This document shows positions 1 through 64,000 of a DNA stretch of 64,000 bases, piece after piece. Both the position numbers and the translations under genes were made by a program. The stretch is from Blastococcus saxobsidens DD2 (GTDB lineage: Bacteria; Actinomycetota; Actinomycetes; Mycobacteriales; Geodermatophilaceae): positions 2,645,541 to 2,709,540 of the forward strand of contig NC_016943.1 in NCBI RefSeq assembly GCF_000284015.1, written 5' to 3'. Positions within the stretch are counted from its first letter, which is position 1; every line of letters begins with the position of its first letter. A model generated the notes under the pieces. It worked only from the letters and a program-made list of their open reading frames with translations, was not told the origin of the DNA and searched no databases.

Positions 1-2159
1 CCGCCACGGTGCTGCGGGACCAGACCGGCGGCAACCCCTTCTTCCTGCGTGAGCTGTGGCGCGACCACTCGGCGCGGGGCGGGGCGGACCTCATCGGGCG
101 GCAGGCACCGGCGTCGGTCCGCGACACGATCCTCGCCCGGCTGGAACGCCTCACCCTGCCCGGGCGCCAGACCGCCGAGCTGGCCGCCGTCGTGGGCGAG
201 GACGTCGACGTCGCGACGGTGCTCGCCGCGGCGCAGTGGGGCCGGGAGACCACTCTTGCCGGCCTGGACGAGGCCGTCGCCTTCGGTCTGCTCGAGCCCG
301 TGCCGCCGTCGGACGACGTGCTGCGCTTCCCGCACGCCCTGTCCCGGCAGGCCGTCCTGGACCTCATGCCGGCCTCCCGCCGCCTGCAGCTGCACGCGGA
401 GGTCGCGCAGGCGGTCGAGTCGACGGTGCCCGCGTCCGAGCGGCGAACCCAGCAACTGGCCTTCCACTACGCGCAGGCGCAGGCCCTCGGCCACGCGGGC
501 AGAGCGGTGCGGTACCTGACCGACGCCGCCCGGTCCGCGGCGCGGAGCCTCGCCCACGAGGACGCCACGCGATGGTTCGAACAGGCCGCCGCCCTCAGCG
601 AGGACGACGCCGAACGAAGCCGGCTGGTGCTCTCGGCGGCGGGCAGTCACCTGCTCGCCGGCGACTTCGCCCGCGCTCGGGCGCTCGCCGAGCAGGTGGC
701 GATCGGCGCCGGCGGATCTGCCGAACGGCTGGCCGGCGCCATCGCCTACGAGGACGCGTCCTGGCGCCCCGGGCTCCCCGGGCACAGGGCGGTGCAGCTG
801 CTCACCGACGCCCTGGCGGGGACCCACCCGGACCCGGCCGATCCCCGCTACGTCCGGGGCCTGGCCAGCCTCGGCCGGGCCATGGCCTTCACCGGTGCCA
901 CGGAGGAGGCCGGGGCCCTGGGCCGCCGGGCGGTCGACCTGGCCCGGGAACACGGGGACGACGAACTGCTCGCCCACGCCCTGCAGGCCAGTCTCTGGAA
1001 CGGCCTGCGCCCGAAGGACGCGCCGGACAAGCTCGCCCGAGCCGGGGAGCTGTCCCGGCTGGCCGACCGGACGGGGGCGCTGGGGCATCTCGGCCCCGCC
1101 GCCTACTACCGCGGCGTCATCGCCTATCTGCAGGGTGAGCCGGTCGCCCTCGCGCAGGCCCATGACGACCTGGTCCGGATGGCCCGCGGCACGGGGCAGG
1201 CGTTCTTCGACTACATGGCCGGCTGCGTGAGCTACGCCCGGCAGTTCACCGCCGGGGACTTCGCCACGGCGCACCGCACCTGCGGGGCCCTGCTGGACCT
1301 GGGCACGTCCTTCGGCAGCGACGACACCGAAGGGCCGTGCGCGGTGCAGAGCTACATGATCCGGCGGGAACGCGGGGTGGTCGGGCACGTCCGGGGTCTG
1401 GTCACCGGCGACGAGCGACCCGAGGAGCACTGGGCGCCGGGTCTGCTCGCCCTCTACACCGAGCTGGAACTGGCCGGGCCGGCCGCGCGGCTGCTGGCCT
1501 GGCTGCTCGACGGCCGCCTGGCGGGTTTCGAGGACTCGGCGCAGTGGCCGTGCGTCCTGGCGTACGCCGTCGAGGCGGCGCTGTTCCTCGAGGATGAGGC
1601 GGCCGCCCGGGCGCTGCGCCCGATGATGGCCGAGTACGCCGGCACCAACCTGGTGGCCGGTCAGTTCGTCGCCGTGTTCGGCAGCGCCGATCGGTACCTC
1701 GGGGCCCTCGACTCACTGCTGGGCGACCCCGCGGAGGAGGAACTGGCCGCGGCCCTGGAGATGGACGCCCGGATGGGCTCGCCCCTGCACCAGGCCCACA
1801 CCCTGGTGGCACAGGTGGTCCACGGCCGACGGGCGGGTGCCGACGCCCAGGTGCTGGACGACCTGGCCGGACAGGCTCGCCGGCTGGCTGAATTACTCGA
1901 CCTCCGGCGCGTCCTTCGGCTCCTCGAGGGGCCGGTGCTGCGGCTCCCGTCGCCCCGGGGTCCCGCCGGCCTGACCGCTCGGGAGACCGAGGTGCTGCAA
2001 CTGCTCGGCGAGGGGCTGCTGAACCGGGAGATCGCCGGGCGCCTGGTCATCAGCGAGAACACCGCCGCCAACCACGTGCGCAGCATCCTGGCCAAGACCG
2101 GGTCCGGGAACCGGACCCAGGCCGCGATGTTCGCCGCGGCTCACGGACTGCTGGAGTAG
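1..2159 (+). CDS. LuxR-family (LAL/MalT-like) transcriptional regulator, 5' partial
   Basis: The reading frame is open from the window edge, so the N-terminus with the Walker A ATPase site lies upstream. What remains is over 716 residues. It starts in the motif TGGNPFFLREL, typical of the end of the STAND/AAA ATPase module of large LuxR regulators, continues through a long Ala/Leu-rich helical (TPR-like) region, and ends in a LuxR helix-turn-helix: LTARETEVLQLLGEGLLNRE followed by ISENTAANHVRSILAKTG at about residues 652-700 of the visible part. These proteins normally sense a ligand through the helical domain and activate a few target genes; the ligand here is unknown. The stop is TAG. The next gene is convergent, only 11 bp away, so this gene ends its transcription unit. 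Confidence 0.9.
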   Translation, partial: ATVLRDQTGGNPFFLRELWRDHSARGGADLIGRQAPASVRDTILARLERLTLPGRQTAELAAVVGEDVDVATVLAAAQWGRETTLAGLDEAVAFGLLEPVPPSDDVLRFPHALSRQAVLDLMPASRRLQLHAEVAQAVESTVPASERRTQQLAFHYAQAQALGHAGRAVRYLTDAARSAARSLAHEDATRWFEQAAALSEDDAERSRLVLSAAGSHLLAGDFARARALAEQVAIGAGGSAERLAGAIAYEDASWRPGLPGHRAVQLLTDALAGTHPDPADPRYVRGLASLGRAMAFTGATEEAGALGRRAVDLAREHGDDELLAHALQASLWNGLRPKDAPDKLARAGELSRLADRTGALGHLGPAAYYRGVIAYLQGEPVALAQAHDDLVRMARGTGQAFFDYMAGCVSYARQFTAGDFATAHRTCGALLDLGTSFGSDDTEGPCAVQSYMIRRERGVVGHVRGLVTGDERPEEHWAPGLLALYTELELAGPAARLLAWLLDGRLAGFEDSAQWPCVLAYAVEAALFLEDEAAARALRPMMAEYAGTNLVAGQFVAVFGSADRYLGALDSLLGDPAEEELAAALEMDARMGSPLHQAHTLVAQVVHGRRAGADAQVLDDLAGQARRLAELLDLRRVLRLLEGPVLRLPSPRGPAGLTARETEVLQLLGEGLLNREIAGRLVISENTAANHVRSILAKTGSGNRTQAAMFAAAHGLLE

Positions 2160-2170
2160 CCGACGCCCGC

Positions 2171-2440
2171 TCACATAGGGGTCAGCGAGCCGTCCGGGCG
2201 GAGCGTCCCGGTCATCTCGACGATGACGTCGGCGGGCAGTCCGGCGCGGGCTGCGGCGCGGCGGATCGCTTCGGCCGAGGGCGCCTCGTAGAGGCAGTAC
2301 GTCTTGCGCTTGTCGGCGGACAGGAACGAGTAGAGCCACTGCACGCTTTCGTCGGAGTTGATCCGGTTGACGCCGTCCGCGTCGTCAGCCGTGAGTTCGA
2401 GGTCGTCGGCGTATCGGCGTTCGATCATGAAGACAGGCAT
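2171..2440 (-). CDS. DUF4242-type small protein (SCO4226 nickel-binding family)
   Basis: This encodes an 89-residue protein beginning MPVFMIERRYADDLELTADD and containing VQWLYSFLSADKRKTYCLYE, the pattern of the DUF4242 family, compact alpha/beta (ferredoxin-like) proteins of which one Streptomyces member binds nickel. The function of the family is otherwise unknown. The open frame continues far upstream, but the start at 2440 is preferred because homology begins there and GAAGGG lies about 8 nt upstream. The gene is convergent with the LuxR regulator and divergent from the small gene at 2676. I am sure of the family, not of the metal or role. Confidence 0.8.
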   Translation of the reverse strand: MPVFMIERRYADDLELTADDADGVNRINSDESVQWLYSFLSADKRKTYCLYEAPSAEAIRRAAARAGLPADVIVEMTGTLRPDGSLTPM

Positions 2441-2675
2441 CGGGCGGGCCCTTCGACGGGGTTCCGACCGTACTCGCGAATGCCCGTCGCGGACCGCGCG
2501 CCGTCTCCGGGTCCGGCCTGCGACGTTCGGGCGACGGACATCGCGGTGCACCACTGACCTCCTGTCGTCCCGGCCACCGAGGGCGGTCGGTTGGCCGTAG
2601 GTTGGTCGCGTCGCCGCGGAACAGCCATCCCGGGGTCCGCGCGGCGTGCACGACATGAGTCGAGAGGGGAAGCGG

Positions 2676-3023
2676 ATGGCGGGCAACCGGCCTGACCCAG
2701 GAGAGTTCTTCGACCTGGCGCAGCGGATGCTGCGCGAGTTGTTCGGCGATCCGGGGAGCGATGACGAGCCGTGGGCGGAGGCGACGCGTCGCCCACCCGA
2801 GCGGGCCGGGACCCCGCACGCCAACCGCGAGCTCAGCGCCGAGCGGCAGCGCGAGAACCTCACGTTCGCGCTGGCCACGCGGGCCGTCGAGGCGCTCGAG
2901 GACCTGGCGCTCAACGTCGCGGCGATCCGTCAGCGTCTCGAGCGCACGGACCCGCAGGCCTCGGCAGCGGGGCCTGAGCAGAAAGGGCGAGGCCCGGACG
3001 GGGCTGGCACCGCCGGGCAGTGA
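2676..3023 (+). CDS. hypothetical protein, 115 aa, mixed helical
   Basis: I do not recognise this gene. It encodes about 115 residues starting MAGNRPDPGEFFDLAQRMLR. The first third is acidic and helical, a central segment (ELSAERQRENLTFALATRAV) looks like an amphipathic helix, and the tail is Gly/Pro-rich and probably disordered. An in-frame ATG exists 30 nt upstream, but the start at 2676 is favoured by the strong ribosome site GAGAGGGGA five bases before it. There is no signal peptide or membrane segment, so it should be cytoplasmic. It is divergent from the DUF4242 gene and stands alone. Confidence 0.6.
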   Translation: MAGNRPDPGEFFDLAQRMLRELFGDPGSDDEPWAEATRRPPERAGTPHANRELSAERQRENLTFALATRAVEALEDLALNVAAIRQRLERTDPQASAAGPEQKGRGPDGAGTAGQ

Positions 3024-3120
3024 CCCGATCCGGCTGGGACCAGCCACAACTGGATGCGTCGGGCTACGTGCCCCTCGGAGATCACCGTGCCCGCGTCCTC
3101 CGGACAAAACCCTGGTGGAC

Positions 3121-3604
3121 TCATGGCCCAGCAGTCGCCGGCCGCGTCGGTGACGTGCGCCGCAGGCGGTACCAGCGCGGCGCGGTCCGCTTGAGCGGGC
3201 CGGGCATCCCGGTCACGTCGGCGGGCTCCTCATCGGTGACCGCCCAGCCGGGAAAGGTCGACCCGACGTCCGTACGGCTGGCGCCGCGGGGCAGGAGCGG
3301 GCGCCGTCCGGGTCGGAAGGCGAGGACCAGCAGCGTGGCCTCCCGCGTCGCGACGGCGGTGAGCCTCTCCCCCATCGCCGCCCGCTGGGCGTCCGTCAGG
3401 CCGTGGAAGCACCCGACGTCGAGGAAGAAGTCGGTCTCGCCCACCTCGTCCCGTCGCAGGTGGGTGACGTCCCCCTCGATGAACCGCACCTCGTCCCCGC
3501 GACCGCAGGCCCGATCCTGGAGGAAGCGGCGCGGATGGGGATGCTCCACGCGGACAGCGACGAGATCCTGCGTCGGCTGCCGCGGGAGCACCCGTCCGCA
3601 CCGA
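3121..3604 (-). pseudogene. class I SAM-methyltransferase remnant, 5' end missing
   Basis: The frame reads like the C-terminal two thirds of a small class I methyltransferase: a degraded second strand (AVRVEHPHPRRFLQDRACGR), then GDEVRFIEGDVTHLRRDEVG, FFLDVGCFHGLTDAQRAAMG, and a C-terminal region ending in RWYRLRR. The SAM-binding motif I (GxGxG), which should precede this, is absent, because the neighbouring monooxygenase gene ends at 3605 on the same strand. The only start available is a GTG at 3591 inside the fold, with no ribosome site. The simplest reading is a deletion that removed the 5' part of the gene. A short functional protein lacking SAM binding seems unlikely. Confidence 0.55.
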
Positions 3605-5428
3605 TCACGCCAGGTGGTGCACCTCCTGGAGGCGGTACACCGGGGTCGACACCTCCTCGTACCGGGCCTTGAGCTGCAGCGCGAGGTAGAGCGAGTAGTG
3701 ACGTGACTGGTGCAGGTTGCCGCCGTGGAACCACAGCGCCTCCTGCTGAGTGGGCTTCCACATGTTGCGCTGCTCCCCCTCCCACGGCCCCGGGTCCTTC
3801 GTGGTGTCGGAGCCGAGGCCCCACACCTTGCCGATCCTGTCCGCCACCTCCTGGCTGATCAGGTCCGCGGCCCAGCCGTTCATCGACCCGTAGCCGGTCG
3901 CGTACACCACCAGGTCGGCCGGCAGCTCGGTGCCGTCGTCCAGGACGACGGCGTCCTCGGTGAGGCGCACCACCTGGCCGTGCACGAGCTTCACCTGGCC
4001 GTCGGCCACGAGCTCCGCTGCGCCGACGTCGATGTAGTAGCCCGAGCCGCGGCGCAGGTACTTCATGAACAGTCCGGAGCCGTCGTCGCCCCAGTCGAGC
4101 CAGAAGCCGGCCTTCTCCAGGCGGTCGTAGAAGGCGGCATCCTTCTGCTTCATCTGCTCGTACAGCGGGATCTGGAACTCGTGCATGATCCGGTACGGCA
4201 GCGAGGCGAAGATCAGGTCCGCCTTCTCCGTCGTCACCCCGGCGGCCACCGCCTCCTCCGAGTACAGGGCGCCCAGCCCGATCTCCATGAGGCTGTCGCT
4301 CTTGACGATGTGGGTCGAGGAGCGCTGCACCATGGTGACGTCGGCGTCGTGTTCCCACAGCGCCCCGCAGATGTCGAAGGCGGAGTTGTTGCTGCCGATG
4401 ACGACGACCCGCTTGCCCGCGTAGGCGTCTGGGCCCGGGTGCGCCGAGGAGTGCTGCTGGTCACCGCGGAACACCTCCTGCCCGGGGATGACCGGGATGC
4501 TCGGCTTGCCGGACATCCCGGTCGCCAGGACCAGCTGCTTCGGGCGCAGGGTGAGCGGCGTGCCTTCCCGCTCCACCTCCACCTTCCACTCGCCGAGCTC
4601 GGGGTCGAAGGCGGCCGAGGTCGCGGTGGTGCTGCCCCAGTAGGGCACCTCCATGACCCGCACGTAGGACTCGAGCCAGTCACCGATCTTGTCCTTGGGG
4701 GCGAACACCGGCCAGTTGTCCGGGAACTTCAGGTACGGCAGGTGGTCGTACCAGACCGGGTCGTGCAGGCAGAGGGACTTGTACCGCCCGCGCCACTGGT
4801 CGCCCGGCCGGGGGTGCTTGTCGACGACGAGGGCCGGGACGCCGAGCTGGCGCAGCCGGGCCCCGAGCGCGATGCCGCCCTGCCCGCCGCCGATGACGAG
4901 CACCTCGGGGTGGATGCCGACGCCGAGCTCGGCCTCCTCCTGCTGCCGTCGTTCCAGCCAGGTGCGGCGGTGCTTGTCGGCGCCGTGCACGGCACCCATC
5001 GGCCGGGCCGGCCCGCGCGGCTCCTCGAACCCCTTCAGCTCGTGCACCGTGGTGAGGAACGTCCACGCCTTCGGCGCGCCGTCCTCCTCGACGAGCCGCA
5101 GCAGGCCCCGGCCGCGCCCCACGGCGGTCTCGAAGGTGAACCACCCGGTGGTGACGCCGTCGGCCTCCTCGGGCGGCTCCGCCAGAGCGAAGGACGACGG
5201 ATCGGTGCGCTCGAGCGTCGCGGTCAGCAGGTCGGTCACCCCGGCCGGGTTCTCGACGGTCGTGATGTTCCAGGTGAAGGCGATGAGGTCGCGCCAGAAG
5301 CTGGTGGTGGCGAACATCCCGGCCGCGCGCTCGACGTCGCGGGCGCGCAGCGCGTCGTCGAAGTCGGCGAGCCAGCGCTCCGCCCGCTGCGCCGGGGCCT
5401 GCGTGGTCGTGTCGAGGGTCTGCGTCAT
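3605..5428 (-). CDS. flavin-dependent monooxygenase (FMO/YUCCA type) with N-terminal NTF2-like domain
   Basis: The 607-residue protein has two parts. Residues 1 to about 150 resemble an NTF2/SnoaL-like fold (RWLADFDDALRARDVERAAG, later WTFLTTVHELKGFEE). From about 165 it is a class B flavin monooxygenase: FAD site VLVIGGGQGGIALGARLRQL, the WRGRYKSLCLHDPVWYDHLP segment, and an NADPH site VVVIGSNNSAFDICGAL. Such enzymes insert oxygen into carbon or a soft nucleophile using NADPH and O2; the substrate cannot be read from sequence. The start at 5428 is preceded by AGGAGG with 8-nt spacing. A GAF-domain regulator is divergent 134 bp away and is probably its activator. Downstream lies only a methyltransferase remnant. 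Confidence 0.9.
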   Translation of the reverse strand: MTQTLDTTTQAPAQRAERWLADFDDALRARDVERAAGMFATTSFWRDLIAFTWNITTVENPAGVTDLLTATLERTDPSSFALAEPPEEADGVTTGWFTFETAVGRGRGLLRLVEEDGAPKAWTFLTTVHELKGFEEPRGPARPMGAVHGADKHRRTWLERRQQEEAELGVGIHPEVLVIGGGQGGIALGARLRQLGVPALVVDKHPRPGDQWRGRYKSLCLHDPVWYDHLPYLKFPDNWPVFAPKDKIGDWLESYVRVMEVPYWGSTTATSAAFDPELGEWKVEVEREGTPLTLRPKQLVLATGMSGKPSIPVIPGQEVFRGDQQHSSAHPGPDAYAGKRVVVIGSNNSAFDICGALWEHDADVTMVQRSSTHIVKSDSLMEIGLGALYSEEAVAAGVTTEKADLIFASLPYRIMHEFQIPLYEQMKQKDAAFYDRLEKAGFWLDWGDDGSGLFMKYLRRGSGYYIDVGAAELVADGQVKLVHGQVVRLTEDAVVLDDGTELPADLVVYATGYGSMNGWAADLISQEVADRIGKVWGLGSDTTKDPGPWEGEQRNMWKPTQQEALWFHGGNLHQSRHYSLYLALQLKARYEEVSTPVYRLQEVHHLA

Positions 5429-5506
5429 GCGGTCTGCCTCCTGCGGGCACCGTTCGGCGTGGTGTGATGGGGAGCACACCGCCCGTCGCCCGGCTGGGGA
5501 AGCGTT

Positions 5507-5525
5507 GCAGCGTGTTGCACGCAGC
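5507..5525. promoter_or_regulatory. imperfect palindrome in the divergent FMO/GAF-regulator promoter
   Basis: The arms GCAGCGTG and CACGCAGC flank a 3-nt spacer and match at all but one arm position. Two direct copies of GTTGCA (5504-5509 and 5514-5519) overlap it. It lies between the starts of the monooxygenase (5428) and the GAF regulator (5563), where an activator or autorepressor site is expected. The assignment to the GAF regulator is inference from position. Confidence 0.45.
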
Positions 5526-5562
5526 CGGCCCGGGCGCGGGAGGCCCGAGGTGGAGGTGCGGC

Positions 5563-6858
5563 ATGACCGGCTACTCGGCGATCGCCCCGGGCACCGACCT
5601 GTCGCAGTACGCCCGGGTGCTGGTGCGCGTGCACGACGCGGTGCTCGGGGGCGGCCGGCCACCCGTGCGTCCCCGGGGTGTCGTCGCCCGCTCGTGGTCA
5701 CGCGTCCTCGGTCTCGGACTCGACCCGTCCCGCACGAACGCCCGCGAGCCGCTGCTCCCCGACGAGGTCGAGCGACGACGCCGGTGCTCCCCCCTGCTAC
5801 CGGTGATCGGCGAGCTCCGGCAGGTCCTGGGCGGCGTCGCCGACGCCTCGGCCTTCCTCATGGTCGTCACCGACGCCGACGGCGTCATCCTCTGGCGCGA
5901 GGGATCGGCCCGGATACGGCTGCGCGCCGACGCCCTGGGCTTCACCGAGGGCGCCCGGTGGACCGAGGGGACGGTGGGCACCAACGCCATCGGGACGGCG
6001 CTGGCCGAGGCGGCCCCGGTGCAGCTGTTCTCCGCCGAGCACTTCGAGCAGGCCCAGCACCCCTGGTACTGCACCGCCGCCCCCATCCACCACCCGGTCA
6101 GCGGGGACCTGCTGGGCATCGTCGACGTCAGCGGGCCTGCGCTGACCCTGCACCCCGTCATCGGCGCCCTCGTCGAGACCGCCGTCAAGCTGGCGGAGTC
6201 CCAGCTGTGGCGGCACCACGAGCTGCGGCTGGAGCGCGTGCGCCAGTCGGCCCGCGGTGTGCTGGCCACCGTCTCCGGCCCGCTGCTGCTCGTCGACGAC
6301 CACGGCTGGGTGGCCCACCAGGCGGGCATCGCCGCACGCGACCGGGTCGCGGTGCCGCGCGGGGGCACGTTGCTCGCCGTCCCGGGCCTGGGGCTGTGCG
6401 CGCCGGAACGGGTCGGCGAGGGCTGGCTGGTCCGGCCGCGTGGGTCCGGGGACGACATCGTCGCCGAGCTGGACCTGACCGGCCCACCGGTGCTCCGGCT
6501 GCAGTCGCACACCGACCTGTGGGTGACCCCGCTGAGCCGGCGGCATGCCGGTGTCCTCGGCCTGCTGCAGCAGGCCGGCCGGCCGGGGCTGAGCGCCGCG
6601 CAACTGAGCACCGCCCTGTTCGGCGACGAGCAGCACTGCGTGACGGTCCGGGCAGAGATGTCGCGACTGCGGAAGGTCATCGGCGGCCTCGTCACCACGA
6701 CCCCCTACCGACTCGCGGCCGGCGTCACCCTGAGAGTGGTCCGCCCCGACGACGAGGAACGCACCGTCCACCGAACGGACGCGCACCTCCCGCTGGACGC
6801 GGGGTCAGCGACCGCGCGCGCCGAGCCGCTGCCGGACGACGGCGACCTGCTCGGATGA
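5563..6858 (+). CDS. GAF-domain transcriptional regulator (AcoR-like, without AAA+ domain)
   Basis: The 431-residue protein opens with the N-terminal module of AcoR-type activators (VVARSWSRVLGLGLDP) and a GAF-like sensor (FLMVVTDADGVILWREGSAR; EGTVGTNAIGTALAEAAPVQ; QAQHPWYCTAAPIHHPVSGD). The sigma54-interacting AAA+ domain usual in AcoR is missing. Instead the C-terminus, about residues 320-405, looks like a winged helix (RRHAGVLGLLQQAGRPGLSA, then AEMSRLRKVIGG). This architecture is common in actinobacteria beside oxygenases and dehydrogenases. The start is set by GGAGG seven bases upstream. It is divergent from the FMO, so it probably controls that gene in response to a small ligand. Its 3' end overlaps the convergent enoyl-CoA hydratase gene by 54 bp. 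Confidence 0.85.
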   Translation: MTGYSAIAPGTDLSQYARVLVRVHDAVLGGGRPPVRPRGVVARSWSRVLGLGLDPSRTNAREPLLPDEVERRRRCSPLLPVIGELRQVLGGVADASAFLMVVTDADGVILWREGSARIRLRADALGFTEGARWTEGTVGTNAIGTALAEAAPVQLFSAEHFEQAQHPWYCTAAPIHHPVSGDLLGIVDVSGPALTLHPVIGALVETAVKLAESQLWRHHELRLERVRQSARGVLATVSGPLLLVDDHGWVAHQAGIAARDRVAVPRGGTLLAVPGLGLCAPERVGEGWLVRPRGSGDDIVAELDLTGPPVLRLQSHTDLWVTPLSRRHAGVLGLLQQAGRPGLSAAQLSTALFGDEQHCVTVRAEMSRLRKVIGGLVTTTPYRLAAGVTLRVVRPDDEERTVHRTDAHLPLDAGSATARAEPLPDDGDLLG

Positions 6859-7599
6859 CCCGATCAGCGCGCGGAACTCGTCCTGCTCGGCCTGGAGCCC
6901 CTCGGCGAACGGCACCCGCCCGGCGAGGTCGAGCAGTCGCTTGCCGGCGCGCGTGGCGTTGCGGCTGTGACCGGCGATCTCCGCGGCGAGCGCGAGCGCC
7001 TGGACGAGCGGTTCGTCCGCCTCCCGGGTGGCCAGGCCGAGCCGCGCGGCCTCGGTGCCCGAGATCCGCCGCCCGGTGAGCGTGAGCTCCTTGGCGACGT
7101 CGCGGCCGACCAGCTCGGGCAGCAGCTGCGTACCGCACATGTCCGGGACCAGTCCCCACTGGACCTCCATGACCGACAGCTGCGCATCGGGTGCCACGAT
7201 CCGGATGTCGGCCCCGAGGGCGATCTGCAGGCCGCCACCGAGAGCGACGCCGTGCACGGCGGCGATCACGGGCGCCGGCACCAGGGACCAGACGTGCACG
7301 GCCTGCTGGCCACGTGCCCGGGCAGCACCCAGCGGCTCGCGGGGCGCGACGACGCGGCCGGCCCCGTCCTCGGCCAGCGCGGCGAAGGACCCGAGGTCGA
7401 GCCCCGCGCAGAAGGCACGGCCTGCCCCGGTGAGGACGACGGCACCGACGTCGTCGCGGTCGATCAACTCGGTGCCGACGGCGATGAGCGCATCGAACAT
7501 CGCCGCATCCAGTGCGTTGAGCTTCTCCGCGCGGTCCAGCCGGACGGTCGCCACGCCCTCGGTCACCTCGAGCGCCACCCGGCGCGGGACATCGGTCAC
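6805..7599 (-). CDS. enoyl-CoA hydratase/isomerase (crotonase) family protein
   Basis: This 264-residue protein has the full crotonase layout: an N-terminal strand (ATVRLDRAEKLNALDAAMFD), the CoA-binding and oxyanion segment GAGRAFCAGLDLGSFAAL, and the second oxyanion loop VHGVALGGGLQIALGADIRI. The following SVMEVQWGLVPDMCGTQLLP holds one acidic residue at the first catalytic position (the Glu of SVME). The second position is Pro-Asp rather than Glu, so the reaction may not be classical hydration. It probably acts on an acyl-CoA in the cytoplasm. It is a single gene that overlaps the tail of the GAF regulator, and its substrate is not evident. Confidence 0.9.
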   Translation of the reverse strand: MTDVPRRVALEVTEGVATVRLDRAEKLNALDAAMFDALIAVGTELIDRDDVGAVVLTGAGRAFCAGLDLGSFAALAEDGAGRVVAPREPLGAARARGQQAVHVWSLVPAPVIAAVHGVALGGGLQIALGADIRIVAPDAQLSVMEVQWGLVPDMCGTQLLPELVGRDVAKELTLTGRRISGTEAARLGLATREADEPLVQALALAAEIAGHSRNATRAGKRLLDLAGRVPFAEGLQAEQDEFRALIGSSEQVAVVRQRLGARGR

Positions 7600-7667
7600 C
7601 GGCGCTGTCTACGGTCCCGCTGCCGCTCGTGTCAACGAACGGCGGCGGGACCGCGTCGGCCGCCGGG

Positions 7668-9245
7668 TCAGGCGCGGACCCGGCTCCGCGGCCGCCGGCG
7701 GCGGGCGAAGAACCGTTCGACCCGGCGCCACCGGTTCGGCGTCTTCTCCGGGTCCATCACCTCCGTCTCGGCGAGCACCCGGTCGGCCGGGCCGAGCTCG
7801 GGCGGCTCGAAAGGCACCAGCGAGCGGCCCGCCGGCCGGCGCAGCCGCTCGATGCCCTGCACGAGCGAGCCGGTGTCGGCGATGGCGGCGGCGACGTCGT
7901 CCGGCGTGCAGCCCAGGTGCTCGGCGAGCAGACGGTGGCGGATGCCGACGATGGTCGCGGCGAGCCGGCCGGCCCCGGGCCGCCCCTCCACCGCCTCGAT
8001 CGCCAGGTCGCACTCGGTGTCCAGGCCCATCGAGCGGTTGTTCACGTTGCTGGAACCGATGCGCAGCAGGCGGTCGTCGATCACGGTCACCTTGGCGTGC
8101 ACGTAGATGTGCTCGCGCCGCTCGGTCACCGGCGTGTAGAGCCGGAACCGGTCGTGCACGTCCGCCTCGCGGACGATCTCCAGCACGCGGGCGCGCGCGG
8201 TGCCCATGGCCTTCTCCGAGAGCCAGCCGTCGGCGGTCCGCGGGTTGACCACAACCACGTCGGGGCCATCGGGCTCGCGCAGCCGCTCCGCGATCGCCTC
8301 GGCGATCCGGCGGCTGGCGAAATACTGGCTCTCCAGGTAGATCGAGCGGCGGGCCGCGGCGATCGCGGCCAGCCACAGCAGCTCGACCTCGTGCACGAGG
8401 GGCGCGCCGCCGTGCTCCGGTCGGGTTCGGGCGATCGCGACGTCGACGTCGGTGAACAGGGGCTCGACGTCCTCGGGCCAGCACTCCCGCTCCTCGGACA
8501 GCGGCTGCAGCCGCTCCCCGGTGCCGCTCTCCCACCGCTCGCGGGCGAGCTCGGCGACCGCACGGGCGGCGGGCCCGGTCATGATGCTGGTCGCGTCGTG
8601 CCACGGCCCGGTCAGCCGGCCCTGCGCGCGCCCGGCTGCCGGTCGACGCCGGTGCGGGTTGCCGTCGGCGTGGTCGGAGGTGTCCCACCGGTCGGCGGTG
8701 ACGTCGATGCCGCCGGCGAAGGCCAGGCAGTCGTCGATGACCACGATCTTCTGGTGGTGTGCAGCACCGAGCGGGTGCTGGGTGTCGATCGCCAGGGTGA
8801 GGCGATCCGGGGTGCGCCGGTCCAGCAGCACGATCGGCTGCAGACCCCGGCCGAGGGCGCGCAGCATGCCGAGATCCCACTGGAGGACGCCGACCTCCAG
8901 CCGCGGGTTCTGCTCCACCGCCCGCTCGAGCACAGTGCCGAGCCGGTCGTCCTTCGGCCGGCCGCGGGCGAGCGGGTCCAGCCGGATCCGCGGGTCGAAG
9001 TCCCAGCCGATGAACAGCACCCGCCGTTCGGCGCGCAGCACGGCACGCTTGAGGGTGGCAAAGTAGCCGGCGGCGTCGACGAAGATCGCGAAACGGGTGG
9101 CCCGCTCGATCCGCCAGCAGGTCTCCCCGGGAACGAGCAGCGGCGCGCCCTGCTCCGGCCGGGCCTCCGCAGCGGCGTCGCACGGGGCAGGGAGCGCGAT
9201 ACCGGGATCGGTATCGGGCTCCGTCGTCACCTGGCTGCCGTCCAT
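7668..9245 (-). CDS. phospholipase D-family protein with two HKD motifs
   Basis: About 525 residues with both catalytic HKD signatures: HHQKIVVIDDCLAFAGGID near residue 170 and VHAKVTVIDDRLLRIGSSN near residue 385. The intact H-x-K-x4-D pairs indicate a phosphodiester transferase/hydrolase acting on phospholipids, for example phospholipase D or a cardiolipin synthase relative. No signal peptide or membrane helix is evident, so the enzyme would be cytoplasmic or peripheral. The start is uncertain: ATG at 9245 is used, but a GTG at 9305 would add 20 residues, and neither has a strong ribosome site. It lies just downstream of the sulfotransferase gene on the same strand and may be cotranscribed with it. 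Confidence 0.85.
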   Translation of the reverse strand: MDGSQVTTEPDTDPGIALPAPCDAAAEARPEQGAPLLVPGETCWRIERATRFAIFVDAAGYFATLKRAVLRAERRVLFIGWDFDPRIRLDPLARGRPKDDRLGTVLERAVEQNPRLEVGVLQWDLGMLRALGRGLQPIVLLDRRTPDRLTLAIDTQHPLGAAHHQKIVVIDDCLAFAGGIDVTADRWDTSDHADGNPHRRRPAAGRAQGRLTGPWHDATSIMTGPAARAVAELARERWESGTGERLQPLSEERECWPEDVEPLFTDVDVAIARTRPEHGGAPLVHEVELLWLAAIAAARRSIYLESQYFASRRIAEAIAERLREPDGPDVVVVNPRTADGWLSEKAMGTARARVLEIVREADVHDRFRLYTPVTERREHIYVHAKVTVIDDRLLRIGSSNVNNRSMGLDTECDLAIEAVEGRPGAGRLAATIVGIRHRLLAEHLGCTPDDVAAAIADTGSLVQGIERLRRPAGRSLVPFEPPELGPADRVLAETEVMDPEKTPNRWRRVERFFARRRRPRSRVRA

Positions 9246-9309
9246 CACATCCGCAGTGTGCCCGTCGTCGCCGACCGAACCAATGACCGACGTTCCGTGG
9301 TACACCTCC

Positions 9310-10116
9310 TCACCCGCCGGAACCGACCTCCCGCACCGGTACCGCGGCGACCCGCTCGCGGACGTACCGGCGCGTCGCGCCGTCGAAGACCTCGTCGAGC
9401 CGTCGTCCCGCCCCGTCGCGCAGCGGTCCGGCGTTGTCGGACTTCCAGTGCTCGAAGTCCTTGACCAGGTCGCGGGCGGCGGCCTCGCGGCCGGTGATCA
9501 TCGCCTCCGTGTAGGGCAGGCCGAGGGCGGCGCACAGCTCGGTCAGCGTCCCCTCGGGGTCACGGACCAGCCGGTCGTAGCCCACGACGGAGTGCCGTTC
9601 CCGGCCGCGGTACCGGTCGGTGATCGCGATGCACTCGGTCCACTGGTCGATGGCGGTGTCCACCGAGTAGGTGGTGCCCCAGTTGCCGGCGACGGCGCAC
9701 AGGCTGGCGACGACGTCGGCGCCGTCCCGGACGATGTGCACCACCAGGGCGCCGGGCACCAGCCGCTCGATCAGGTCCAGCGCGTACAGGTTCGCCGGCG
9801 TCTTCTCGACCCAGGCACCGGCGCCGTGCTTTCGCGCGGCGGCGTCGGCCATGGCGAGGAACGCCGCTCCGTGGCGGCGCACCGTGGGCAGCAGAGGCCG
9901 GGCACGCGGAACCCCGAGCCAGCCGGCGGCGTCGTCGAGCCGCTGCGTCGCACCGGCCGCGGCCAGCCCGGCCGCACGTCGCAGGCCCCGCGGTGCGCGC
10001 AACCGGTGGAAGACGTGCGTCTCCGGGAACGAATGGATGTCCGGGTGCGCGGCCAGGAACGACTGCAGCAGCGTGGTGCCCGACCGCGGGCAGCCCACGA
10101 CGAAGATCCGCCGCAT
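9310..10116 (-). CDS. PAPS-dependent sulfotransferase family protein
   Basis: The 268-residue protein starts with the 5'-phosphosulfate loop RIFVVGCPRSGTTLLQSFLA and has the 3'-phosphate site VHIVRDGADVVASLCAVAGN about 125 residues later, the two hallmarks of PAPS-dependent sulfotransferases. The acceptor, possibly a lipid or carbohydrate hydroxyl group, is unknown. The start at 10116 follows GGGAGG with 5-nt spacing. A strong hairpin upstream (10190-10226) separates it from the micropeptide gene. The phospholipase D gene follows on the same strand. Confidence 0.88.
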   Translation of the reverse strand: MRRIFVVGCPRSGTTLLQSFLAAHPDIHSFPETHVFHRLRAPRGLRRAAGLAAAGATQRLDDAAGWLGVPRARPLLPTVRRHGAAFLAMADAAARKHGAGAWVEKTPANLYALDLIERLVPGALVVHIVRDGADVVASLCAVAGNWGTTYSVDTAIDQWTECIAITDRYRGRERHSVVGYDRLVRDPEGTLTELCAALGLPYTEAMITGREAAARDLVKDFEHWKSDNAGPLRDGAGRRLDEVFDGATRRYVRERVAAVPVREVGSGG

Positions 10117-10189
10117 CGAACCTCCCGTCCGCGCCGACGCCGTGACGGGACGATCCGTGCGGGGCGGCGGTGATGGTCACCAGCCGGCT

Positions 10190-10226
10190 CCGGCCGGGTG
10201 CCCGCAGCACGCGGGCACCCGGCCGG
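10190..10226 (-). terminator. strong intrinsic-type terminator hairpin
   Basis: A perfect 16-bp GC-rich inverted repeat (positions 10190-10205 and 10211-10226, left arm beginning CCGGCCGGGTGCCCGC) encloses a 5-nt loop. It starts 15 bp after the stop codon of the micropeptide gene and precedes the sulfotransferase start. No long U-tract follows, as is common in high-GC actinobacteria. It is the strongest hairpin I saw in the window. Confidence 0.75.
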
Positions 10227-10240
10227 GTCCGATGGAACTG

Positions 10241-10318
10241 CTAGCGGCGACGGCCGCTGAAACGGCTGAACAGTCGCTTGAGCAGGTTGAACTTGATGAG
10301 CCCGGACACGAGTCCCAT
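10241..10318 (-). CDS. 25-residue cationic amphipathic micropeptide
   Basis: This very short gene has all the parts of a real one. GAGGAGG lies 8 nt before an ATG at 10318, followed by 25 codons and a TAG stop, with a perfect terminator hairpin 15 bp beyond. The peptide begins MGLVSGLIKF, continues through a segment containing LLKRLF, and ends in GRRR. Hydrophobic residues recur every three to four positions, with Lys/Arg on the other face and no acidic residues, so an amphipathic membrane-surface helix is likely. It has no cysteine and no cleavable signal. The family is not recognised. Possible roles are a membrane-curvature or anchoring peptide, a toxin, or a regulatory peptide; none is shown by the sequence. 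It lies between metQ and the sulfotransferase gene. Confidence 0.65.
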   Translation of the reverse strand: MGLVSGLIKFNLLKRLFSRFSGRRR

Positions 10319-10453
10319 GGGGTTTGCCTCCTCGGATCGAAAGGAGAGGCATACCCACATCCGTCGTCGATCATGTCCGGATCGCCCTCGCCGGAGGTGA
10401 CGGGAGCCGGCCGTGCGGCCGCACCGTTCACCGCCCGCAGCCGGGCGACCGGC

Positions 10454-11278
10454 TCAGAACGCCGGCAGGACGGCGCCGGAGTAGTTCTCCTCGATGAACT
10501 GGCGGACCTCGGCGGAGTGCAGCAGCTCCTCGAGCTGGCCGATCCGCTCGGCGTCCTCGTCCCCGCTGCGGACCACGAGCAGGTTCGCGTTCGGGTTCCC
10601 GTCGGCCTCCTCGAGCGCGAGGGCGTCCTCGGCCGGGGAGAGGTCGGCGTCGATGGCGTAGTTGCCGTTGATCACCGCGGCGTCGACGTCGGCCAGCGAG
10701 CGGGGCAGCTGGGCGGCCTCCACCTGCTCGATCTCCAGGTTCTTCGGGTTGCCGTCGATGTCCAGGGCCGTCGGGGCGGCGTCCCCGGTGTCGGCCAGGG
10801 TGATCAGGTCGTTGGCCTCGAGCAGCCGCAGCGCGCGGGCGGCGTTGGTCGGGTCGTTCGGGATCGCGACCGTGGCGCCGTCGGGCAGGTCGGCCAGGTC
10901 GGTGAGCGACTCGGAGTAGAGGCCCAGCGGCTCGATGTGCACGGGATCCAGCGCGGTGAAGTCGTAGCCCGCGCTCGCCTCCTGCTCCTCGAGGTAGGGC
11001 ACCGTCTGGAAGTAGTTGGCGTCCAGCGAGCCGTCGTCGAGGGCGACGTTGGGCTGGACGTAGTCGGTGAACTCGACGATCTCCAGGTCCAGCCCCGCCT
11101 CGTCGGCGAGCTCCTCGTCGACGAACCGCAGGATCTCGGCGTGCGGCACCGGGGAGGCGCCGACGCGCAGCGGCTCGTCGGCGGCCGACAGCTCGGCCTC
11201 GCCACCCCCGCAGGCGGTGAGCCCGAGCAGGGTGGCGGTGGCGACGGCGGCCAGGGTGGACCGGGTGGGGCGAAGCAT
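10454..11278 (-). CDS. metQ: methionine ABC transporter substrate-binding lipoprotein (MetQ/NlpA family)
   Basis: This 274-residue lipoprotein precursor has a signal peptide ending in the lipobox LLGLTACGGG, so the mature protein starts at the cysteine and is anchored outside the membrane. The body shows NlpA/MetQ features: LRVGASPVPHAEILRFVDEE near the mature N-terminus, YVQPNVALDDGSLDANYFQT, and GATVAIPNDPTNAARALRLL. It delivers methionine (D or L), or possibly a related sulfur amino acid, to the permease. AAGGAG with 9-nt spacing supports the start. It is the last gene of the metN-metI-metQ operon, 65 bp after metI. Confidence 0.92.
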   Translation of the reverse strand: MLRPTRSTLAAVATATLLGLTACGGGEAELSAADEPLRVGASPVPHAEILRFVDEELADEAGLDLEIVEFTDYVQPNVALDDGSLDANYFQTVPYLEEQEASAGYDFTALDPVHIEPLGLYSESLTDLADLPDGATVAIPNDPTNAARALRLLEANDLITLADTGDAAPTALDIDGNPKNLEIEQVEAAQLPRSLADVDAAVINGNYAIDADLSPAEDALALEEADGNPNANLLVVRSGDEDAERIGQLEELLHSAEVRQFIEENYSGAVLPAF

Positions 11279-11343
11279 GTGGGTATTTCTCCTTGCGATG
11301 GGTCGGGTGGTGCGGGAGGTTCGGGGGGAGGGTGGGAGGCAGC

Positions 11344-12003
11344 TCAGGCGTGCGCGAGCCGGCGCGCCCAGCGGTCGCCGGCCCACTGCAGCAGCTGGAC
11401 GAGGACGAGCAGCAGGACGACGGTGGCCACGGTGATGTCGGTGCGGAACTGCTGGTAGCCGTAGCGGATGGCGAAGTCGCCCAGCCCGCCGCCGCCGATG
11501 GCGCCGGCCATCGCCGAGTAGCTGACCAGGGCCACGACGGTGACGGTGACGCCGGCGACCACGGACGGCAGCGCCTCGGGCAGCAGCACGGTGCGGACGA
11601 CGTCGCGGCGGCGGGCGCCCATGGCCAGCGTCGCCTCGACCTTGCCGTGCCCGACCTCGCGCAGGCTGGTCTCCACCAGCCGGGCGAGGAACGGGACGGC
11701 GCCGATGGTGAGGGGCACGATCGTCGCCGTGGAGCCGATCGTCGTCCCCACGATCCCGCGGGTCACCGGCGCGACCAGCACCAGCAGGATGATGAACGGC
11801 AGCGACCGGCCGAGGTTGACCAGCAGGCCGAGGACCCGGTGCACCGCCGGGCTCGGCGACAGCGCGCCGGGCGCGGTGGTGGTGAGCAGCACGCCCAGCG
11901 GCACGCCGATCAGCACGGTGAGCAGCGTGCTGACACCGACCATGTAGAGCGTCTCCCAGGTGGCCTCGGTCAGCTGCGGGGCGATGCGGGACCACTCGTT
12001 CAT
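11344..12003 (-). CDS. metI: methionine ABC transporter permease (MetI family)
   Basis: The 219-residue protein has about five hydrophobic transmembrane segments and the typical N-terminus (WETLYMVGVSTLLTVLIGVP). The cytoplasmic coupling motif between segments reads ATLAMGARRRDVVRTVLLPE, the MetI version of the EAA loop that docks on MetN. Length and order match MetI. Its ATG overlaps the metN stop by 4 bp (ATGA), so the two should be translationally coupled. It forms the membrane channel of the importer. Confidence 0.92.
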   Translation of the reverse strand: MNEWSRIAPQLTEATWETLYMVGVSTLLTVLIGVPLGVLLTTTAPGALSPSPAVHRVLGLLVNLGRSLPFIILLVLVAPVTRGIVGTTIGSTATIVPLTIGAVPFLARLVETSLREVGHGKVEATLAMGARRRDVVRTVLLPEALPSVVAGVTVTVVALVSYSAMAGAIGGGGLGDFAIRYGYQQFRTDITVATVVLLLVLVQLLQWAGDRWARRLAHA

Positions 12004-13091
12004 CGCTGCACGTCCGGGGCGTCGAGGAACCGGGGCTCGTCCGGCTCGCGGTTCGGCTCCGGCGCCGGCTCCTCCTGCTCCTGCCAGGGCGGTGGCTCGT
12101 CGCCGGAGGCGGCGCGTTCGACCAGCGACCCGCCGTCCCGCAGCCGGTGCAGCGCGGCGTCCAGCCGGCCGTCGTCGCCGGTCACCGACAGCAGCAGGCG
12201 ACCGAAGCGCCGGCCGGCCACGGTCTCCACCGATCCGCCGACGACCTCGACGTCCAGCCCCAGGTCACCGGCGAGCGTGCGCAGCACCCGGCCCTCCGGC
12301 GCGGACTCGGTGACGGTGACCCGGATCAGGTCGCCGGTCGCCCCCGCGACCGGCGGGGCCGGCAGCAGCTGCGCGGCCAGCGGCGAGTGCGGCCGGGTGA
12401 GCACCTCGGAGAGGGGTCCGCCGTCGACGACCCGGCCGCGGTCCAGCAGCACGGCGCTGTCGCACACCGCCCGGACGACGGCCATCTCGTGGGTGATGAG
12501 CAGGACGGTGAGGCCGAGCTCGGTGCGCACCTGCCGCAGCAGGTCGAGCACGCCGGTGGTGCTCGTGGGGTCCAGTGCGCTGGTGGCCTCGTCGCAGAGC
12601 AGCACCTTCGGCCGCGCGGCCAGGGCGCGGGCGATGGCGACGCGCTGCTTCTGGCCGCCGGAGAGCTGCGCCGGCCGGGAGGCGTGCCGGTCCCCCAGCC
12701 CGACCAGGTCCAGCAGCTCGGCCACCCGGCGGCGCCGCTCCGCCTTGCCGACGCCGGCCAGCTCCAGCGGGTGCTCGACGTTTCCGGCCGCGGTGCGCGA
12801 GTCGAGCAGGTTGAAGTGCTGGAAGACCATGCCGACGGTGCGGCGGGCGCGGCGCACGCCGTCGGCGTCCAGGTCGGTGAGCACCTGGCCGTCGACGGTC
12901 ACCCCGCCCGAGGTCGGCCGCTCCAGCAGGTTGACCAGCCGGGCCAGCGTGCTCTTGCCCGAGCCGCTGGGGCCGACGACACCGGCGAACTCGCCGTCGG
13001 CGACCGACAGGCTGACGCCGTCGACGGCGACGACCTCGGCCGCCCCGCGGCGCGCGGGGAAGACCTTGCGGACGTCGGACAGCTCGATCAC
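12000..13091 (-). CDS. metN: methionine ABC transporter ATP-binding protein (MetN family)
   Basis: This 363-residue ATPase has Walker A GPSGSGKSTLARLVNLLERP near residue 41, the Q-loop VFQHFNLLDSRT, the signature LSGGQKQRVAIARAL, Walker B VLLCDEATSALDPTS and switch-His ITHEMAVV. After about residue 250 comes a C-terminal NIL-like regulatory domain (LIRVTVTESAPEGRVLRTLA), the site where MetN proteins bind methionine and shut transport down. A Pro/Glu-rich tail follows. It is the first gene of the operon. A leader with a short peptide gene and hairpins lies upstream, suggesting control in the mRNA leader. Confidence 0.94.
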   Translation of the reverse strand: MIELSDVRKVFPARRGAAEVVAVDGVSLSVADGEFAGVVGPSGSGKSTLARLVNLLERPTSGGVTVDGQVLTDLDADGVRRARRTVGMVFQHFNLLDSRTAAGNVEHPLELAGVGKAERRRRVAELLDLVGLGDRHASRPAQLSGGQKQRVAIARALAARPKVLLCDEATSALDPTSTTGVLDLLRQVRTELGLTVLLITHEMAVVRAVCDSAVLLDRGRVVDGGPLSEVLTRPHSPLAAQLLPAPPVAGATGDLIRVTVTESAPEGRVLRTLAGDLGLDVEVVGGSVETVAGRRFGRLLLSVTGDDGRLDAALHRLRDGGSLVERAASGDEPPPWQEQEEPAPEPNREPDEPRFLDAPDVQR

Positions 13092-13152
13092 AGGGACCTC
13101 GGGGTGGCTCGGCAGCGGGTGGCACGGGCGGCAGCGAGCCCCGGTCGGAGAA

Positions 13153-13170
13153 CCGGTGGCGCGCCACCGG
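13153..13170 (-). promoter_or_regulatory. 18-bp perfect palindrome in the metNIQ leader
   Basis: CCGGTGGC and GCCACCGG form a perfect inverted repeat about 45 nt after the leader peptide stop and about 60 nt before metN. Just upstream in the transcript (about 13176-13198) a second hairpin is possible, pairing CGCGCGG with CCGCGCG. The two could act as terminator/antiterminator or as ribosome-site sequestering elements coupled to translation of the leader peptide. The regulatory role is inference. Confidence 0.45.
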
Positions 13171-13215
13171 CGTCGCGTCGCGCGGGTGGATCCGCGCGGG
13201 CTCGGCGGCTCCGGG

Positions 13216-13266
13216 CTACAGCAGGCTGGCCGTGCGCAGCAGGTCGACGGCGCGACGACGCGTCAA
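13216..13266 (-). CDS. 16-residue putative leader peptide of the metNIQ operon
   Basis: A TTG codon at 13266, preceded by GGAGGAG with 7-nt spacing, opens a 16-codon frame reading LTRRRAVDLLRTASLL (start codon as Leu) and ending in TAG. The core RRxVDLLRxAS is the hallmark of actinobacterial leader peptides found before sulfur-assimilation and sulfur-transport genes; family members often read RRHVDLLRVAS and carry C-terminal cysteines. This copy lacks cysteine and has two leucines instead. It lies 124 bp before metN on the same strand, with hairpins between. Translation through the peptide probably affects leader folding and so expression of the importer. What is sensed is unknown. Confidence 0.7.
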   Translation of the reverse strand: MTRRRAVDLLRTASLL

Positions 13267-13346
13267 CGCAACACTCCTCCGCACCGTTCGAGCATCCCCC
13301 GCCGGCGGCCCGCCTGCCAGCTCGCCTGCGGATTGTGAGAGAACGC

Positions 13347-14135
13347 TCAACCAGGGCCGGCGGCTGGGCGCCGATGTGCTCGGTCGCCGGTGGCCAGCCG
13401 GTAGAGCGCGGTGTGGTGGACGTGCAGCACCGGCTCGGCGTCGGCCAGGACCAGTGCGTCGTAACGGACCTCCTCGTGCCCGCCACGCTCACCGACGTCG
13501 GTGACGCGCCCGTGCACCGTCATCTGCGCGGGCAACCGGGCGACCCCGAGGAACCGGCAGTCGCTGGAGGTGTGGATCCACGGTCCGAGGGCGACGTTGT
13601 GCATGAGCAGCCTGTTGACCAGGCGCAGCAGCAGGCCGGGATGCGCCCACGAGTTCTCCCGGTACAGCGGCAGTGGCTCCCCGACGGCGTCGAGGTACCA
13701 CTCGTTCTCCTCGACGGTGCCGGCCTCGTGGACGCTGCCGAACGGGCCCGGCACCGGGTCGGCCACCCGCTCGGCGGGAGCCGACGCCTCCGCGAAACCG
13801 GCGAGGGAGGGCCGGTCCCCCGTGCGATCGGCCGAGCCCAGGCAGCGCACCTCGCCGTCCGGGCCGGTGACGGTCAGCCGGCCGTCGGTCAGGTCGACGA
13901 GCAACTCCTCGCCGTCGTACACCGGCCGGCGGAAGCGCACGTCGGCCCGCCCGCCGGACAGCCACTCCTCCCCCCACGCCGCCATCAGGGGCGTGGTGGT
14001 GCGCGCGAACAGCTCCACCCCGGGCACGAGCGCGCCGGAGAAGCCGAACCGGCGGGCGACGCCGTCCTCGTGGATCTTGTTCTCGGCCTCCTCGATGACT
14101 CGGGCGACGAAGCGGTGCGGCGCGGGAGCCTCCAT
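13347..14135 (-). CDS. hotdog-fold (MaoC-type) dehydratase-like protein
   Basis: The 262-residue protein begins with a MaoC-like hotdog segment: VIEEAENKIHEDGVARRFGF, then FSGALVPGVELFARTTTPLM. A second half (PLPLYRENSWAHPGLLLRLV; LGPWIHTSSDCRFLGVARLP) suggests a double hotdog. This matches the general build of R-specific enoyl-CoA hydratase or acyl dehydratase relatives, but the usual catalytic Asp/His pair cannot be placed with confidence, so the reaction is left open. The start at 14135 has only a weak ribosome site. It is divergent from the endonuclease V-like gene, with 42 bp between starts. Confidence 0.75.
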   Translation of the reverse strand: MEAPAPHRFVARVIEEAENKIHEDGVARRFGFSGALVPGVELFARTTTPLMAAWGEEWLSGGRADVRFRRPVYDGEELLVDLTDGRLTVTGPDGEVRCLGSADRTGDRPSLAGFAEASAPAERVADPVPGPFGSVHEAGTVEENEWYLDAVGEPLPLYRENSWAHPGLLLRLVNRLLMHNVALGPWIHTSSDCRFLGVARLPAQMTVHGRVTDVGERGGHEEVRYDALVLADAEPVLHVHHTALYRLATGDRAHRRPAAGPG

Positions 14136-14177
14136 GCCACCGGATGCTGCCACGTCGTGGTGGCCCACGATGGCGCC

Positions 14178-14852
14178 ATGTCCCCCAGCTGCGACCCGTC
14201 CTGGCCGGCGGACGCCGAGGTGCTGCACGACCTCCAACGGCGGCTCGGGGCGCTCCAGCCGCCGCCCTGGCATCCGGGGACGTCGGCCCCCGAGCTGGCG
14301 GCCGCCGCCGTCGTCCACGACCCGGACCGGGGTGAGCGGGCCTGGGCCGGGGCGGTGCTCACGCGGGGTCCGCACGTCCTGGCGGCGGAGGTCGTCGTCG
14401 GGGCCGTGCGCGCTCCCTATGTCCCCACCCAGCTGTCCGCCCGTGAAGGTCCGCTGCTGGTCGCCGCTCTGGAGGCCCTCGGGGGGCGCCCCGACGTGCT
14501 CCTGCTCGCTGCCGCCGGCCGGGACCACCCGCGGCACGCAGGCCTCGCGCTGCACGTGGGCGCCGTGCTCGGCGTCCCGAGCGCCGGGGTGACCGACCGG
14601 CCGCTGAGAGCAGCAGGACCGCCACCCGGTCCCGGGCGCGGCGACGCGTCGGCACTCGTGCTCGACGGCGCCGAGGTGGCTCGCTGGGTACGTACCGCGC
14701 CCGGCGTCCGGCCGGTCGTCGCCCATGCCGCCTGGCGCACCACCGGAGGCGTGGCGGCAGCGCTGGTCCTCGCTGCCACCACGAGCGTGCGGACGCCGTG
14801 GCCGCTGCGGGAGGCACGCCGGCTGGCCCGGCAGGCGCGCGCAGACGGTTGA
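14178..14852 (+). CDS. endonuclease V-like protein lacking catalytic residues
   Basis: The 224-residue protein follows the endonuclease V fold along its length: APYVPTQLSAREGPLLVAAL matches the PYIPG-LAFREGP strand-cleavage wedge, and RDHPRHAGLALHVGAVLGVP matches the AHPR-GLASH segment. The C-terminus carries the Arg/Pro helix (TPWPLREARRLARQAR). The metal-binding and catalytic residues are mostly gone. The first Asp (GVDxS in active enzymes) aligns with valine, the Asp of FDGQG aligns with alanine, and the late His/Asp of SPGHLMD are replaced; only the Glu of FREG remains. It probably binds nucleic acid, or nothing, without cutting. It is divergent from the hotdog gene. Confidence 0.7.
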   Translation: MSPSCDPSWPADAEVLHDLQRRLGALQPPPWHPGTSAPELAAAAVVHDPDRGERAWAGAVLTRGPHVLAAEVVVGAVRAPYVPTQLSAREGPLLVAALEALGGRPDVLLLAAAGRDHPRHAGLALHVGAVLGVPSAGVTDRPLRAAGPPPGPGRGDASALVLDGAEVARWVRTAPGVRPVVAHAAWRTTGGVAAALVLAATTSVRTPWPLREARRLARQARADG

Positions 14853-14998
14853 TCGTCGTGCCGGCGACCCGACCCCCCGCGCAGCTACGCCCGTATCCAC
14901 CGCGAACACGCCCTCCTCGCCTCCGGCGGGCTGATCGCCCACATCCGCGCAGGTGGCCGCTCTTCCGTCCAGAGCCAGGGCTCTCCCCCGGCCAGGGA

Positions 14999-17038
14999 CT
15001 ACACCAGCTGCCGCGGCACCGTCCGGTCCCAGTTCAGCGACACGACGCGCCGCTCACCCTCGAAGGCATCCAGCTGCGCATGCAGGCAGAAGTCCGTCGC
15101 GGTGGACGTCAGCACGGTCCGCGTGACCGTACGGACGTGCCAGTCCCCCCGGCGGAACGCCACCTGCCACGTCGTCTCCCCGCAGACCGACCCCACGTCG
15201 TCCCCCACGGAGCTGTACCGCTCCTCGGCCCGACGGGTCACCTCCAGGTCGATGTCGTCGAACCGCACGACCCCGAGGTCGTTGACGACCTCCAGTGCGG
15301 ACCCGTAGCCGATCAGGTCCCGGGTGACCTGCCAGCGGTGCTCGCCGGGCTGCACGTTCGTCACCGGGATCGGCTCGGCCCCTTTGGGCTCCCCGAAGGG
15401 CTGCACCGAGACCTCGTCGGACTCCGCGAGGGGACGGTTCGGCAGGAGCAGCCGGCTCGAACCGGTCGTCACCTCCAGGCGTGGTGACTCCGGTGAGGGC
15501 CAGGCCAGCGGCCAGTACGACGTCGAGAGCGACAGACGGATGCGGTGACCGGCCGCGAAGGCGTGGGCGACACCGTTCATCTGGACCTGCACGCGGTAGC
15601 GCTCCCCCGGCACCAGCGGCCGCGGGTCCGCGTGCCCGTCCCGGTGGGTGAGGTTGAGCAGCCCGTAGGTGACCCGGGTGGCCCGTCCGTCCGGGGCGAC
15701 GTCCGAGAGCCGGACGGCCACCATCGCGTTCGGGTGGCTGCTGGTCACGTCCAGGTCCACCGCCGGGGCGCCAAGGATTTCGTACTGCTCCTCCAGGACG
15801 TCGCTGTCGAACACCAGCGAGCCGCCGTCCTCCTCGCGCTGGTCGTACGGCAGGTCCGGCGGCGCGTTGTACGAGCACCACTTGCCGGCGAAGTGCCCCA
15901 CCGACAGCGGCGACTCGATGCCCAGCGACTCCTCGGGCAGCACCTCCCCGTCGACGGCGATCCGGTTGCGGGCCAGCGGGTGGGCGACCTGGCGGATGTG
16001 CGGCGAGGGCCAGCTGGGCTCCCCCACCCACCGGCCGGGGCGCTCCTCGTAGGCGGTCAGCGGCGGCACGCTGTCCTGCATCCACACCCGGAGCGCCGGC
16101 TGTTCGGGAACCCCGTTGTCGATGCCCTTCAGCCAGCGGTCCCACCAGCGGACGACCTCCTGGAGGAAGCCGATGGCCGGGCCGGGCTGGCCCAGGTGCG
16201 GGTACTTGTGCGACCAGGGGCCGATCAGCCCCTGGCGCGGTCCTTCGAGGCTCTCGATCATCCGGAAGACGGCGTTGGAGTACCCGTCGGCCCAGCCGCT
16301 TACCGCCAGGACGGCGCACTGGACGTCCGAGTAGTCCTCGCAGATGGATCCGTGCCGCCAGTAGTCGTCCCGGGTCTGGTGGCGCAGCCACTCCTCGAGC
16401 CACAGGCCGCTGTCGTGCAGCCGGTCCAGCCACATCTCGCGCCACCGCTCCCCCACCACTGCGGGGTCGGGCGGGCACGAGTTGTAGGCGAACATCGTCG
16501 AGGCCCAGGAGAGGTTGTCGCTGAGCAGGCAACCGCCCATGTAGTGGACGTCGTCGGCGTACCGGTCGTCGGTCGAGCAGACCGTCACGACCGCGCCCAG
16601 CCCCGGCGGACGGCGGGCCGCCACCTGCAGGGCGTTGAAGCCGCCCCAGGAGATGCCCATCATGCCGGTCGAGCCGTCGCACCAGGGCTGCTCGGCCAGC
16701 CAGGCGAGGATCTCCTCCGCGTCCTGCAGCTCCTGCTCGAGGTACTCGTCGGTCAGCACGCCCTCGGAGTCGCCGCTCCCGCGCAGGTCCACCCGCACGC
16801 AGGCGTAGCCGTGGCCGGCCATGTACGTGTGGTGGATGGAGTCGCGGTAGGCGGTGAGGTCCCGGTTGCGGTACGGGATCAGCTCGAGCACCGCCGGCAC
16901 CGGCCGTTCCTCGCCGTCGCTCGGCCGCCAGATCCGGGCGGCCAACCGGGTCCCGTCCGACATCGGGATCCACACGTGCTCGTCCTGGACGACCTCGCGC
17001 GGGAACTCCCGCACGAAGCGTAGCCCGGCGTCAGCCAT
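14999..17038 (-). CDS. CocE/NonD-type (peptidase S15) hydrolase
   Basis: This 679-residue hydrolase starts with the CocE N-terminus (VWIPMSDGTRLAARIWRPSD), carries the oxyanion segment HGYACVRVDLRGSGDSEGVL and the nucleophile elbow MMGISWGGFNALQVAARRPP near residue 135, and has the base histidine in LIGPWSHKYPHLG near residue 270. A C-terminal jelly-roll domain follows (YEILGAPAVDLDVTSSHPNA). Family members cleave X-Pro peptides, cocaine-type esters or acylated amines such as beta-lactam side chains. No signal peptide is seen. The start overlaps the stop of the ATP-grasp gene by 8 bp, so the two are coupled and may make and cleave the same kind of bond. Confidence 0.88.
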   Translation of the reverse strand: MADAGLRFVREFPREVVQDEHVWIPMSDGTRLAARIWRPSDGEERPVPAVLELIPYRNRDLTAYRDSIHHTYMAGHGYACVRVDLRGSGDSEGVLTDEYLEQELQDAEEILAWLAEQPWCDGSTGMMGISWGGFNALQVAARRPPGLGAVVTVCSTDDRYADDVHYMGGCLLSDNLSWASTMFAYNSCPPDPAVVGERWREMWLDRLHDSGLWLEEWLRHQTRDDYWRHGSICEDYSDVQCAVLAVSGWADGYSNAVFRMIESLEGPRQGLIGPWSHKYPHLGQPGPAIGFLQEVVRWWDRWLKGIDNGVPEQPALRVWMQDSVPPLTAYEERPGRWVGEPSWPSPHIRQVAHPLARNRIAVDGEVLPEESLGIESPLSVGHFAGKWCSYNAPPDLPYDQREEDGGSLVFDSDVLEEQYEILGAPAVDLDVTSSHPNAMVAVRLSDVAPDGRATRVTYGLLNLTHRDGHADPRPLVPGERYRVQVQMNGVAHAFAAGHRIRLSLSTSYWPLAWPSPESPRLEVTTGSSRLLLPNRPLAESDEVSVQPFGEPKGAEPIPVTNVQPGEHRWQVTRDLIGYGSALEVVNDLGVVRFDDIDLEVTRRAEERYSSVGDDVGSVCGETTWQVAFRRGDWHVRTVTRTVLTSTATDFCLHAQLDAFEGERRVVSLNWDRTVPRQLV

Positions 17039-18314
17039 GCGAGACCTCCTCGAACTCGAAGGGCAGCATCCGCACGCACTGGTCGTACTTGGTGTTCAGC
17101 TCCGCCTCGTCCTGCGCGCCGATGAACAGCAGCGCGAGCTCGTAGCTGTAGCTGTCCTGCTGCGACAGCTCCGACAGCCGGTGCCCCTGCTCGGCCACCA
17201 CCTCGACGGTGACGCCATCCACCTCTCGCTCGACGCGCGCGACGTCCTCCGGTGACGGGGCGCGAACCACGAGGGCGTCGTCGAAGGCCCGCAGGAAGCA
17301 CTTGCCCGCGACCCCGTAGTCGCCGTCGCCCCGAGGCTCGGTGGGCTCCTCACCGAGCGCCAGCTTCACCAGTACCTCGTGGTTGGAGACGCCGTCGACC
17401 CGCTCGAACAGCAGCGCATGCGACTGGGAGTGTCGTGGGTTGACCTCCAGCAGCCGGATGCGGTCGGTATCCGGGTCCCAGAAGTACTCGATGTTGAAGG
17501 TCATCTGGTCCAGCCCGATCTGGTCGATGACCCGCTCCGACAGCGTCGCCAGCCGGCTCTGCATCTCCTCCGGCAGCCGGGAGGGGTACTGGTAGCGCAG
17601 GAAGCTCGACGTACCCGGGTAGTGCAGGGAGTCGACGATGCCGTAGACGTGCGATCGGCCCGCCGTCCGGTAGCCCTCCACTGTCACCTGCCGCCCCACC
17701 GCGGCCTCCTCGGCCAGACAGACCCGGGCGCCCACCTCGGCGATCTCGGGCGGCAGCTCGTCGAGCTGGTCCATCACGAACTCGAAGGGCTCGGCATACT
17801 TCCCGATGCCGTCCCGGATCTCCTCGAGCGCCCCCGAGAGCTGGTCGTCGTCCTCCACCCGGAAGGCCATCTCCGAGGAGACCGACTTCACCGGCTTGAC
17901 CCACACGGGGTAGCGGAGGTTGGCAGGCAGCCGCGCCGGCTCGTCGACGTCGATGAGGGCGAACTCGGGCACCTCCTCGATCGCCTTCCGCTGCTCCAGC
18001 CGGCTCCAGTACTTGTGCTCGCACTTCGTGACCGCCTCGAGCGGTGGGCCCGGCACCCCGAACCGGCGGCACAGGATCGGAACCATGGAACTCACTGGGA
18101 AGTCCCAGTAGCCGATGATCGCGTCGATGGGGCCGTCGAAGGCCTCGAGGTGCGCCTGTGCGCGGTCGAGCAGCGCAGGCAGGTCGATGTCCTCGATCCC
18201 GATCAACTCGTCCTTGCTCAGCAGCGGATGGAACCGGTACCGGTCTTCGGGCAGGTCCCGGAGGATCTCTGCGTTGAGGTCGTCCATTCCCAGTACGAAC
18301 ACGTTGGCAGCCAT
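17031..18314 (-). CDS. ATP-grasp ligase family protein
   Basis: About 427 residues with the layout of a stand-alone ATP-grasp amino acid ligase: a preATP-grasp domain (ANVFVLGMDDLNAEILRDLP; GPIDAIIGYWDFPVSSMVPI), the ATP lysine strand RYPVWVKPVKSVSSEMAFRV, and the metal-binding end IRLLEVNPRHSQSHALLFER. The pattern resembles carnosine-synthase and dipeptide-ligase relatives, which join a carboxylate to an amine through an acyl phosphate. The substrate is unknown. A GTG at 18347 would lengthen the N-terminus by 11 residues; the ATG at 18314 is chosen because the predicted first strand starts there. It precedes and overlaps the S15 hydrolase gene in a two-gene operon. Confidence 0.85.
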   Translation of the reverse strand: MAANVFVLGMDDLNAEILRDLPEDRYRFHPLLSKDELIGIEDIDLPALLDRAQAHLEAFDGPIDAIIGYWDFPVSSMVPILCRRFGVPGPPLEAVTKCEHKYWSRLEQRKAIEEVPEFALIDVDEPARLPANLRYPVWVKPVKSVSSEMAFRVEDDDQLSGALEEIRDGIGKYAEPFEFVMDQLDELPPEIAEVGARVCLAEEAAVGRQVTVEGYRTAGRSHVYGIVDSLHYPGTSSFLRYQYPSRLPEEMQSRLATLSERVIDQIGLDQMTFNIEYFWDPDTDRIRLLEVNPRHSQSHALLFERVDGVSNHEVLVKLALGEEPTEPRGDGDYGVAGKCFLRAFDDALVVRAPSPEDVARVEREVDGVTVEVVAEQGHRLSELSQQDSYSYELALLFIGAQDEAELNTKYDQCVRMLPFEFEEVSHG

Positions 18315-18386
18315 CACGGCTGCGCTACCCGCCGCCTCGGGGATCACACAGCGGAGCGCGGAACCGGTGGCATCGACCCCGGCTCG

Positions 18387-19430
18387 TCACCCACCGCCCT
18401 TCGCCGACTCCTGCCGCCGCATGGCCTCGATCCACTCGTCGATGGTCTCCCACCAGTGGTAGAGCCACTCGGTCTGCCCCTTCTCGTCGCGCGGCACGTC
18501 GGCGGCCGCGACGTTCCACCAGCGCAGGTGCAGCGTCTTGTCCATCGGCAGGCTCCGCCACAGGTCGCGGACGGTGTTCAGGTGCTCGAGTCCGGTGTGC
18601 GCGACGAAGACGACGTCGGCGTGGGGGGCCGCCCGCAGCGCCGCGGTGACCCCGGCCGGGCGCGGCGGCAGCACGTGCCGCATCGCCTCGGCCCGGCGGA
18701 CCGCGCGCAGCAGCCCCCGGTCGCGCAACCGCGCGATGGCCCGGATCCGGCGTCGCGGGGTGAAGTTGGCGCCCTCCGGGAAGATCAGCAGCGCGTCCTC
18801 GTCGCCCAGGTCGCGGGCGAGCTCCGCGATCGCCTCCGCGGAGCTGGACCCGGCCGGCCCACCGGGGCTGACGAAGTGGTTGGGCAGCCGGTTGAGGTAG
18901 ACGTCGATGAGCGGGTCGAACTGCAGCACGTCCTTGAGCACGATCCGCGGCCGGCGGAGGTGATCCCGGTTCATGAGGGTGTGGACGAGCAGGAACGAGT
19001 CACCCGGACCGGCGTGCCGGGAGAGCACCAGCATGGCGTTCGTGGAGCCGGGCTGCCCGTCGTCCAGCGGTGACCAGGATTCCCCGTCGGTGACCAGCTC
19101 CAGGACGAACAGCCGCCGCGCGACCCGCAGGAGCACGTCGAGCAGCAGCCGCAGCAGGGTGTAGTGCGCCGCGCGGAACCTCGGGGCGGCCAGCCGGCGA
19201 CCGAAGCCGCTGAGCACCCAGAGGGCCCCCGCGGCCACGAGCCCGGCCACCTCCAGCCCGAGGTACACCAGCGTGAAGCACAGCAGCCGCAGCGCGCGCC
19301 AGCGCCCCGGCAACCACGCGGAGACGACCGCCGCCACGATCACGAGCACCGGCAGCAGGACGACCCCGACCGCCAGCGCACCGATCAGCAGCGGTCCGGT
19401 GAGCCGGCGGACGGGCCGGGGCGGCAGCAC
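18387..19430 (-). CDS. PlsC-like 1-acyl-glycerol-3-phosphate acyltransferase family protein
   Basis: The 347-residue protein starts with two long hydrophobic segments (IGALAVGVVLLPVLVIVAAV; LCFTLVYLGLEVAGLVAAGA) that anchor it in the membrane. An acyltransferase domain follows, with block I H-x4-D in LSRHAGPGDSFLLVHTL and block III in LIFPEGANFTPRRR, the lysophospholipid acyltransferase signature. It should transfer an acyl group from acyl-CoA or acyl-ACP to a lysophospholipid. The GTG start at 19430 lies one base after the TGA of the patatin gene, so the two would be translationally coupled. It therefore probably reacylates lipids deacylated by the patatin, although the latter is frameshifted here. 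Confidence 0.85.
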   Translation of the reverse strand: MLPPRPVRRLTGPLLIGALAVGVVLLPVLVIVAAVVSAWLPGRWRALRLLCFTLVYLGLEVAGLVAAGALWVLSGFGRRLAAPRFRAAHYTLLRLLLDVLLRVARRLFVLELVTDGESWSPLDDGQPGSTNAMLVLSRHAGPGDSFLLVHTLMNRDHLRRPRIVLKDVLQFDPLIDVYLNRLPNHFVSPGGPAGSSSAEAIAELARDLGDEDALLIFPEGANFTPRRRIRAIARLRDRGLLRAVRRAEAMRHVLPPRPAGVTAALRAAPHADVVFVAHTGLEHLNTVRDLWRSLPMDKTLHLRWWNVAAADVPRDEKGQTEWLYHWWETIDEWIEAMRRQESAKGGG

Positions 19431-19431
19431 C

Positions 19432-20320
19432 TCAGGCCCCGCCCTCGGGCCCGCCGGACCGGTCGAGGTAGTCGCCGGCCGCGACGTACGCCCGGTCGAT
19501 CCGCCCCGGAACGGCGGAGAAGTCGCGGTAGCGCAGGTTCCGCAGGTCCCCGGCCGCGGCCGGGCCCGCGTTCCCGGACGGCAGCACGTGCAGCGTGACG
19601 CCGGACGGGAGCGCGGCCAGGTCGGCGGCGAACCGGTGCCGCCGGGCGATCTCGAAGGCCACCAGCGCGACCTCCCACGGCCGGGCCGGCGGACGCAGCG
19701 GACGGTCGATCCGGCCGACGTGCAGCACGTAGATCGTGTCCGCACCGAGCGCCACCGCCCGGCCGACCGGGATGCTGTGCACCAGCCCGCCGTCCAGGTA
19801 GTGCTCGCCGTCGAGCTCCACCGGGGGCAGCAGCCCGGGGACGGCGCAGGAGGCGAGCACCGCCTCGATCAGGTCACCGTCGGTGAACCAGTGCTCGGCA
19901 GCCCGCTCGATGCTGGCCGCGACGCACTGGAACGGCACGGTCAGCTCGGCGAACGTGCGCACCGGCAGATGCGCCGCCAGCAGGTCCCGCAGGGGCTCGC
20001 GCGCGTGCAGGTGGGTGGGTGCGGGTGCGCACCAGCGTCCGCGCACGGGCGAGCACGGACCCGGCGAAGACGCCCTCACAGGTCAGCTCCGCCCACACCG
20101 CGCGCAACCGGTCCACCCCGCGGGGGGTCGGATCGGCGGCGACCAGCGCACCGTTGATCGCGCCCACCGAGGTGCCCACGATCACGTCCGGCCTGATCCC
20201 GCGCTCGAACAGGGCACTCAGCATCCCGATCTCGGCGGCGCCGAGCACTCCCCCGCCACCGAGGACGAACGCCGTGCGGCCGCCCTGCCCCGGTATCTCT
20301 GTCGCGGCCATGGGAGGCAT
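19432..20320 (-). pseudogene. patatin-like phospholipase, frameshifted at a tetranucleotide repeat
   Basis: Two overlapping frames hold the two halves of one patatin. The upstream half has the glycine-rich oxyanion loop ([20 protein letters not shown]) and the nucleophile elbow [20 protein letters not shown]. The downstream half has the catalytic Asp in HYLDGGLVHSIPVGRAVALG. They are out of register near 20011-20030, where the coding strand reads ACCC-GC-ACCC-ACCC-ACC. Removing one ACCC unit, or one base, joins RTRTH to [15 protein letters not shown], giving a normal protein of about 290 residues. The gene is therefore broken as written: a slippage mutation, a phase-variable switch or a sequencing error. 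The acyltransferase gene follows one base after its stop. A product, if made, would be a lipid acyl hydrolase. Confidence 0.7.
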
Positions 20321-20425
20321 CGTGCCAACCCGGGACGAGCCCGGCAGGACGTGCGCGGCCCCGGCTCCGGGTACCCGGCGATCAGGTGGCAGCGCTGTCG
20401 CCGGTTCCCGCGACGCGGGGCGGGC

Positions 20426-20734
20426 TCAGCGGTCGACGAGCGGGGAGGTCATCTCGGCGGTCGCGGCCATCCGCCGCGGAACGGCCGGCCCGAGCGCATC
20501 GATCCACCGGTCGTCGACTGCCGGGGACGCGCCGGTGACCACCACGGTCGCCGTCCACTCGGACAGCCGCGTGCCGCGGTGCGCGCCCCGTCGGACCGGT
20601 CCCTGCACCCGGAGCGTCGACCAGTCCGGGTCCGCCCCTGCGGCAGCGGCCATCACGCGCAGCTGTCCGCGGAGCCCCGCGGTCACCCGATCCGGGTCGT
20701 CGAACGGCACGGCGGCGGCGGCGCGGTACATCAC
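20426..20734 (-). CDS. hypothetical protein, 102 aa
   Basis: I do not recognise this protein. It begins MMYRAAAAVPFDDPDRVTAG, contains the strand-like segment LSEWTATVVVTGASPAVDDR and has no signal peptide or membrane helix. Codon third positions are strongly G/C-biased, as in its neighbours, which supports coding. Either of the two adjacent initiation codons at 20734 and 20731 could be used; no clear ribosome site is visible. It is divergent from the YihY gene at 20874. The 139-bp gap contains an AT-richer stretch (GATAAACCG near 20808), probably promoter sequence. Confidence 0.55.
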   Translation of the reverse strand: MMYRAAAAVPFDDPDRVTAGLRGQLRVMAAAAGADPDWSTLRVQGPVRRGAHRGTRLSEWTATVVVTGASPAVDDRWIDALGPAVPRRMAATAEMTSPLVDR

Positions 20735-20873
20735 GGGTGGATGGCTGCCCGATCCCGCGTCGGTTACACAGCGGTGCGGGCATCGTCACCCGATCGCGAC
20801 CTTCTGGCGATAAACCGTTTGCGCGGATTCCCTCCGACGTTGCGGCACCGCGCCGCCGGGGGTGGGATGTGTC

Positions 20874-21869
20874 ATGGCTCTGGCTCGGGAGGACCGGCCC
20901 CCGGCCGACCCGGGAGGCCACGGCCTGGAGAGCGCGGGCAACGACGCGGACTCCCCGCGCGCGATCCCTGCCGCCGGCTGGCGCCACGTGCTGCGGCGCG
21001 TCGTCCGCCACATGCTCAGCGATCGCCTCATGGTGCAGAGCGCCGGGGTGGCGTTCTTCGCCGTCCTGTCCGTCGCCCCGGTGCTGGTGACGGCGCTGTC
21101 CATCTACGGCTTCGTGAACACCCCGGAGTCGGCGCGCCGGCAACTGTCGGAGGTGGCGGAGATGCTGCCCGCCGATCTCGAGTCCGTCGTGGCCGACCAG
21201 CTCACGTCGATCACCGCCGCCTCGGCGCAGGTGCTGACCTGGCGCGGGCTCGCCGGGCTGCTCGTGGCCCTCTGGACGGCGACGACCGCGATGACGTACC
21301 TCATCGACGGCGTGGGGATCGCCTACCACCAGACGGAGACGCGCGGCCTCCTGCGGCGCAGCGGGCTCGCCCTGCTGTTCGTCCTCGGCGGCGCAGGGGT
21401 GCTCGCCGGTCTGATCACCGTGTCGGGTGTCGTGGCGGGGGCGTTCGCCGGGGCCACCGGGCCGGTCCGTGCGGCCGCCACCGTGGGGTCGTGGGTCGCG
21501 GTGGCGGCCCTCATGGCCGTGGCCCTCGCCGTCCTCTACCGGTTCGCCCCCGACCGCACGCACGCGCAGTGGCGGTGGATCACCGCCGGTTCGGTGCTCG
21601 CGACGGCCGTCTGGCTGGCCACCACCCTGGGCTTCTTCGCCTACGTGCAGAACCTGGGCAACTACCAGTCCACCTACGGCTCGCTCGCCGGGGTGGCGAT
21701 CAGCATGTTCTGGCTGTGGACGACGGTCACCCTGGTCTTCCTCGGGGCAGCGGTGAACGCGGAGGCCGAGCGCCAGACCGTGTGCGACTCCACCGTCGGG
21801 CCGGAACGGCCCGTGGGTGACCGGGGTGCGGTCGTGGCGGACAGCACCCCGCCGTACCCCGATGGATGA
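20874..21869 (+). CDS. YihY/BrkB-family inner membrane protein
   Basis: The 331-residue protein has the YihY/virulence factor BrkB layout: a cytoplasmic N-terminus, then about six membrane segments. Recognisable parts are VQSAGVAFFAVLSVAPVLVT, ALWTATTAMTYLIDGVGIAY, and near the end QSTYGSLAGVAISMFWLWTT followed by FLGAAVNAEAER, the conserved family ending. The molecular function of the family is not settled. It stands as a single gene. A second, more distant member lies at 47606-48673. The start at 20874 follows GGGGTGGGA. Confidence 0.85.
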   Translation: MALAREDRPPADPGGHGLESAGNDADSPRAIPAAGWRHVLRRVVRHMLSDRLMVQSAGVAFFAVLSVAPVLVTALSIYGFVNTPESARRQLSEVAEMLPADLESVVADQLTSITAASAQVLTWRGLAGLLVALWTATTAMTYLIDGVGIAYHQTETRGLLRRSGLALLFVLGGAGVLAGLITVSGVVAGAFAGATGPVRAAATVGSWVAVAALMAVALAVLYRFAPDRTHAQWRWITAGSVLATAVWLATTLGFFAYVQNLGNYQSTYGSLAGVAISMFWLWTTVTLVFLGAAVNAEAERQTVCDSTVGPERPVGDRGAVVADSTPPYPDG

Positions 21870-21883
21870 GGACGTGGAGCGGC

Positions 21884-22600
21884 TCAGCCCAGCCGGTGGG
21901 CCGCCGCGGCGGCGACCAGGCCCAGGGTGTTGGTCGCCAGGTGCAGGAGCAGCGGCGCCAGCAGGCTCCCGCTGCGCAGCCGCAGCCAGGTGAACAGGAC
22001 ACCGGCAGCCGCGGTGACCAGGCAGCCGACGGCCACCGCCACGACCGGTCCCAGGAGGCCGTCGGACAGGTCGTTGGCCGCGGCCGCGCTCAACGTGGGT
22101 CGGACGTGCCACAGCCCGAAGACGACGGCCGACACCCCGACCGCCGCCCGCAGCGGCAGCAGCCGCGCCAGGCCGGCGAGCAGGACGCCGCGGAACGCCA
22201 CCTCCTCCCAGACGACGGTGCCGAGGGGGATGCGGACCAGCGTCTGGTAGGCGAGCTCACCGCCGTCGGTTCCGGCGGCGCGGGCGTCGGCGAACAGCGG
22301 GCGGGTCGCCGGGAGCGCGAGGCCGGCGACCAGCCCGGCCGCCATCAGGGCGGCGCAGGCCCCGCCCCACCGCAGCCCCGCCCCGAGGTCCCGGCGGTGC
22401 AGACCGAGCTCGGCCCAGGACAGGCCCGCGGTCCGGGCGGCCGCCAGGACCAGGGCCGTCGCCACCACGTTGGCCGGCACGTAGGACCCCGGGTAGCCCG
22501 GCAGACGGGGGACGACGACGTTGTTCCACGCGACGAGGACGAGGACGAGCGGACCGGTGAGGAGAACGACCCTCCGGCGCCCGGAGCGACGAGCATGCAC
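21884..22600 (-). CDS. CPBP-family (CAAX protease/Rce1-like) intramembrane metalloprotease
   Basis: This 238-residue, very hydrophobic protein has about seven membrane segments and the CPBP signature motifs: the EE-x3-R motif in VVWEEVAFRGVLLAGLARLL near residue 130 and the downstream histidines in VSAVVFGLWHVRP and LAPLLLHLATNTLG. These residues form the zinc-like active site of Rce1 relatives. Bacterial members are implicated in peptide maturation or self-immunity; no bacteriocin gene is adjacent. It is divergent from the small membrane protein gene at 22603, with only 2 bp between starts, and convergent with yihY 14 bp away. Confidence 0.85.
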   Translation of the reverse strand: MHARRSGRRRVVLLTGPLVLVLVAWNNVVVPRLPGYPGSYVPANVVATALVLAAARTAGLSWAELGLHRRDLGAGLRWGGACAALMAAGLVAGLALPATRPLFADARAAGTDGGELAYQTLVRIPLGTVVWEEVAFRGVLLAGLARLLPLRAAVGVSAVVFGLWHVRPTLSAAAANDLSDGLLGPVVAVAVGCLVTAAAGVLFTWLRLRSGSLLAPLLLHLATNTLGLVAAAAAHRLG

Positions 22601-22602
22601 CC

Positions 22603-22992
22603 GTGAGGTGTTCCCCGTGCGCGCGCCGGCTCACGTCGTCCGCCCTGGCCGTGGCCTGCGTCACGGCCGTCGTGGTCTGGGGTGAGCTGTCCACCGGCGC
22701 CCTGGTCGCCGTCGGGCTCACGGGGGCCGCCATGGCCGCCGTGGGCGTCGCCCGGCGCTCCGGCGGGGCGGCTGCCCCCGTCGGCCGGCGGGGGCTGCCC
22801 TGGCTGGGCTGGTTCGCCGCCGTCCTCGGGTGGGAGCTGGTGACCTTGGCCGACGACGACCTGCCGACGGTCAGCGACCTGGCCGATCCCCTGCTCGCCT
22901 CCCCCGCCGTGCGGGGGCTGGCCACCCTCGGCTGGCTGGCGGTCGGTGCCTGGTTGCTCGCCCGCCCCCGACGGCGGACGACGGCGTCGTGA
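22603..22992 (+). CDS. small membrane protein, 129 aa
   Basis: This protein has three or four hydrophobic segments (SALAVACVTAVVVWGELSTG; LPWLGWFAAVLGWELVTLAD; GLATLGWLAVGAWLLARPRR) and a short arginine-rich cytoplasmic end. I do not recognise the family with certainty, though such proteins commonly precede DUF6186 proteins in actinobacteria. The stop overlaps the start of the next gene by 4 bp (GTGA), so the two are coupled and probably act together in the membrane. The start is only 2 bp from that of the divergent CPBP gene. Confidence 0.65.
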   Translation: MRCSPCARRLTSSALAVACVTAVVVWGELSTGALVAVGLTGAAMAAVGVARRSGGAAAPVGRRGLPWLGWFAAVLGWELVTLADDDLPTVSDLADPLLASPAVRGLATLGWLAVGAWLLARPRRRTTAS

Positions 22993-23186
22993 GCGGCACC
23001 GCGACCAGCATCACCGGGTTCACGGTGCTGGCCCTGCTCGCCACGGTCATCGAGGTCCGCGCCCGCCGCGGAACGGGCCCGGTGACCGCGGCCGACGCGG
23101 TGGCCGCCGCCATGCGCACCACGCCGGGCCGGCTGGCCGTCCTGGCGGCGTGGGTGTGGCTCGGCGTCCACTTCCTGGCGCGCTGA
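22989..23186 (+). CDS. DUF6186-like small membrane protein, 65 aa
   Basis: The 65-residue protein has an N-terminal hydrophobic helix (SITGFTVLALLATVIEVRAR), a short soluble loop (TAADAVAAAMRTTPGRLAVL) and a C-terminal helix ending WVWLGVHFLAR. This helix-loop-helix with a W-x-GxHF ending is the pattern of DUF6186 proteins in actinobacteria, whose function is unknown. The GTG start overlaps the stop of the preceding membrane protein gene by 4 bp, so the pair forms a coupled two-gene operon. Confidence 0.65.
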   Translation: MSGTATSITGFTVLALLATVIEVRARRGTGPVTAADAVAAAMRTTPGRLAVLAAWVWLGVHFLAR

Positions 23187-23292
23187 CGCCGGCGGAGTGG
23201 TACGGAGGTTCCGACCGCGCAGCGAGCCGACGCGGCACAGGCACCACGACGGGTGGCACGGGGTCCGTGCCCGACCAGGATCGCGAGCGAGC

Positions 23293-24606
23293 ATGCAGCA
23301 GAAGACGTCCGAGGCCGCAGCGCGGGCCCGGCCTGCGACGAACTGGGCGGGGAACGTCACCTACCGGGCGGCGCGGCTGCACCGGCCGACGAGCACCGCC
23401 GAGCTCCAGGACGTCGTGGCGAGGAGCGAGCGGGTCAAGGTCCTCGGCTCGCGGCACTGCTTCAACGACATCGCCGACACCACCGGGGACCTCGTGGTCC
23501 TCGACGGCCTCGGTTCCGACGTCGAGATCGACGGGTCCCCCGGTGCGGACGGCGGGACCGCGTGGATCCCGGCGGGCATGCCGTACAGCCAGCTGGTCCC
23601 CGACCTGGCGGCGCGCGGCTACGGCCTGCCGAACCTCGCGTCCCTGCCGCACATCACCGTCGCGGGCGCCACCGCCACCGGCACCCACGGATCCGGCAAC
23701 CGGAACGGCTCGCTCAGCACGTCCGTGGTGGGCATGGACCTGGTCCGGTCCGACGGCGGGACCGTCACGCTCACGCCCGGGGACCCGGACTTCCCCGGCG
23801 CCGTCGTCCACCTCGGCGCCCTGGGTGTCGTCACCCGGATCGGCCTGCGGTTCCAGCCGACGTTCCAGGTCCGCACCAACGTCTACGTGGGGCTGACCTG
23901 GGACCGGCTCGTCACCGACTTCCAGGCCGTGACGGACGCGGCCTACAGCGTCAGCGTGTTCACCGACTGGCAGGAGGTCACCCAGGTCTGGGTGAAGTCG
24001 CGCACCGACGAGCTCGGCAACGCCGCGCAGGAGAACACGGCCCCGGAGGAGTTCTTCGGGGCCCGCGCAGCGACCGTGCCGACCCACATGCTGACGAACA
24101 CCCCGGTCGAGAACCTCACGGAGCAACTGGGCGTCCCGGGTGAGTGGCACGAGCGGCTGCCCCACTTCCGCACCGGGTTCACGCCGAGCAACGGGAACGA
24201 GCTGCAGACCGAGTACTTCGTGCCCCGCCGGTACGTGCGGGAGGTCTGCGACGCGCTGCGCTCGCTCGGCCCCCGCATCGCGCCCCTGCTCCAGGTCAGC
24301 GAGCTGCGCACCGTGGCCGCGGACGACCTGTGGCTGAGTCCGGCCTACGGCGCCGACGTCCTGGCCCTGCACTTCACCTGGTTCCGCGACGAGACCCGGG
24401 TGCGCGCGCTGCTCCCGGAGATCGAGGCAGCACTGCGTCCGTACGGCGCCCGCCCGCACTGGGGCAAGGTCTTCACGGCCGACGCCGACGAGCTGGAGCG
24501 GCTGTACCCGCGGATCCCGGACTTCCGGGCCCTCGTCCGCCGCTTCGACCCGCGCGGCGCATTCCGCAACGACTTCCTGGACCGGACGGTGGCGGCGTTC
24601 GGCTGA
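23293..24606 (+). CDS. alditol oxidase-like covalent flavoprotein (VAO/PCMH family)
   Basis: The 437-residue protein aligns by eye with Streptomyces alditol oxidase (xylitol/sorbitol oxidase). It starts TNWAGNVTYRAARLHRPTST, carries the covalent-flavin region VKVLGSRHCFNDIADTTGDL with the histidine that links to FAD, and shows LPNLASLPHITVAGATATGT with its HGSG loop and a C-terminal ARPHWGKVF active-site strand. It should oxidise a sugar alcohol terminal hydroxyl with O2, giving H2O2. The flavin loop reads GSRHCFN rather than GSGHSFN. No signal peptide is present, so it is cytoplasmic. The start is supported by homology, with a weak ribosome site. It stands alone. Confidence 0.85.
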   Translation: MQQKTSEAAARARPATNWAGNVTYRAARLHRPTSTAELQDVVARSERVKVLGSRHCFNDIADTTGDLVVLDGLGSDVEIDGSPGADGGTAWIPAGMPYSQLVPDLAARGYGLPNLASLPHITVAGATATGTHGSGNRNGSLSTSVVGMDLVRSDGGTVTLTPGDPDFPGAVVHLGALGVVTRIGLRFQPTFQVRTNVYVGLTWDRLVTDFQAVTDAAYSVSVFTDWQEVTQVWVKSRTDELGNAAQENTAPEEFFGARAATVPTHMLTNTPVENLTEQLGVPGEWHERLPHFRTGFTPSNGNELQTEYFVPRRYVREVCDALRSLGPRIAPLLQVSELRTVAADDLWLSPAYGADVLALHFTWFRDETRVRALLPEIEAALRPYGARPHWGKVFTADADELERLYPRIPDFRALVRRFDPRGAFRNDFLDRTVAAFG

Positions 24607-24658
24607 TCCGGCGGCGCGAAGGGGCCCGCGCCCGGGACGACCGTGCCAGGGTGGCGGG

Positions 24659-25969
24659 GTGACCCCGAGGGCTGCCGAGCTGGTGAGCGAGCTCGGTCGG
24701 CTCCTGCTGGGTGCACCGCTGCCGATGTCCGTGCGGTGCTGGGACGGCTCCCGGACCGTCGTCGACGGGGCGCCCACCCTCGTCGTCCGCCACCCGCGGG
24801 CCCTCCGCCGCCTGGTGTACGCGCCCGGGGAGCTCGGGCTGGCCCGTGCCTACGTCAGCGGGGATCTCGACATCGAGGGTGACCTCTTCGCGGCGCTCGG
24901 CTTCCCGGACGACCTGCCGTCCCGGCCGGAGCTGGCCCTCGACCGGCGGGCCCTCGCCCGGCTGGCCGGCCCGCTCCTGAGGCTGCGGGTCCTGGGACCC
25001 CCACCGGCGCCCCCGCCGGAGGAGGCGCGTCTGCGCGGGAGCCGCCACTCGCTGGGTCGCGACCGGAGCGCCATCAGCCACCACTACGACGTCGGCAACG
25101 ATTTCTACCGCCTGCTGCTGGGCCCCTCGCTCGTCTACAGCTGCGCCTACTTCCCGGAGCCGGGCGCGACGCTGGAGCAGGCGCAGGAGGCCAAGCTCGA
25201 CCTGGTCTGCCGCAAGCTCGGCCTGGAGCAGGGGATGCGGCTGCTCGACGTCGGCTGCGGCTGGGGCTCGTTCGCCCTCCACGCGGCGTCCCGGTACGGC
25301 GTCTCGGTGGTCGCCGTGACCATCTCCGATGCCCAGGCCGGACTGGCCCGCCGGCGCATCGCCGACGCCGGGTTGACCGACCGCGTCGAGGTCCGGCTGC
25401 AGGACTACCGCGAGGTCGACGACGGGCCGTTCGACGCGATCGCCTCCATCGGCATGGCCGAGCACGTCGGTCACGCCTCGTTGCCGGGCTACGCCGCCAG
25501 GCTCCACGGGCTCCTGCGCCCCGGCGGCCGGCTGCTCAACCACGCCATCGCACGCGGCCCGGCGGCCGGCCCCGACCGCCCCGACCCCGGGTCGTTCCTC
25601 ACGCGGTACGTCTTTCCCGACGGCGAGCTGCAGTCGCTGGCCACCCACGTCCAGGTGCTCGAGGAGGCGGGCTTCGAGGTCCGCGACGTCGAGGCCCTCC
25701 GCCGGCACTACGCGCTCACCTGCCGGTCCTGGGTGCGCAACCTCGAGCAGCGCTGGGACGACGCGGTCCGCTGGTCCTCCCCGGGCCGGGCCCGCGTGTG
25801 GCGGCTCTACCTGGCGGGCTCGGCGCTGGCGTTCGAACGCCACCGGACCGGCGTGAACCAGCTCCTGGCCGTCAAGCCGGGACGGCGTGGAGCCGACCCG
25901 CTGCCGCTGCTCCGCCCGGACTGGAGCCGCCAGGCCACGTCGGACGACCGGCGGCCCGGTGCGGGCTGA
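24659..25969 (+). CDS. cyclopropane-fatty-acyl-phospholipid synthase family methyltransferase
   Basis: The 436-residue protein has an N-terminal CFA synthase domain (LGLARAYVSGDLDIEGDLFA) and a C-terminal class I methyltransferase core: AISHHYDVGNDFYRLLLGPS, the SAM loop RLLDVGCGWGSFALHAASRY near residue 195, and the catalytic region ASIGMAEHVGHASLPGYAAR. The HHYDVGNDFY and IGMAEHVG blocks are diagnostic. It should add a methylene or methyl group from SAM to an unsaturated phospholipid acyl chain at the membrane. The GTG start at 24659 follows a G-rich Shine-Dalgarno-like stretch. It lies 52 bp after the alditol oxidase gene and may share its transcript, though no functional link is apparent. 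Confidence 0.88.
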   Translation: MTPRAAELVSELGRLLLGAPLPMSVRCWDGSRTVVDGAPTLVVRHPRALRRLVYAPGELGLARAYVSGDLDIEGDLFAALGFPDDLPSRPELALDRRALARLAGPLLRLRVLGPPPAPPPEEARLRGSRHSLGRDRSAISHHYDVGNDFYRLLLGPSLVYSCAYFPEPGATLEQAQEAKLDLVCRKLGLEQGMRLLDVGCGWGSFALHAASRYGVSVVAVTISDAQAGLARRRIADAGLTDRVEVRLQDYREVDDGPFDAIASIGMAEHVGHASLPGYAARLHGLLRPGGRLLNHAIARGPAAGPDRPDPGSFLTRYVFPDGELQSLATHVQVLEEAGFEVRDVEALRRHYALTCRSWVRNLEQRWDDAVRWSSPGRARVWRLYLAGSALAFERHRTGVNQLLAVKPGRRGADPLPLLRPDWSRQATSDDRRPGAG

Positions 25970-25979
25970 TCGCGGAGAG

Positions 25980-26002
25980 CCGCCGGCGTCGGCCCCCGGC
26001 GG
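25980..26002. terminator. short GC hairpin between convergent genes
   Basis: A perfect 7-bp stem (CCGCCGG / CCGGCGG) with a 9-nt loop lies between the stop codons of the cyclopropane synthase gene (+) and the helicase gene (-). It could terminate transcription in either direction. There is no T-tract. Confidence 0.35.
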
Positions 26003-26017
26003 ATCGGCCGCCCGTCG

Positions 26018-28147
26018 CTACGACGCCGCCGCCAACGCGTCGGTCAGCAACGCGACGAGCGCCTCGTGCTGCACGTCGGCCGAGGACGACATCTCCTCGT
26101 CCGATCCGTCGAGCGCGCGGGCGGCCAGCCCGGCCTTGCTGTCGATGAGCTCGGCGATCCGGGAGTCGAGGGTCTGCGCGGCGATGATCCGCCACGCGGT
26201 GACCGGCTCGGTCTGCCCGATGCGGTGGCTGCGGTCGATGGCCTGGGTCTGCTCCGCGTCGGTCCAGGACAGCTCGGCCAGCACGATGTTGGAGGCGACC
26301 TGCAGGTTGAGCCCCACCCCGGCCGCGGTGAGCGAGCAGACCGCGACGGCGACGCCGGGATCGGTGACGAACGCGTCGATCTGCTTCTGCCGCGCCGACG
26401 GCGTCTGGTCGCCGCGGATCGAGGAGAAGCCGATCCCCTGCCGGCTGAACGACTCCTCGGCGGCGTCCATCACGTCGACGTGCTTGGCGAAGAACACGAC
26501 CTTGCCCGCGCTGCGGGCCAGCTGTGCCGCGTAGTCGGCGGCCGGGCCGGCCTTCGCCTGACCGATGCGCCGCATCATGCTGAACACGTTCTCGCCGGTG
26601 GCCGACGCGGTGGCGTCCTTCAGCTCCCACCTGGCCACCTTGCGCACCAGGTCGGCGTCGACGCCCTCCACGACGTCGGCGGACTCGCGGGCGGCGAGCG
26701 CGCTCTCGTACCGCTTCACCAGCCGGCGTGCGAGCTCCTGCTCGGCCGCCCGGATCGACCGGCCGGCCTTGTCGTCGAGCTCGACGGGCAGGTCGGCGAT
26801 GCGCCGGGCGGGGATGTCGGCGGCCACGTCGACCTTGCGCCGACGGACGATGCCCTGGTCGATCACGCACCCACGGGCGGCGGGGTAGAAGCCCGGGTCC
26901 GCCGGCGTCAGGCCGGTCTCCTCCAGCGCGTTCATCAGGTCGCCGAGCGGCTTGCTCTCGTCGATCCAGCCGAGGAACTGCCAGATGGCCAGGAAGTCGT
27001 CGATGTCGTTGATCAGCGGGGTGCCGGTGAGGGCCATCAGCAGCGGGCGCGGAAACCGCGACCGGATGCGGTCGGACAGCTCCAGGACGTGCTGCGAGCG
27101 CTGCGAGGTCTTGTTCTTGATGAAGTGCGCCTCGTCGACGACCATGCCGCGGAACCCGAAGTCGCCGAACCAGCCGATGTGGCGGTCGAGCACCTCGTAG
27201 TTGACGACGACGATGTCGGCGAACCCGTCGACGGTCTCCCCGTTGCCGTGCACGACGGTGGCCGCGCGGTGCGGCACCCAGATGCCGGCCTCGCGGGCCC
27301 AGTTGGTCTTGACCACGCTCGGCACCACCACGAGCAGCGGATAGGCGTTCGCCGCCTCCGCGGCGAGCAGCGCCTGCGCCGTCTTGCCCAGGCCCGGCTC
27401 GTCGGCGAGCAGGAACGTCCGGTGGCCGGCCGCGGCGGCGGCGACCACCTGCGCCTGGTGCGGCATCAGCTGCCGGCCGCCCGCCGCCTGCAGGGAGGAC
27501 GGCGCGGGCAGGGGCATGCACGCCGGGACCCCGCCACCGGCGCGCTCGAAGGAGTTCAGCAGCGGGTCGAGCAGCTCCCAGCCGACCAGCCGCCGCGGGC
27601 GGGCCTGGGGCGGCGGGGTGGCGGAGAAGTCGGGGGCCAGGAACGGGTTGGCCAGCTGCCGGGAGATGACCGACTGGGGCACCACGCGGCGCTCGGGAGC
27701 GGCGGAGAAGACCGCCGGCTGCGCCGGCGGCTCCTCCTCGGGCTCCGGCTCGATACCGAGGTCCGTCAGCATCTCCCGCTTCATCGACCGGGCGGCCTCG
27801 GAGACGACGGCGTCCTCGCTCAGCAGCGACAGCAGCCCGGAGTCGCGCACGGCGGTCCTCGCCAGCGTCGTCGCGAACCCGTCCAGGCGCTTGAGCTGGT
27901 CGGCACGGGAGGCGGCGCTGCCGGTCTCGTCCGCCCGCACCCGCTCGCGCTCCTCGCGCAGCAGCAGGGCGACCACCTGGAACTTCGTACGCACCGCGGG
28001 CGTCACGCGGCCGCGCTGGGCGGCGGTCTCGACCTCGCGGATCGCGCGGGCGATCACCGACCTGACGTCGTTCGCGCCGCGGCCGCGCCGCTCGTTGCGC
28101 GGGGCGGTGCGGCGGGTGCGCCCCTGGCGCTGCCCTGGTCGAGCCAC
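26018..28147 (-). CDS. SNF2-family DEAD/DEAH helicase (ATP-dependent DNA translocase)
   Basis: The 709-residue protein has a basic, low-complexity N-terminus and a helical region up to about residue 230. The two RecA-like lobes of an SNF2 ATPase follow: motif I FLLADEPGLGKTAQALLAAE, motif II MVVDEAHFIKNKTSQRSQ, motif III LMALTGTPLINDIDDFLAIW, motif V CSLTAAGVGLNLQVASNIVL and motif VI QAIDRSHRIGQTEPVTAWRI. It resembles short SMARCAL1/HepA-type translocases that remodel DNA-protein complexes. The frame is open far upstream, but the GTG at 28147 has an ideal GGAGGAG ribosome site and is chosen. No methyltransferase, nuclease or other defence partner is adjacent. Confidence 0.88.
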   Translation of the reverse strand: MARPGQRQGRTRRTAPRNERRGRGANDVRSVIARAIREVETAAQRGRVTPAVRTKFQVVALLLREERERVRADETGSAASRADQLKRLDGFATTLARTAVRDSGLLSLLSEDAVVSEAARSMKREMLTDLGIEPEPEEEPPAQPAVFSAAPERRVVPQSVISRQLANPFLAPDFSATPPPQARPRRLVGWELLDPLLNSFERAGGGVPACMPLPAPSSLQAAGGRQLMPHQAQVVAAAAAGHRTFLLADEPGLGKTAQALLAAEAANAYPLLVVVPSVVKTNWAREAGIWVPHRAATVVHGNGETVDGFADIVVVNYEVLDRHIGWFGDFGFRGMVVDEAHFIKNKTSQRSQHVLELSDRIRSRFPRPLLMALTGTPLINDIDDFLAIWQFLGWIDESKPLGDLMNALEETGLTPADPGFYPAARGCVIDQGIVRRRKVDVAADIPARRIADLPVELDDKAGRSIRAAEQELARRLVKRYESALAARESADVVEGVDADLVRKVARWELKDATASATGENVFSMMRRIGQAKAGPAADYAAQLARSAGKVVFFAKHVDVMDAAEESFSRQGIGFSSIRGDQTPSARQKQIDAFVTDPGVAVAVCSLTAAGVGLNLQVASNIVLAELSWTDAEQTQAIDRSHRIGQTEPVTAWRIIAAQTLDSRIAELIDSKAGLAARALDGSDEEMSSSADVQHEALVALLTDALAAAS

Positions 28148-28466
28148 GGACTCCTCCTCCGGATGCCCGGCACGGGAGCCGGGCAGAGTGCTGCGCACCG
28201 GCCCGCGGTCGCGGGCGACGGACGTCCCGGGCAGCGGGCCGGGTGCTCCAGCCGCGACTGCGCGCCTGGAGCCCTGGGGGACCCACGCCCGGGGGCGAGG
28301 CAGCCCGCCCTCCGGGAGGAACCCGGAGCGGCCGGTCGATGGCCGGGGCGACGAGCGCACACGGGGCGTCGTCACCGGACGAGCGCCGTCTGCCGATGAA
28401 CGGTGCTGGTCCGATGCTAGACCCTGCCGGCCCACGGAGCTCCGTCGCGCCGCGGAACGTGCGGGA
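28148..28466. other. 319-bp divergent intergenic region
   Basis: No gene is supported here. Between the helicase and FrnE starts are GC hairpins, for example GCCCGG with CCGGGC near 28164-28183. A possible -10 element for the FrnE gene, TAGACC at 28418-28423 within GATGCTAGACC, has no convincing -35. Confidence 0.4.
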
Positions 28467-29213
28467 ATGCCGCCGCCGGCCGCCGTGGTTGCGCCGGTCG
28501 TGAAGGTCGAGATCTGGTCCGACGTCGTCTGTCCCTGGTGCCACATCGGCAAGCGCCGGTTAGGGGCCGCCCTCGCGCGGTTCCCCCACCGTGACCAGGT
28601 GGAGGTGGAGTGGAAGGCGTTCGAGCTCGACCCCGGGGCGCGGTCGGCCGCTGCCGGGGACGGGGTCTCGGCGACCGGCTACGCGGAGCGGCTGGCCCGC
28701 AAGTACGGCACCTCGGTCGCCGGCGCGCAGCAGATGACCGACCACATGACGCAGCAGGCCGCCGCGGAGGGGCTGGACTTCCGGTTCGACCGGGCGGTGC
28801 GCGCCAACACCTTCGACGCCCACCAGGTGATCCACCTGGCCGCCGAGCGCGGGGTGCAGGACGCGGTGAAGGAGCGGCTGCTGACCGCCTACTTCAGCGA
28901 GGGCGAGGCCGTCGGCGACCGCGAGACCCTGGTCCGGCTGGCCGCCGACGCCGGTCTGTACGCTGACGAGGTGCGCGCGGCGCTCGAGGACCAGCGGTAC
29001 GCCGGTGCAGTCCGCGGCGACGAGGCCGAGGCGGCCGCGCTGGGCATCAGCGGGGTGCCCTTCTTCGTCGTCGACCGGAAGTACGGCGTCAACGGGGCCC
29101 AGTCGGCCGACGCGTTGCTCCAGGTGCTGGAGCGGGCGTGGTCGGAGCGCTCCCCGCTGATCTCCGTGGCGAGCGACGGCGCCGTCTGCGGACCGGACGG
29201 CTGCACCGCCTGA
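28467..29213 (+). CDS. DsbA/FrnE-family thioredoxin-fold oxidoreductase
   Basis: This protein is about 248 residues, or 237 if translation starts at the GTG at 28500, where family homology begins. It opens VKVEIWSDVVCPWCHIGKRR, the FrnE signature, with a CPWC redox motif. An all-helical insertion holds FDAHQVIHLAAERGVQDAVK. The thioredoxin fold closes with GISGVPFFVVDRKYGVNGAQ, containing the cis-proline. FrnE proteins are cytoplasmic dithiol isomerases or 2-hydroxychromene-2-carboxylate isomerase relatives and have been linked to oxidative-stress tolerance in Deinococcus. Two extra cysteines lie near the C-terminus (VCGPDGCTA). It is a single gene. The ATG at 28467 is used although neither start has a good ribosome site. 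Confidence 0.85.
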   Translation: MPPPAAVVAPVVKVEIWSDVVCPWCHIGKRRLGAALARFPHRDQVEVEWKAFELDPGARSAAAGDGVSATGYAERLARKYGTSVAGAQQMTDHMTQQAAAEGLDFRFDRAVRANTFDAHQVIHLAAERGVQDAVKERLLTAYFSEGEAVGDRETLVRLAADAGLYADEVRAALEDQRYAGAVRGDEAEAAALGISGVPFFVVDRKYGVNGAQSADALLQVLERAWSERSPLISVASDGAVCGPDGCTA

Positions 29214-29217
29214 GGTC

Positions 29218-29256
29218 CCCGGGCCCGGCGCCGGTCACGGGCGCTCCGGCCCCGGG
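29218..29256. terminator. GC-rich hairpin between convergent genes
   Basis: Arms CCCGGGCCCGG (29218-29228) and CCGGCCCCGGG (29246-29256) pair at 10 of 11 positions around a 17-nt loop. It starts just after the FrnE gene stop and covers the stop of the convergent aldolase gene, so it could be a bidirectional terminator. Confidence 0.4.
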
Positions 29257-29981
29257 CGGTCCCGCGCGACCCGTAGGTGCTGCGCCATGGCCTGCGCGAG
29301 GGTGGCGGCGTCCGCCGCGGCGGTGACGATCGTCGCTCCCTCGGCCGCGTAGCCGGCGGCCTCCTCGCCGTTGTGCGCGTACACGCCCACCGGTACGCCG
29401 GCGGCGCCGGCCCGGGCGACGATCGACGAGAGGACCCCGCGCAGCTCCGCCCGCCGGTCCGCACCGGTCAGGCCGAGCGCCAGCCCGAGGTCGCCCGGAC
29501 CGACGAACACCCCGTCCAGCCCGTCGACGGCCAGGACGGCGTCGAGGTCCTCCAGCGCCGTCGCGGTCTCGACCATCACGATCGCGAGCGGGTCCTCGGC
29601 GCCGCCGGAGAACCGGCCGATCGACCGGCTGCCCGCCGGCGCGTACCGGCAGGTGGCGACGACCTCCCGGGCGTGCTCGGCATCGCGCACGTTGGGCACG
29701 ATGACCCCGCAGGCGCCGAGATCCAGCGGCCGTCCGACGTCGGGGAACAGCGAGCTGCGGGTCCGGACGAGCGGCACCGATCCCGCCGCGGTGATCGCCG
29801 CCGCCACCCCCGGCAGCTCGGCCTCGGACCGGGCCCCGTGCTGCAGGTCGACGACGACGAAGTCGGCGCCGGTCCGCGCCAGGATCTCGCCGGTCACGGC
29901 GCCCGGCAAGGCGCTCCACAGGCCGTGGCACGGCTGTCCTTCCGACCACCGCCGCCGCAGGTCGCCCTCGCTGATCGCCAT
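29235..29981 (-). CDS. HpcH/HpaI aldolase family protein
   Basis: The 248-residue protein has the HpcH/HpaI TIM-barrel hallmarks: GADFVVVDLQHGARSEAELP with the catalytic histidine, LDLGACGVIVPNVRDAEHAR, the metal-binding Glu in LAIVMVETATALEDLDAV, and the metal-binding Asp in GLDGVFVGPGDLGLALGLTG. These class II aldolases reversibly cleave 4-hydroxy-2-oxo acids to pyruvate and an aldehyde. The natural substrate is not clear, as no aromatic or sugar catabolic genes surround it. AAGGGAG precedes the ATG. It is convergent with the FrnE gene. Confidence 0.88.
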   Translation of the reverse strand: MAISEGDLRRRWSEGQPCHGLWSALPGAVTGEILARTGADFVVVDLQHGARSEAELPGVAAAITAAGSVPLVRTRSSLFPDVGRPLDLGACGVIVPNVRDAEHAREVVATCRYAPAGSRSIGRFSGGAEDPLAIVMVETATALEDLDAVLAVDGLDGVFVGPGDLGLALGLTGADRRAELRGVLSSIVARAGAAGVPVGVYAHNGEEAAGYAAEGATIVTAAADAATLAQAMAQHLRVARDRPGPERP

Positions 29982-30093
29982 GCCCGGCCGCTCCCTTCGT
30001 CGAGTTCTGCGTCCGCGGCGGTGTCGTCAGCCGTCGCCCGACGATCCTGCTCGTCAGCCCCGGTGCCCGCGACCGCACCGGCGCGCCACCGGC

Positions 30094-30705
30094 TCAGCCC
30101 GCCGACCCGGCGGCGCCCTCTGTGCCCCGTGGCAGCCGGCCCATGAGGAAGAACTCGGGGTTGGGCGCGAGCGCGGCGAAGTGCGCCAGCCGGTTGGACA
30201 GCGCGAAGAACGACGTGATCATGCCGACGTCCCAGACGTCGTCCTCGGTGAGGCCGTGCTCGGCGAGGCTCGCCAGGTCGTCCGCGGTGACGGCGGCCGG
30301 ATCGGCGGCCAGGCGGGTCGCCACGGTGAGCACGGCGTGCATCCGCGGCGACAGCGGTGCCTTGCGCCAGTCGACGGCGACCTGGTCGGCGATGTACGGG
30401 TCGCGGGCGCGGATCCGCGCCACCGCACCGTGCGCCACGACGCAGTACAGGCAGTCGTTGCCGGCGCTGGTCGCGACCACGATCAGCTCGCGGTCGGCCT
30501 TCGACAGCCCCGGCGTCTCCTTGTCCATCAGGGCGTCGTGCATGGCGAAGAACGCCCGCGCCTCGTCCGGCCGCCAGGCCAGCGCCGCGAAGACGTTGGG
30601 CAGGAAGCCCGACCGCTCGGCCACCTCCGCGTACCGCTCGGCGAGGTCGGCCGGCAGCTCGTCCGGTGGCCGGAGGGGAAAGCGGCTGAGGGGTGTCTCG
30701 GTCAT
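30094..30705 (-). CDS. peroxidase-related (AhpD/carboxymuconolactone decarboxylase-like) protein
   Basis: The 203-residue protein carries the AhpD-like core LIVVATSAGNDCLYCVVAHG, with the redox CxxC pair and nearby histidine near residue 85, and an N-terminal segment typical of uncharacterised peroxidase-related enzymes (RSGFLPNVFAALAWRPDEAR). Such proteins reduce peroxides, or act as adaptors for them, through the cysteine pair. The start at 30705 is chosen from homology; the frame is open further upstream. It is divergent from the alcohol dehydrogenase gene, with 116 bp between starts. Confidence 0.85.
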   Translation of the reverse strand: MTETPLSRFPLRPPDELPADLAERYAEVAERSGFLPNVFAALAWRPDEARAFFAMHDALMDKETPGLSKADRELIVVATSAGNDCLYCVVAHGAVARIRARDPYIADQVAVDWRKAPLSPRMHAVLTVATRLAADPAAVTADDLASLAEHGLTEDDVWDVGMITSFFALSNRLAHFAALAPNPEFFLMGRLPRGTEGAAGSAG

Positions 30706-30821
30706 CGCCTCACTCTGGCAGCGGCTGACCGCGCGCGCACCCATGGCGCCCGCCCGCGCGACTCCCGGCCGCCGGGAGAGACTCTCCGGGACGCCGCTGA
30801 TCGAAACGGGAGACGACTGAC

Positions 30822-31793
30822 ATGTGGGCCCAGGTGCTGGACGGACCGTTCACCTTCCGGGAGGTCGAGGTCGAGGCGCCGCGCGCCGAGCAGCTCGCCG
30901 ACGGCCAGGTCCTGCTGGCCACCAGCGCCGGCGGCATCTGCGGCAGCGACCTGCCGTTCTTCAAGGGCGCACCGTTCCTGCACGCCGCCAACCGGGGCAC
31001 CCCGGCGTCGCCCGCGCCGGGCTTCCCCCTGCACGAGGTCGTCGGCGAGGTCGTGGCCAGCCGGCATCCGGCGCACGCCGCCGGCGACCTGGTCGTCGGC
31101 TGGGCGTCGGCGTTCGACGCGATCGCCGAGCTCGTGGTCAGCGACGGCGAGGGGCTGGCCGGCTACGACACCACGATGGCGCCCACCACCGCGGTCATGC
31201 TGCAACCGCTGGCGTGCGTGCTCTACGCCGTCGAGCAGGTCGGGGACGTGCGCGGGCGCACGGTGGCGGTGGTCGGCCAGGGGCCGATCGGGCTGCTGTT
31301 CAGCCACGTGCTCAAGCAGCGCGGAGCCGGCCACGTCGTCGGGGTGGACCGGATCGACCGGAGCCGGGATGCCGACGTCTTCGGCGTGGACGAGACCGTC
31401 ACCGCCAGCGCCAACCTGTGGTCGGCCACCCTCGGCGAGACCGACCGCCCCAGCGTGGTCGTCGAGGCGGTGGGGCACCAGGTCACGACGCTGAAGGACT
31501 GCCTGGACAGCGTCGCCGCCGGCGGGGAGATCCTCTACTTCGGCATCCCCGACGACGCGGTCTACCCGCTGGACATGCTGACGTTCCTGCGGAAGAACAT
31601 CACGCTGCGCGCGGGGGTCACCCTCGAGCGGCGCCGGGTGCTCCGGGACGCCGGGAGCTACCTCGCGGCGCACCCCGCGCTCCGGGAGGTCTACGTGACC
31701 GACGTCCACCGGGCCGGCGACGTGCAGCAGGGTTTCACCGCGGCGATCCAGCCGCGGGCCGGCCAGTACAAGGTCGCCCTCGACATGGCGTGA
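30822..31793 (+). CDS. zinc-type medium-chain alcohol dehydrogenase family protein
   Basis: The 323-residue protein follows the medium-chain dehydrogenase layout: GGICGSDLPFFKGAP with the first active-site metal ligand Cys, FPLHEVVGEVVASRHPAHAA with the His/Glu pair, and the Rossmann segment RTVAVVGQGPIGLLFSHVLK. The structural zinc loop with four cysteines is missing, as in shorter members, and the catalytic domain is slightly reduced. It should oxidise an alcohol or polyol with NAD(P)+. The substrate is unknown. It is divergent from the AhpD-like gene, and the two may share control. Confidence 0.85.
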   Translation: MWAQVLDGPFTFREVEVEAPRAEQLADGQVLLATSAGGICGSDLPFFKGAPFLHAANRGTPASPAPGFPLHEVVGEVVASRHPAHAAGDLVVGWASAFDAIAELVVSDGEGLAGYDTTMAPTTAVMLQPLACVLYAVEQVGDVRGRTVAVVGQGPIGLLFSHVLKQRGAGHVVGVDRIDRSRDADVFGVDETVTASANLWSATLGETDRPSVVVEAVGHQVTTLKDCLDSVAAGGEILYFGIPDDAVYPLDMLTFLRKNITLRAGVTLERRRVLRDAGSYLAAHPALREVYVTDVHRAGDVQQGFTAAIQPRAGQYKVALDMA

Positions 31794-31817
31794 TGCGGCG
31801 GGCGTGGGTTCCGCTGT

Positions 31818-31832
31818 GCGGGGACGCCCCGC
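31818..31832. terminator. short hairpin between convergent genes
   Basis: A perfect GCGGGG/CCCCGC stem with an ACG loop lies 25 bp after the dehydrogenase stop and before the convergent Fic gene's stop. It is a candidate terminator, with no T-tract. Confidence 0.35.
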
Positions 31833-31879
31833 CTGCGTGGCACCGTCGGACGATCAGCAGCTGGGCGGGTTCGGCCCGG

Positions 31880-33070
31880 TCAGCGGCGCAGTGGGCTGGA
31901 TCCGGCCAGGCCCAGCAGCTCCTCGCTGACGTACAGGCGCGCCGGCCGCCCCCGCCCGGGGGAACCGATGGTGCCGGAGGCGGAGTCGTAGGCCGTGAGC
32001 ACGCCGACGTCGGCCAGCGTCCGCAGTGCCTCTCGGGCTGCCTTACCGGTCACCCCGAGCGCCTCGGAAACAACCGGCGCGGTGAGGACCAGATGCCGCG
32101 GCAGCAGCGCCAGCACGCGCCAGGCGGCCGCGTCCGCGCGCAGCGCCCTCGCCCGGCCGTGCGCGGCCAGCTTCGTCTGCCAGCCGGCCCGGATGCGGTC
32201 CACCGCCCCGACGAGCTCGGACTGGGCGCGTCCGGCTCCGGAGACAGCGTCGGCGAACCACGTGACCCAGGCGCTGGTCTGACCGAACCGGTACTGGGTC
32301 AGCCCCGCGGTGTACCCGCCGACGTCAGCGGCCAGGTGCACGCTGACCGGGGGTGGGGTGAGCAGCCGCAGCCGGCGGGTGAGCAGCCAGGAGACCAGCA
32401 CGCGCCCGATCCGGCCATTGCCGTCGGCGAACGGATGGATCACCTCGAACTGGGCATGGGCGATCGCGGCCGCCGCGATCGGGTCCACGGCGCTGCGCGA
32501 GATGCCCGCGTCGTTGACGAACACGACCAGATCCTCCAGCAGCCCGGCCAGCTCTCCGGGCGGCGGGGTGACCAGGTGCGCGTCCAGGGGACTGGTGCCA
32601 CCGATCCAGCCCTGCTCCTCGCGGAGGCGACCGACGTGCTGCGCCGGCGTGGGGCTGCCGGCCATGAGCGCCGCGTGCCAGCGGCACAACTCCTCGACGG
32701 TGAGCCGCTCGGTGCCCCCGGCGTGGACGATCGCCTGTTCCGTGGCGGCGAGGTTCGCCGCCACCCAGGCCGCCGGAGTGTGCCCACCGGGGCCGGCGTG
32801 CTCGGCCAGGATGACGTCGACGACCGGCGCCGCGACTCCTTCGATGTAACTGGACGCGACTCCCTCGGCGCGCAGCAGCAGCCGGGCCAGCGGCGCGTAG
32901 TCGTCGGGCAACGCCTCGGCTCCGCGGTCCACGCTCGTCCCGGCCGCGCCGCAGCGGCTGGCTGCCTGGTGGTCGAGGCTCAGATCGCGGTCCGCGAGCA
33001 GTTGGGGAACGAACGCGTGAACACGGCGGCCCCGCCAGACCACGGGTACCTCCATGCCGGCCCGTTTCAC
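31880..33070 (-). CDS. Fic-family AMP-transferase-like protein with winged-helix tail
   Basis: The 396-residue protein has the Fic N-terminal domain, the active-site loop VIHPFADGNGRIGRVLVSWL (complete HPFxDGNGRxxR) near residue 210, and a C-terminal winged-helix region (LTAPVVSEALGVTGKAAREA, then LADVGVLTAYDSASG). The segment RAEGVASSYIEGV near residue 70 fits the S/T-x3-E-G/N inhibitory helix, placing it with class II, self-inhibited Fic proteins. Fic enzymes usually attach AMP to a hydroxyl of a target protein. No antitoxin gene is adjacent. GTG at 33070 follows AAAGGGGAA. The upstream region holds a 28-bp palindrome that the wing domain might bind. Confidence 0.9.
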   Translation of the reverse strand: MKRAGMEVPVVWRGRRVHAFVPQLLADRDLSLDHQAASRCGAAGTSVDRGAEALPDDYAPLARLLLRAEGVASSYIEGVAAPVVDVILAEHAGPGGHTPAAWVAANLAATEQAIVHAGGTERLTVEELCRWHAALMAGSPTPAQHVGRLREEQGWIGGTSPLDAHLVTPPPGELAGLLEDLVVFVNDAGISRSAVDPIAAAAIAHAQFEVIHPFADGNGRIGRVLVSWLLTRRLRLLTPPPVSVHLAADVGGYTAGLTQYRFGQTSAWVTWFADAVSGAGRAQSELVGAVDRIRAGWQTKLAAHGRARALRADAAAWRVLALLPRHLVLTAPVVSEALGVTGKAAREALRTLADVGVLTAYDSASGTIGSPGRGRPARLYVSEELLGLAGSSPLRR

Positions 33071-33082
33071 ATACTTCCCCTT

Positions 33083-33110
33083 TCGAACCGATATCGCGCT
33101 ATCCGTTCGA
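33083..33110. promoter_or_regulatory. 28-bp near-perfect palindrome upstream of the Fic gene
   Basis: Arms TCGAACCGATA (33083-33093) and TATCCGTTCGA (33100-33110) pair with one mismatch around a 6-nt centre. It ends 12 bp before the Fic start and sits in the only clearly AT-richer stretch nearby. On the Fic strand a TAATAT lies beside it and could be a -10 element. Operator function is inference. Confidence 0.55.
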
Positions 33111-33354
33111 TATTACGTTGCCGCATGCGCGGTCGTTGGCGAGGCCGGCCGTGCTGCCGCACGGTCGACGGAACGCCCGGCTCGGTGGTCCGGATCCCGG
33201 GAGTTCCTCCCGTCCGGCCGGGAAGGCGCCGGATGACACGGGAACCTCTCTCGCCGACCGTTGCGGCGTCCGAGAAGGCACGGCCGGAGCCGGGTGGCAG
33301 CGACCCGGTCACCGGTCCGCCGTGTCGCCGCCCGCGCAGCGAAGAGGAAGACCC

Positions 33355-33537
33355 GTGTCCACTCCACTCACCGACCGCATGCCCGTCGCCGCCGGCGTCG
33401 CCTTCGCCGTCCTCGCCGTGGCGGGCAACGCCCTCCAGGGCAGCACCCCCGCCCTGCACGGGGACGCCGCAGCCGTGGCCGCCTTCTACTCGGCCGGCTC
33501 GACACGCATCGCCGTCGCGATGATGGTGTCGTTGCTA
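33355..33537 (+). pseudogene. 5' fragment of a multi-pass membrane protein gene
   Basis: A GTG at 33355 with a good ribosome site (AGAGGAAG) opens about 60 sensible codons: STPLTDRMPVAAGVAFAVLA, a hydrophobic helix, then GDAAAVAAFYSAGSTRIAVA and the start of a second helix (AMMVSLLA). This resembles the N-terminus of actinobacterial multi-pass membrane proteins of about 200 residues (DUF4386-like). At about 33535 the sequence changes abruptly: the frame continues as low-information Arg/Pro text, and histidine kinase sequence begins in another frame. The gene therefore looks cut by a deletion whose other end is in the kinase. Confidence 0.6.
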
Positions 33538-33539
33538 GC

Positions 33540-35078
33540 CGCTCGACTACCGGCTGGCCGGGGTCCGCAACCCGATCGGCCTGCCGACCGGCTGGCGCCC
33601 GGCCGTGGACCTGCTCCCCGTCGCGGGTCTGGCCCTGTCGGTCCTGAGCGCGCTCGTCGGTCTCCTGGCCGTCGCCCACCGCTGGCGGCGGGCCGACGCG
33701 CTCACGCGCCAGCAGATCGGCGCACTCGTCCTCGCCGCCGCCGCGTCGCTGCTAATCGGTGTCTGGATCGTCGTGGACCTGAGCGAGACGGCGATCGCCT
33801 TCCCCCTGGCGGTCGCGGGCGTCCCCCTCGCCGTCGGCACCGCCGTGCTGCAGCACGATCTCTACGACCTGCGCCGGGCGGTGAACCGCACCCTCGTCTA
33901 CGGGCTGCTGACCGGCGTCGTGGTCACCGTCTACGTGGTCATCGTGGGCGGGGTCGGCGCCGCGCTGAGCGCGGAGCTCTCCGGGTGGCTCTCGCTGGTG
34001 GCCGCGGCCGTCGTCGCGGTGGTCTTCCTCCCGCTGCGCGACGCGGTCCAGCGCTCGGTCAACCGGATCACCTACGGCGCCTGGGAGCGGCCGACCGAGA
34101 TCAGCCGGCGGCTCGGCGACCGGCTGGTCCGGCGCGGCCGCCCCGGACCAGACGCTGCCGTCGGTCGTCGACGCGCTCGTGGAGTCGCTGCGCCTCCCCT
34201 ACGTCGCCGTGCTGGGGATCGACGGTTCGGTCCTGGCGTCCCGCGGTGTCCCCGTGACCCCTGTGGACGACGTCCCCCTGGTCCACCAGCGGTTGGTGGT
34301 GGGCGTGCTCCGGCTGGCCGGGGTCCGCGGCGGCCCCGTGGTGGGGCCCGTGCTCGGTGCCCTCGCGCACCAGCTGGCTCCGGTCGTCCGCGCGCTGGAC
34401 CTGTCCCGGGAGCTGCAGGCCTCCCGGGAGCGGCTGGTGCTGTCCCGCGAGGAGGAACGGCGTCGCCTGCGCCGAGAGCTGCACGACGGTCTGGGGCCCG
34501 CTCTGGCGGGGCTGACGCTCCGGGTGGACACCGCGCGCAACACCGTCGGCCGCGATCCCGCGGTCGACCGGGCCTTGAGGGGACTGCGCGACGACGTGCA
34601 GGAGGCGGTGGCCGACGTGCGCCGCATCGTCGAGGACCTGCGCCCGGCGGCCCTGGACGATCTGGGCCTGGTGGGCGCGATCGACGCCCTCGCCCGGCGG
34701 ATGGGCGCCGGCCCCCTGCGGGTGGCGGTGGAGGCCGACGGCCTGCTGCCACCGCTCCCCGCCGCCACCGAGGTGGCGGCGTACCGGATCGCCCAGGAGG
34801 CGGTGACCAACGCCGTCCGTCACGCCGGGCCCACGGCCGCGGAGGTCCGGGTCCGCGTCGGGACGGACACGGATCGGTCGCTCACCCTCGTGGTCGAGGA
34901 CGACGGCTGCGGCCCCAGGACGGCACCCGGACGACCGGGCGGCGGCAACGGACTGGCCACGATGCGGGAATGGGCCGAGGAGCTGGGCGGCGCCCTCGTC
35001 GTCGGCCGCCGTTCCGGCGGCGGGACCGTCGTACGGGCCACGCTCCCGTTGGCCGCAGCATCCGGCGGCACCGCATGA
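33540..35078 (+). pseudogene. sensor histidine kinase, N-terminus deleted and internally frameshifted
   Basis: Kinase sequence starts mid-domain with DYRLAGVRNPIGLPTGWRPA, just after an in-frame TAG, so the N-terminal membrane segments are lost. It continues with hydrophobic helices, YDLRRAVNRTLVYGLLTG and FLPLRDAVQRSVNRITYGAW. Near 34130 the frame changes by +1: the first frame ends at SRRLGDRLV, and the next frame picks up at PDQTLPSVVDALVESLRLPY. The rest is intact: a GAF-like part, the HisKA_3 dimerisation helix EEERRRLRRELHDGLGPALA with its phospho-histidine, and the HATPase N and G boxes (AYRIAQEAVTNAVRHAG; GGGNGLATMREWAEELGG). The two lesions should abolish a full-length kinase. The downstream response regulator is intact and overlaps by 4 bp. 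Confidence 0.7.
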
Positions 35079-35713
35079 CCACGCCGATCCGCATCGGCGT
35101 CGTGGACGACCACCCGATGTTCCGGCGCGGGCTGCGGGGTCTGCTCGAGTCCGTCGGCGACACCACGGTGGTCGGGGAGGCGGCCTCCGGCGAGGAGGCC
35201 GTGCGGCTGGCCGCCGAGCACCGGCCGGACGTCGTCCTGATGGACCTGAACCTGCCCGGCATGTCCGGTGTCGAGGCCACCCGTCAGGTGCTGCGCGCCA
35301 GCCCCGACACCGCCGTCCTCGTGATCACGATGGTCGAGGACGACGACGCCCTCGTGTCCGCGATCGAGGCCGGTGCCCGGGGCTACGTCCTCAAGGGAGC
35401 CGGCCAGGAGGAGCTCCTGGCCGCGGTCCGTGCGGTCAGCAGCGGAGCCGCGGTGTTCGGCCGCGGCCTCACCGCCCGGGTTCTCGGCAGCGTGCGCGCG
35501 GGAGGCCGTCCCCGGCCGGTCTCCGTCCCCGGGCTCAGCGATCGGGAGAGCGAGGTGCTGCGCCTGCTGGCGGACGGCCACGACAACGCCGTGATCGCGC
35601 GCCGGCTCGGGCTCACGGTCAAGACGGTCCAGAACCACGTCTCGCGCATGCTGGTCAAGCTCGACGCCCGCAACCGGGTGGAGCTGGCCCTCCGGTTCCG
35701 GGGCGCGCGCTGA
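35075..35713 (+). CDS. NarL/FixJ-family response regulator, intact
   Basis: The 212-residue regulator has a receiver domain with the acidic pair IGVVDDHPMFRRGL, the phospho-acceptor Asp in DVVLMDLNLPGMSGVEA near residue 56, the switch Thr in VLVITMVEDDDALV and the Lys in GYVLKGAGQEE. The C-terminal LuxR helix-turn-helix reads GLSDRESEVLRLLADGHDNA and LTVKTVQNHVSRMLVKLDAR. Everything needed for phosphorylation and DNA binding is present. Its ATG overlaps the kinase stop (ATGA), the normal pairing for this family, but that kinase is broken. It may be an orphan or be served by another kinase, such as the intact one at 39685-41697. Confidence 0.9.
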   Translation: MTTPIRIGVVDDHPMFRRGLRGLLESVGDTTVVGEAASGEEAVRLAAEHRPDVVLMDLNLPGMSGVEATRQVLRASPDTAVLVITMVEDDDALVSAIEAGARGYVLKGAGQEELLAAVRAVSSGAAVFGRGLTARVLGSVRAGGRPRPVSVPGLSDRESEVLRLLADGHDNAVIARRLGLTVKTVQNHVSRMLVKLDARNRVELALRFRGAR

Positions 35714-35737
35714 CCCGGACCGCCTAGCCTCGGGGGC

Positions 35738-36247
35738 GTGGGTTTCACCGTTCCCGACGCGCACCTGCTCGCGTTGGACGCCCACGAGGGACAGTTCGAC
35801 GAGCACGGCCGCGACCACTACCTCGCCCACCTGCGTCCCGTCGCCGAGCTGCTCCGGCCGTACGGACCGGACGCGGTGATGGCCGGCCTGCTCCGCGACA
35901 TCGTCGGCAGCACCCGGGACCACCCGGACCCCGCCCGGCGCTACGACCTCGACCGGCTGCGTCTCCTGGGGGTGCCGGAGGTCGTCGTCGAGGCCGTCGA
36001 CGCGGTGACCCCGCGCCCCGGCGAGCCGTACATGTCCGGCCTGATCCGCCGCGCGGCCACCCATCCGCTGGGCCGCCTGGTGAAGCTCGTCGCCAACAGC
36101 CACGACCTCGCCGCCAGCGCCGCGCTGGCCGAGCACGACCCGGACAAGGCCCGCACGCTGCGGGAGGGCCGCTACCGGCCGGCCCGCCGGATCCTGCTCG
36201 CCGCCGAGGCCGCGGACCGCCTGCACGGCTGCCGCATCCTCGTCTGA
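35738..36247 (+). CDS. HD-domain-like protein (RelA/SpoT hydrolase type) with degenerate metal site
   Basis: The 169-residue protein follows the small HD-hydrolase pattern of RelA/SpoT: ALDAHEGQFDEHGRDHYLAH, then DAVMAGLLRDIVGSTRDHPD, a PEVVVEAVDAVTPRPGE segment and LGRLVKLVANSHDLAASAAL. In active enzymes the central motif reads LLHDVVEDT. Here it is LLRDIVGST, so the metal-binding histidine of the HD pair is arginine and the following acidic ED is GS. Hydrolase activity is therefore doubtful; it may be a binding protein. A GTG start at 35738 is used. It lies 24 bp after the response regulator and is convergent with serA. Confidence 0.7.
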   Translation: MGFTVPDAHLLALDAHEGQFDEHGRDHYLAHLRPVAELLRPYGPDAVMAGLLRDIVGSTRDHPDPARRYDLDRLRLLGVPEVVVEAVDAVTPRPGEPYMSGLIRRAATHPLGRLVKLVANSHDLAASAALAEHDPDKARTLREGRYRPARRILLAAEAADRLHGCRILV

Positions 36248-36256
36248 CCCAGCGCC

Positions 36257-37465
36257 TCAGCCGGTCAGGAGGTCGAGCCGGATGGTCTCCGGCAGCCCGC
36301 GCAGCCGGTCCACCACGCCGTCCCCGACCGTGCCGCGGACATCGGTCACCGCGTACCCCACCGTCCCGGAGGTCGTGAGCAGCTGCTGCTCGACGTTGAG
36401 CCCGCCGTCGGCGAGCACCCCGGCGAGGTGGGCCAGGGCCCCGGGCTGGTTCCGGTGCAGGAGCAGCAGCCGGGTGGCGCCGTCCAGCCGGGGCAGCTGC
36501 ACCTCGGGGAGGTTCACCGACAACCCCGTGGCCCCGGCGCGCAGGTAGCCCAGCAGCTTGCCGGCGACGAAGTCGCCGATGTCCTGCTGCGCCTCCTCGG
36601 TGGAGCCGCCGACGTGCGGCGTGAGGATGACGTTGGGCAGCCCCCGCAGCTCCGACTCGAAGGGGTCACCCGGCCCGGCCGGCTCGTTCGGGAAGACGTC
36701 GACGGCGGCGCCGGCCAGGTGATCGCTGACGATCCGCTCGCGCAGGGCGGAGTGGTCGACGAGGAAGCCGCGGGAGAGGTTGAGGAAGATCGCGCCCCGG
36801 GGCATCAGCCCGAACTGCGCGTCGCCGAACATGCCGCTGTTGCCGGGACGGCCGTCGACGTGCAGGGACACGACGTCGGAGTCGGCCAGCAACTCCTCGA
36901 GCGTGGCGCACCGGCGGGCGTTGCCGAGGGCGAGCCGGTCGGCGGTGTCGAAGAAGCGCACGTGCATGCCGAGCGCCTCGGCCAGCACGGAGAGCTGGCT
37001 GCCGATCTTGCCGTACCCGACGATGCCCAGCCGCCGGCCGCGCAGCTCGTGGCTGCCCTTCGCCGATTTCCGCCACTGCCCCGCGTGCATGGCGTCGTCC
37101 TGGACGGTCAGCCGCCGGGTGAGCGCGATGATCTCGGCGATGGCGAGCTCGACAACGCTGCGGGTGTTCGAGAACGGGGCGTTGAACACCGCGATGCCGC
37201 GCTCGGTCGCCGCCCGCAGGTCGATCTGGTTGGTGCCGATGCAGAAGGCGCCGATGACCCGGAGGTCCGGCGCCTGCGCGAGCACCTCGGCGGTCACGTG
37301 CGTGCCCGAGCGCAGCCCCAGCACCTGGACCCCCGCCAGCCGCGAGACCAGCTCCTCGCCACCCATGGCCCGGCTCTCCCGGTCGACCTCGATACCGGAC
37401 GAGGCCAGCACGTCCGCGGCGACGGGATGGATCCCCTCGACCAGGAGTGCCTTCAAGTCGTTCAC
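36257..37465 (-). CDS. serA: D-3-phosphoglycerate dehydrogenase (SerA, ACT-domain form)
   Basis: The 402-residue enzyme starts with the E. coli-type N-terminus (LKALLVEGIHPVAADVLASS). It has the Rossmann loop RRLGIVGYGKIGSQLSVLAE, the catalytic Arg region VVSLHVDGRPGNSGMFGD, the active-site His in NVILTPHVGGSTEEAQQDIG, and a C-terminal ACT domain (LLLLHRNQPGALAHLAGVLA) that normally binds serine for feedback inhibition. It oxidises 3-phosphoglycerate to 3-phosphohydroxypyruvate with NAD+, the first step of serine synthesis. The GTG at 37465 is chosen because AGGGGAGA lies five bases upstream; an ATG 10 codons earlier has none. It is a single gene. Confidence 0.93.
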   Translation of the reverse strand: MNDLKALLVEGIHPVAADVLASSGIEVDRESRAMGGEELVSRLAGVQVLGLRSGTHVTAEVLAQAPDLRVIGAFCIGTNQIDLRAATERGIAVFNAPFSNTRSVVELAIAEIIALTRRLTVQDDAMHAGQWRKSAKGSHELRGRRLGIVGYGKIGSQLSVLAEALGMHVRFFDTADRLALGNARRCATLEELLADSDVVSLHVDGRPGNSGMFGDAQFGLMPRGAIFLNLSRGFLVDHSALRERIVSDHLAGAAVDVFPNEPAGPGDPFESELRGLPNVILTPHVGGSTEEAQQDIGDFVAGKLLGYLRAGATGLSVNLPEVQLPRLDGATRLLLLHRNQPGALAHLAGVLADGGLNVEQQLLTTSGTVGYAVTDVRGTVGDGVVDRLRGLPETIRLDLLTG

Positions 37466-37554
37466 CCGTTCTCCCCTGCTGATCCGCACCTCCATCGACG
37501 GTGGGCGTCTGCCCGCCCAGCGTCCGGAGGCACCTCCAGCATGCCCGACCGCTG

Positions 37555-38379
37555 TCAGGACAGGAGCGGGCGGAGGTTCTCCGTCCACACGTCCCAGCCC
37601 AGCCGGCAGATCAGCGCGGTGACGACGACGAGGAAGACGACCCGGATGAAGCGGGTCCCGCGCGCGGTCGCCGCCCGGGCGCCGAGGTAGCCGCCGAGCA
37701 TGTTGGCCAGGCCCATCAGGATCCCGAGGCCCCAGAACACCGCGCCGTGGGGAACGAAGAACAGCAGCGCCCCCACGTTGGTGGCGACGTTGACGATCTT
37801 GGCCTTGGCACTGGCGTTCAGGAAGTCGTAGCCCAGCAACGAGACCATGGCGAACACCAGGAACGACCCCGTGCCCGGGCCCAGGATGCCGTCGTAGAAC
37901 CCGATGGCGGCCCCCAGCGCTGCCGCGATGCCGTGATGCCGGCGGCCGCTGTGGCGCAGCGCCGTCACCTCGCCGAGCGAGGGGCGCAGCGCGGTGAACA
38001 GGGCGATGCCGACGAGCGCGACGACGATGATCGGCTTGAACACGCTGGCCGGCAGGGCCGCGGCGACCGACGCGCCGGCGAAACTGCCCACCAGGGCCAC
38101 CGCGGCCATCGGGAGGGCGGTGCGCAGATCGGGGTGGACCCGGCGGTAGAAGGTGGTCGCGCTCGTGGTGGTGCCGAAGAGGGACGCGAGCTTGTTCGTC
38201 GCCAGCGCCTGCACCGGGCCGATCCCCGGGACCAGCAGCAGCGCGGGCAGCTGGAGGAGCCCGCCGCCCCCGACGACGGCGTCGATCCACCCGGCGGCGA
38301 GCGCGGCGAGCAGCAGGAGCAGGAGGACGCCGCCGCTCAGGTCGGCGGGCAGCAGGTCGGCCGGGAAGGCATCCACCAT
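37555..38379 (-). CDS. TSUP-family (TauE/SafE) membrane transporter
   Basis: The 274-residue protein has about eight membrane segments and the TSUP fingerprint: WIDAVVGGGGLLQLPALLLV near the start, LATNKLASLFGTTTSATTFY, and in the second half GFYDGILGPGTGSFLVFAMV and ASAKAKIVNVATNVGALLFF. The two GxGxG-type halves reflect the internal duplication of the family. Members export sulfite, sulfoacetate or related organic anions. Here the substrate is unknown, though the metNIQ importer shows that sulfur uptake genes occur in the region. The start at 38379 follows GAGGGGGGCGG. It lies 89 bp upstream of serA and may be the first gene of a two-gene unit. Confidence 0.88.
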   Translation of the reverse strand: MVDAFPADLLPADLSGGVLLLLLLAALAAGWIDAVVGGGGLLQLPALLLVPGIGPVQALATNKLASLFGTTTSATTFYRRVHPDLRTALPMAAVALVGSFAGASVAAALPASVFKPIIVVALVGIALFTALRPSLGEVTALRHSGRRHHGIAAALGAAIGFYDGILGPGTGSFLVFAMVSLLGYDFLNASAKAKIVNVATNVGALLFFVPHGAVFWGLGILMGLANMLGGYLGARAATARGTRFIRVVFLVVVTALICRLGWDVWTENLRPLLS

Positions 38380-38537
38380 CCCGCGGCCGCCCCCCTCGTC
38401 TCCGCGGCCCGCCCCGGGCACGCGAGCAGAACGGTAGGACGCGCCGGCCCCCCGCCGGACGGCGGGTTCCGGCCGACACGCGCGGCCGACGGTCGACGAT
38501 CTTGCTCCTCCGTCGGCCACCCGTGAAGGTGGCAGGC

Positions 38538-39410
38538 ATGCGCAGACGGACGTTCCTCGCCGCAGCCGGGACGGTGCTGCTCGGGGCCTGCTCGGCCCCG
38601 ACCAGCGACCGGTCGACCGCCCCGACGACCCGCGGCCCGCGTTCGCCGGCGCCGAGCCCGTCGCCCTCCCCCAGCACGCCGCCGGCCACCAGCGCCCCGC
38701 CCACCCCCGCGACGGCCGAGGAGGTGCTGGCCCGCTCGACCGTGCCGGTGCTGTGCTTCCACCAGCTGCGCGAGTTCCGCGCCGGGGACAGCGCGTACGC
38801 CCGCACGATCATCACCCCGCCGTCCGTCTTCCGGGCCCAGCTGCAGGCCTTGCGCGACGGCGGTCGCACGCCGATCAGCACCGGGCAGCTCCTGGACCAC
38901 CTGCAGTTCGGCACGCCCCTCCCTGACCGGCCGGTGCTCCTCACCTTCGACGACGGATCGGTGACCCACCATTCCGTCGCGCTGCCGGTGCTCACCGAGT
39001 TGGCTTTCCCGGCGGCGTTCTTCCCGATGACCGTCGTCCTGGGCAAGCCGGACTGGCTGAGCGCGGACCAACTGCGCGACCTCGACCGGGCCGGCATGAC
39101 CATCGGTGCGCACAGCTGGGACCACCAGCGGGTCGATCGGCTCACCGGCGACCAGTGGGCCGTCCAGCTGGACCGGCCGCGGGCCGAGCTGGCCGCGATC
39201 CTCGGCCATCCGGTGGACCTGCTGGCCTATCCGCACGGCGTCTGGTCGCCCGAGGCGCTGCCCCGGGTCGAGGCGGCGGGCTACCGGGCGGCGTTCCAGC
39301 TCTCCGACCCGCAGGACCCGGCGTACCCGTTGCTGACCATCCGCCGGATCATGCCGCCGCCGACCTGGGACGGACCCACGCTGCTCGCCCAGCTGGACGC
39401 CGCGTTCTGA
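38538..39410 (+). CDS. polysaccharide deacetylase family lipoprotein
   Basis: The 290-residue precursor begins MRRRTFLAAAGTVLLGACSA, with an Arg-rich n-region and lipobox LLGAC, so it is exported and lipid-anchored. A Pro/Ser/Thr-rich linker of about 40 residues follows. The NodB-like domain has the metal Asp pair in RPVLLTFDDGSVTHHSVALP, the His-x3-His motif in GMTIGAHSWDHQRVDRL, and the region VDLLAYPHGVWSPEALPRVE. It should remove N-acetyl or O-acetyl groups from a cell-wall polysaccharide outside the membrane. The start follows a GAAGGTGGCAGG stretch. It is divergent from the TSUP gene and convergent with the truncated response regulator. Confidence 0.9.
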   Translation: MRRRTFLAAAGTVLLGACSAPTSDRSTAPTTRGPRSPAPSPSPSPSTPPATSAPPTPATAEEVLARSTVPVLCFHQLREFRAGDSAYARTIITPPSVFRAQLQALRDGGRTPISTGQLLDHLQFGTPLPDRPVLLTFDDGSVTHHSVALPVLTELAFPAAFFPMTVVLGKPDWLSADQLRDLDRAGMTIGAHSWDHQRVDRLTGDQWAVQLDRPRAELAAILGHPVDLLAYPHGVWSPEALPRVEAAGYRAAFQLSDPQDPAYPLLTIRRIMPPPTWDGPTLLAQLDAAF

Positions 39411-39457
39411 TCACGGTTCCGCACGGGTCGGGCCGGTGCGGCGAGCAGTGGCGCGCC

Positions 39458-39688
39458 TCAGCGCGTCGGACCAGTCGCCCGTCCCCCGGCGGCCCGGGAC
39501 CGGAGCATGGCCTGGCGGCGGTCGGGAACCTGGTCCGGGTCGAGCTCAGCGGCCAGGCTCAGCGCCTGCTCACCGGTGGCCGCCTCACCGACGACCGTCA
39601 GCCCCGGCTCCTGTCCGAGCACGAACCGCAGGCCCTCGCGGAACATCGCGTGGTCGTCGGCCAGCAGGACGGTGACCGCCGCGGTCAT
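39458..39688 (-). pseudogene. response regulator truncated in the receiver domain
   Basis: The first 50 residues are a normal NarL receiver start: VTVLLADDHAMFREGLRFVL, VVGEAATGEQALSLAAELDP. Just before the phospho-acceptor Asp (expected DxVxMDxxMP) the frame becomes DQVPDRRQAMLRSRAAGGRA and stops at 76 residues. The rest of the receiver and the whole LuxR DNA-binding domain are missing. Only about 50 bp separate it from the next gene, so the missing 130-140 codons have been deleted. The ATG overlaps the stop of the kinase upstream (ATGA), so the pair was once a normal operon. Confidence 0.75.
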
Positions 39689-41697
39689 GCCGGCACCTCG
39701 TGGCCCGCCCCGATTGGCAGCCGCGCCGTGACGGTCGTCCCCCGGCCGGGAACGGACTCCACCACCACGTTCCCGCCCAGCTCGTCGGCCCGCTCGCGCA
39801 TCGCCTGCAGCCCGACGCCGGCCGGCCGGCCGGGCTCCACACCGGTGCCGGCGTCCCGGATGCGGAGCTCGACGTCTCCCCCGGTCCGGCGCACGGACAC
39901 CTCGACGTCGGGGCTGCCCGCATGGCGGGCGACGTTGTGCAGCGCCTCGGCGGCGATGAGGTAGCCGGCCACCTCGACGGCCGCGGGCGGCCGGGGCGCG
40001 TCGGGGGCCACCACGGACACCCGGAGCCCCAGGGACTCGGCCAGCTGCCGGAGCGCACCGGCCAGCCCCAGCTCGTCCAGCGCGGGCGGCCGCAGGCCGT
40101 GGGACACCCGGCGCACCGTCTCCAGCGCCGAGGCGGCCGCGTCCTGCAGCCGCAGCAGCCGGTCGGCGGCCGCTGCCGGATCGGCATGCAGCAGCGGACG
40201 GAGGGCGCCCAGCTGCATCGCGAGCCCGGCGAGCGTCGGACCCACCTCGTCGTGCAGGTCCCGGCGCAGCCGACGGCGTTCCTCCTCGCGGGCCACCACC
40301 AACCGCTGGCGGCCGGCCCGCACGTCCTCGGCCAGCAGCGCCGCCTGCACCGCCACCCCGCCGTGGCGACCCAGCTCCGCCAGCAGCCGTCGCTCGTCGG
40401 TGCCCAGCCGCCGGCCGGGCCCCAGACCGACGCTGAGGGCGCCGAGCCGGATCGACCCGTGGAGCAGGTCCGCACCGGCCTCGGTGCCGTCCGCGGGTCG
40501 GTGCCCCCAGGTCCCGACGCACCCACCGGCCGACGCCGCGCTCCAGGGCGCCCGCAGGGACGCCGCCGCGCTCGCCGCCAGCCCACCGAGGACCATGTCG
40601 ATCGACGGTTCCCGGTGCGTCTGCTCGGCAAGCCGCTGCAACGCCCGGTACGGATCGGCCAGGTCCCCGTAGAGCAGCCGGTGCACCAGCCGGGCCAGCC
40701 GCGCCCGGAAGGGAGAGAGCGCCAGAGCCGTGCCGCCGGCGATCACCGCGGTACCGAACGCGGGGAGATCGGCGCCGCGGCGGGTGAGCAGGATGCCGAT
40801 CCCGATGGCGACGCCGCCGACGACCACCGTCAGCACGGTGTGGACGAACGCCTGCCGCACCAGCACGGCGACCAGCCGCGGCCGCCGGCCGAGCACCGTG
40901 GCCGTCAGCTGCAGCGCCAGCAACGCGCCGGCCAGCACGTCGAAGGCGTCGGCCAGCTGGGGCCACCAGGCGTGCCCGATGACCACCAGGAGCACGAAGG
41001 TGGACGCGGCCAGCAGGACACCGACGACGCGCACCCGCTCCTCGGCGGCCGCGCGCCGTAGCCGTACGACGGTGGCGACCAGGCCGAGCAGCAGCGGGAG
41101 CTGCAGCAGCACCGTGTCCAGCCCGTCCAGCCGGCCGGCCAGCCCCGGGGGCAGCACACCCACCGGGTTGGGCAGCTGCAGCGTGTACCCGGGCAGGGAG
41201 GTGTCCGGCGCGGCGGCCGGGCCCCGCACGGTCGCGAACGCCCCCACCGCCACGCATTGCAGCGTCACCACGGCACCGACGACGGGCCGCCATCGGCGCG
41301 ACGGCAGCCGTCCGTCCGGCAGCAGGAGCAGCAGCAGCAGGACGCCCACCACCAGGAACGCGGAGAAGCGGTCGGCGGTCCAGGCCGCCCAGGCCACGGC
41401 GCTCCCCCGGTCGCCGTCCGGCGCATGCCTGGTCCACTGGGCCCCCAGTGCCGCCGCCCCGAACAGCAGGGCATCGGCCAGGGCCAGCCAGCCGAGCGGG
41501 TTCCGCGGCCGGGCGGTGGTGAGGACCGCGCCGACGCCGGCCATGATCGCGGCCAGCAGCACCGGCTTCGCCCAGCCGGCGACGCTGCCGGCCTCGGCGT
41601 CGAGCAGACCCGGCCACGCCGCCGTGCCCGCGCAGGCCAGGGCGACCGCGGTGGCGGTCGAGGCCACCACCGCGGTTCCCCGGGCGGTCAGCTCCAC
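39685..41697 (-). CDS. NarL-type sensor histidine kinase, intact, membrane-bound
   Basis: The 670-residue kinase has an N-terminal membrane domain with about eight to ten hydrophobic segments (TAVALACAGTAAWPGLLDAE; SAFLVVGVLLLLLLLPDGRL), a GAF-like region, the HisKA_3 helix REEERRRLRRDLHDEVGPTL with the phospho-histidine near residue 480, and a complete HATPase (VAGYLIAAEALHNVARHAGS; GVGLQAMRERADELGGNVVV). It should autophosphorylate and pass phosphate to a NarL regulator. Its own cognate gene, which overlaps by 4 bp, is truncated before the receiver Asp, so this kinase has no local partner. The related but kinase-less regulator at 35075-35713 is a candidate. Confidence 0.9.
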   Translation of the reverse strand: MELTARGTAVVASTATAVALACAGTAAWPGLLDAEAGSVAGWAKPVLLAAIMAGVGAVLTTARPRNPLGWLALADALLFGAAALGAQWTRHAPDGDRGSAVAWAAWTADRFSAFLVVGVLLLLLLLPDGRLPSRRWRPVVGAVVTLQCVAVGAFATVRGPAAAPDTSLPGYTLQLPNPVGVLPPGLAGRLDGLDTVLLQLPLLLGLVATVVRLRRAAAEERVRVVGVLLAASTFVLLVVIGHAWWPQLADAFDVLAGALLALQLTATVLGRRPRLVAVLVRQAFVHTVLTVVVGGVAIGIGILLTRRGADLPAFGTAVIAGGTALALSPFRARLARLVHRLLYGDLADPYRALQRLAEQTHREPSIDMVLGGLAASAAASLRAPWSAASAGGCVGTWGHRPADGTEAGADLLHGSIRLGALSVGLGPGRRLGTDERRLLAELGRHGGVAVQAALLAEDVRAGRQRLVVAREEERRRLRRDLHDEVGPTLAGLAMQLGALRPLLHADPAAAADRLLRLQDAAASALETVRRVSHGLRPPALDELGLAGALRQLAESLGLRVSVVAPDAPRPPAAVEVAGYLIAAEALHNVARHAGSPDVEVSVRRTGGDVELRIRDAGTGVEPGRPAGVGLQAMRERADELGGNVVVESVPGRGTTVTARLPIGAGHEVPA

Positions 41698-41734
41698 GCC
41701 CGAAGTATGGGGCGCCGGAGTGGCTCGTCGGCCC

Positions 41735-42451
41735 TCAGCGAGCGCCGTCCATGACGCCTCGCCAGCGAGCCGTGGGCATCCGGATCAGGGAGCTGCCGAG
41801 CCAGATCCAGGAGATCACCAGCAGCAGGTGCGGACCGACCGGACCCAGCGGCGGCAGGAGGAAGTCCCAGACCAGGAAGCCCACGAGCAGGACCGCCGCC
41901 GGGCGCGGAAAGGCCCCCGACCGCCAGACGGCGACGCCGAGCAGGACCAGTCCCGGGAAACTGCCGAGCAGGTGCGGCACGAGCGCGGCGGCGACGGTGC
42001 CCGGGTGTCCGCTGAGCGCGTCGCTGAGCGCCACCGCCTGATCGACCGGCAGCACCGTGGGAGCGACGGTTCCGGCCACGTACCCCGTCGCCAGGACGTT
42101 GGTGAAGCCCCACATCCCCCAGACCACCAGCGGTGTGGCGAACGCCGTCAGCACCGGGGCCCGGAACCGGCAGACGTGCGCCACGCCGAGCAACCCGGGG
42201 ACCAGGAACAGCGAGCTGACCAGCAGGGCGGTCTGCTCGGCCCGGTGCGCGAGCGGGTGCTCGGTCGCCCAGACGATCTGCTCGCTGAACGACAGGTCCC
42301 CGGTGAGCGCGTGCCCGATCAGCTGGGGCAGGCCGTTGAGGAGCGCCCCGGCGATCAGGCAGCACCCGGCGGCCATCCGCAGCGACCGGGAGAAGGGTGG
42401 GGAGGTCGCCGTTCCCGGCGACGGGACGGGGATGGCGTTGACCGTGCTCAT
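41735..42451 (-). CDS. multi-pass membrane protein, 238 aa, unknown function
   Basis: This protein has a short Pro/Ser-rich N-terminus and about six or seven hydrophobic segments (MAAGCCLIAGALLNGLPQLI; TALLVSSLFLVPGLLGVAHV; FPGLVLLGVAVWRSGAFPRP; HLLLVISWIWLGSSLIRM). It resembles the DUF4386-like membrane proteins of actinobacteria in general build, but I cannot name a function. The start at 42451 is supported by GAGGA upstream. It lies 38 bp before the start of the intact histidine kinase gene on the same strand and is probably cotranscribed with it, so it may be part of the sensed system. Confidence 0.7.
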   Translation of the reverse strand: MSTVNAIPVPSPGTATSPPFSRSLRMAAGCCLIAGALLNGLPQLIGHALTGDLSFSEQIVWATEHPLAHRAEQTALLVSSLFLVPGLLGVAHVCRFRAPVLTAFATPLVVWGMWGFTNVLATGYVAGTVAPTVLPVDQAVALSDALSGHPGTVAAALVPHLLGSFPGLVLLGVAVWRSGAFPRPAAVLLVGFLVWDFLLPPLGPVGPHLLLVISWIWLGSSLIRMPTARWRGVMDGAR

Positions 42452-42564
42452 GGGGCGTCCTCGGGTCGGCGTCGATCGGGTGCCGTCGATGCTGTCCGCG
42501 TCCCCCGGGGCGGCACATGGTGCAGACGTCCCCATGGCGGTCCCAATCGCGGGTGCTGCCCCGC

Positions 42565-43329
42565 TCAGCCGGAGCCGAGCTCCTCGAGCACCGCGAGCAC
42601 TGTGGGCCAGACGGCGCTGCGCGGGTCGATCAGGCCGAAGTGGCCGGCGGGGACGGGCAGCAGCACCGCTCCGGGACGGCGCCGGACGTAGGACTCGCTC
42701 ACCTCGATCGGGACGGTCCCGTCCTCCGTCCCGTGCACGATCCGGACCGGGCCCGCCGGGGCCGGCAGCCGGGCCGGGTCCAGGTCGGGGCGGGCGGCGG
42801 CGTCCTGCCCGAGAAAGGCCACGACGGCGTCGTCCCCGAGCCCGAGCCGCTGTCCCTCCCGGAGATCGGCCACCGGCGCCAGGGCCAGCACCCCGGCGGG
42901 CGCATGCAGCGGGTCCGCGGTCGCGGCCGCCTGCAGTGCCAGGTGACCGCCGGCGGAGTGCCCGACGAGCAGCACCCGCGGGTCGCCCCGGCCCAGCTCG
43001 GGCCGCATGCCGACACTGCGCACCGCGGCGTGGACGTCCGCGACGGCCAGGTCGGGCCGGCCGGTGACGCGCCGGTACTCCGGCGTCACCGTCGGCCAGC
43101 CGGCCGCGGCCAGCGCCTCGGCCATCGGCCCCAGGTGCGCCCGGTCGTACTCCGGCCGCCAGAAGCCCCCGTGCACGACCACCAGCACCGGCCGGTCGGC
43201 CGCTCCGGCCGGGGGAAACCGGACGTCGGCCACCTGGTCCGGACCAGAGGCGTAGCCGAACTCCGCGTCCGGAGCGGAGGCGGGCCGGGAGAGCACCGAC
43301 CGGTCCTCGGATCCCACGGCCTCGATCAT
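42565..43329 (-). CDS. alpha/beta hydrolase, probable kynurenine formamidase (KynB-like)
   Basis: The 254-residue hydrolase has the HGGFW oxyanion motif in RPVLVVVHGGFWRPEYDRAH near residue 47, the nucleophile elbow VLLVGHSAGGHLALQAAATA near residue 110, an acid in GPVRIVHGTEDGTVPIEVSE and the late His in VPAGHFGLIDPRS. HGGxW alpha/beta hydrolases include eukaryote-type arylformamidases that cleave N-formylkynurenine. It is divergent from the kynureninase gene, 108 bp between starts, which supports that role and shared regulation. Without the neighbour it would be called only an esterase-like hydrolase. No tryptophan dioxygenase gene is seen within the window. Confidence 0.75.
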   Translation of the reverse strand: MIEAVGSEDRSVLSRPASAPDAEFGYASGPDQVADVRFPPAGAADRPVLVVVHGGFWRPEYDRAHLGPMAEALAAAGWPTVTPEYRRVTGRPDLAVADVHAAVRSVGMRPELGRGDPRVLLVGHSAGGHLALQAAATADPLHAPAGVLALAPVADLREGQRLGLGDDAVVAFLGQDAAARPDLDPARLPAPAGPVRIVHGTEDGTVPIEVSESYVRRRPGAVLLPVPAGHFGLIDPRSAVWPTVLAVLEELGSG

Positions 43330-43437
43330 CGACGGCGCCTGCGCCGGGGTCCAGCCGGTCCCGGCGGGACCGCCGGACGGCGCTACCGTGCCGGTGGGCC
43401 CAGCCGCCCGCTGACCGCCGCCGACCCGAGGATCCCC

Positions 43438-44691
43438 ATGTTCCCGTCCGACCCGCTGGAGGTGCTCTCCCCGGAGTTCCTCCGGCTGGCGGCCGACCTG
43501 GACGAGCGGGACCCGCTCGCGGCCTGCCGGACCGAGTTCGTCCTTCCTCCCGGGGTCGTCGCCTACCTCGACGGCAACTCGCTCGGCCGGCCGCTGCAGG
43601 TCACGCGGGAGCGCCTGTCCGCGTTCGTCGAGTCCGACTGGGGCGAGCGGCTGATCCGCGCCTGGGACGAGCAGTGGCTGGACCGCCCGACGGCCGTGGG
43701 CGACCTCATCGGGAGCGCGGTCCTCGGGGCGGCGCCCGGGCAGACCGTCGTCGGCGACTCGACGACCGTGCTGCTCTACAAGCTCATCCGGGCTGCGGTG
43801 GACGCCCGTCCGGACCGCTCGGAGATCGTCGCCGACACCGAGAACTTCCCCACCGACCGGTTCCTGCTCGCCACGATCGCCGCGGAGACCGGCCGGACGA
43901 TCCGGTGGATCGAGCCGGACCCGGCCACCGGCGTGCAGCTCGCCGAGGTGGCGGCGCTGCTGTCGGACCGGACGGCACTGGTGCTCCTCAGCCATGTCGC
44001 CTACAAGTCGGCCTACCTCGCCGACCTGCCGGCGATCACCGCAGCGGCGCACCGGGCGGGCGCCCTCGTGCTGTGGGACCTGTGCCACTCCGCCGGCGTG
44101 GTGGAGGTCGGCCTGGACGCGGCGGAGGTCGATCTCGCCGTCGGCTGCGGCTACAAGTTCCTGAACGGCGGGCCCGGCGCGCCGGCGTACGGCTACGTCG
44201 CCCGGCGGCTGCAGGACGCGCTCATCCAGCCGATCACCGGCTGGATGGGGCACGCCGAGCCGTTCGCGATGGGCCCGGAGTACGTGCCGGCCACCGGCAT
44301 CCGCCGTTTCCTCAGCGGCACGCCCCCGATCCTCGGGATGATCCCGCTCGAGGACATGCTCCGGCTCATCCAGCGGGCCGGCATGCCGGCCGTCCGGCAG
44401 AAGTCCGTGGCGCTCACGGAGTTCGTCATCGCGTTCGCGGACGAGGTGCTCGCCCCGCTCGGCGTCGGGGTCGCCTCCCCCCGCGACCCGGACCGCCGGG
44501 GAGGGCACGTCACGCTCGAGCACGAGGGGATGCGGACGGCCGTCGGCGAGCTGTGGGGTCGCGGCGTCCTCCCCGACTTCCGGCCGCCGCGCGGCCTGCG
44601 CATGGGCCTGTCACCGCTGAGCACCAGCTTCACGGAGGTGGCGACCGCACTCGCGCACCTCACCCAGCTCCTCCGCGCAGCAGAGGGCTGA
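43438..44691 (+). CDS. kynU: kynureninase
   Basis: The 417-residue PLP enzyme has the kynureninase N-terminus (VVAYLDGNSLGRPLQVTRER), the phosphate-binding region QTVVGDSTTVLLYKLIRAAV, the Asp in LVLWDLCHSAGVVEVGL, and the PLP lysine in LAVGCGYKFLNGGPGAPAY near residue 240. It cleaves kynurenine to anthranilate and alanine (or the 3-hydroxy forms) in tryptophan breakdown. The start follows GAGGA with 6-nt spacing. It pairs with the divergent KynB-like gene. The TDO/KMO genes of the pathway are not in this window. Confidence 0.93.
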   Translation: MFPSDPLEVLSPEFLRLAADLDERDPLAACRTEFVLPPGVVAYLDGNSLGRPLQVTRERLSAFVESDWGERLIRAWDEQWLDRPTAVGDLIGSAVLGAAPGQTVVGDSTTVLLYKLIRAAVDARPDRSEIVADTENFPTDRFLLATIAAETGRTIRWIEPDPATGVQLAEVAALLSDRTALVLLSHVAYKSAYLADLPAITAAAHRAGALVLWDLCHSAGVVEVGLDAAEVDLAVGCGYKFLNGGPGAPAYGYVARRLQDALIQPITGWMGHAEPFAMGPEYVPATGIRRFLSGTPPILGMIPLEDMLRLIQRAGMPAVRQKSVALTEFVIAFADEVLAPLGVGVASPRDPDRRGGHVTLEHEGMRTAVGELWGRGVLPDFRPPRGLRMGLSPLSTSFTEVATALAHLTQLLRAAEG

Positions 44692-44696
44692 GGACC

Positions 44697-44969
44697 TCAG
44701 ACCGGCTGCGAGCGCGACCGGGGCCCCCGGTGCACCGGGCGGTCCCGGTCGGCCGGGTCCGAGGCGGATCCCGCCGCCCCGGACGGCCGGGAGTCCAGCC
44801 AGTCGCGCCACTCCGACCGCCGGCTGCCTGCCGCGGCGGCGGCGAGGACCACGACGAAGAGCAGCGCGGTGACCAGCGCGAGGACCACGACGGTCACCAG
44901 GTTCTCCCAGCCGAACAGCACGGGGACAGTCAGGTTCCCCGGCATCTGCGGGGTCGGAGCGGGCGCCAT
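44697..44969 (-). CDS. single-pass membrane protein, 90 aa
   Basis: The protein has one strong hydrophobic helix (NLVTVVVLALVTALLFVVVL) after about 25 residues and a hydrophilic, Arg/Asp/Pro-rich tail. I do not recognise it. Codon usage matches its neighbours, but no ribosome site is evident at the ATG, so the call is tentative. It is convergent with kynU, 5 bp from its stop. Confidence 0.45.
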   Translation of the reverse strand: MAPAPTPQMPGNLTVPVLFGWENLVTVVVLALVTALLFVVVLAAAAAGSRRSEWRDWLDSRPSGAAGSASDPADRDRPVHRGPRSRSQPV

Positions 44970-45190
44970 GGAGGCAGGGTGCGCTCAGCCACGGATCCCG
45001 AAACGCCCTCCGGAGGCTCCGTCACCCGCACGAGGGAGGTTCCGCAGGGAGACCGCGACCGGCGCCCGGCCCCGGGCGCAGCCAGGCCCCCGCCCCGGAC
45101 GGGTGACACCGGGCCCGGCAGCAGGCGCGCTCCCGGAGCGGTCGCCGTAGCGTTCCGTACTCGACCGACTGCGGAAGGAGGCAGCTGGAC

Positions 45191-46153
45191 ATGACCACCG
45201 ACCTGCACACCGAGGACCGGCCGGCCACCGGGCCGGGCGGGCTCGAGGCAGTGGCGGACGACGAGCCGCTGGACCGCACGCGGCCCAACGTCTCCGGTGA
45301 CCTGCCGACGATCTTCGAGCTGGCGCCGATGTTCCGGCGGGTGCTGTTGGGCTACGACCGCTTCCAGGTCGACACCTACGTCCAGTGGGCAGAGCACCAG
45401 CTGACCACCGCCGAGCAGGAGCGGGAACACCTGGAGAGCCGCCATCTGCATGCGCTCGCCGAGCTCGACGAGGCGCGCGAACTGCTCTCCCACTCCTCGG
45501 GTGGCGCCGAGTTCGTCTCGTTGTCCCGGCGGATGGGCGCCATGCTCGCCGTGGCCGCCGACGAGGCCGACGGCATCCGGGCCGAGGCCGACGCCCACCG
45601 CTCCGCCGCCGCCGCGGAGGCCGAGGGGACGCTCCGGATGGCCGAACGCGTCCTGGCCGACGCCGAGACCGAGGGTGGCCGGCTGGTCGCCGTGGCGACC
45701 AGCGAGGCACAGGAGCGGACCAGCCGCGCCGACCGGATCGTCGAGGCGGCCGAGGCGATCCGGACGGCGGCCTCCGCCGAAGCCGCGGCGCGGCTGGAGG
45801 AGACCCGTCTCCTCGAGCGCCGGGCCGCCGCGGAGGCCGGGCGGATCCGCCGGCAGGCCGAGGACGACGTCACCGCCGCCCGGCTGCAGGCGCGCGAGGA
45901 GATCGTGCGCATGCTCACCGCCGGCCGGGAGGAGCGGCGCCGGGCCGACGCCGAGGCCGAGGCCGACCGGGAGCGCCTGGACCGGCGGGCCACGGCCCTC
46001 CGCTCGGAGATCGGGGCCCTGGAACAGCGGCGAGCGGCCCTGCAGGCCGAGGTCGCGCTGCTGACGGAGCAGGTCGCGGCGCCGGTCGCCGAACGGCCCG
46101 CGGCCGCCCCGCGTCGGCTCCGGGCGGGAAGCCGGGCGCTGCGCGCCCGCTGA
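45191..46153 (+). CDS. DivIVA-like coiled-coil protein
   Basis: The 320-residue protein begins with a disordered acidic stretch. A DivIVA-type lipid-binding motif follows near residue 45: FRRVLLGYDRFQVDTYVQWA, matching the F-x5-GYD-x2-QVD pattern. From about 65 to 300 it is almost continuous Ala/Glu/Arg heptad coiled coil (AAAEAEGTLRMAERVLADAE; RIRRQAEDDVTAARLQAREE). DivIVA relatives bind curved membranes at poles and septa and recruit cell-wall or division proteins in actinobacteria. GGAAGGAGG lies 9 nt before the ATG. It is unlikely to be the essential Wag31 because it is not beside the ftsZ/sepF cluster; a specialised paralogue is more likely. Confidence 0.75.
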   Translation: MTTDLHTEDRPATGPGGLEAVADDEPLDRTRPNVSGDLPTIFELAPMFRRVLLGYDRFQVDTYVQWAEHQLTTAEQEREHLESRHLHALAELDEARELLSHSSGGAEFVSLSRRMGAMLAVAADEADGIRAEADAHRSAAAAEAEGTLRMAERVLADAETEGGRLVAVATSEAQERTSRADRIVEAAEAIRTAASAEAAARLEETRLLERRAAAEAGRIRRQAEDDVTAARLQAREEIVRMLTAGREERRRADAEAEADRERLDRRATALRSEIGALEQRRAALQAEVALLTEQVAAPVAERPAAAPRRLRAGSRALRAR

Positions 46154-46211
46154 CCGAGCTGTCACACAACCGTCGTGCCTGGCCGGCCCGGCGGCGGGTA
46201 GCCCGTGGACC

Positions 46212-47615
46212 ATGGATGTGCCCCAGCTCGCGACCACCACCCCCGCCGAGGGCCGGCAGCGGATCAGCTCACGGGTGGAGGCGTTCCGCTCGCTCGCCGA
46301 GGGGCGGGCAGCGGGGCACATGGTGCCGATACCGCGCCTGCTGGCCGGGAACGACCGCCGAATCCACGTCCGGGAGACGGTGCGCGAGGACCACGAGACG
46401 CGCATCGCCAGCCACGACGTGGAGGCGCAGCAGAAGTTCGACAAGCTGGCCCGGTCGGTCTTCCACTTCTTCCGCGGCACCGCCCTCCTCTTCTACCGGG
46501 ACCTGGCCGGTGAGGATGCCCGGATGCCCACGGTGCTCGCCCTCGGCGACGTCCACCCGGGCAACTTCGGGGTGATGCCCAGCGCGGACAACGTGCCGGT
46601 CTTCGGGGTGAACGACTTCGACGACGCCTACTACGCCCCCTTCACCTGGGACCTCAAGCGCGGCGCCGTCGGCTTCCTGCTCGCCGCGGAGGAGAAGGGC
46701 GGCCACGGCCGGAAGAAGCAGCGGGCCATCGCCGGCCACTTCCTCCACGGCTACGCCGCCGCGATGGCCGCCTACGCCGCCGAGGGCACCGAGGGCGGCG
46801 AGCAGCTGCGCCTGGACAACGCACCGCCGCTGGTCGCCGACCTCATCGCCGGCGCGCTCGAGCTTGCCCGGGCCGACTGGCTGGCCGGCCTGCTGGACGA
46901 CTCCCGCAGCGGCTTCCGCCCCGACGAGGAGGTCGTCCCGGTGAGCAGCCGCCGCGCCGAGTTCCAGGAGATCGTCGACCGGTTCGTCGCCCAGAACGAG
47001 GTGCCGGTGCCCGAGCGGGCCGGCCGGATGCGGGTGAAGGACGTCGCCGAGCGCAAGGGCGCGGGCACCGCCTCGCTCGGTCTCACCCGCTTCTTCGTGC
47101 TCGTCGAGGGCAGGAGCGCCGACGGGACCGACGACCTCCTCCTGGAGTTCAAGCAGGCCCGTCGGTCCGCGCTGTCCGGCCTGGTCCCGCCCACGGAGTA
47201 CCAGCAGGACGGCCTGGCCGACCGGGTCCGCCACGCCCAACGGGTGCACCTGGTCGACGGCGACGTCTTCTACGGCAGCGTGGACATCGACGGCCGCAGC
47301 TTCATGGTGCGCGAGCGCGCGCCGTTCCGGGACTCGATCAGCCTGGGCTCGCTGTCGGGCAGCGAGTGGAAGGACTACGCCGAGATCTGCGGCCGGGTGC
47401 TGGCGCACACCCATGCCATGTCCGACGACACCGGCAACGTCGACTACGACGTGGAGCCCGCGATCCTCGATGCGATCGGCAGCCGGGAGCTGTTCGTCGA
47501 CGACGTCCTGCGGTTCGCCGAGGAGGCGGCTGCCCGGGTGCGCCGGGATCACCAGCACTTCGTCGCCGACCATGCGCTTGGCGCATTCAGCAGCGTGGAC
47601 GTCGTCTACCGATGA
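46212..47615 (+). CDS. DUF2252 family protein (kinase-like fold)
   Basis: The 467-residue protein has the DUF2252 hallmark segments: VFHFFRGTALLFYRDLAGED, then VLALGDVHPGNFGVMPSADN followed by VNDFDDAYYAPFTWDLKRGA near residue 135, and LLEFKQARRSALSGLVPPTE. The GDxHxGNF and NDFDDA motifs resemble the catalytic and metal loops of aminoglycoside phosphotransferase-type kinases, so a small-molecule or protein kinase activity is plausible but unproven for this family. It is convergent with the YihY gene, the ends overlapping by 10 bp. No function can be given. Confidence 0.88.
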   Translation: MDVPQLATTTPAEGRQRISSRVEAFRSLAEGRAAGHMVPIPRLLAGNDRRIHVRETVREDHETRIASHDVEAQQKFDKLARSVFHFFRGTALLFYRDLAGEDARMPTVLALGDVHPGNFGVMPSADNVPVFGVNDFDDAYYAPFTWDLKRGAVGFLLAAEEKGGHGRKKQRAIAGHFLHGYAAAMAAYAAEGTEGGEQLRLDNAPPLVADLIAGALELARADWLAGLLDDSRSGFRPDEEVVPVSSRRAEFQEIVDRFVAQNEVPVPERAGRMRVKDVAERKGAGTASLGLTRFFVLVEGRSADGTDDLLLEFKQARRSALSGLVPPTEYQQDGLADRVRHAQRVHLVDGDVFYGSVDIDGRSFMVRERAPFRDSISLGSLSGSEWKDYAEICGRVLAHTHAMSDDTGNVDYDVEPAILDAIGSRELFVDDVLRFAEEAAARVRRDHQHFVADHALGAFSSVDVVYR

Positions 47616-48673
47616 CCGCTCGCCGGCGGGTGGGCGTCGTCCGCGTCGTCCTGCGCGACGTCCCCGGGGAAGCCCTCGGCGTCGGCGGGGCGCTGCTCCT
47701 CGTCCTTGCGGAACGAGGCCTCGACCCGCTGGAACCCCTTGTACCGCTCGCTCCGGGCGTAACCGGTGTAGGCGCGCACGTCCGCCGTGGTCAGCTCGAC
47801 GTCGTCGGTGAACGGGGTCAGCAGCGAACGGGGGTACAGCCGCCGGTGCCGGACGACGTTGATCTCCGCGGCGAGCACGACGACGAGCGCCTGCAGGTAG
47901 ATCCAGACGATCAGGCCGAGGATCACGCCGAAGACCCCGTAGACGTCGCTCGACCGCATCACGTAGGTGCCGAAGTAGTAGGTGCCGAGCAGGTGCAGCA
48001 GCTCCCAGAGCACCGCGGCGATGACGGCGCCGACGGCGACGTTGCGCCAGCCCAGCCGGCGCGCGGTGAGCACCTGGTAGACCACCAGGAAGATGCCGAC
48101 GTTGATCGCCAGGCTGGCCAGCGTGACCGTGGCCGTGACCACCGGCTCCGGCACCGGCAGGGCGCCGGAGAACGTCGACACGAATGCGGTCAGCCCCGTC
48201 GATGCCACCGCGGCCAGGCCCAGGGCCACGACGAGGAGCAGGCTGCGCAGCCGGGACAGCACGGGGTTGGGCTGGGCGAAGCGGGGCACGGCGTAGATCC
48301 GGTTGAGCGCCGCCTGGGCCGCCTGCATGACGCCCAGCCCACCGTAGAGGCTGCCCACGATGCCGATCACCAAGGCGGCTCCGCTCCCCCGGAAACCGCC
48401 GATGTTCTCGACCAGCGCCGGGCCGAGGAGCGGGAAGTCCGACAGCGCGGACTCGAGGATCCGCTGCTGGAGGCCGGGATCGTCCTCCAGCAGGAAGCCG
48501 AGCGTGGAGGTCAGGATGAGCAGCAGCGGGAACAGCGAGACGAACCCGTAGTAGGTGATCAGCGCGGCCAGGTGCGGCCCGCGGTCGTCGACGAACTTGT
48601 AGACCACGGCCAGCGGGAAGGCCGCTGCGGGATGCCTGGCCTGGAACGCATCCAGCCGTGCCACGACCGGCAT
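47606..48673 (-). CDS. YihY/BrkB-family inner membrane protein
   Basis: The 355-residue protein has the YihY layout: a short amphipathic start, then six membrane helices. Parts include LAALITYYGFVSLFPLLLIL, ALVIGIVGSLYGGLGVMQAA, and VYGVFGVILGLIVWIYLQAL followed by VVLAAEINVVRHRR. A charged cytoplasmic tail of about 70 residues follows. Molecular function is not established for this family. GAGGGAGG precedes the ATG. It lies 24 bp after the UGSC selenoprotein gene on the same strand and may be cotranscribed with it. A second YihY member is at 20874-21869. Confidence 0.85.
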   Translation of the reverse strand: MPVVARLDAFQARHPAAAFPLAVVYKFVDDRGPHLAALITYYGFVSLFPLLLILTSTLGFLLEDDPGLQQRILESALSDFPLLGPALVENIGGFRGSGAALVIGIVGSLYGGLGVMQAAQAALNRIYAVPRFAQPNPVLSRLRSLLLVVALGLAAVASTGLTAFVSTFSGALPVPEPVVTATVTLASLAINVGIFLVVYQVLTARRLGWRNVAVGAVIAAVLWELLHLLGTYYFGTYVMRSSDVYGVFGVILGLIVWIYLQALVVVLAAEINVVRHRRLYPRSLLTPFTDDVELTTADVRAYTGYARSERYKGFQRVEASFRKDEEQRPADAEGFPGDVAQDDADDAHPPASGHR

Positions 48674-48697
48674 GCAGGCACCCTCCCTCGTCGGCGG

Positions 48698-49216
48698 CTA
48701 CCCGCCCGTCGTGAGGGTAGCCAACACCGCGGGGTAGGCCTGCTCCGCCGCGGCCCGGAGCTCGGCGTCGGTGCGGTCCTGGACCGGGTGCGGGACCAGC
48801 ACGCACGGCGCCGGGAAGCCGAGCGCCGCGCCCTGCAGCCGGGCCGCCTCGGCGAATGCCTCGCTGGCGAGGAAGACTCCGACCACGCCGCGGCGCTCGA
48901 GATCAGCGATGTCGTGCACACTGCACGACGTGCACGAGCCCTAATCGGCCAGCGCCTCGATGACCACCTCGCACTGCTCGGCGATCTCGTGCCGCAGGTC
49001 CACCGGGGCGGTCCGGGCGAAGGTCGGCTTGCGGTACCGGCGCACCCGCGCGCCGTCCGCGGTCAGCAGCTCCTCGAGCCGGTCGAGGACGACGTCGCCG
49101 CGAGCCTTGCTGATGTCGAGCAGGCCGACGCTGCGGCCCCGGAGCGATGTCGGGCGGGGCAGCAGCTCCCGGGCCGACGTCCGCCGCTCGCCGGTGGGAT
49201 CCAGGACGGTCCTCAT
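48698..49216 (-). CDS. UGSC-family selenoprotein with UAG-encoded selenocysteine
   Basis: The frame encodes 172 residues if the internal TAG at 48941-48943 is read as selenocysteine. Before it comes VDLRHEIAEQCEVVIEALAD. After it come GSCTSCSVHDIADLERRG, VGVFLASEAFAEAARLQGAA and VLVPHPVQDRTDAELRAAAE. The TAG falls exactly where this family has Sec (UGSC motif) or Cys, and both flanks are uninterrupted family sequence. A hairpin starts 11 nt after the TAG, the spacing of bacterial SECIS elements. The true stop (48698-48700) is also TAG, so recoding must depend on context. UAG-directed Sec has been shown experimentally in Geodermatophilus and Blastococcus. The family is thought to be redox-active, but the reaction is unknown. 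The ATG overlaps the stop of the thioredoxin-domain gene by 4 bp. The alternative is a nonsense-mutated pseudogene. Confidence 0.85.
48911..48929 (-). promoter_or_regulatory. putative bacterial SECIS hairpin of the UGSC gene
   Basis: Inside the coding frame, GTCGTGCA and TGCACGAC form a perfect 8-bp stem around GTG; with the closing A-T pair open, the apical loop reads AGTGT and contains the GU expected for SelB recognition. The stem starts 11 nt after the TAG, matching the distance in E. coli fdhF. SelB must bind such an element to deliver Sec-tRNA. Confidence 0.7.
48941..48943 (-). other. UAG codon read as selenocysteine (candidate recoding site)
   Basis: On the minus strand the codons read GCC-GAT-TAG-GGC-TCG-TGC, that is A-D-[TAG]-G-S-C, aligning the amber codon with U of the UGSC motif. 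Reading it as a true stop would leave a 91-residue fragment lacking the active site. Confidence 0.8.
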
Positions 49217-50610
49217 GCGTGCACCTCTCTGGTCACCGGGGCGCTCCCGGTCTTCCCGGACACCCAGCCGCCGACGATCGCACTGAACAGCCCCGCGTCG
49301 CCGCCGGCGTGCGCCACCAGCAGGCCGCCGGGGCGGAACTTGGGCAGCTCGCTGCCGGCCAGGGCGGCCGGCACCCCCTCGGCCATGCCCCCGGCCCCGC
49401 GCACCAGCTCGTCGGCGGGGAGGGTGAGCAGGTCGTCGAGCTCGGCGAGCAGGCGGGCACGGTCCCAGCCGGCCTCGCGGAACACCCGGCCGTGCTCCGG
49501 CGAGACGACGAGCATGGCGTCGAACCCCATCGGCAGCTTGGGGTGGGCGTTGACCCGCAGGCAGGCCGCGAACGTGCGGGCGAGCGACCCGGGCTCGCGG
49601 CTGAGCTGGTCCACCACCGGCTGCACGCCCGACCCGGCGAAGACGGTCACCGCGTTCCCCGGCACACCCCGGTCGGCGGCGAGCGGGGCGAACGGGCTGT
49701 CCTGCTCCCGCTCGGCGAAGCAGAAGGTGAACTTGCCGGGGTTGCCCAGCGTGGCCCGGTCCACCTCACCGGGGCGCCCGCCCCCGACGTTGCGCACCAC
49801 CAGCTGGAGCGCCCGGCCGATCGTGGCGTTGGCGCGGTTGCCCTGCCCGAGCGCGTTGACCCCGCCGTTCATGCCGATCCGCTCGGCCACCGGCCCGTTC
49901 ACCACCACGACGGGCCCGGAGAAGTACGTGGTCGCCAGCAGCCCGTGCAGCGCGAACTCCTCCGCGGACGCCGCCTCCAGCGCGGCCAGCACGACCGGCA
50001 GGTGCTCCGGCAGGCACCCGGCCATCACCGCGTTGACCGCCACCTTCTCCACGGTGCACTCGACGAGGTCGGGCGGCACGACGGCGACCACCTCGCCCGG
50101 GTCGCGGGTCGTCCCCCGCAGCATCCGCAGCACCCGTTCCGGCGTGGGCGGCACCACCGGCAGCCCGTCGGTCCAGCCGCGGTCGAACAGCGCCTCGTGC
50201 TCGTCCTCCAGGTCGGCCAGCTCCACCCGGCGGCTGGCCAGGCCGCTGCCGCCGTACCGGGCCTCCAGGGCGTCGATCCGGAAGGGGTCCACCGACAGCG
50301 ATCCGCAGCCGGGCCGGTGCTCGGGCAGCCCCTCCCCCAGGTCGGGCACCCCGGTGAGCTCCGCCCACTGCTCCCGGCTCCACCCGACCACGCGCGCCGT
50401 CTCCGCGCCGCCCTCCACGCGCAGGAGCGTGGGAACGGTCTCGACACCCAGGCGGTAGGACAGCTCCAGCTCGGTGTCGTCGCCGTCGAACCACCCGGCG
50501 TCGTCCTGGCACCACACGGCCGCACCCAGCTGCCGCAGGACCGGCTCGACGAGGACGCACGTGGGGCAGTCGTGTTTGACCACGGCCACGAGGCCGTCCG
50601 GGAGCCGCAC
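49213..50610 (-). CDS. thioredoxin-domain protein fused to UGSC-associated domain
   Basis: About 465 residues. The first 90 form a thioredoxin fold: LVAVVKHDCPTCVLVEPVLR with a CPTC redox pair and LGVETVPTLLRVEGG with the cis-proline. The remainder is a large domain I cannot name (ALFDRGWTDGLPVVPPTPER; VAVNAVMAGCLPEHLPVVLA; NGGVNALGQGNRANATIGRA; RVNAHPKLPMGFDAMLVVSP), to my knowledge found beside UGSC-type genes. The start is the GTG at 50610, where homology begins; the open frame is longer but reads as low-complexity upstream. Its stop overlaps the UGSC start (ATGA), implying coupled translation and a shared redox role. No signal peptide is present, so it acts in the cytoplasm. Confidence 0.75.
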   Translation of the reverse strand: MRLPDGLVAVVKHDCPTCVLVEPVLRQLGAAVWCQDDAGWFDGDDTELELSYRLGVETVPTLLRVEGGAETARVVGWSREQWAELTGVPDLGEGLPEHRPGCGSLSVDPFRIDALEARYGGSGLASRRVELADLEDEHEALFDRGWTDGLPVVPPTPERVLRMLRGTTRDPGEVVAVVPPDLVECTVEKVAVNAVMAGCLPEHLPVVLAALEAASAEEFALHGLLATTYFSGPVVVVNGPVAERIGMNGGVNALGQGNRANATIGRALQLVVRNVGGGRPGEVDRATLGNPGKFTFCFAEREQDSPFAPLAADRGVPGNAVTVFAGSGVQPVVDQLSREPGSLARTFAACLRVNAHPKLPMGFDAMLVVSPEHGRVFREAGWDRARLLAELDDLLTLPADELVRGAGGMAEGVPAALAGSELPKFRPGGLLVAHAGGDAGLFSAIVGGWVSGKTGSAPVTREVHA

Positions 50611-50937
50611 GCTCGCGACCGTAACCCAGTTCCCGGTCCCTGGCGCATCCGCCCACCGGGGCTCCGGGCGAACCTCCGGGGACGGCCCCACCCGGCCGCG
50701 CCGTGAGCACGCGAGGGGCCGCATGCTGGGCTCCACGTGGGCGGTGCGGTGCCGAGCCAGCCGCCGACGCGCGGGCGAGCGGCCTCCGGACCTGCTCGAC
50801 GGCTGACCGGACGCCGCGCCGGCGAACCGGTCACGAGGGCCCCCGGCAAGGGAAGGATTCCGCAGAAAGTCCAGCGGGAACGCTCAAGCTTCTCCGGCCT
50901 GAACCGATGCCATGGCAACGGCCAGAGGAGGCATGCG
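50611..50937. other. 327-bp divergent intergenic region
   Basis: No gene is supported. It holds the promoters of the thioredoxin/UGSC unit on one side and of the diguanylate cyclase on the other. Near the cyclase a FliA-like element is visible (50883-50909). The rest is GC-rich without an evident repeat. Confidence 0.4.
50883..50909 (+). promoter_or_regulatory. candidate sigma-28 (FliA)-like promoter of the diguanylate cyclase gene
   Basis: CTCA (50883-50886) and CCGATG (50904-50909), 17 nt apart, resemble the CTCA-N15-17-GCCGAA/T promoters described for motile actinobacteria. The cyclase GTG starts 29 bp later with a separate AGGAGG site. The match is short, and a similar pair occurs by chance elsewhere in the window. 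Confidence 0.3.
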
Positions 50938-52425
50938 GTGTCGAGAGGTACCGGGAGCAAGCCCACGAAGGGACGCACCACGGGCGCGCTGGTGCTGTCC
51001 GGCCTGCTGGTCGGGGTCATGGGCGTGCTGGGCCTCGTGTCCACGCACAGCGCCGGGGCGCTCGCGATCGACCAGCACCGGGAGGACCGGGTCGACCAGA
51101 CCCGTGTGCTCGGCCAGCTGACCGCCCAGACGGTGCGGAACGCCTTCCACCAGCTGGCCGCTGTCCTGGCGCTCCAGGACGAGGACGGCGTCCCACCCTT
51201 CAGCGCCGAACCGGGGAACGGACCGGCGGCGGACCGGGACACGGCGCGGGTGCGGAGGATCGTCGAGATGTCGGCCGGCGCGATGGAACTCGGCGCGGCG
51301 GTCTTCAACACCCGCGGCCAGGTCGTCGCCTCCTACTCCCCGACCGGCGCGTCCGCCTCGCCCACCGATCCAGGGTTCCGGCCGCTGGTCACGGCGGCCA
51401 CAGATCCGGGCGCCGGCCGGATCCCGATCTCCGGGATCGTGACCATCGACGACGAGCCGGCTCTCGCGCTGGGCGCGCCGGCGACGCTGTCCGACGGCAC
51501 GTCGGGCCTGTTCGTCTGCTTCTGGTCGGCCCGCAGCACCACGACGGAGTTCTTCACCGCCGGGGAGGGCGAGGGCTGGATCGTCGACGCGGAGGGGCTG
51601 GTCGTCGGCGCGCCGGACCCTGCGCTGATCGGCACATCGCTGCCCTATCCCGCGGCGTTGCAGGCCGCTCGGTCCGGCGGGGACCACGGCATCGTGGACA
51701 CCGACGACGGCGGGACCGACCACGTCAGCGCCTGGCAGGACATCGACGGCACCACCTGGACGGTCCTGAACGTGCAGACGCGGGACGCCTTCCAGGGCCA
51801 CCTGGAACGCGCGAGCCTGCGCACGGAGCTGCTCGTGCTCGGCATGCTGCTGACGACCGGTACGGCGCTGGTCGTGCTGAGCCGCCGCCGCGAGCGGGCC
51901 ATGGCCGTCATCGCCTCGACCGACGAGCTCACGAGGATCCACAACCGGCGTGGCTGGTTCGAGCTGGCGGAACAGGAGCTCGCCCGCGCCGCCCGGGCCG
52001 GTGAGACGCGGCTCGCCGTCTTTCTCGACCTGGACGGGCTCAAGCAGGTCAACGACGTCCTGGGTCACGAGGAGGGCGACCGAGCCATCGCGTCGGCCGC
52101 AGCCGTCCTGCGGGCGGCGTGCCGGTCGGGTGACGTCCTCGGCCGTCTCGGCGGGGACGAGTTCGTCGTCCTGCTGGGCGACGGCGCGGACGCGGCGGTG
52201 GCGCGCCGGCGGGTGCACGAGGCCCTCGACGACTTCAACGCCGGATCGAGCGCCGCCTTCGAGCTCCGCTTCTCCATCGGCGCCGAGCCGTGGGACCCCG
52301 AGCGTCCGTGCTCGGTGGAGGACCTGGTCCGGCGCGCCGACGAGCGGATGTACGCCGACAAGCAGTCACGGACCGACCGCTACGACAACCTCATCCGAGT
52401 GCCGGCCAAGGTCCCGGTCGGCTGA
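50938..52425 (+). CDS. membrane-bound diguanylate cyclase (GGDEF) with periplasmic sensor
   Basis: The 495-residue protein has an N-terminal membrane helix (GALVLSGLLVGVMGVLGLVS), an extracytoplasmic sensor of about 270 residues resembling a dCache/PAS fold (AMELGAAVFNTRGQVVASYS), a second helix (TELLVLGMLLTTGTALVVLS) and a GGDEF domain: ASTDELTRIHNRRGWFELAE, VFLDLDGLKQVNDVLGHEEG and the intact active-site loop VLGRLGGDEFVVLLGDG near residue 405. It should make c-di-GMP from two GTP in response to an external signal. No RxxD inhibitory site is clear. The GTG at 50938 follows AGGAGG. The 3' end overlaps the convergent TetR gene by 35 bp. Confidence 0.9.
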   Translation: MSRGTGSKPTKGRTTGALVLSGLLVGVMGVLGLVSTHSAGALAIDQHREDRVDQTRVLGQLTAQTVRNAFHQLAAVLALQDEDGVPPFSAEPGNGPAADRDTARVRRIVEMSAGAMELGAAVFNTRGQVVASYSPTGASASPTDPGFRPLVTAATDPGAGRIPISGIVTIDDEPALALGAPATLSDGTSGLFVCFWSARSTTTEFFTAGEGEGWIVDAEGLVVGAPDPALIGTSLPYPAALQAARSGGDHGIVDTDDGGTDHVSAWQDIDGTTWTVLNVQTRDAFQGHLERASLRTELLVLGMLLTTGTALVVLSRRRERAMAVIASTDELTRIHNRRGWFELAEQELARAARAGETRLAVFLDLDGLKQVNDVLGHEEGDRAIASAAAVLRAACRSGDVLGRLGGDEFVVLLGDGADAAVARRRVHEALDDFNAGSSAAFELRFSIGAEPWDPERPCSVEDLVRRADERMYADKQSRTDRYDNLIRVPAKVPVG

Positions 52426-53074
52426 CCGGTCCCCTGCGGTTCGTACGGCCGGCCGGGCCGGGGCGCGCGGAGGTGCGCAGCCCGTCGAACATGGTGGCGA
52501 CCAGCGCGTCGGCCACGGCCGTCGCGTCGAGCCCGCCGTCGGGGCGGTACCACTCGGTGAGGGAGTTGACCGCGCCGAACAGCAACCGGCTGGTGACGGC
52601 GGGATCGACGTCGGGCCGGACGTCGCCCTCCTCCTCCGCGGCGCGCACCAGCCCGGTGACCAGCCGATCGAACTCGCGCCGCCGCGCCAGCGCCTCCTGC
52701 TCGACCGGCGAGTTGCCGCGCACCCGCAGCAGCAGGGTCACGAACGGCAGTTCCCGGGTGAGCACCCGGACCGATCCGCGGACGACGTGCTCCAGCCGTT
52801 CGATCGCCGGCCCGCCGGTGGCGCCCGGTTCGCGGGTGACCGCGAACAGCGCGTCCAGGGCCCGGTCGAGGGCCAGCCGCAGCAGCTCTCCCTTGCCCGG
52901 CACGTGGTGGTAGATCGCGGACTTGCTGACGCCGGCCCGGGTGGCGAGCTCCTCCATGGTCGTGGCGTCGTAGCCGCGCTCGTTGAACACCGCGACGGCG
53001 ACCCCGAGCAGCGAGTCCAGCGAGTGGCCCGGACGACCCCGCCGGGCCGGACCGGCGTTCCCGGGACGCGTCAT
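52391..53074 (-). CDS. paaR: TetR-family regulator, probable phenylacetate repressor (PaaR-like)
   Basis: The 227-residue protein has a basic N-terminus and the TetR DNA-binding domain ([40 protein letters not shown]), followed by a helical ligand domain. Its ATG overlaps the paaK stop (ATGA), so it is made from the paaK transcript. A perfect palindrome in the paaK/paaA divergent promoter fits a TetR operator, and homologous PaaR proteins in other bacteria release such sites when phenylacetyl-CoA is present. This gives a simple feedback: the ligase PaaK makes the inducer that opens both arms. The symbol is by context and homology class rather than full comparison. Confidence 0.85.
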
Positions 53075-54408
53075 GCGCGCTCGCGCAGGTCGGTCAGCCG
53101 CTTGAGCTTGCCCAGCGAACGCTCCAGCGTCTCCGGATCGACCACGACCACCTCCACGCTGGTCCCGACGCCGTCCTTGACCGCCTGCGCGACCTCGGCG
53201 GCGGCGGCCGGACGGCGCGGGGCCGGGCAGTCGGGCCGCGCCTCCACCCGGACCGTGAGGTGGTCCATCCGGCCACGGGTGCTCAGCTCCAGGGCGAAGT
53301 GCGGCGAGAGACCGGGGGTGCGCAGCACCACCTCCTCGATCTGGGTCGGGAAGAGGTTCACCCCGCGCAGGATGATCATGTCGTCGGTGCGGCCGGTGAT
53401 CTTCTCCATCCGGCGCATGCCGGGGCGGGCGGTGCCCGGCAGCAGCCGGGTCAGGTCGCGGGTGCGGTAGCGGACGACCGGCATCGCCTCCTTGGTCAGC
53501 GAGGTGAGCACGAGCTCCCCCTGCTCCCCGTCGGGCAGCACCTCGCCGGTGACCGGGTCGATGACCTCCGGGTAGAAGTGGTCCTCCCAGATGTGCAGGC
53601 CGTCCTTGGTCTCCACGCACTCCTGGGAGACCCCCGGCCCCATGACCTCGGACAGGCCGTAGATGTCGACGGCATGGATGTCCATGCGGTCCTCGATCTC
53701 CCGGCGCATCTGCTCGGTCCAGGGCTCCGCGCCGAGGATGCCGATCTCCAGGCCGGATGCCCGTGGGTCCAGCCCCTGCCGCTCGAACTCGTCGATCACG
53801 GTGAGCAGGTAGGACGGCGTCACCATGATGATCCGCGGCGCGAAGTCGGTGATCAGCTGGACCTGGCGCGGGGTCATGCCCCCGGAGACGGGGACGACCG
53901 TGCAGCCGAGCTTCTCCCCGCCGTAGTGGGCGCCGAGGCCGCCGGTGAACAGGCCGTATCCGTAGGCGTTGTGCAGCCGGTCGCCGGCGCGGCCGCCCGC
54001 GGCCCGGATGGAGCGCGCCATCAGCGCCGCCCAGGTGTCCAGGTCCCCCTCGGTGTACCCGACCACCGTGGGCCGGCCGGTGGTACCGGACGAGGCGTGC
54101 ACGCGGCGGACCTGGTCCTGCGGAACGGCGAACATGCCGAACGGGTAGTTCTCGCGGAGGTCGGCCTTGCCGGTCGTGGGGAATGCGGCGAGGTCGGGCA
54201 GCTCCCGGCAGTCGTCGGGGTGCACCCCGGCCGCGTCGAACGCCCGCCGGTGGTGCGGCACGTTGTCGTAGGCGTGCCGCAGGGTCCACCGCAGCCGTTC
54301 GAGCTGCCGGGCGCGGAGCTCGTCGACCGGCATCCGCTCGGCGGGATCGAGGAGGGCGGGGTCGGGTGCGGCCCCGAGCCGGCGCGTGCTGTCGGTCGTC
54401 GTCATCAT
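53071..54408 (-). CDS. paaK: phenylacetate-CoA ligase
   Basis: The 445-residue adenylate-forming enzyme has the PaaK phosphate loop [20 protein letters not shown] near residue 105, the substrate region [20 protein letters not shown], the A5 motif [20 protein letters not shown], the A7 aspartate in [11 protein letters not shown] and the hinge region [20 protein letters not shown]. The C-terminal domain ends with a Lys-rich [13 protein letters not shown] carrying the adenylation lysine. It activates phenylacetate to phenylacetyl-CoA using ATP, the first step of the pathway. It is divergent from paaABCDE and shares a promoter region with the palindromic operator. Confidence 0.95.
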
Positions 54409-54483
54409 CGGCCGTCCCCTCGGACGTCGGCCCGGACCGGTCGGCCGGACCGCTTGTGCGGTTCCGTGTCACGGGTCACACTA

Positions 54484-54505
54484 TTACCGACCGATCGGTC
54501 GGTAA
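54484..54505. promoter_or_regulatory. perfect 22-bp palindrome, probable PaaR operator
   Basis: TTACCGACCGA followed directly by TCGGTCGGTAA is an exact inverted repeat between the paaK and paaA starts, 24 bp before the paaA ATG. It matches the ACCGACCG-CGGTCGGT type recognised by PaaR repressors. A TATTAC element overlaps its left edge, so bound repressor could cover a -10 region. Confidence 0.8.
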
Positions 54506-54528
54506 ATGCCGCCCACTGGAGGAGCCCG

Positions 54529-55506
54529 ATGTCCGCACCCGCCCTGGAACGGCCCCGTGCCGACGGCCCCCCGGATCCCGCCGCCCTTCAGGAGCGGTTC
54601 GACGCCACCATCGCGGCCGGCCAGCGGATCGAGCCGCGCGACTGGATGCCCGGGGGCTACCGGAAGACGCTGATCCGCCAGATCGCCCAGCACGCCCACT
54701 CCGAGATCATCGGCATGCAACCCGAGGGTGACTGGCTGCTGGCCGCACCCAGCCTCCGCCGCAAGGCGATCCTGCTGGCCAAGGTGCAGGACGAGGCCGG
54801 GCACGGCATGTACCTGTATGCGGCGGCCGAGACCCTCGGCGCGGATCGGGCCGACCTGACCGACAAGCTGATCGAGGGCCGGCAGAAGTACAGCTCGATC
54901 TTCAACTACCCGACGCTCAACTACGCCGACGTCGGGGTCATCGGCTGGCTCGTCGACGGCGCGGCGATCTGCAACCAGGTGCCGCTGTGCCGCTCCTCCT
55001 ACGGCCCCTACGCCCGGGCGATGATCCGCATCTGCAAGGAGGAGTCCTTCCACCAGCGGCAGGGCTACGAGCTGCTGATGACGATGATGCGCGGCACCCC
55101 CGAGCAGCGGGCGATGGTGCAGGACGCCGTCGACCGGTGGTGGTGGCCCTCGCTGATGATGTTCGGCCCGCCCGACGAGGACAGCCCCAACTCCGCGCAG
55201 TCCATGGCCTGGGGCATCAAGCGGCACGGCAACGACGAGTTGCGCCAGCGCTACGTGGACATGTCGGTGCCGCAGGCCGCGTTCCTGGGCGTCACGCTGC
55301 CCGACCCGGAGATCGCCTGGGACGCCGAGACCGGGCACTACCGGTTCGGCCGGATCGACTGGGCCGAGTTCAAACGGGTGATCAGCGGCGACGGCCCGGC
55401 CAACGCGGAGCGGATCGCCCGCCGGCGGGCCGCCCGCGACGACAACGCCTGGGTGGTCGAGGCGGCCACTTCCTACGCGCAGAAGCAGGCGGAGGCGGCG
55501 GCATGA
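54529..55506 (+). CDS. paaA: phenylacetyl-CoA epoxidase catalytic subunit
   Basis: The 325-residue protein carries the diiron ferritin-like core of Paa[21 protein letters not shown] with the first E-x2-H pair, [20 protein letters not shown] with the second, and the conserved [20 protein letters not shown]. It binds the substrate phenylacetyl-CoA and, with PaaBCDE, uses O2 and NADPH to make the ring-1,2-epoxide. GGAGGAG precedes the ATG. It is first in a five-gene operon, and its stop overlaps the paaB ATG by 4 bp. Confidence 0.96.
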
Positions 55507-55868
55507 CCGACGTGACGGCGGAAGGCGGCCACGGCGCCGTCCCCACCGGGGCCGGGGTACCGGTCGAGCCCAGGCCGGCGCTGAGCCGCCGGGACTGGCC
55601 GCTGTACGAGGTGTTCGTCCGCGGCAAGCGCGGGCTCAACCACGTGCACGTCGGCTCGCTGCACGCCCCGGACGACGAGATGGCCGTGCACGCCGCCCGC
55701 GACGTCTACACCCGCCGCAACGAGGGCGTGAGCATCTGGGTGGTCAAGTCCGCCGACATCACCGCCTCCAGCCCGGACGAGAAGGACCCCATGTTCGCGC
55801 CGAGCGGCGACAAGGTCTACCGGCACCCCACGTTCTACGAGATCCCCGAGGGCGTTCCCCACATGTGA
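55503..55868 (+). CDS. paaB: phenylacetyl-CoA epoxidase subunit PaaB
   Basis: The 121-residue protein contains the PaaB core [20 protein letters not shown] and [20 protein letters not shown], then [19 protein letters not shown] at its end. PaaB bridges PaaAC pairs in the multimeric epoxidase. The ATG overlaps paaA's stop. An N-terminal extension of about 25 Gly/Ala/Pro-rich residues precedes the conserved part. Confidence 0.95.
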
Positions 55869-55875
55869 GAGGACC

Positions 55876-55923
55876 CCCTCTCCCCCCACCCCCTCGGTCC
55901 GCGGGGAAGGGGCCCCGAGAGGG
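55876..55923 (+). promoter_or_regulatory. intercistronic hairpin between paaB and paaC
   Basis: CCCTCTC (55876-55882) can pair with GAGAGGG (55917-55923), and inner C-tracts and G-tracts add further pairing. It lies in the only gap of the operon, 97 bp between paaB and paaC, and could tune relative subunit expression or RNA stability. It could also be partial termination; the evidence is structural only. Confidence 0.35.
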
Positions 55924-55965
55924 AGCCGACGGCTGATCACGCGGAGCATGGAGAGGAACCCTGCG

Positions 55966-56877
55966 ATGGGTCACGAGGAGACCGTCTACGACGCGCTGGA
56001 CTCCGCCCACGACGGCGACGGGCACTGGGCGTTCGGTACCGGGTTCGACGAGCCGCTGGCGGGGGTGGACACCACCGTTCCCGAGGGCATCGACCCGGCC
56101 GATCTCGGCGCGTACTGCCTGATGCTGGGTGACGACGCCCTGGTGCTGGCCCAGCGCCTGATGCAGTGGGTGACCTCCTCCCCCGAGCTCGAGGAGGAGG
56201 TCGCGGTCGCCAACGTCGCGCTCGACCTGCTCGGTCAGGCCCGGCTGCTGCTCGCCCGCGCCGGTTCGGTCGGCGTGCTGGGGCGCAGCCGCGACCACGC
56301 CACCGCGAGCATCGCCGACGAGGACGCACTGGCCTACTTCCGCGACCCCGACGAGTTCCGCAGCACCGGCCTGGTCGATGCGCCCAACGGCGACTTCGCG
56401 CAGACGATGGTCCGGCTCCTGGTCGCCGCCACGGTGCGGCTGGCGGTGTTCGCCCGGCTCCGCGGGTCCCGCGATCCGGTCCTGGCCGCGATCGCCGCCA
56501 AGGGCGTCAACGAGCTCGCCTACCACCGGGACCACGCCGCCCGCTGGGTGATCCGACTGGGCGACGGCACGGCGGAGTCCCACCGCCGGGCGCGGGACGG
56601 GGTCGATGCCGTGTGGCCGCTGCTGGCCGACCTCTTCACCGCGACCGACGTCGAGCAGCGGCTCAGCACCGCCGGTGTCGCCGTCGACCCGGCGGACGTC
56701 CGCGCGGAGGTGCGATCGGTGCTCGGCGAGGTGCTCGACCGGGCCACGCTGCCGGTGCCGGCCTGGCCGGCGGACGCAGCCCCGCAGGGCCGCGCCGGCC
56801 GGCACGGCCCCGAGCTTCCCGACCTGCTGGCCACGCTGCAGGGCCTGGCCCGGGCGCACCCGGCGGCCACGTGGTGA
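55966..56877 (+). CDS. paaC: phenylacetyl-CoA epoxidase subunit PaaC
   Basis: The 303-residue helical protein has the ferritin-like fold of PaaC (LGAYCLMLGDDALVLAQRLM; EEEVAVANVALDLLGQARLL; IAAKGVNELAYHRDHAARWV). The E-x2-H second site is partly preserved (E-LAYHRDH), but PaaC is a structural partner that stabilises PaaA rather than a catalyst. The start at 55966 has GGAGAGG 9 nt upstream; an in-frame ATG 18 nt earlier would place that site within coding. The stop overlaps the paaD GTG by 4 bp. Confidence 0.94.
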   Translation: MGHEETVYDALDSAHDGDGHWAFGTGFDEPLAGVDTTVPEGIDPADLGAYCLMLGDDALVLAQRLMQWVTSSPELEEEVAVANVALDLLGQARLLLARAGSVGVLGRSRDHATASIADEDALAYFRDPDEFRSTGLVDAPNGDFAQTMVRLLVAATVRLAVFARLRGSRDPVLAAIAAKGVNELAYHRDHAARWVIRLGDGTAESHRRARDGVDAVWPLLADLFTATDVEQRLSTAGVAVDPADVRAEVRSVLGEVLDRATLPVPAWPADAAPQGRAGRHGPELPDLLATLQGLARAHPAATW

Positions 56878-57380
56878 CCGCCGGGCGGACGGACCCCCGC
56901 GCCGTCGCCGAGGCGGTGACCGACCCCGAGCTGCCCCTGGTCACGCTCGCCGACCTCGGCGTGCTGCGGGACGTGCGCACCGAGGGCGACGGCACGGTGG
57001 TCGTCGAGATCACCCCGACCTACAGCGGCTGCCCCGCGATGGGCGTGATGCGCGCCGACCTGGTGCACGCCCTGCACTCCGCTGGCTTCCCCGACGTGGA
57101 CGTCCGGACCGTCCTCTCCCCCGCCTGGACCACGGATTGGATCTCCGACGCGGGCCGCCGGAAGCTGGCCGCCGGCGGGATCGCCCCACCGGGCGCCGCA
57201 CCGGCCCGCACGGACGGCCCGGTGCCGCTGCAGCTGGGACCGTCCCGACGCACCGCCGCCTGCCCGCTGTGCGGCTCGCCCGACACCGAGGAGCTGAGCG
57301 AGTTCAGCGCGACCGCCTGCAAGGCGCTGCGCCGGTGCCGGAGCTGCCGGGAGCCGTTCGAGCACGTCAAGGAGATCTGA
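56874..57380 (+). CDS. paaD: phenylacetate pathway iron-sulfur assembly protein PaaD (DUF59/MIP18 type)
   Basis: The 168-residue protein has the MIP18/DUF59 N-terminal domain (VTDPELPLVTLADLGVLRDV; VEITPTYSGCPAMGVMRADL with the conserved Cys) and a C-terminal zinc ribbon: TAACPLCGSPDTEELSEFSA then CRSCREPFEHVKEI. PaaD is needed for maturation of the PaaE or PaaA metal centres. The GTG start overlaps paaC's stop. paaE starts on the base after the stop, so translation is closely coupled. Confidence 0.94.
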   Translation: MTAGRTDPRAVAEAVTDPELPLVTLADLGVLRDVRTEGDGTVVVEITPTYSGCPAMGVMRADLVHALHSAGFPDVDVRTVLSPAWTTDWISDAGRRKLAAGGIAPPGAAPARTDGPVPLQLGPSRRTAACPLCGSPDTEELSEFSATACKALRRCRSCREPFEHVKEI

Positions 57381-58472
57381 GTGGCATCGACATCTGCCCC
57401 GCCGAGCGCGCGCAGACGGCCGCAGTTCCACGCTTTGACCGTCGCCCGCGTCGAGCGGCTGACCGACGACGCGGTGGCGATCACCTTCGCCGTCCCCGAG
57501 GAGCTGGCCGCGGACTACGCGTTCCGCCCCGGGCAGGCCCTGACCCTGCGCCGGGTCGACGGCGACCGCGACGAGCGCCGCTCGTACTCGATCTGCGCAC
57601 CGGTCGGCGCCCCGCCGCGGGTGGGGGTCCGCGAGGTGCCGGGCGGCTTCTTCTCCTCCTACCTGGTGCACGAGGTGCGGACCGGGGACCGGATCGAGGT
57701 GCTGCCGCCGTCGGGCACCTTCACCGCGGACCTGTCCGTGCCCGCCGACCACGTCTTCGTCGTCGCCGGCTCGGGGATCACCCCGGCGCTGTCGCTGGCC
57801 GCGAGCGTGCTGCGCGACGGACGGTCGACCGTCACCGTCTTCTACGGCAACCGGCGGGCCAACACGGTCATGTTCGCCGACGAGCTGGCCGACCTGAAGG
57901 ACGCCTACGGGCCACGGTTCCAGCTGGTGCACGTGCTCTCCCGGGAGCCCCGGGATGCGGAGATCACCAGCGGGCGGCTCGACGGCGCCCGGCTGCGCGC
58001 CCTGGTCGAGAACCTGGTCGACGTCGAGCACGTCGGGCACTGGTGGCTCTGCGGACCGCACGGCATGGTCGGCGACGCCCGGGAGCTGCTCGCCGGGCTG
58101 CACGTTCCCACGGAGTGCGTGCACCAGGAACTGTTCTACGTCGACGACGTCCCGCCGCAGCCGGTGCGCGGGGACCAGGAAGTGGTCTCGGGGCCCAGCA
58201 GCGAGGTGACGGTCGTCCTGGACGGGCGCACGACGACGCTGGCCCTCCCCCGCGACGTGCCGGTGCTCGACTCGGCGCAGCGGATCCGCGGCGACCTGCC
58301 CTTCGCCTGCAAGGGCGGGGTGTGCGGCACCTGCCGGGCGCGGGTCACCGAGGGCCGGGTGGAGATGCGGCGGAACTACGCCCTGGAGGCCGAGGAGCTG
58401 GCGGCGGGGTACGTGCTCACCTGCCAGAGCCTGCCGCTGTCCGACACCGTCCGGGTCGACTTCGACGCCTGA
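57381..58472 (+). CDS. paaE: phenylacetyl-CoA epoxidase reductase
   Basis: The 363-residue protein has a ferredoxin-NADP reductase module: FAD site RRSYSICAPVGAPPRVGVRE and NADPH site VFVVAGSGITPALSLAASVL. A C-terminal plant-type [2Fe-2S] ferredoxin follows, with cysteines in DLPFACKGGVCGTCRARVTE and a fourth in YVLTCQSLPLSD. It passes electrons from NADPH through FAD and the cluster to the PaaA diiron centre. It is the last gene of the operon and is convergent with pfkA 21 bp away. Confidence 0.95.
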   Translation: MASTSAPPSARRRPQFHALTVARVERLTDDAVAITFAVPEELAADYAFRPGQALTLRRVDGDRDERRSYSICAPVGAPPRVGVREVPGGFFSSYLVHEVRTGDRIEVLPPSGTFTADLSVPADHVFVVAGSGITPALSLAASVLRDGRSTVTVFYGNRRANTVMFADELADLKDAYGPRFQLVHVLSREPRDAEITSGRLDGARLRALVENLVDVEHVGHWWLCGPHGMVGDARELLAGLHVPTECVHQELFYVDDVPPQPVRGDQEVVSGPSSEVTVVLDGRTTTLALPRDVPVLDSAQRIRGDLPFACKGGVCGTCRARVTEGRVEMRRNYALEAEELAAGYVLTCQSLPLSDTVRVDFDA

Positions 58473-58493
58473 GCAGCCCCGCCCGCGGCCGGC

Positions 58494-59522
58494 TCAGCCG
58501 GTGAAGGCGCGGGTCTCCGCGAGCCGGGCGGGAGTCACGGTCTTGAGCCGGGCGACGGCGCGGGCCAGCGGGACCAGCTCGATCTCCGTGCCGCGCAGGG
58601 CGACCATCTGGCCGTGGTGCCCCTCGTGCGCGGCGGTGGTGGCGTGCAGGCCGAAGCGGGTGGCCAGGACCCGGTCGAACGAGGTCGGCGTCCCGCCGCG
58701 CTGGACGTGCCCGAGCACCGTCGCCCGCACCTCCTTGCCGGTGCGCCGCTCCAGCTCCTCGCCCAGCTGCTGGGCCACGCCGGAGAACCGGCGGTGGCCG
58801 AACTCGTCGATGCCGCCCTCCCGGAACGCCATCGTCCCCGGCAGCGGCATCGCGCCCTCGGCGACGACGCCGATGACGTGCGAGTCGCCGCGCGCGAACC
58901 GCTCGCAGACCAGCCGGACCACCTCGTCGACGTCGAACGGCTCCTCGGGCACCAGGGTCAGGTGCGCGCCGGCGGCGAGACCGGCGTGCAGCGCGATCCA
59001 CCCGGCGTGCCGGCCCATCACCTCCACCAGCAGCACCCGCTGGTGGGACTCCGCAGTGGTGTGCAGCCGGTCGATGAGCTCGGTGGCGATGCTGACCGCG
59101 GTGTCGAACCCGAAGGTCAGGTCGGTGCCGTCGATGTCGTTGTCGATGGTCTTCGGGATGCCCACCACCGGGACGCCGGCCTCGGACAGCACGTGCGCCG
59201 CGGTGAGGGTGCCCTCCCCGCCGATCGGGATCAGCACGTCGATCCCGTGCTGGTCGAGGGTCGCCCGCATCTCGTCGATGCCGGCGTGCAGCTTCTCCGG
59301 AGCGACGCGGGCCGAGCCCAGCGTCGTCCCCCCGCGGGTCAGCAGTCCGTCGACGGCGGCGACGTCCAGGGGCGTGGACCGGTTCTCCAGCAGCCCCCGC
59401 CAGCCGTCGCGGAAGCCGATGACCTCGCTGCCGTAGTGGACGCCCGCAGTGCGGACCACCGATCTGATGACCGCGTTGAGGCCGGGGCAGTCGCCGCCTC
59501 CGGTCAGGACTCCGATGCGCAC
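58494..59522 (-). CDS. pfkA: 6-phosphofructokinase (PfkA family)
   Basis: The 342-residue enzyme has the phosphofructokinase landmarks: RIGVLTGGGDCPGLNAVIRS, VLIPIGGEGTLTAAHVLS with glycine at the nucleotide-specificity position (ATP rather than PPi form), the catalytic GIPKTIDNDIDGTDLTFGFD with its Asp, and VEVMGRHAGWIALHAGLA for the sugar phosphate. It phosphorylates fructose-6-phosphate in glycolysis. The GGEG/PKTIDND combination is typical of actinobacterial ATP-dependent enzymes. It is a single gene convergent with paaE. Confidence 0.93.
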   Translation of the reverse strand: MRIGVLTGGGDCPGLNAVIRSVVRTAGVHYGSEVIGFRDGWRGLLENRSTPLDVAAVDGLLTRGGTTLGSARVAPEKLHAGIDEMRATLDQHGIDVLIPIGGEGTLTAAHVLSEAGVPVVGIPKTIDNDIDGTDLTFGFDTAVSIATELIDRLHTTAESHQRVLLVEVMGRHAGWIALHAGLAAGAHLTLVPEEPFDVDEVVRLVCERFARGDSHVIGVVAEGAMPLPGTMAFREGGIDEFGHRRFSGVAQQLGEELERRTGKEVRATVLGHVQRGGTPTSFDRVLATRFGLHATTAAHEGHHGQMVALRGTEIELVPLARAVARLKTVTPARLAETRAFTG

Positions 59523-59615
59523 CGGCTGGCTCCTCGCGGTCGTGGGCCGGGACGCGACCGACCATACGTCATGACGTCTAGACGACCCGGGCGCCGCGCG
59601 CTACCGCGGCCGTTG

Positions 59616-60449
59616 TCAGCGCCCCGGGCGGAACGGGTTCCGGCCCGGCCGGAACAGTGTCTCCTGCGTGAAGCTCGCCGCCAGGACGCCGCTCGGTGTG
59701 GCGATCGACCCGGTGTACCAGCCTCGCCCGCCCGAGACCGTGCCCGGGACCATGTCCATGAGCACCCAGTCGTCGAGCCGGGCCGGCCGGTGGAACCACA
59801 GCGCGTGATCCAGCGTCGGGCCCGGGCTCGCGTCGTTCTCGGGCAGCGCGGACAGCCCCGTCCCGATGTCGGACAGGTAGGTGAGCACGCAGGCGTGCAC
59901 CAGCGCCTCCTCCGGCAGCGGCACGGTCGCCCGCGCCCAGAACCGGTTCGGGAAGCGCCCCTCGTACGGCTGCGACGGACGGCGGCTCTCCATGGAGAAC
60001 AGCCGCGGCAGCGCCAGCGGGGGCAGTTCCCCGGGCGGGTCCACCCGGGGGGTCTCCTGCACCTGCACGTCCGGGCCGGGCCCGGGCACCTGGAAGGAGG
60101 CCGACATGCTGAAGACGACCTCGCCGCCCTGGATGGCGACGACCCGCCGCGCCGAGAACGACCCACCGTCCCGGTCGCGGTCGACCCGGAAGATCGTCGG
60201 CCGGGCGGCGTCGCCGCTGCGCAGGAAGTAGCCGTGCAGGGAGTGCGGCAGGCGGTCGGCCCCGACGGTCCGGCCGGCGGCGTACAGCGCCTGGGCGGCG
60301 ACCTGGCCGCCGTACAGCGGGAACGGGTCGGCGAACAGCAGGGTGCTGCGGTAGAGATCGCGGTCGATCTCCTCCAGCGCCAGCACGTCGAGCACCGTCG
60401 GCTCGGGCGCCGATCGGTCCCCGGCGGCAGCAGAAGCGAGCGTCTCCAC
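59616..60449 (-). CDS. acyl-CoA thioesterase II (TesB-like)
   Basis: The 277-residue protein has the double-hotdog layout of TesB: LLFADPFPLYGGQVAAQALY near residue 40, the segment HSLHGYFLRSGDAARPTIFR, and in the second half ASPGPTLDHALWFHRPARLD followed by WYTGSIATPSGVLAASFTQE. The Asp of TLDHALWFH and the nearby Thr/Gln form the active-site set. It hydrolyses acyl-CoA to free acid and CoA. The GTG at 60449 is used because homology begins there; the frame is open further. It is divergent from the siderophore-interacting protein gene, 51 bp between starts. Confidence 0.88.
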   Translation of the reverse strand: METLASAAAGDRSAPEPTVLDVLALEEIDRDLYRSTLLFADPFPLYGGQVAAQALYAAGRTVGADRLPHSLHGYFLRSGDAARPTIFRVDRDRDGGSFSARRVVAIQGGEVVFSMSASFQVPGPGPDVQVQETPRVDPPGELPPLALPRLFSMESRRPSQPYEGRFPNRFWARATVPLPEEALVHACVLTYLSDIGTGLSALPENDASPGPTLDHALWFHRPARLDDWVLMDMVPGTVSGGRGWYTGSIATPSGVLAASFTQETLFRPGRNPFRPGR

Positions 60450-60500
60450 CTCCGGACCATAACCGGGCGCCGGGAGATCACCTCTGTACCGTCGCCAGTC

Positions 60501-61370
60501 GTGACGAGCCAGCCAGCACCGACCGGCGACGGCCGACCGCCCCGCAAGCGCACCCCCCGGATCGGCGAGGTGGTCCGGTCCGCCTGGATCACGCCGCACA
60601 TGGTCCGGGTGGTGCTCGGCGGCGAGGGGCTGACCGGTCTGCGGGTCGGCGAGTTCACCGACTCCTACGTCAAGCTGCTGTTCCCGCCCGCCGGCGCGAC
60701 GTACTCGGTGCCCTACGACGTCGAGCAGATCCGTGCCGAGCTGCCGCAGGAGCAGTGGCCGGTCACCCGCACCTACACCGTGCGAGCCTGGGACCCGGCA
60801 GCCGGCGAGCTGACCGTCGACTTCGTGCACCACGGCGACGAAGGGGTGGCCGGCCCCTGGGCGGCGGCGGCCCGGCCCGGTGACCGGATCCAGTTCATGG
60901 GACCCGGCGGCGGCTACGCGCCCCGCCCGGACGCCGACTGGCACCTGCTGGCCGGTGACGAGTCCGCACTGCCCGCGATCGCGGCCACGCTCGACCACCT
61001 CCCGCTCGGCGCACGGGCGGTGGTGCTCGTCGAGGTGGCCGGTCCCGCCGAGGAGCAGACCGACCTCGCCGTCGGGCCGGGCGTCGACCTGCGCTGGCTG
61101 CACCGCGGGGACGCCGAGCCCGGCACCGCTCTGGTCAGCGCCGTCCGGGCCCTCGCCCTGCCGACCGGCTCCGGGCACGTCTTCGTGCACGGTGAGGCGC
61201 ACGCCGTCCGTGAGCTGCGCCGGCACCTGCGGGCCGAGGGCAGGCTCGACCCGGCGTGGACGTCGGTCTCCGGCTACTGGCGTCGCGGGGACACCGAGGA
61301 CCGCTGGCAGGCGACCAAGCGGGAGTGGAACGCCGCCCTGGAGGCGGAGGGCGCCGGCCCCGCGCGCTGA
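60501..61370 (+). CDS. siderophore-interacting FAD-dependent reductase (SIP family)
   Basis: The 289-residue protein has the ferredoxin-reductase-like SIP layout: FAD-binding RTYTVRAWDPAAGELTVDFV followed by HHGDEGVAGPWAAAARPGDR, the pyrophosphate loop IQFMGPGGGYAPRPDADWHL, NAD-binding LLAGDESALPAIAATLDHLP, and a conserved end YWRRGDTEDRWQATKREWN. SIP enzymes reduce ferric siderophores in the cytoplasm to release iron. No siderophore transport or synthesis genes are adjacent. The start is GTG at 60501. It is convergent with the ligase gene, 4 bp between ends. Confidence 0.9.
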   Translation: MTSQPAPTGDGRPPRKRTPRIGEVVRSAWITPHMVRVVLGGEGLTGLRVGEFTDSYVKLLFPPAGATYSVPYDVEQIRAELPQEQWPVTRTYTVRAWDPAAGELTVDFVHHGDEGVAGPWAAAARPGDRIQFMGPGGGYAPRPDADWHLLAGDESALPAIAATLDHLPLGARAVVLVEVAGPAEEQTDLAVGPGVDLRWLHRGDAEPGTALVSAVRALALPTGSGHVFVHGEAHAVRELRRHLRAEGRLDPAWTSVSGYWRRGDTEDRWQATKREWNAALEAEGAGPAR

Positions 61371-61374
61371 GCCG

Positions 61375-62883
61375 TCAGGACCGGGGCCGCGCCCGCAGGG
61401 CCTTGCGATCGATCTTGGCGACGGCGGTCAGCGGGATGGCGTCGACCACGTGCACCTCCCGCGGGTACTTGGCGGCGCTCACGTGCCGCCTCGCGTGCTG
61501 GACGACGTCGGCCGGCTGCAGAGTGGCACCGGGGACGACCGTCACGTAGGCGACGACCTCCTCCCCCACCCGCGGATCGGGACGGCCGACGACGGCCGCC
61601 GCGGAGATCTCCGGATGGGCCACGAGCGCGTCCTCGACGTCCCGCGGGTACACGTTGAACCCGTTGCGGATGATCACGTCCTTGATCCGGTCGACGACGT
61701 ACAGGTAGCCGTCCTCGTCGAAGGTGCCGACGTCACCGGTGTGGAACCAGCCGTCGCGGACCGCCTCCGCCGTGGCCTCCGGCGACCGCCAGTAGCCCTG
61801 CATCAGCACCGGTCCCCGTACCCGGATCTCCCCGTGCGCGCCGGGCGGCACCGGCCGTCCCGCCTCGTCCACGACCTCCACCTCGGCGCCGGCGACCGGC
61901 TTGCCCACCGACCCGAGCCGGCGCGCGCCGGCCGGCTGTGCGGAGATCAGCGAGCTGGTCTCGGTACAGCCGTAGCCCTCCCGCACCTCGGCCGAGGGCA
62001 CCCGCCGCTCGAACTCCAGGGCCACCTCCCGGGGCAGGGGGGCGCCTCCGCTGCTGACCAGCAGCAGCGAGGACAGGTCGTGCTGTTCCAGCGGCTGCTC
62101 GAGGAGCCGCTGGAACATCGAGGGGACGAACGCCGTCTGCTGGACGCGGTGCTGCTCCACCAGCGCGAGGAACCCGGCCGGGTCGAACCAGCGCATGACG
62201 ACGCTGCGCCGGATCTCCGGCATGTGGTAGCCGGCCACGGACATCAGCAGCCCGTAGACGTGCGCCATCGGCAGGCACAGCAGGCCGACGACGACGTCCG
62301 GCTGGGCGGCGGCGGCCAGCGCCGCGCCCGAGGCGTCCAGGCCGCCGTGGGAGAGGGCCACCCCTTTGCTCCGCCCGGTCGTCCCGCCGGTGTAGAGCAG
62401 GACGGCGAGGTCCTCGGGACCGCGCGGGACGATGCCGAGCTCGGCGGCGGACTCCAGCTCCTCGAGCGGGAGCGTGCGCCCGTCGCCGCCCCCGACGACG
62501 ATCACCGGCAGGTCGTCGGCCACCCCGGTCACCGTGTCGGCGAACTCGGGCGTCGTCACCACCGCCACCGCGCCGGAGTCGCGCAGGACGTGCCGGAGCT
62601 CGTCGTCGCTGAGCAGGAACATGGCCGGGGTGACCACGGCGCCGGCTCGCCAGAGGGCAGCCGAGACGATCATCACCTCCGGGCAGTTGGCCATGAACAG
62701 CACCACCCGGTCCCCCGGGCGCACGCCCAGTCGGGCGAACCCCCCGGCGGTCCGGCGGGCCCGGGCGGCGAGCTCCTCGGCGCGGTGCCAGCGGCCCTCG
62801 AACCACAGCTGGTCGTGGTCGCCGAGCCGCTCCAGGCGCGCCTCGGCGCGGCGGGTCAGCGACACCGCGGTGCTGCTGGTCAC
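61375..62883 (-). CDS. acyl-CoA ligase (AMP-binding family)
   Basis: The 502-residue enzyme has the adenylate-forming core motifs: A3 LAVLLYTGGTTGRSKGVALS near residue 165, A5 REGYGCTETSSLISAQPA, A7 DGWFHTGDVGTFDEDGYLYV and A8 RIKDVIIRNGFNVYPRDVED, plus the C-terminal lysine in PLTAVAKIDRKALRARP. It activates a carboxylic acid to acyl-CoA through an acyl-AMP. Fatty or aromatic acids are likely, but the substrate cannot be read. GGGAGG lies close before the GTG at 62883. It follows the acyl-CoA dehydrogenase gene on the same strand after 28 bp, forming a catabolic acyl-CoA unit. Confidence 0.9.
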   Translation of the reverse strand: MTSSTAVSLTRRAEARLERLGDHDQLWFEGRWHRAEELAARARRTAGGFARLGVRPGDRVVLFMANCPEVMIVSAALWRAGAVVTPAMFLLSDDELRHVLRDSGAVAVVTTPEFADTVTGVADDLPVIVVGGGDGRTLPLEELESAAELGIVPRGPEDLAVLLYTGGTTGRSKGVALSHGGLDASGAALAAAAQPDVVVGLLCLPMAHVYGLLMSVAGYHMPEIRRSVVMRWFDPAGFLALVEQHRVQQTAFVPSMFQRLLEQPLEQHDLSSLLLVSSGGAPLPREVALEFERRVPSAEVREGYGCTETSSLISAQPAGARRLGSVGKPVAGAEVEVVDEAGRPVPPGAHGEIRVRGPVLMQGYWRSPEATAEAVRDGWFHTGDVGTFDEDGYLYVVDRIKDVIIRNGFNVYPRDVEDALVAHPEISAAAVVGRPDPRVGEEVVAYVTVVPGATLQPADVVQHARRHVSAAKYPREVHVVDAIPLTAVAKIDRKALRARPRS

Positions 62884-62911
62884 GACCTCCCTCCCGGGCG
62901 GGCGGCCGGCG

Positions 62912-64000
62912 TCACGGGGCGGCCGGTGCGGGCAGGTCCAGCAGGCCGGCCAGCCGGGTCCGGTGGGCGCCCGGTGTGCCGAAGGCGATCTGGTCGGCCT
63001 TGGCCCGCTTGAGGTACAGGTGCGCCGGGTGCTCCCAGGTCATCCCGATGCCGCCGTGCAGCTGGACGGCCTCCTCGGCCGCCCGCACGGCGACCTCGCC
63101 GCACCAGGCCTGGGCCACGGCGCTGGCCACCGCGCGGTCCGGATCGTCCTCGGCGACGGTCACCGCGGCGTAGCGGGCCGCCGCGGCCGCCTGCTCCACG
63201 GCGACGAAGAGGTCGGCCAGCCGGTGCTTCAGCGCCTGGAAGCCCCCGACCACCCGACCGAACTGCCGGCGGTCCTTGAGGTAGGCGACGGTGCTGGTCA
63301 GGCACCACTGCGCGACCCCGAACTGCTCCGACGCCAGCAGCGCGGCACCGACCTCGAGCCCGTGCCGGACGGCGGCGTCTCCCGCCTCCGCACCGAGCAC
63401 CTCCCGGCCGGCCGGTCCGTCGAGGACCACGTCGGCGAGCTGACGGCTCATGTCCAGGGAGATCACCGGGTCGATCCGCGCGTCGCCGGCCGGCACGGCG
63501 TGCACGCTGATCCCGTCGGGGCCGGTCACGGGCACGAGCAGGACGTCCGCCTCGAGGGCGCCGGCGACCCCGCGCACCTGCCCGGCCATCGTCCCGGTCC
63601 CGTCGACGGCGAACCCGGGCAGGCCGCCGCCGAGGGCGGTACCCAGCGGCACGAGCAGCGCCGCGGTCCGCTCGCCGGCGGCCAGAGCGGCCAGGAGGTC
63701 GTCGCCGGCTCTTCCGGGCGCGGCGGCCGAGAGCACCGTGGTGGCCACGATGCTGCTGGTCAGGAACGGCACCGGCGCCACCGCCCGGCCGAGCTCCTCC
63801 AGGACGACGGCGGCCTCCCGGGCCGACGCCCCGGCTCCCCCGCGCGTCTCGGGGACCAGCAGCCCGGCCAGGCCGAGGTCGGCGGCCAGTGCCCGCCACA
63901 ACGGCGCGACCGACGACCGGTCGCCGTCGTAGACCGGCACCACCGCCGAGGGCGGGCACCGGTCGGCGAGCAGCTCGCGGACGCTGGCCCGCAGGTCGTC
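62912..64000 (-). CDS. acyl-CoA dehydrogenase family protein, 5' partial
   Basis: The frame is open to the window edge, so the N-terminus lies beyond. The visible 362 residues include the helical N-terminal part (LGLAGLLVPETRGGAGASAR), the middle beta domain (DVLLVPVTGPDGISVHAVPA) and the C-terminal helical domain (CLTSTVAYLKDRRQFGRVVG; QAWCGEVAVRAAEEAVQLHG; GIGMTWEHPAHLYLKRAKAD). The usual Thr/Ser-rich flavin loop is weak in the middle domain, as in FadE-type alpha/beta pairs of actinobacteria, where one subunit lacks the full flavin site. A partner subunit may lie upstream of the window. It oxidises an acyl-CoA to the enoyl form, and the ligase gene follows it in the operon. Confidence 0.88.
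   Translation of the reverse strand, partial: DDLRASVRELLADRCPPSAVVPVYDGDRSSVAPLWRALAADLGLAGLLVPETRGGAGASAREAAVVLEELGRAVAPVPFLTSSIVATTVLSAAAPGRAGDDLLAALAAGERTAALLVPLGTALGGGLPGFAVDGTGTMAGQVRGVAGALEADVLLVPVTGPDGISVHAVPAGDARIDPVISLDMSRQLADVVLDGPAGREVLGAEAGDAAVRHGLEVGAALLASEQFGVAQWCLTSTVAYLKDRRQFGRVVGGFQALKHRLADLFVAVEQAAAAARYAAVTVAEDDPDRAVASAVAQAWCGEVAVRAAEEAVQLHGGIGMTWEHPAHLYLKRAKADQIAFGTPGAHRTRLAGLLDLPAPAAP

Follow-up and report, generated by a model that had tools for sequence, protein, structure and literature searches.

The DNA analysed here (the window) is a stretch of 64,000 nucleotides from the chromosome of Blastococcus saxobsidens DD2, a bacterium whose genome of 4.88 Mb is present in one contig. 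Its minus strand carries a gene of the UGSC family that begins with an ATG start codon and continues for 91 codons, a TAG triplet and a further 80 codons in register (minus-strand frame 49216-48698; Table 1). Around the internal TAG codon, the frame translates as ...EALAD*GSCTSCSVHDIADLERRG..., and besides this single triplet no further lesion is present in the frame up to the terminal stop codon, which is TAG as well. The read-through protein matches both the Pfam model for UGSC proteins (PF24696; E-value 6.5e-44, 150.5 bits, cut-off 25) and the NCBIfam model UGSC_fam (NF041046; 148.4 bits, cut-off 125); both scores exceed the curated cut-offs, and these matches, together with the [UC]GSC motif, place the protein in the UGSC family. 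A preliminary description, made from the nucleotide sequence of the window, had placed a gene with one TAG exactly at the U of UGSC and with no other lesion at 48698..49216. The reading of the frame, the profile matches and the orthologues described below bear this out, including the absence of other inactivating mutations from the window copy. The coordinates are correct, but the strand had not been named: the gene is located on the minus strand, and the plus-strand translation of the same positions differs from the UGSC frame. The start of the UGSC gene is overlapped by 4 bases by a second gene, henceforth the partner gene, whose mechanically derived open reading frame extends to position 50736.

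Table 1. Location of the genes, codons and RNA features considered in this study.
Feature	Position	Strand	Description and basis
UGSC family gene	48698..49216	-	172 codons and a terminal stop, counted across one internal TAG; profile matches
Internal TAG codon, residue 92	48941-48943	-	Sec/Cys position; orthologues, Cys in homologues
Terminal stop codon of the UGSC gene (TAG)	48698-48700	-	Frame reading
Predicted bacterial SECIS hairpin	48911..48929	-	GUCGUGC-AGUGU-GCACGAC; loop begins 18 nt past TAG; comparison
Partner gene	49213..50610	-	465 aa (protein database); thioredoxin-like CPTC domain and domain of about 340 aa
tRNA-Sec, anticodon CTA (CUA)	1523196-1523287 of the genome contig		Rfam 65.3 bits, cut-off 47
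Coriobacteriia reductase cluster	L113:3601-17377 (JAUNNF010000009.1)		Glycine-type, with selA, selB, CUA tRNA-Sec and selD on one contig

Conservation of the internal TAG codon

When 112 genomes of the family Geodermatophilaceae were scanned, UGSC matches were found in 54 of them, with 95 matches altogether. Exactly one TAG codon is present in 72 of these 95 matches, 23 contain no stop codon, and TGA occurs in none of the 95. The 36 orthologues that we fetched (the window gene counted) all possess a single pre-terminal TAG at the U of UGSC, at the same residue; their terminal stop codon is TAG in six cases, including the window gene, and TGA in the remaining ones. Given 72 family matches with exactly one TAG, none with TGA, and the same residue affected in each of the orthologues, the presence of TAG at the UGSC site is not a matter of chance. 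In the stop-free copies that were aligned, the TAG site is occupied by cysteine, as the preliminary description had led one to look for: 11 distinct copies read CGSC (12 rows, L016 and L156 being the same place fetched twice) and another four (L022, L023, L024 and L025) read CAGC or CGAC.

A search with the first half of the UGSC gene, which takes in proteins of about 50-159 amino acids only and is silent on the number of full-length entries, gave 7,982 matches; among the matches listed (at least 120 proteins), all are 91 amino acids long and end at the TAG codon, and several are named 'hypothetical protein'. Standard annotation thus cuts such genes at TAG, as had been anticipated. Since many database entries end at UAG, enzymes of this kind are easily overlooked. 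The truncated entries and the presence of a release factor 1 gene in the genome would both fit an inactivating mutation that has left behind either a pseudogene or two short genes, yet this explanation is at odds with the retention of TAG in 36 of 36 orthologues and with the selection that acts on the codons behind it. Among these orthologues, the dN/dS ratio is 0.32 upstream of TAG versus 0.27 downstream, so that selection is not relaxed after the TAG codon, and in none of the 36 is there a stop codon within 70 codons past it. On the basis of this conservation and the unrelaxed downstream selection, we rejected inactivation of the gene, which we regard as very improbable.

Selenocysteine machinery and a predicted SECIS element

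The genome of B. saxobsidens DD2 contains a gene for a tRNA-Sec with the anticodon CUA (Table 1), which is followed by selA and selB, with selD positioned just upstream on the other strand. The encoded proteins score 418.3 bits (SelA; TIGR00474), 293.1 bits (SelB; TIGR00475) and 387.7 bits (SelD; TIGR00476), all of which exceed the respective cut-off. Neither a UCA tRNA-Sec nor any second tRNA-Sec was found in the genome with RF01852 and ARAGORN, and the remaining five RF01852 matches are Ser, Tyr and Leu tRNAs. Hence, the selA, selB, selD and CUA tRNA-Sec genes for which the preliminary description had proposed a search are all present in the same genome, and the CUA tRNA is the sole tRNA-Sec detected. 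ARAGORN calls this tRNA 'tRNA-Pyl', presumably on account of its anticodon, and one could take this label to mean that UAG is decoded as pyrrolysine. Rfam, in contrast, assigns the molecule to tRNA-Sec with 65.3 bits, the genome is devoid of a pyrrolysyl-tRNA synthetase (PylS; best match 20 bits versus a cut-off of 178.15), the homologues carry cysteine at the site in question, and selA and selB adjoin the tRNA gene. These observations led us to reject decoding as pyrrolysine, the probability of which we consider to be practically negligible.

Release factor 1 is encoded in the genome (469.1 bits; cut-off 423.25), a finding that counts against the reading of UAG as selenocysteine; given its presence, UAG also serves as a stop codon, for instance at the end of the UGSC gene. 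UAG is found at known Sec/Cys sites in more than one protein family, namely in two UGSC and two formate dehydrogenase (FDH) genes. The second UGSC gene (VGDUGSCSSWSLHD) and both FDH genes (NQARIUHSSTVPGLG) contain TAG at the Sec site and a hairpin. This set of FDH and UGSC proteins agrees with the selenoproteins listed for the family in the accessible portion of a published report, which names FDH and UGSC plus AhpC in B. saxobsidens (PMC5330540).

The hairpin downstream of the TAG codon is a predicted bacterial SECIS element. In a comparison that covers the fetched TAG copies rather than all 72 TAG matches of the family scan, an RGTNT loop (AGTGT, AGTCT or GGTCT) starts at exactly +18 in 69 of 69 TAG copies (36 UGSC orthologues, 11 other UGSC genes, 14 FDH genes and 8 second-type UGSC genes), whereas all 15 distinct Cys copies lack it at this position. 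In 68 of the TAG copies, a stem of 5-7 uninterrupted base pairs closes the loop; L146, the 69th, was scored for the loop. Between types, the stems vary on both sides (GUCGUGC/GCACGAC versus GUCGUGG/CCACGAC), and both sides are altered also in a further pair (CGUCCCC/GGGGACG versus GGUCCCC/GGGGACC). Like the TAG copies studied here, Escherichia coli fdhF possesses a GGTCT loop at the same +18 past its TGA codon, while its stem departs from a simple 7-pair rule. Synonymous variation among the 36 orthologues drops about tenfold in the hairpin codons (0.03 versus 0.35 elsewhere), and the serine codon within the hairpin is AGT in each of them, a triplet that is used for only 2 of 149 serines across eight genes of the B. 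saxobsidens DD2 genome. Folded alone, the hairpin of the window gene is no better than shuffled sequences (z -1.11; 26 of 200 shuffles equal it), and it has a competing stem; the case for a SECIS element therefore rests on comparison.

UAG and UGA as probable selenocysteine codons within and outside the family

The exact CUA tRNA-Sec pattern is present in 101 of the 112 Geodermatophilaceae genomes, representing nine of the 12 genera of the family. It is absent from the nine genomes of genera g5-g7 (G066-G074; fragmented assemblies), seven of which contain a UCA tRNA-Sec, and it gave no match in G097 and G098 (completeness 72-80%). Five genomes of genera g6 and g7 (G070, G071, G072, G073 and G074) encode an FDH of another type (DSCNRT-TGA-HAPS) with TGA at the Sec site and GGTCT at +18; one FDH row of G072 shows five TGA codons, counted over a mixed frame. 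No TGA-type FDH Sec site was found in the g5 loci examined. Genera g6 and g7 have retained the UGA state within Geodermatophilaceae. Anticodon and Sec codon are concordant in the family genomes wherever both were located; the FDH Sec site of G079 was not located, so that this genome stands outside the comparison. Both a UCA (on a short contig) and a CUA tRNA-Sec are present in G058 (contigs C17 and C11), the former possibly as a contamination.

Readthrough of UAG codons happens in bacteria, and the UGSC gene might accordingly be translated at a low level by an ordinary near-cognate tRNA, with any selenocysteine being incidental. This we deem highly unlikely in view of a dedicated CUA tRNA-Sec encoded beside selA and selB, of a loop whose spacing from TAG is constant in all TAG copies examined, and of the fact that in g6 and g7 the anticodon UCA goes along with TGA as the FDH Sec codon. 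Because TAG occupies the site at which many relatives carry cysteine, and because the genome provides a matching tRNA, it is very likely that the cell's own CUA tRNA-Sec inserts selenocysteine at this codon (residue 92). The proposal of a recoded UGSC gene made in the preliminary description thus finds support in the sel genes, the CUA tRNA-Sec and the Cys-containing homologues. SelA would make the Sec-tRNA, and SelB would bind the hairpin and bring the Sec-tRNA to the UAG codon in competition with release factor 1; elsewhere, including at the end of the UGSC gene, UAG would remain a stop codon. A gene in which UAG stands for selenocysteine at one site and for termination eighty codons on offers a clean natural test of ribosomal discrimination.

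UAG-programmed selenocysteine was reportedly described for Geodermatophilus and Blastococcus by Mukai et al. in 2016. The preliminary description had referred to such a report, and the accessible portions of two papers that cite it state the same (PMC5330540; PMC5133445). As far as these portions go, the system described in 2016 and the one studied here share the family, the CUA tRNA-Sec, and UGSC and FDH proteins with UAG at the Sec site. UAG-encoded selenocysteine in UGSC proteins is, by these sources, already published for Geodermatophilaceae, and the window gene is a further case. To the 2016 system as it is known from the citing papers, our analysis adds its scope (101 of 112 genomes), the genera with UCA and TGA, and the hairpin comparison.

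A GTDB-wide scan for CUA tRNA-Sec genes yielded 27 stretches, which by their titles stem from Blastococcus (16), Klenkia (6) and, with one each, Modestobacter, Geodermatophilaceae, Frankiales, Jatrophihabitans and Coriobacteriia. The tRNAs in the stretches titled Frankiales and Jatrophihabitans are nearly identical to the tRNA-Sec of Geodermatophilaceae. The stretch titled Jatrophihabitans (L091) has selD and selA in the same order as Geodermatophilaceae, and a tree of selA places it among Blastococcus entries. Either a wrong record title or a misplaced contig may lie behind this. On the same tree, selA of B. saxobsidens DD2 pairs with that of Blastococcus capsensis (100/98); together with the relatives of the partner protein given below, this pairing places the host in Blastococcus or near it.

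The CUA tRNA-Sec of the Coriobacteriia metagenome (JAUNNF010000009.1; 64.2 bits) is unlike that of the family. It is encoded next to a glycine-type reductase cluster (Table 1) whose genes for selenoprotein B (TIGR01917; 672 bits, cut-off 602.2) and selenoprotein A (NF040748; 274.6, cut-off 130) each carry a TAG codon at the selenocysteine position. Reductase C beta and alpha, thioredoxin reductase, SelA, SelB and SelD, all encoded on the same contig, score above their cut-offs, and a GrdE/GrdG-like protein encoded upstream scores under its own. Among 297 genomes drawn from the order to which this metagenome belongs, JAUNNF010000009.1 alone shows the CUA pattern. A literature search, which did not extend to the contents of the 2016 report, found no work linking UAG-selenocysteine with Coriobacteriia. 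Judged by its gene content, this metagenome is a predicted second UAG-selenocysteine lineage, unrelated to the one in Geodermatophilaceae. With UGA/UCA genera inside the family and a second, unrelated lineage, the path of the code change is open to direct study.

The partner gene and a weak likeness to GrdB

The N-terminus of the partner protein is a thioredoxin-like domain with a CPTC motif; its best named relatives are Blastococcus proteins annotated as 'thioredoxin family protein', with 92-94% identity over the part searched. The partner domain of about 340 amino acids adjoins UGSC in 36 of 36 orthologues and in 23 of 27 other loci (the exceptions being L023, L149, L155 and L156), and is fused with UGSC in one open frame in five loci (L026-L029 and L153). 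It is also present in all eight second-type UGSC loci.

GrdB is the selenocysteine-containing subunit of glycine reductase. UGSC shows a weak likeness to GrdB (hhalign probability 66% and E-value 5.4e-5 for the two, 59 columns), and the U-G-[ST]-C-T-x-C and PHP motifs of GrdB (PF07355) and UGSC align, Sec on Sec. The two proteins differ in size (172 amino acids for UGSC versus 437 for GrdB), and each has a different partner. The GrdB protein of the Coriobacteriia cluster (L113:4895-6205) matches NF041046 over the Sec region with an E-value of 6.6e-5 and 23 bits, which is under the cut-off of 125; this match gives a second hint that the Sec domains of UGSC and GrdB may be akin.

The UGSC product might work together with the product of the overlapping partner gene, whose thioredoxin-like CPTC domain could return the selenocysteine of UGSC to its reduced form, similarly to what is known for GrdB. 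The two would form a two-protein reductase in which selenocysteine reacts with a substrate and is then regenerated by the thioredoxin domain. Overall, we consider it probable that at least two separate changes from UGA to UAG as the codon for selenocysteine have occurred, one within Geodermatophilaceae and an independent one in a Coriobacteriia lineage, and that UGSC and its thioredoxin-domain partner constitute an undescribed two-protein seleno-reductase in the first of these lineages.

UGSC genes in a marine survey contain, in the accessible portion of that report, an in-frame TGA in contrast to the TAG found here (PMC2398784). The same portion supposes a thioredoxin-like fold for UGSC (PMC2398784), whereas the model predicted here has an alpha/beta fold that is matched by flavodoxin-like and similar chains.
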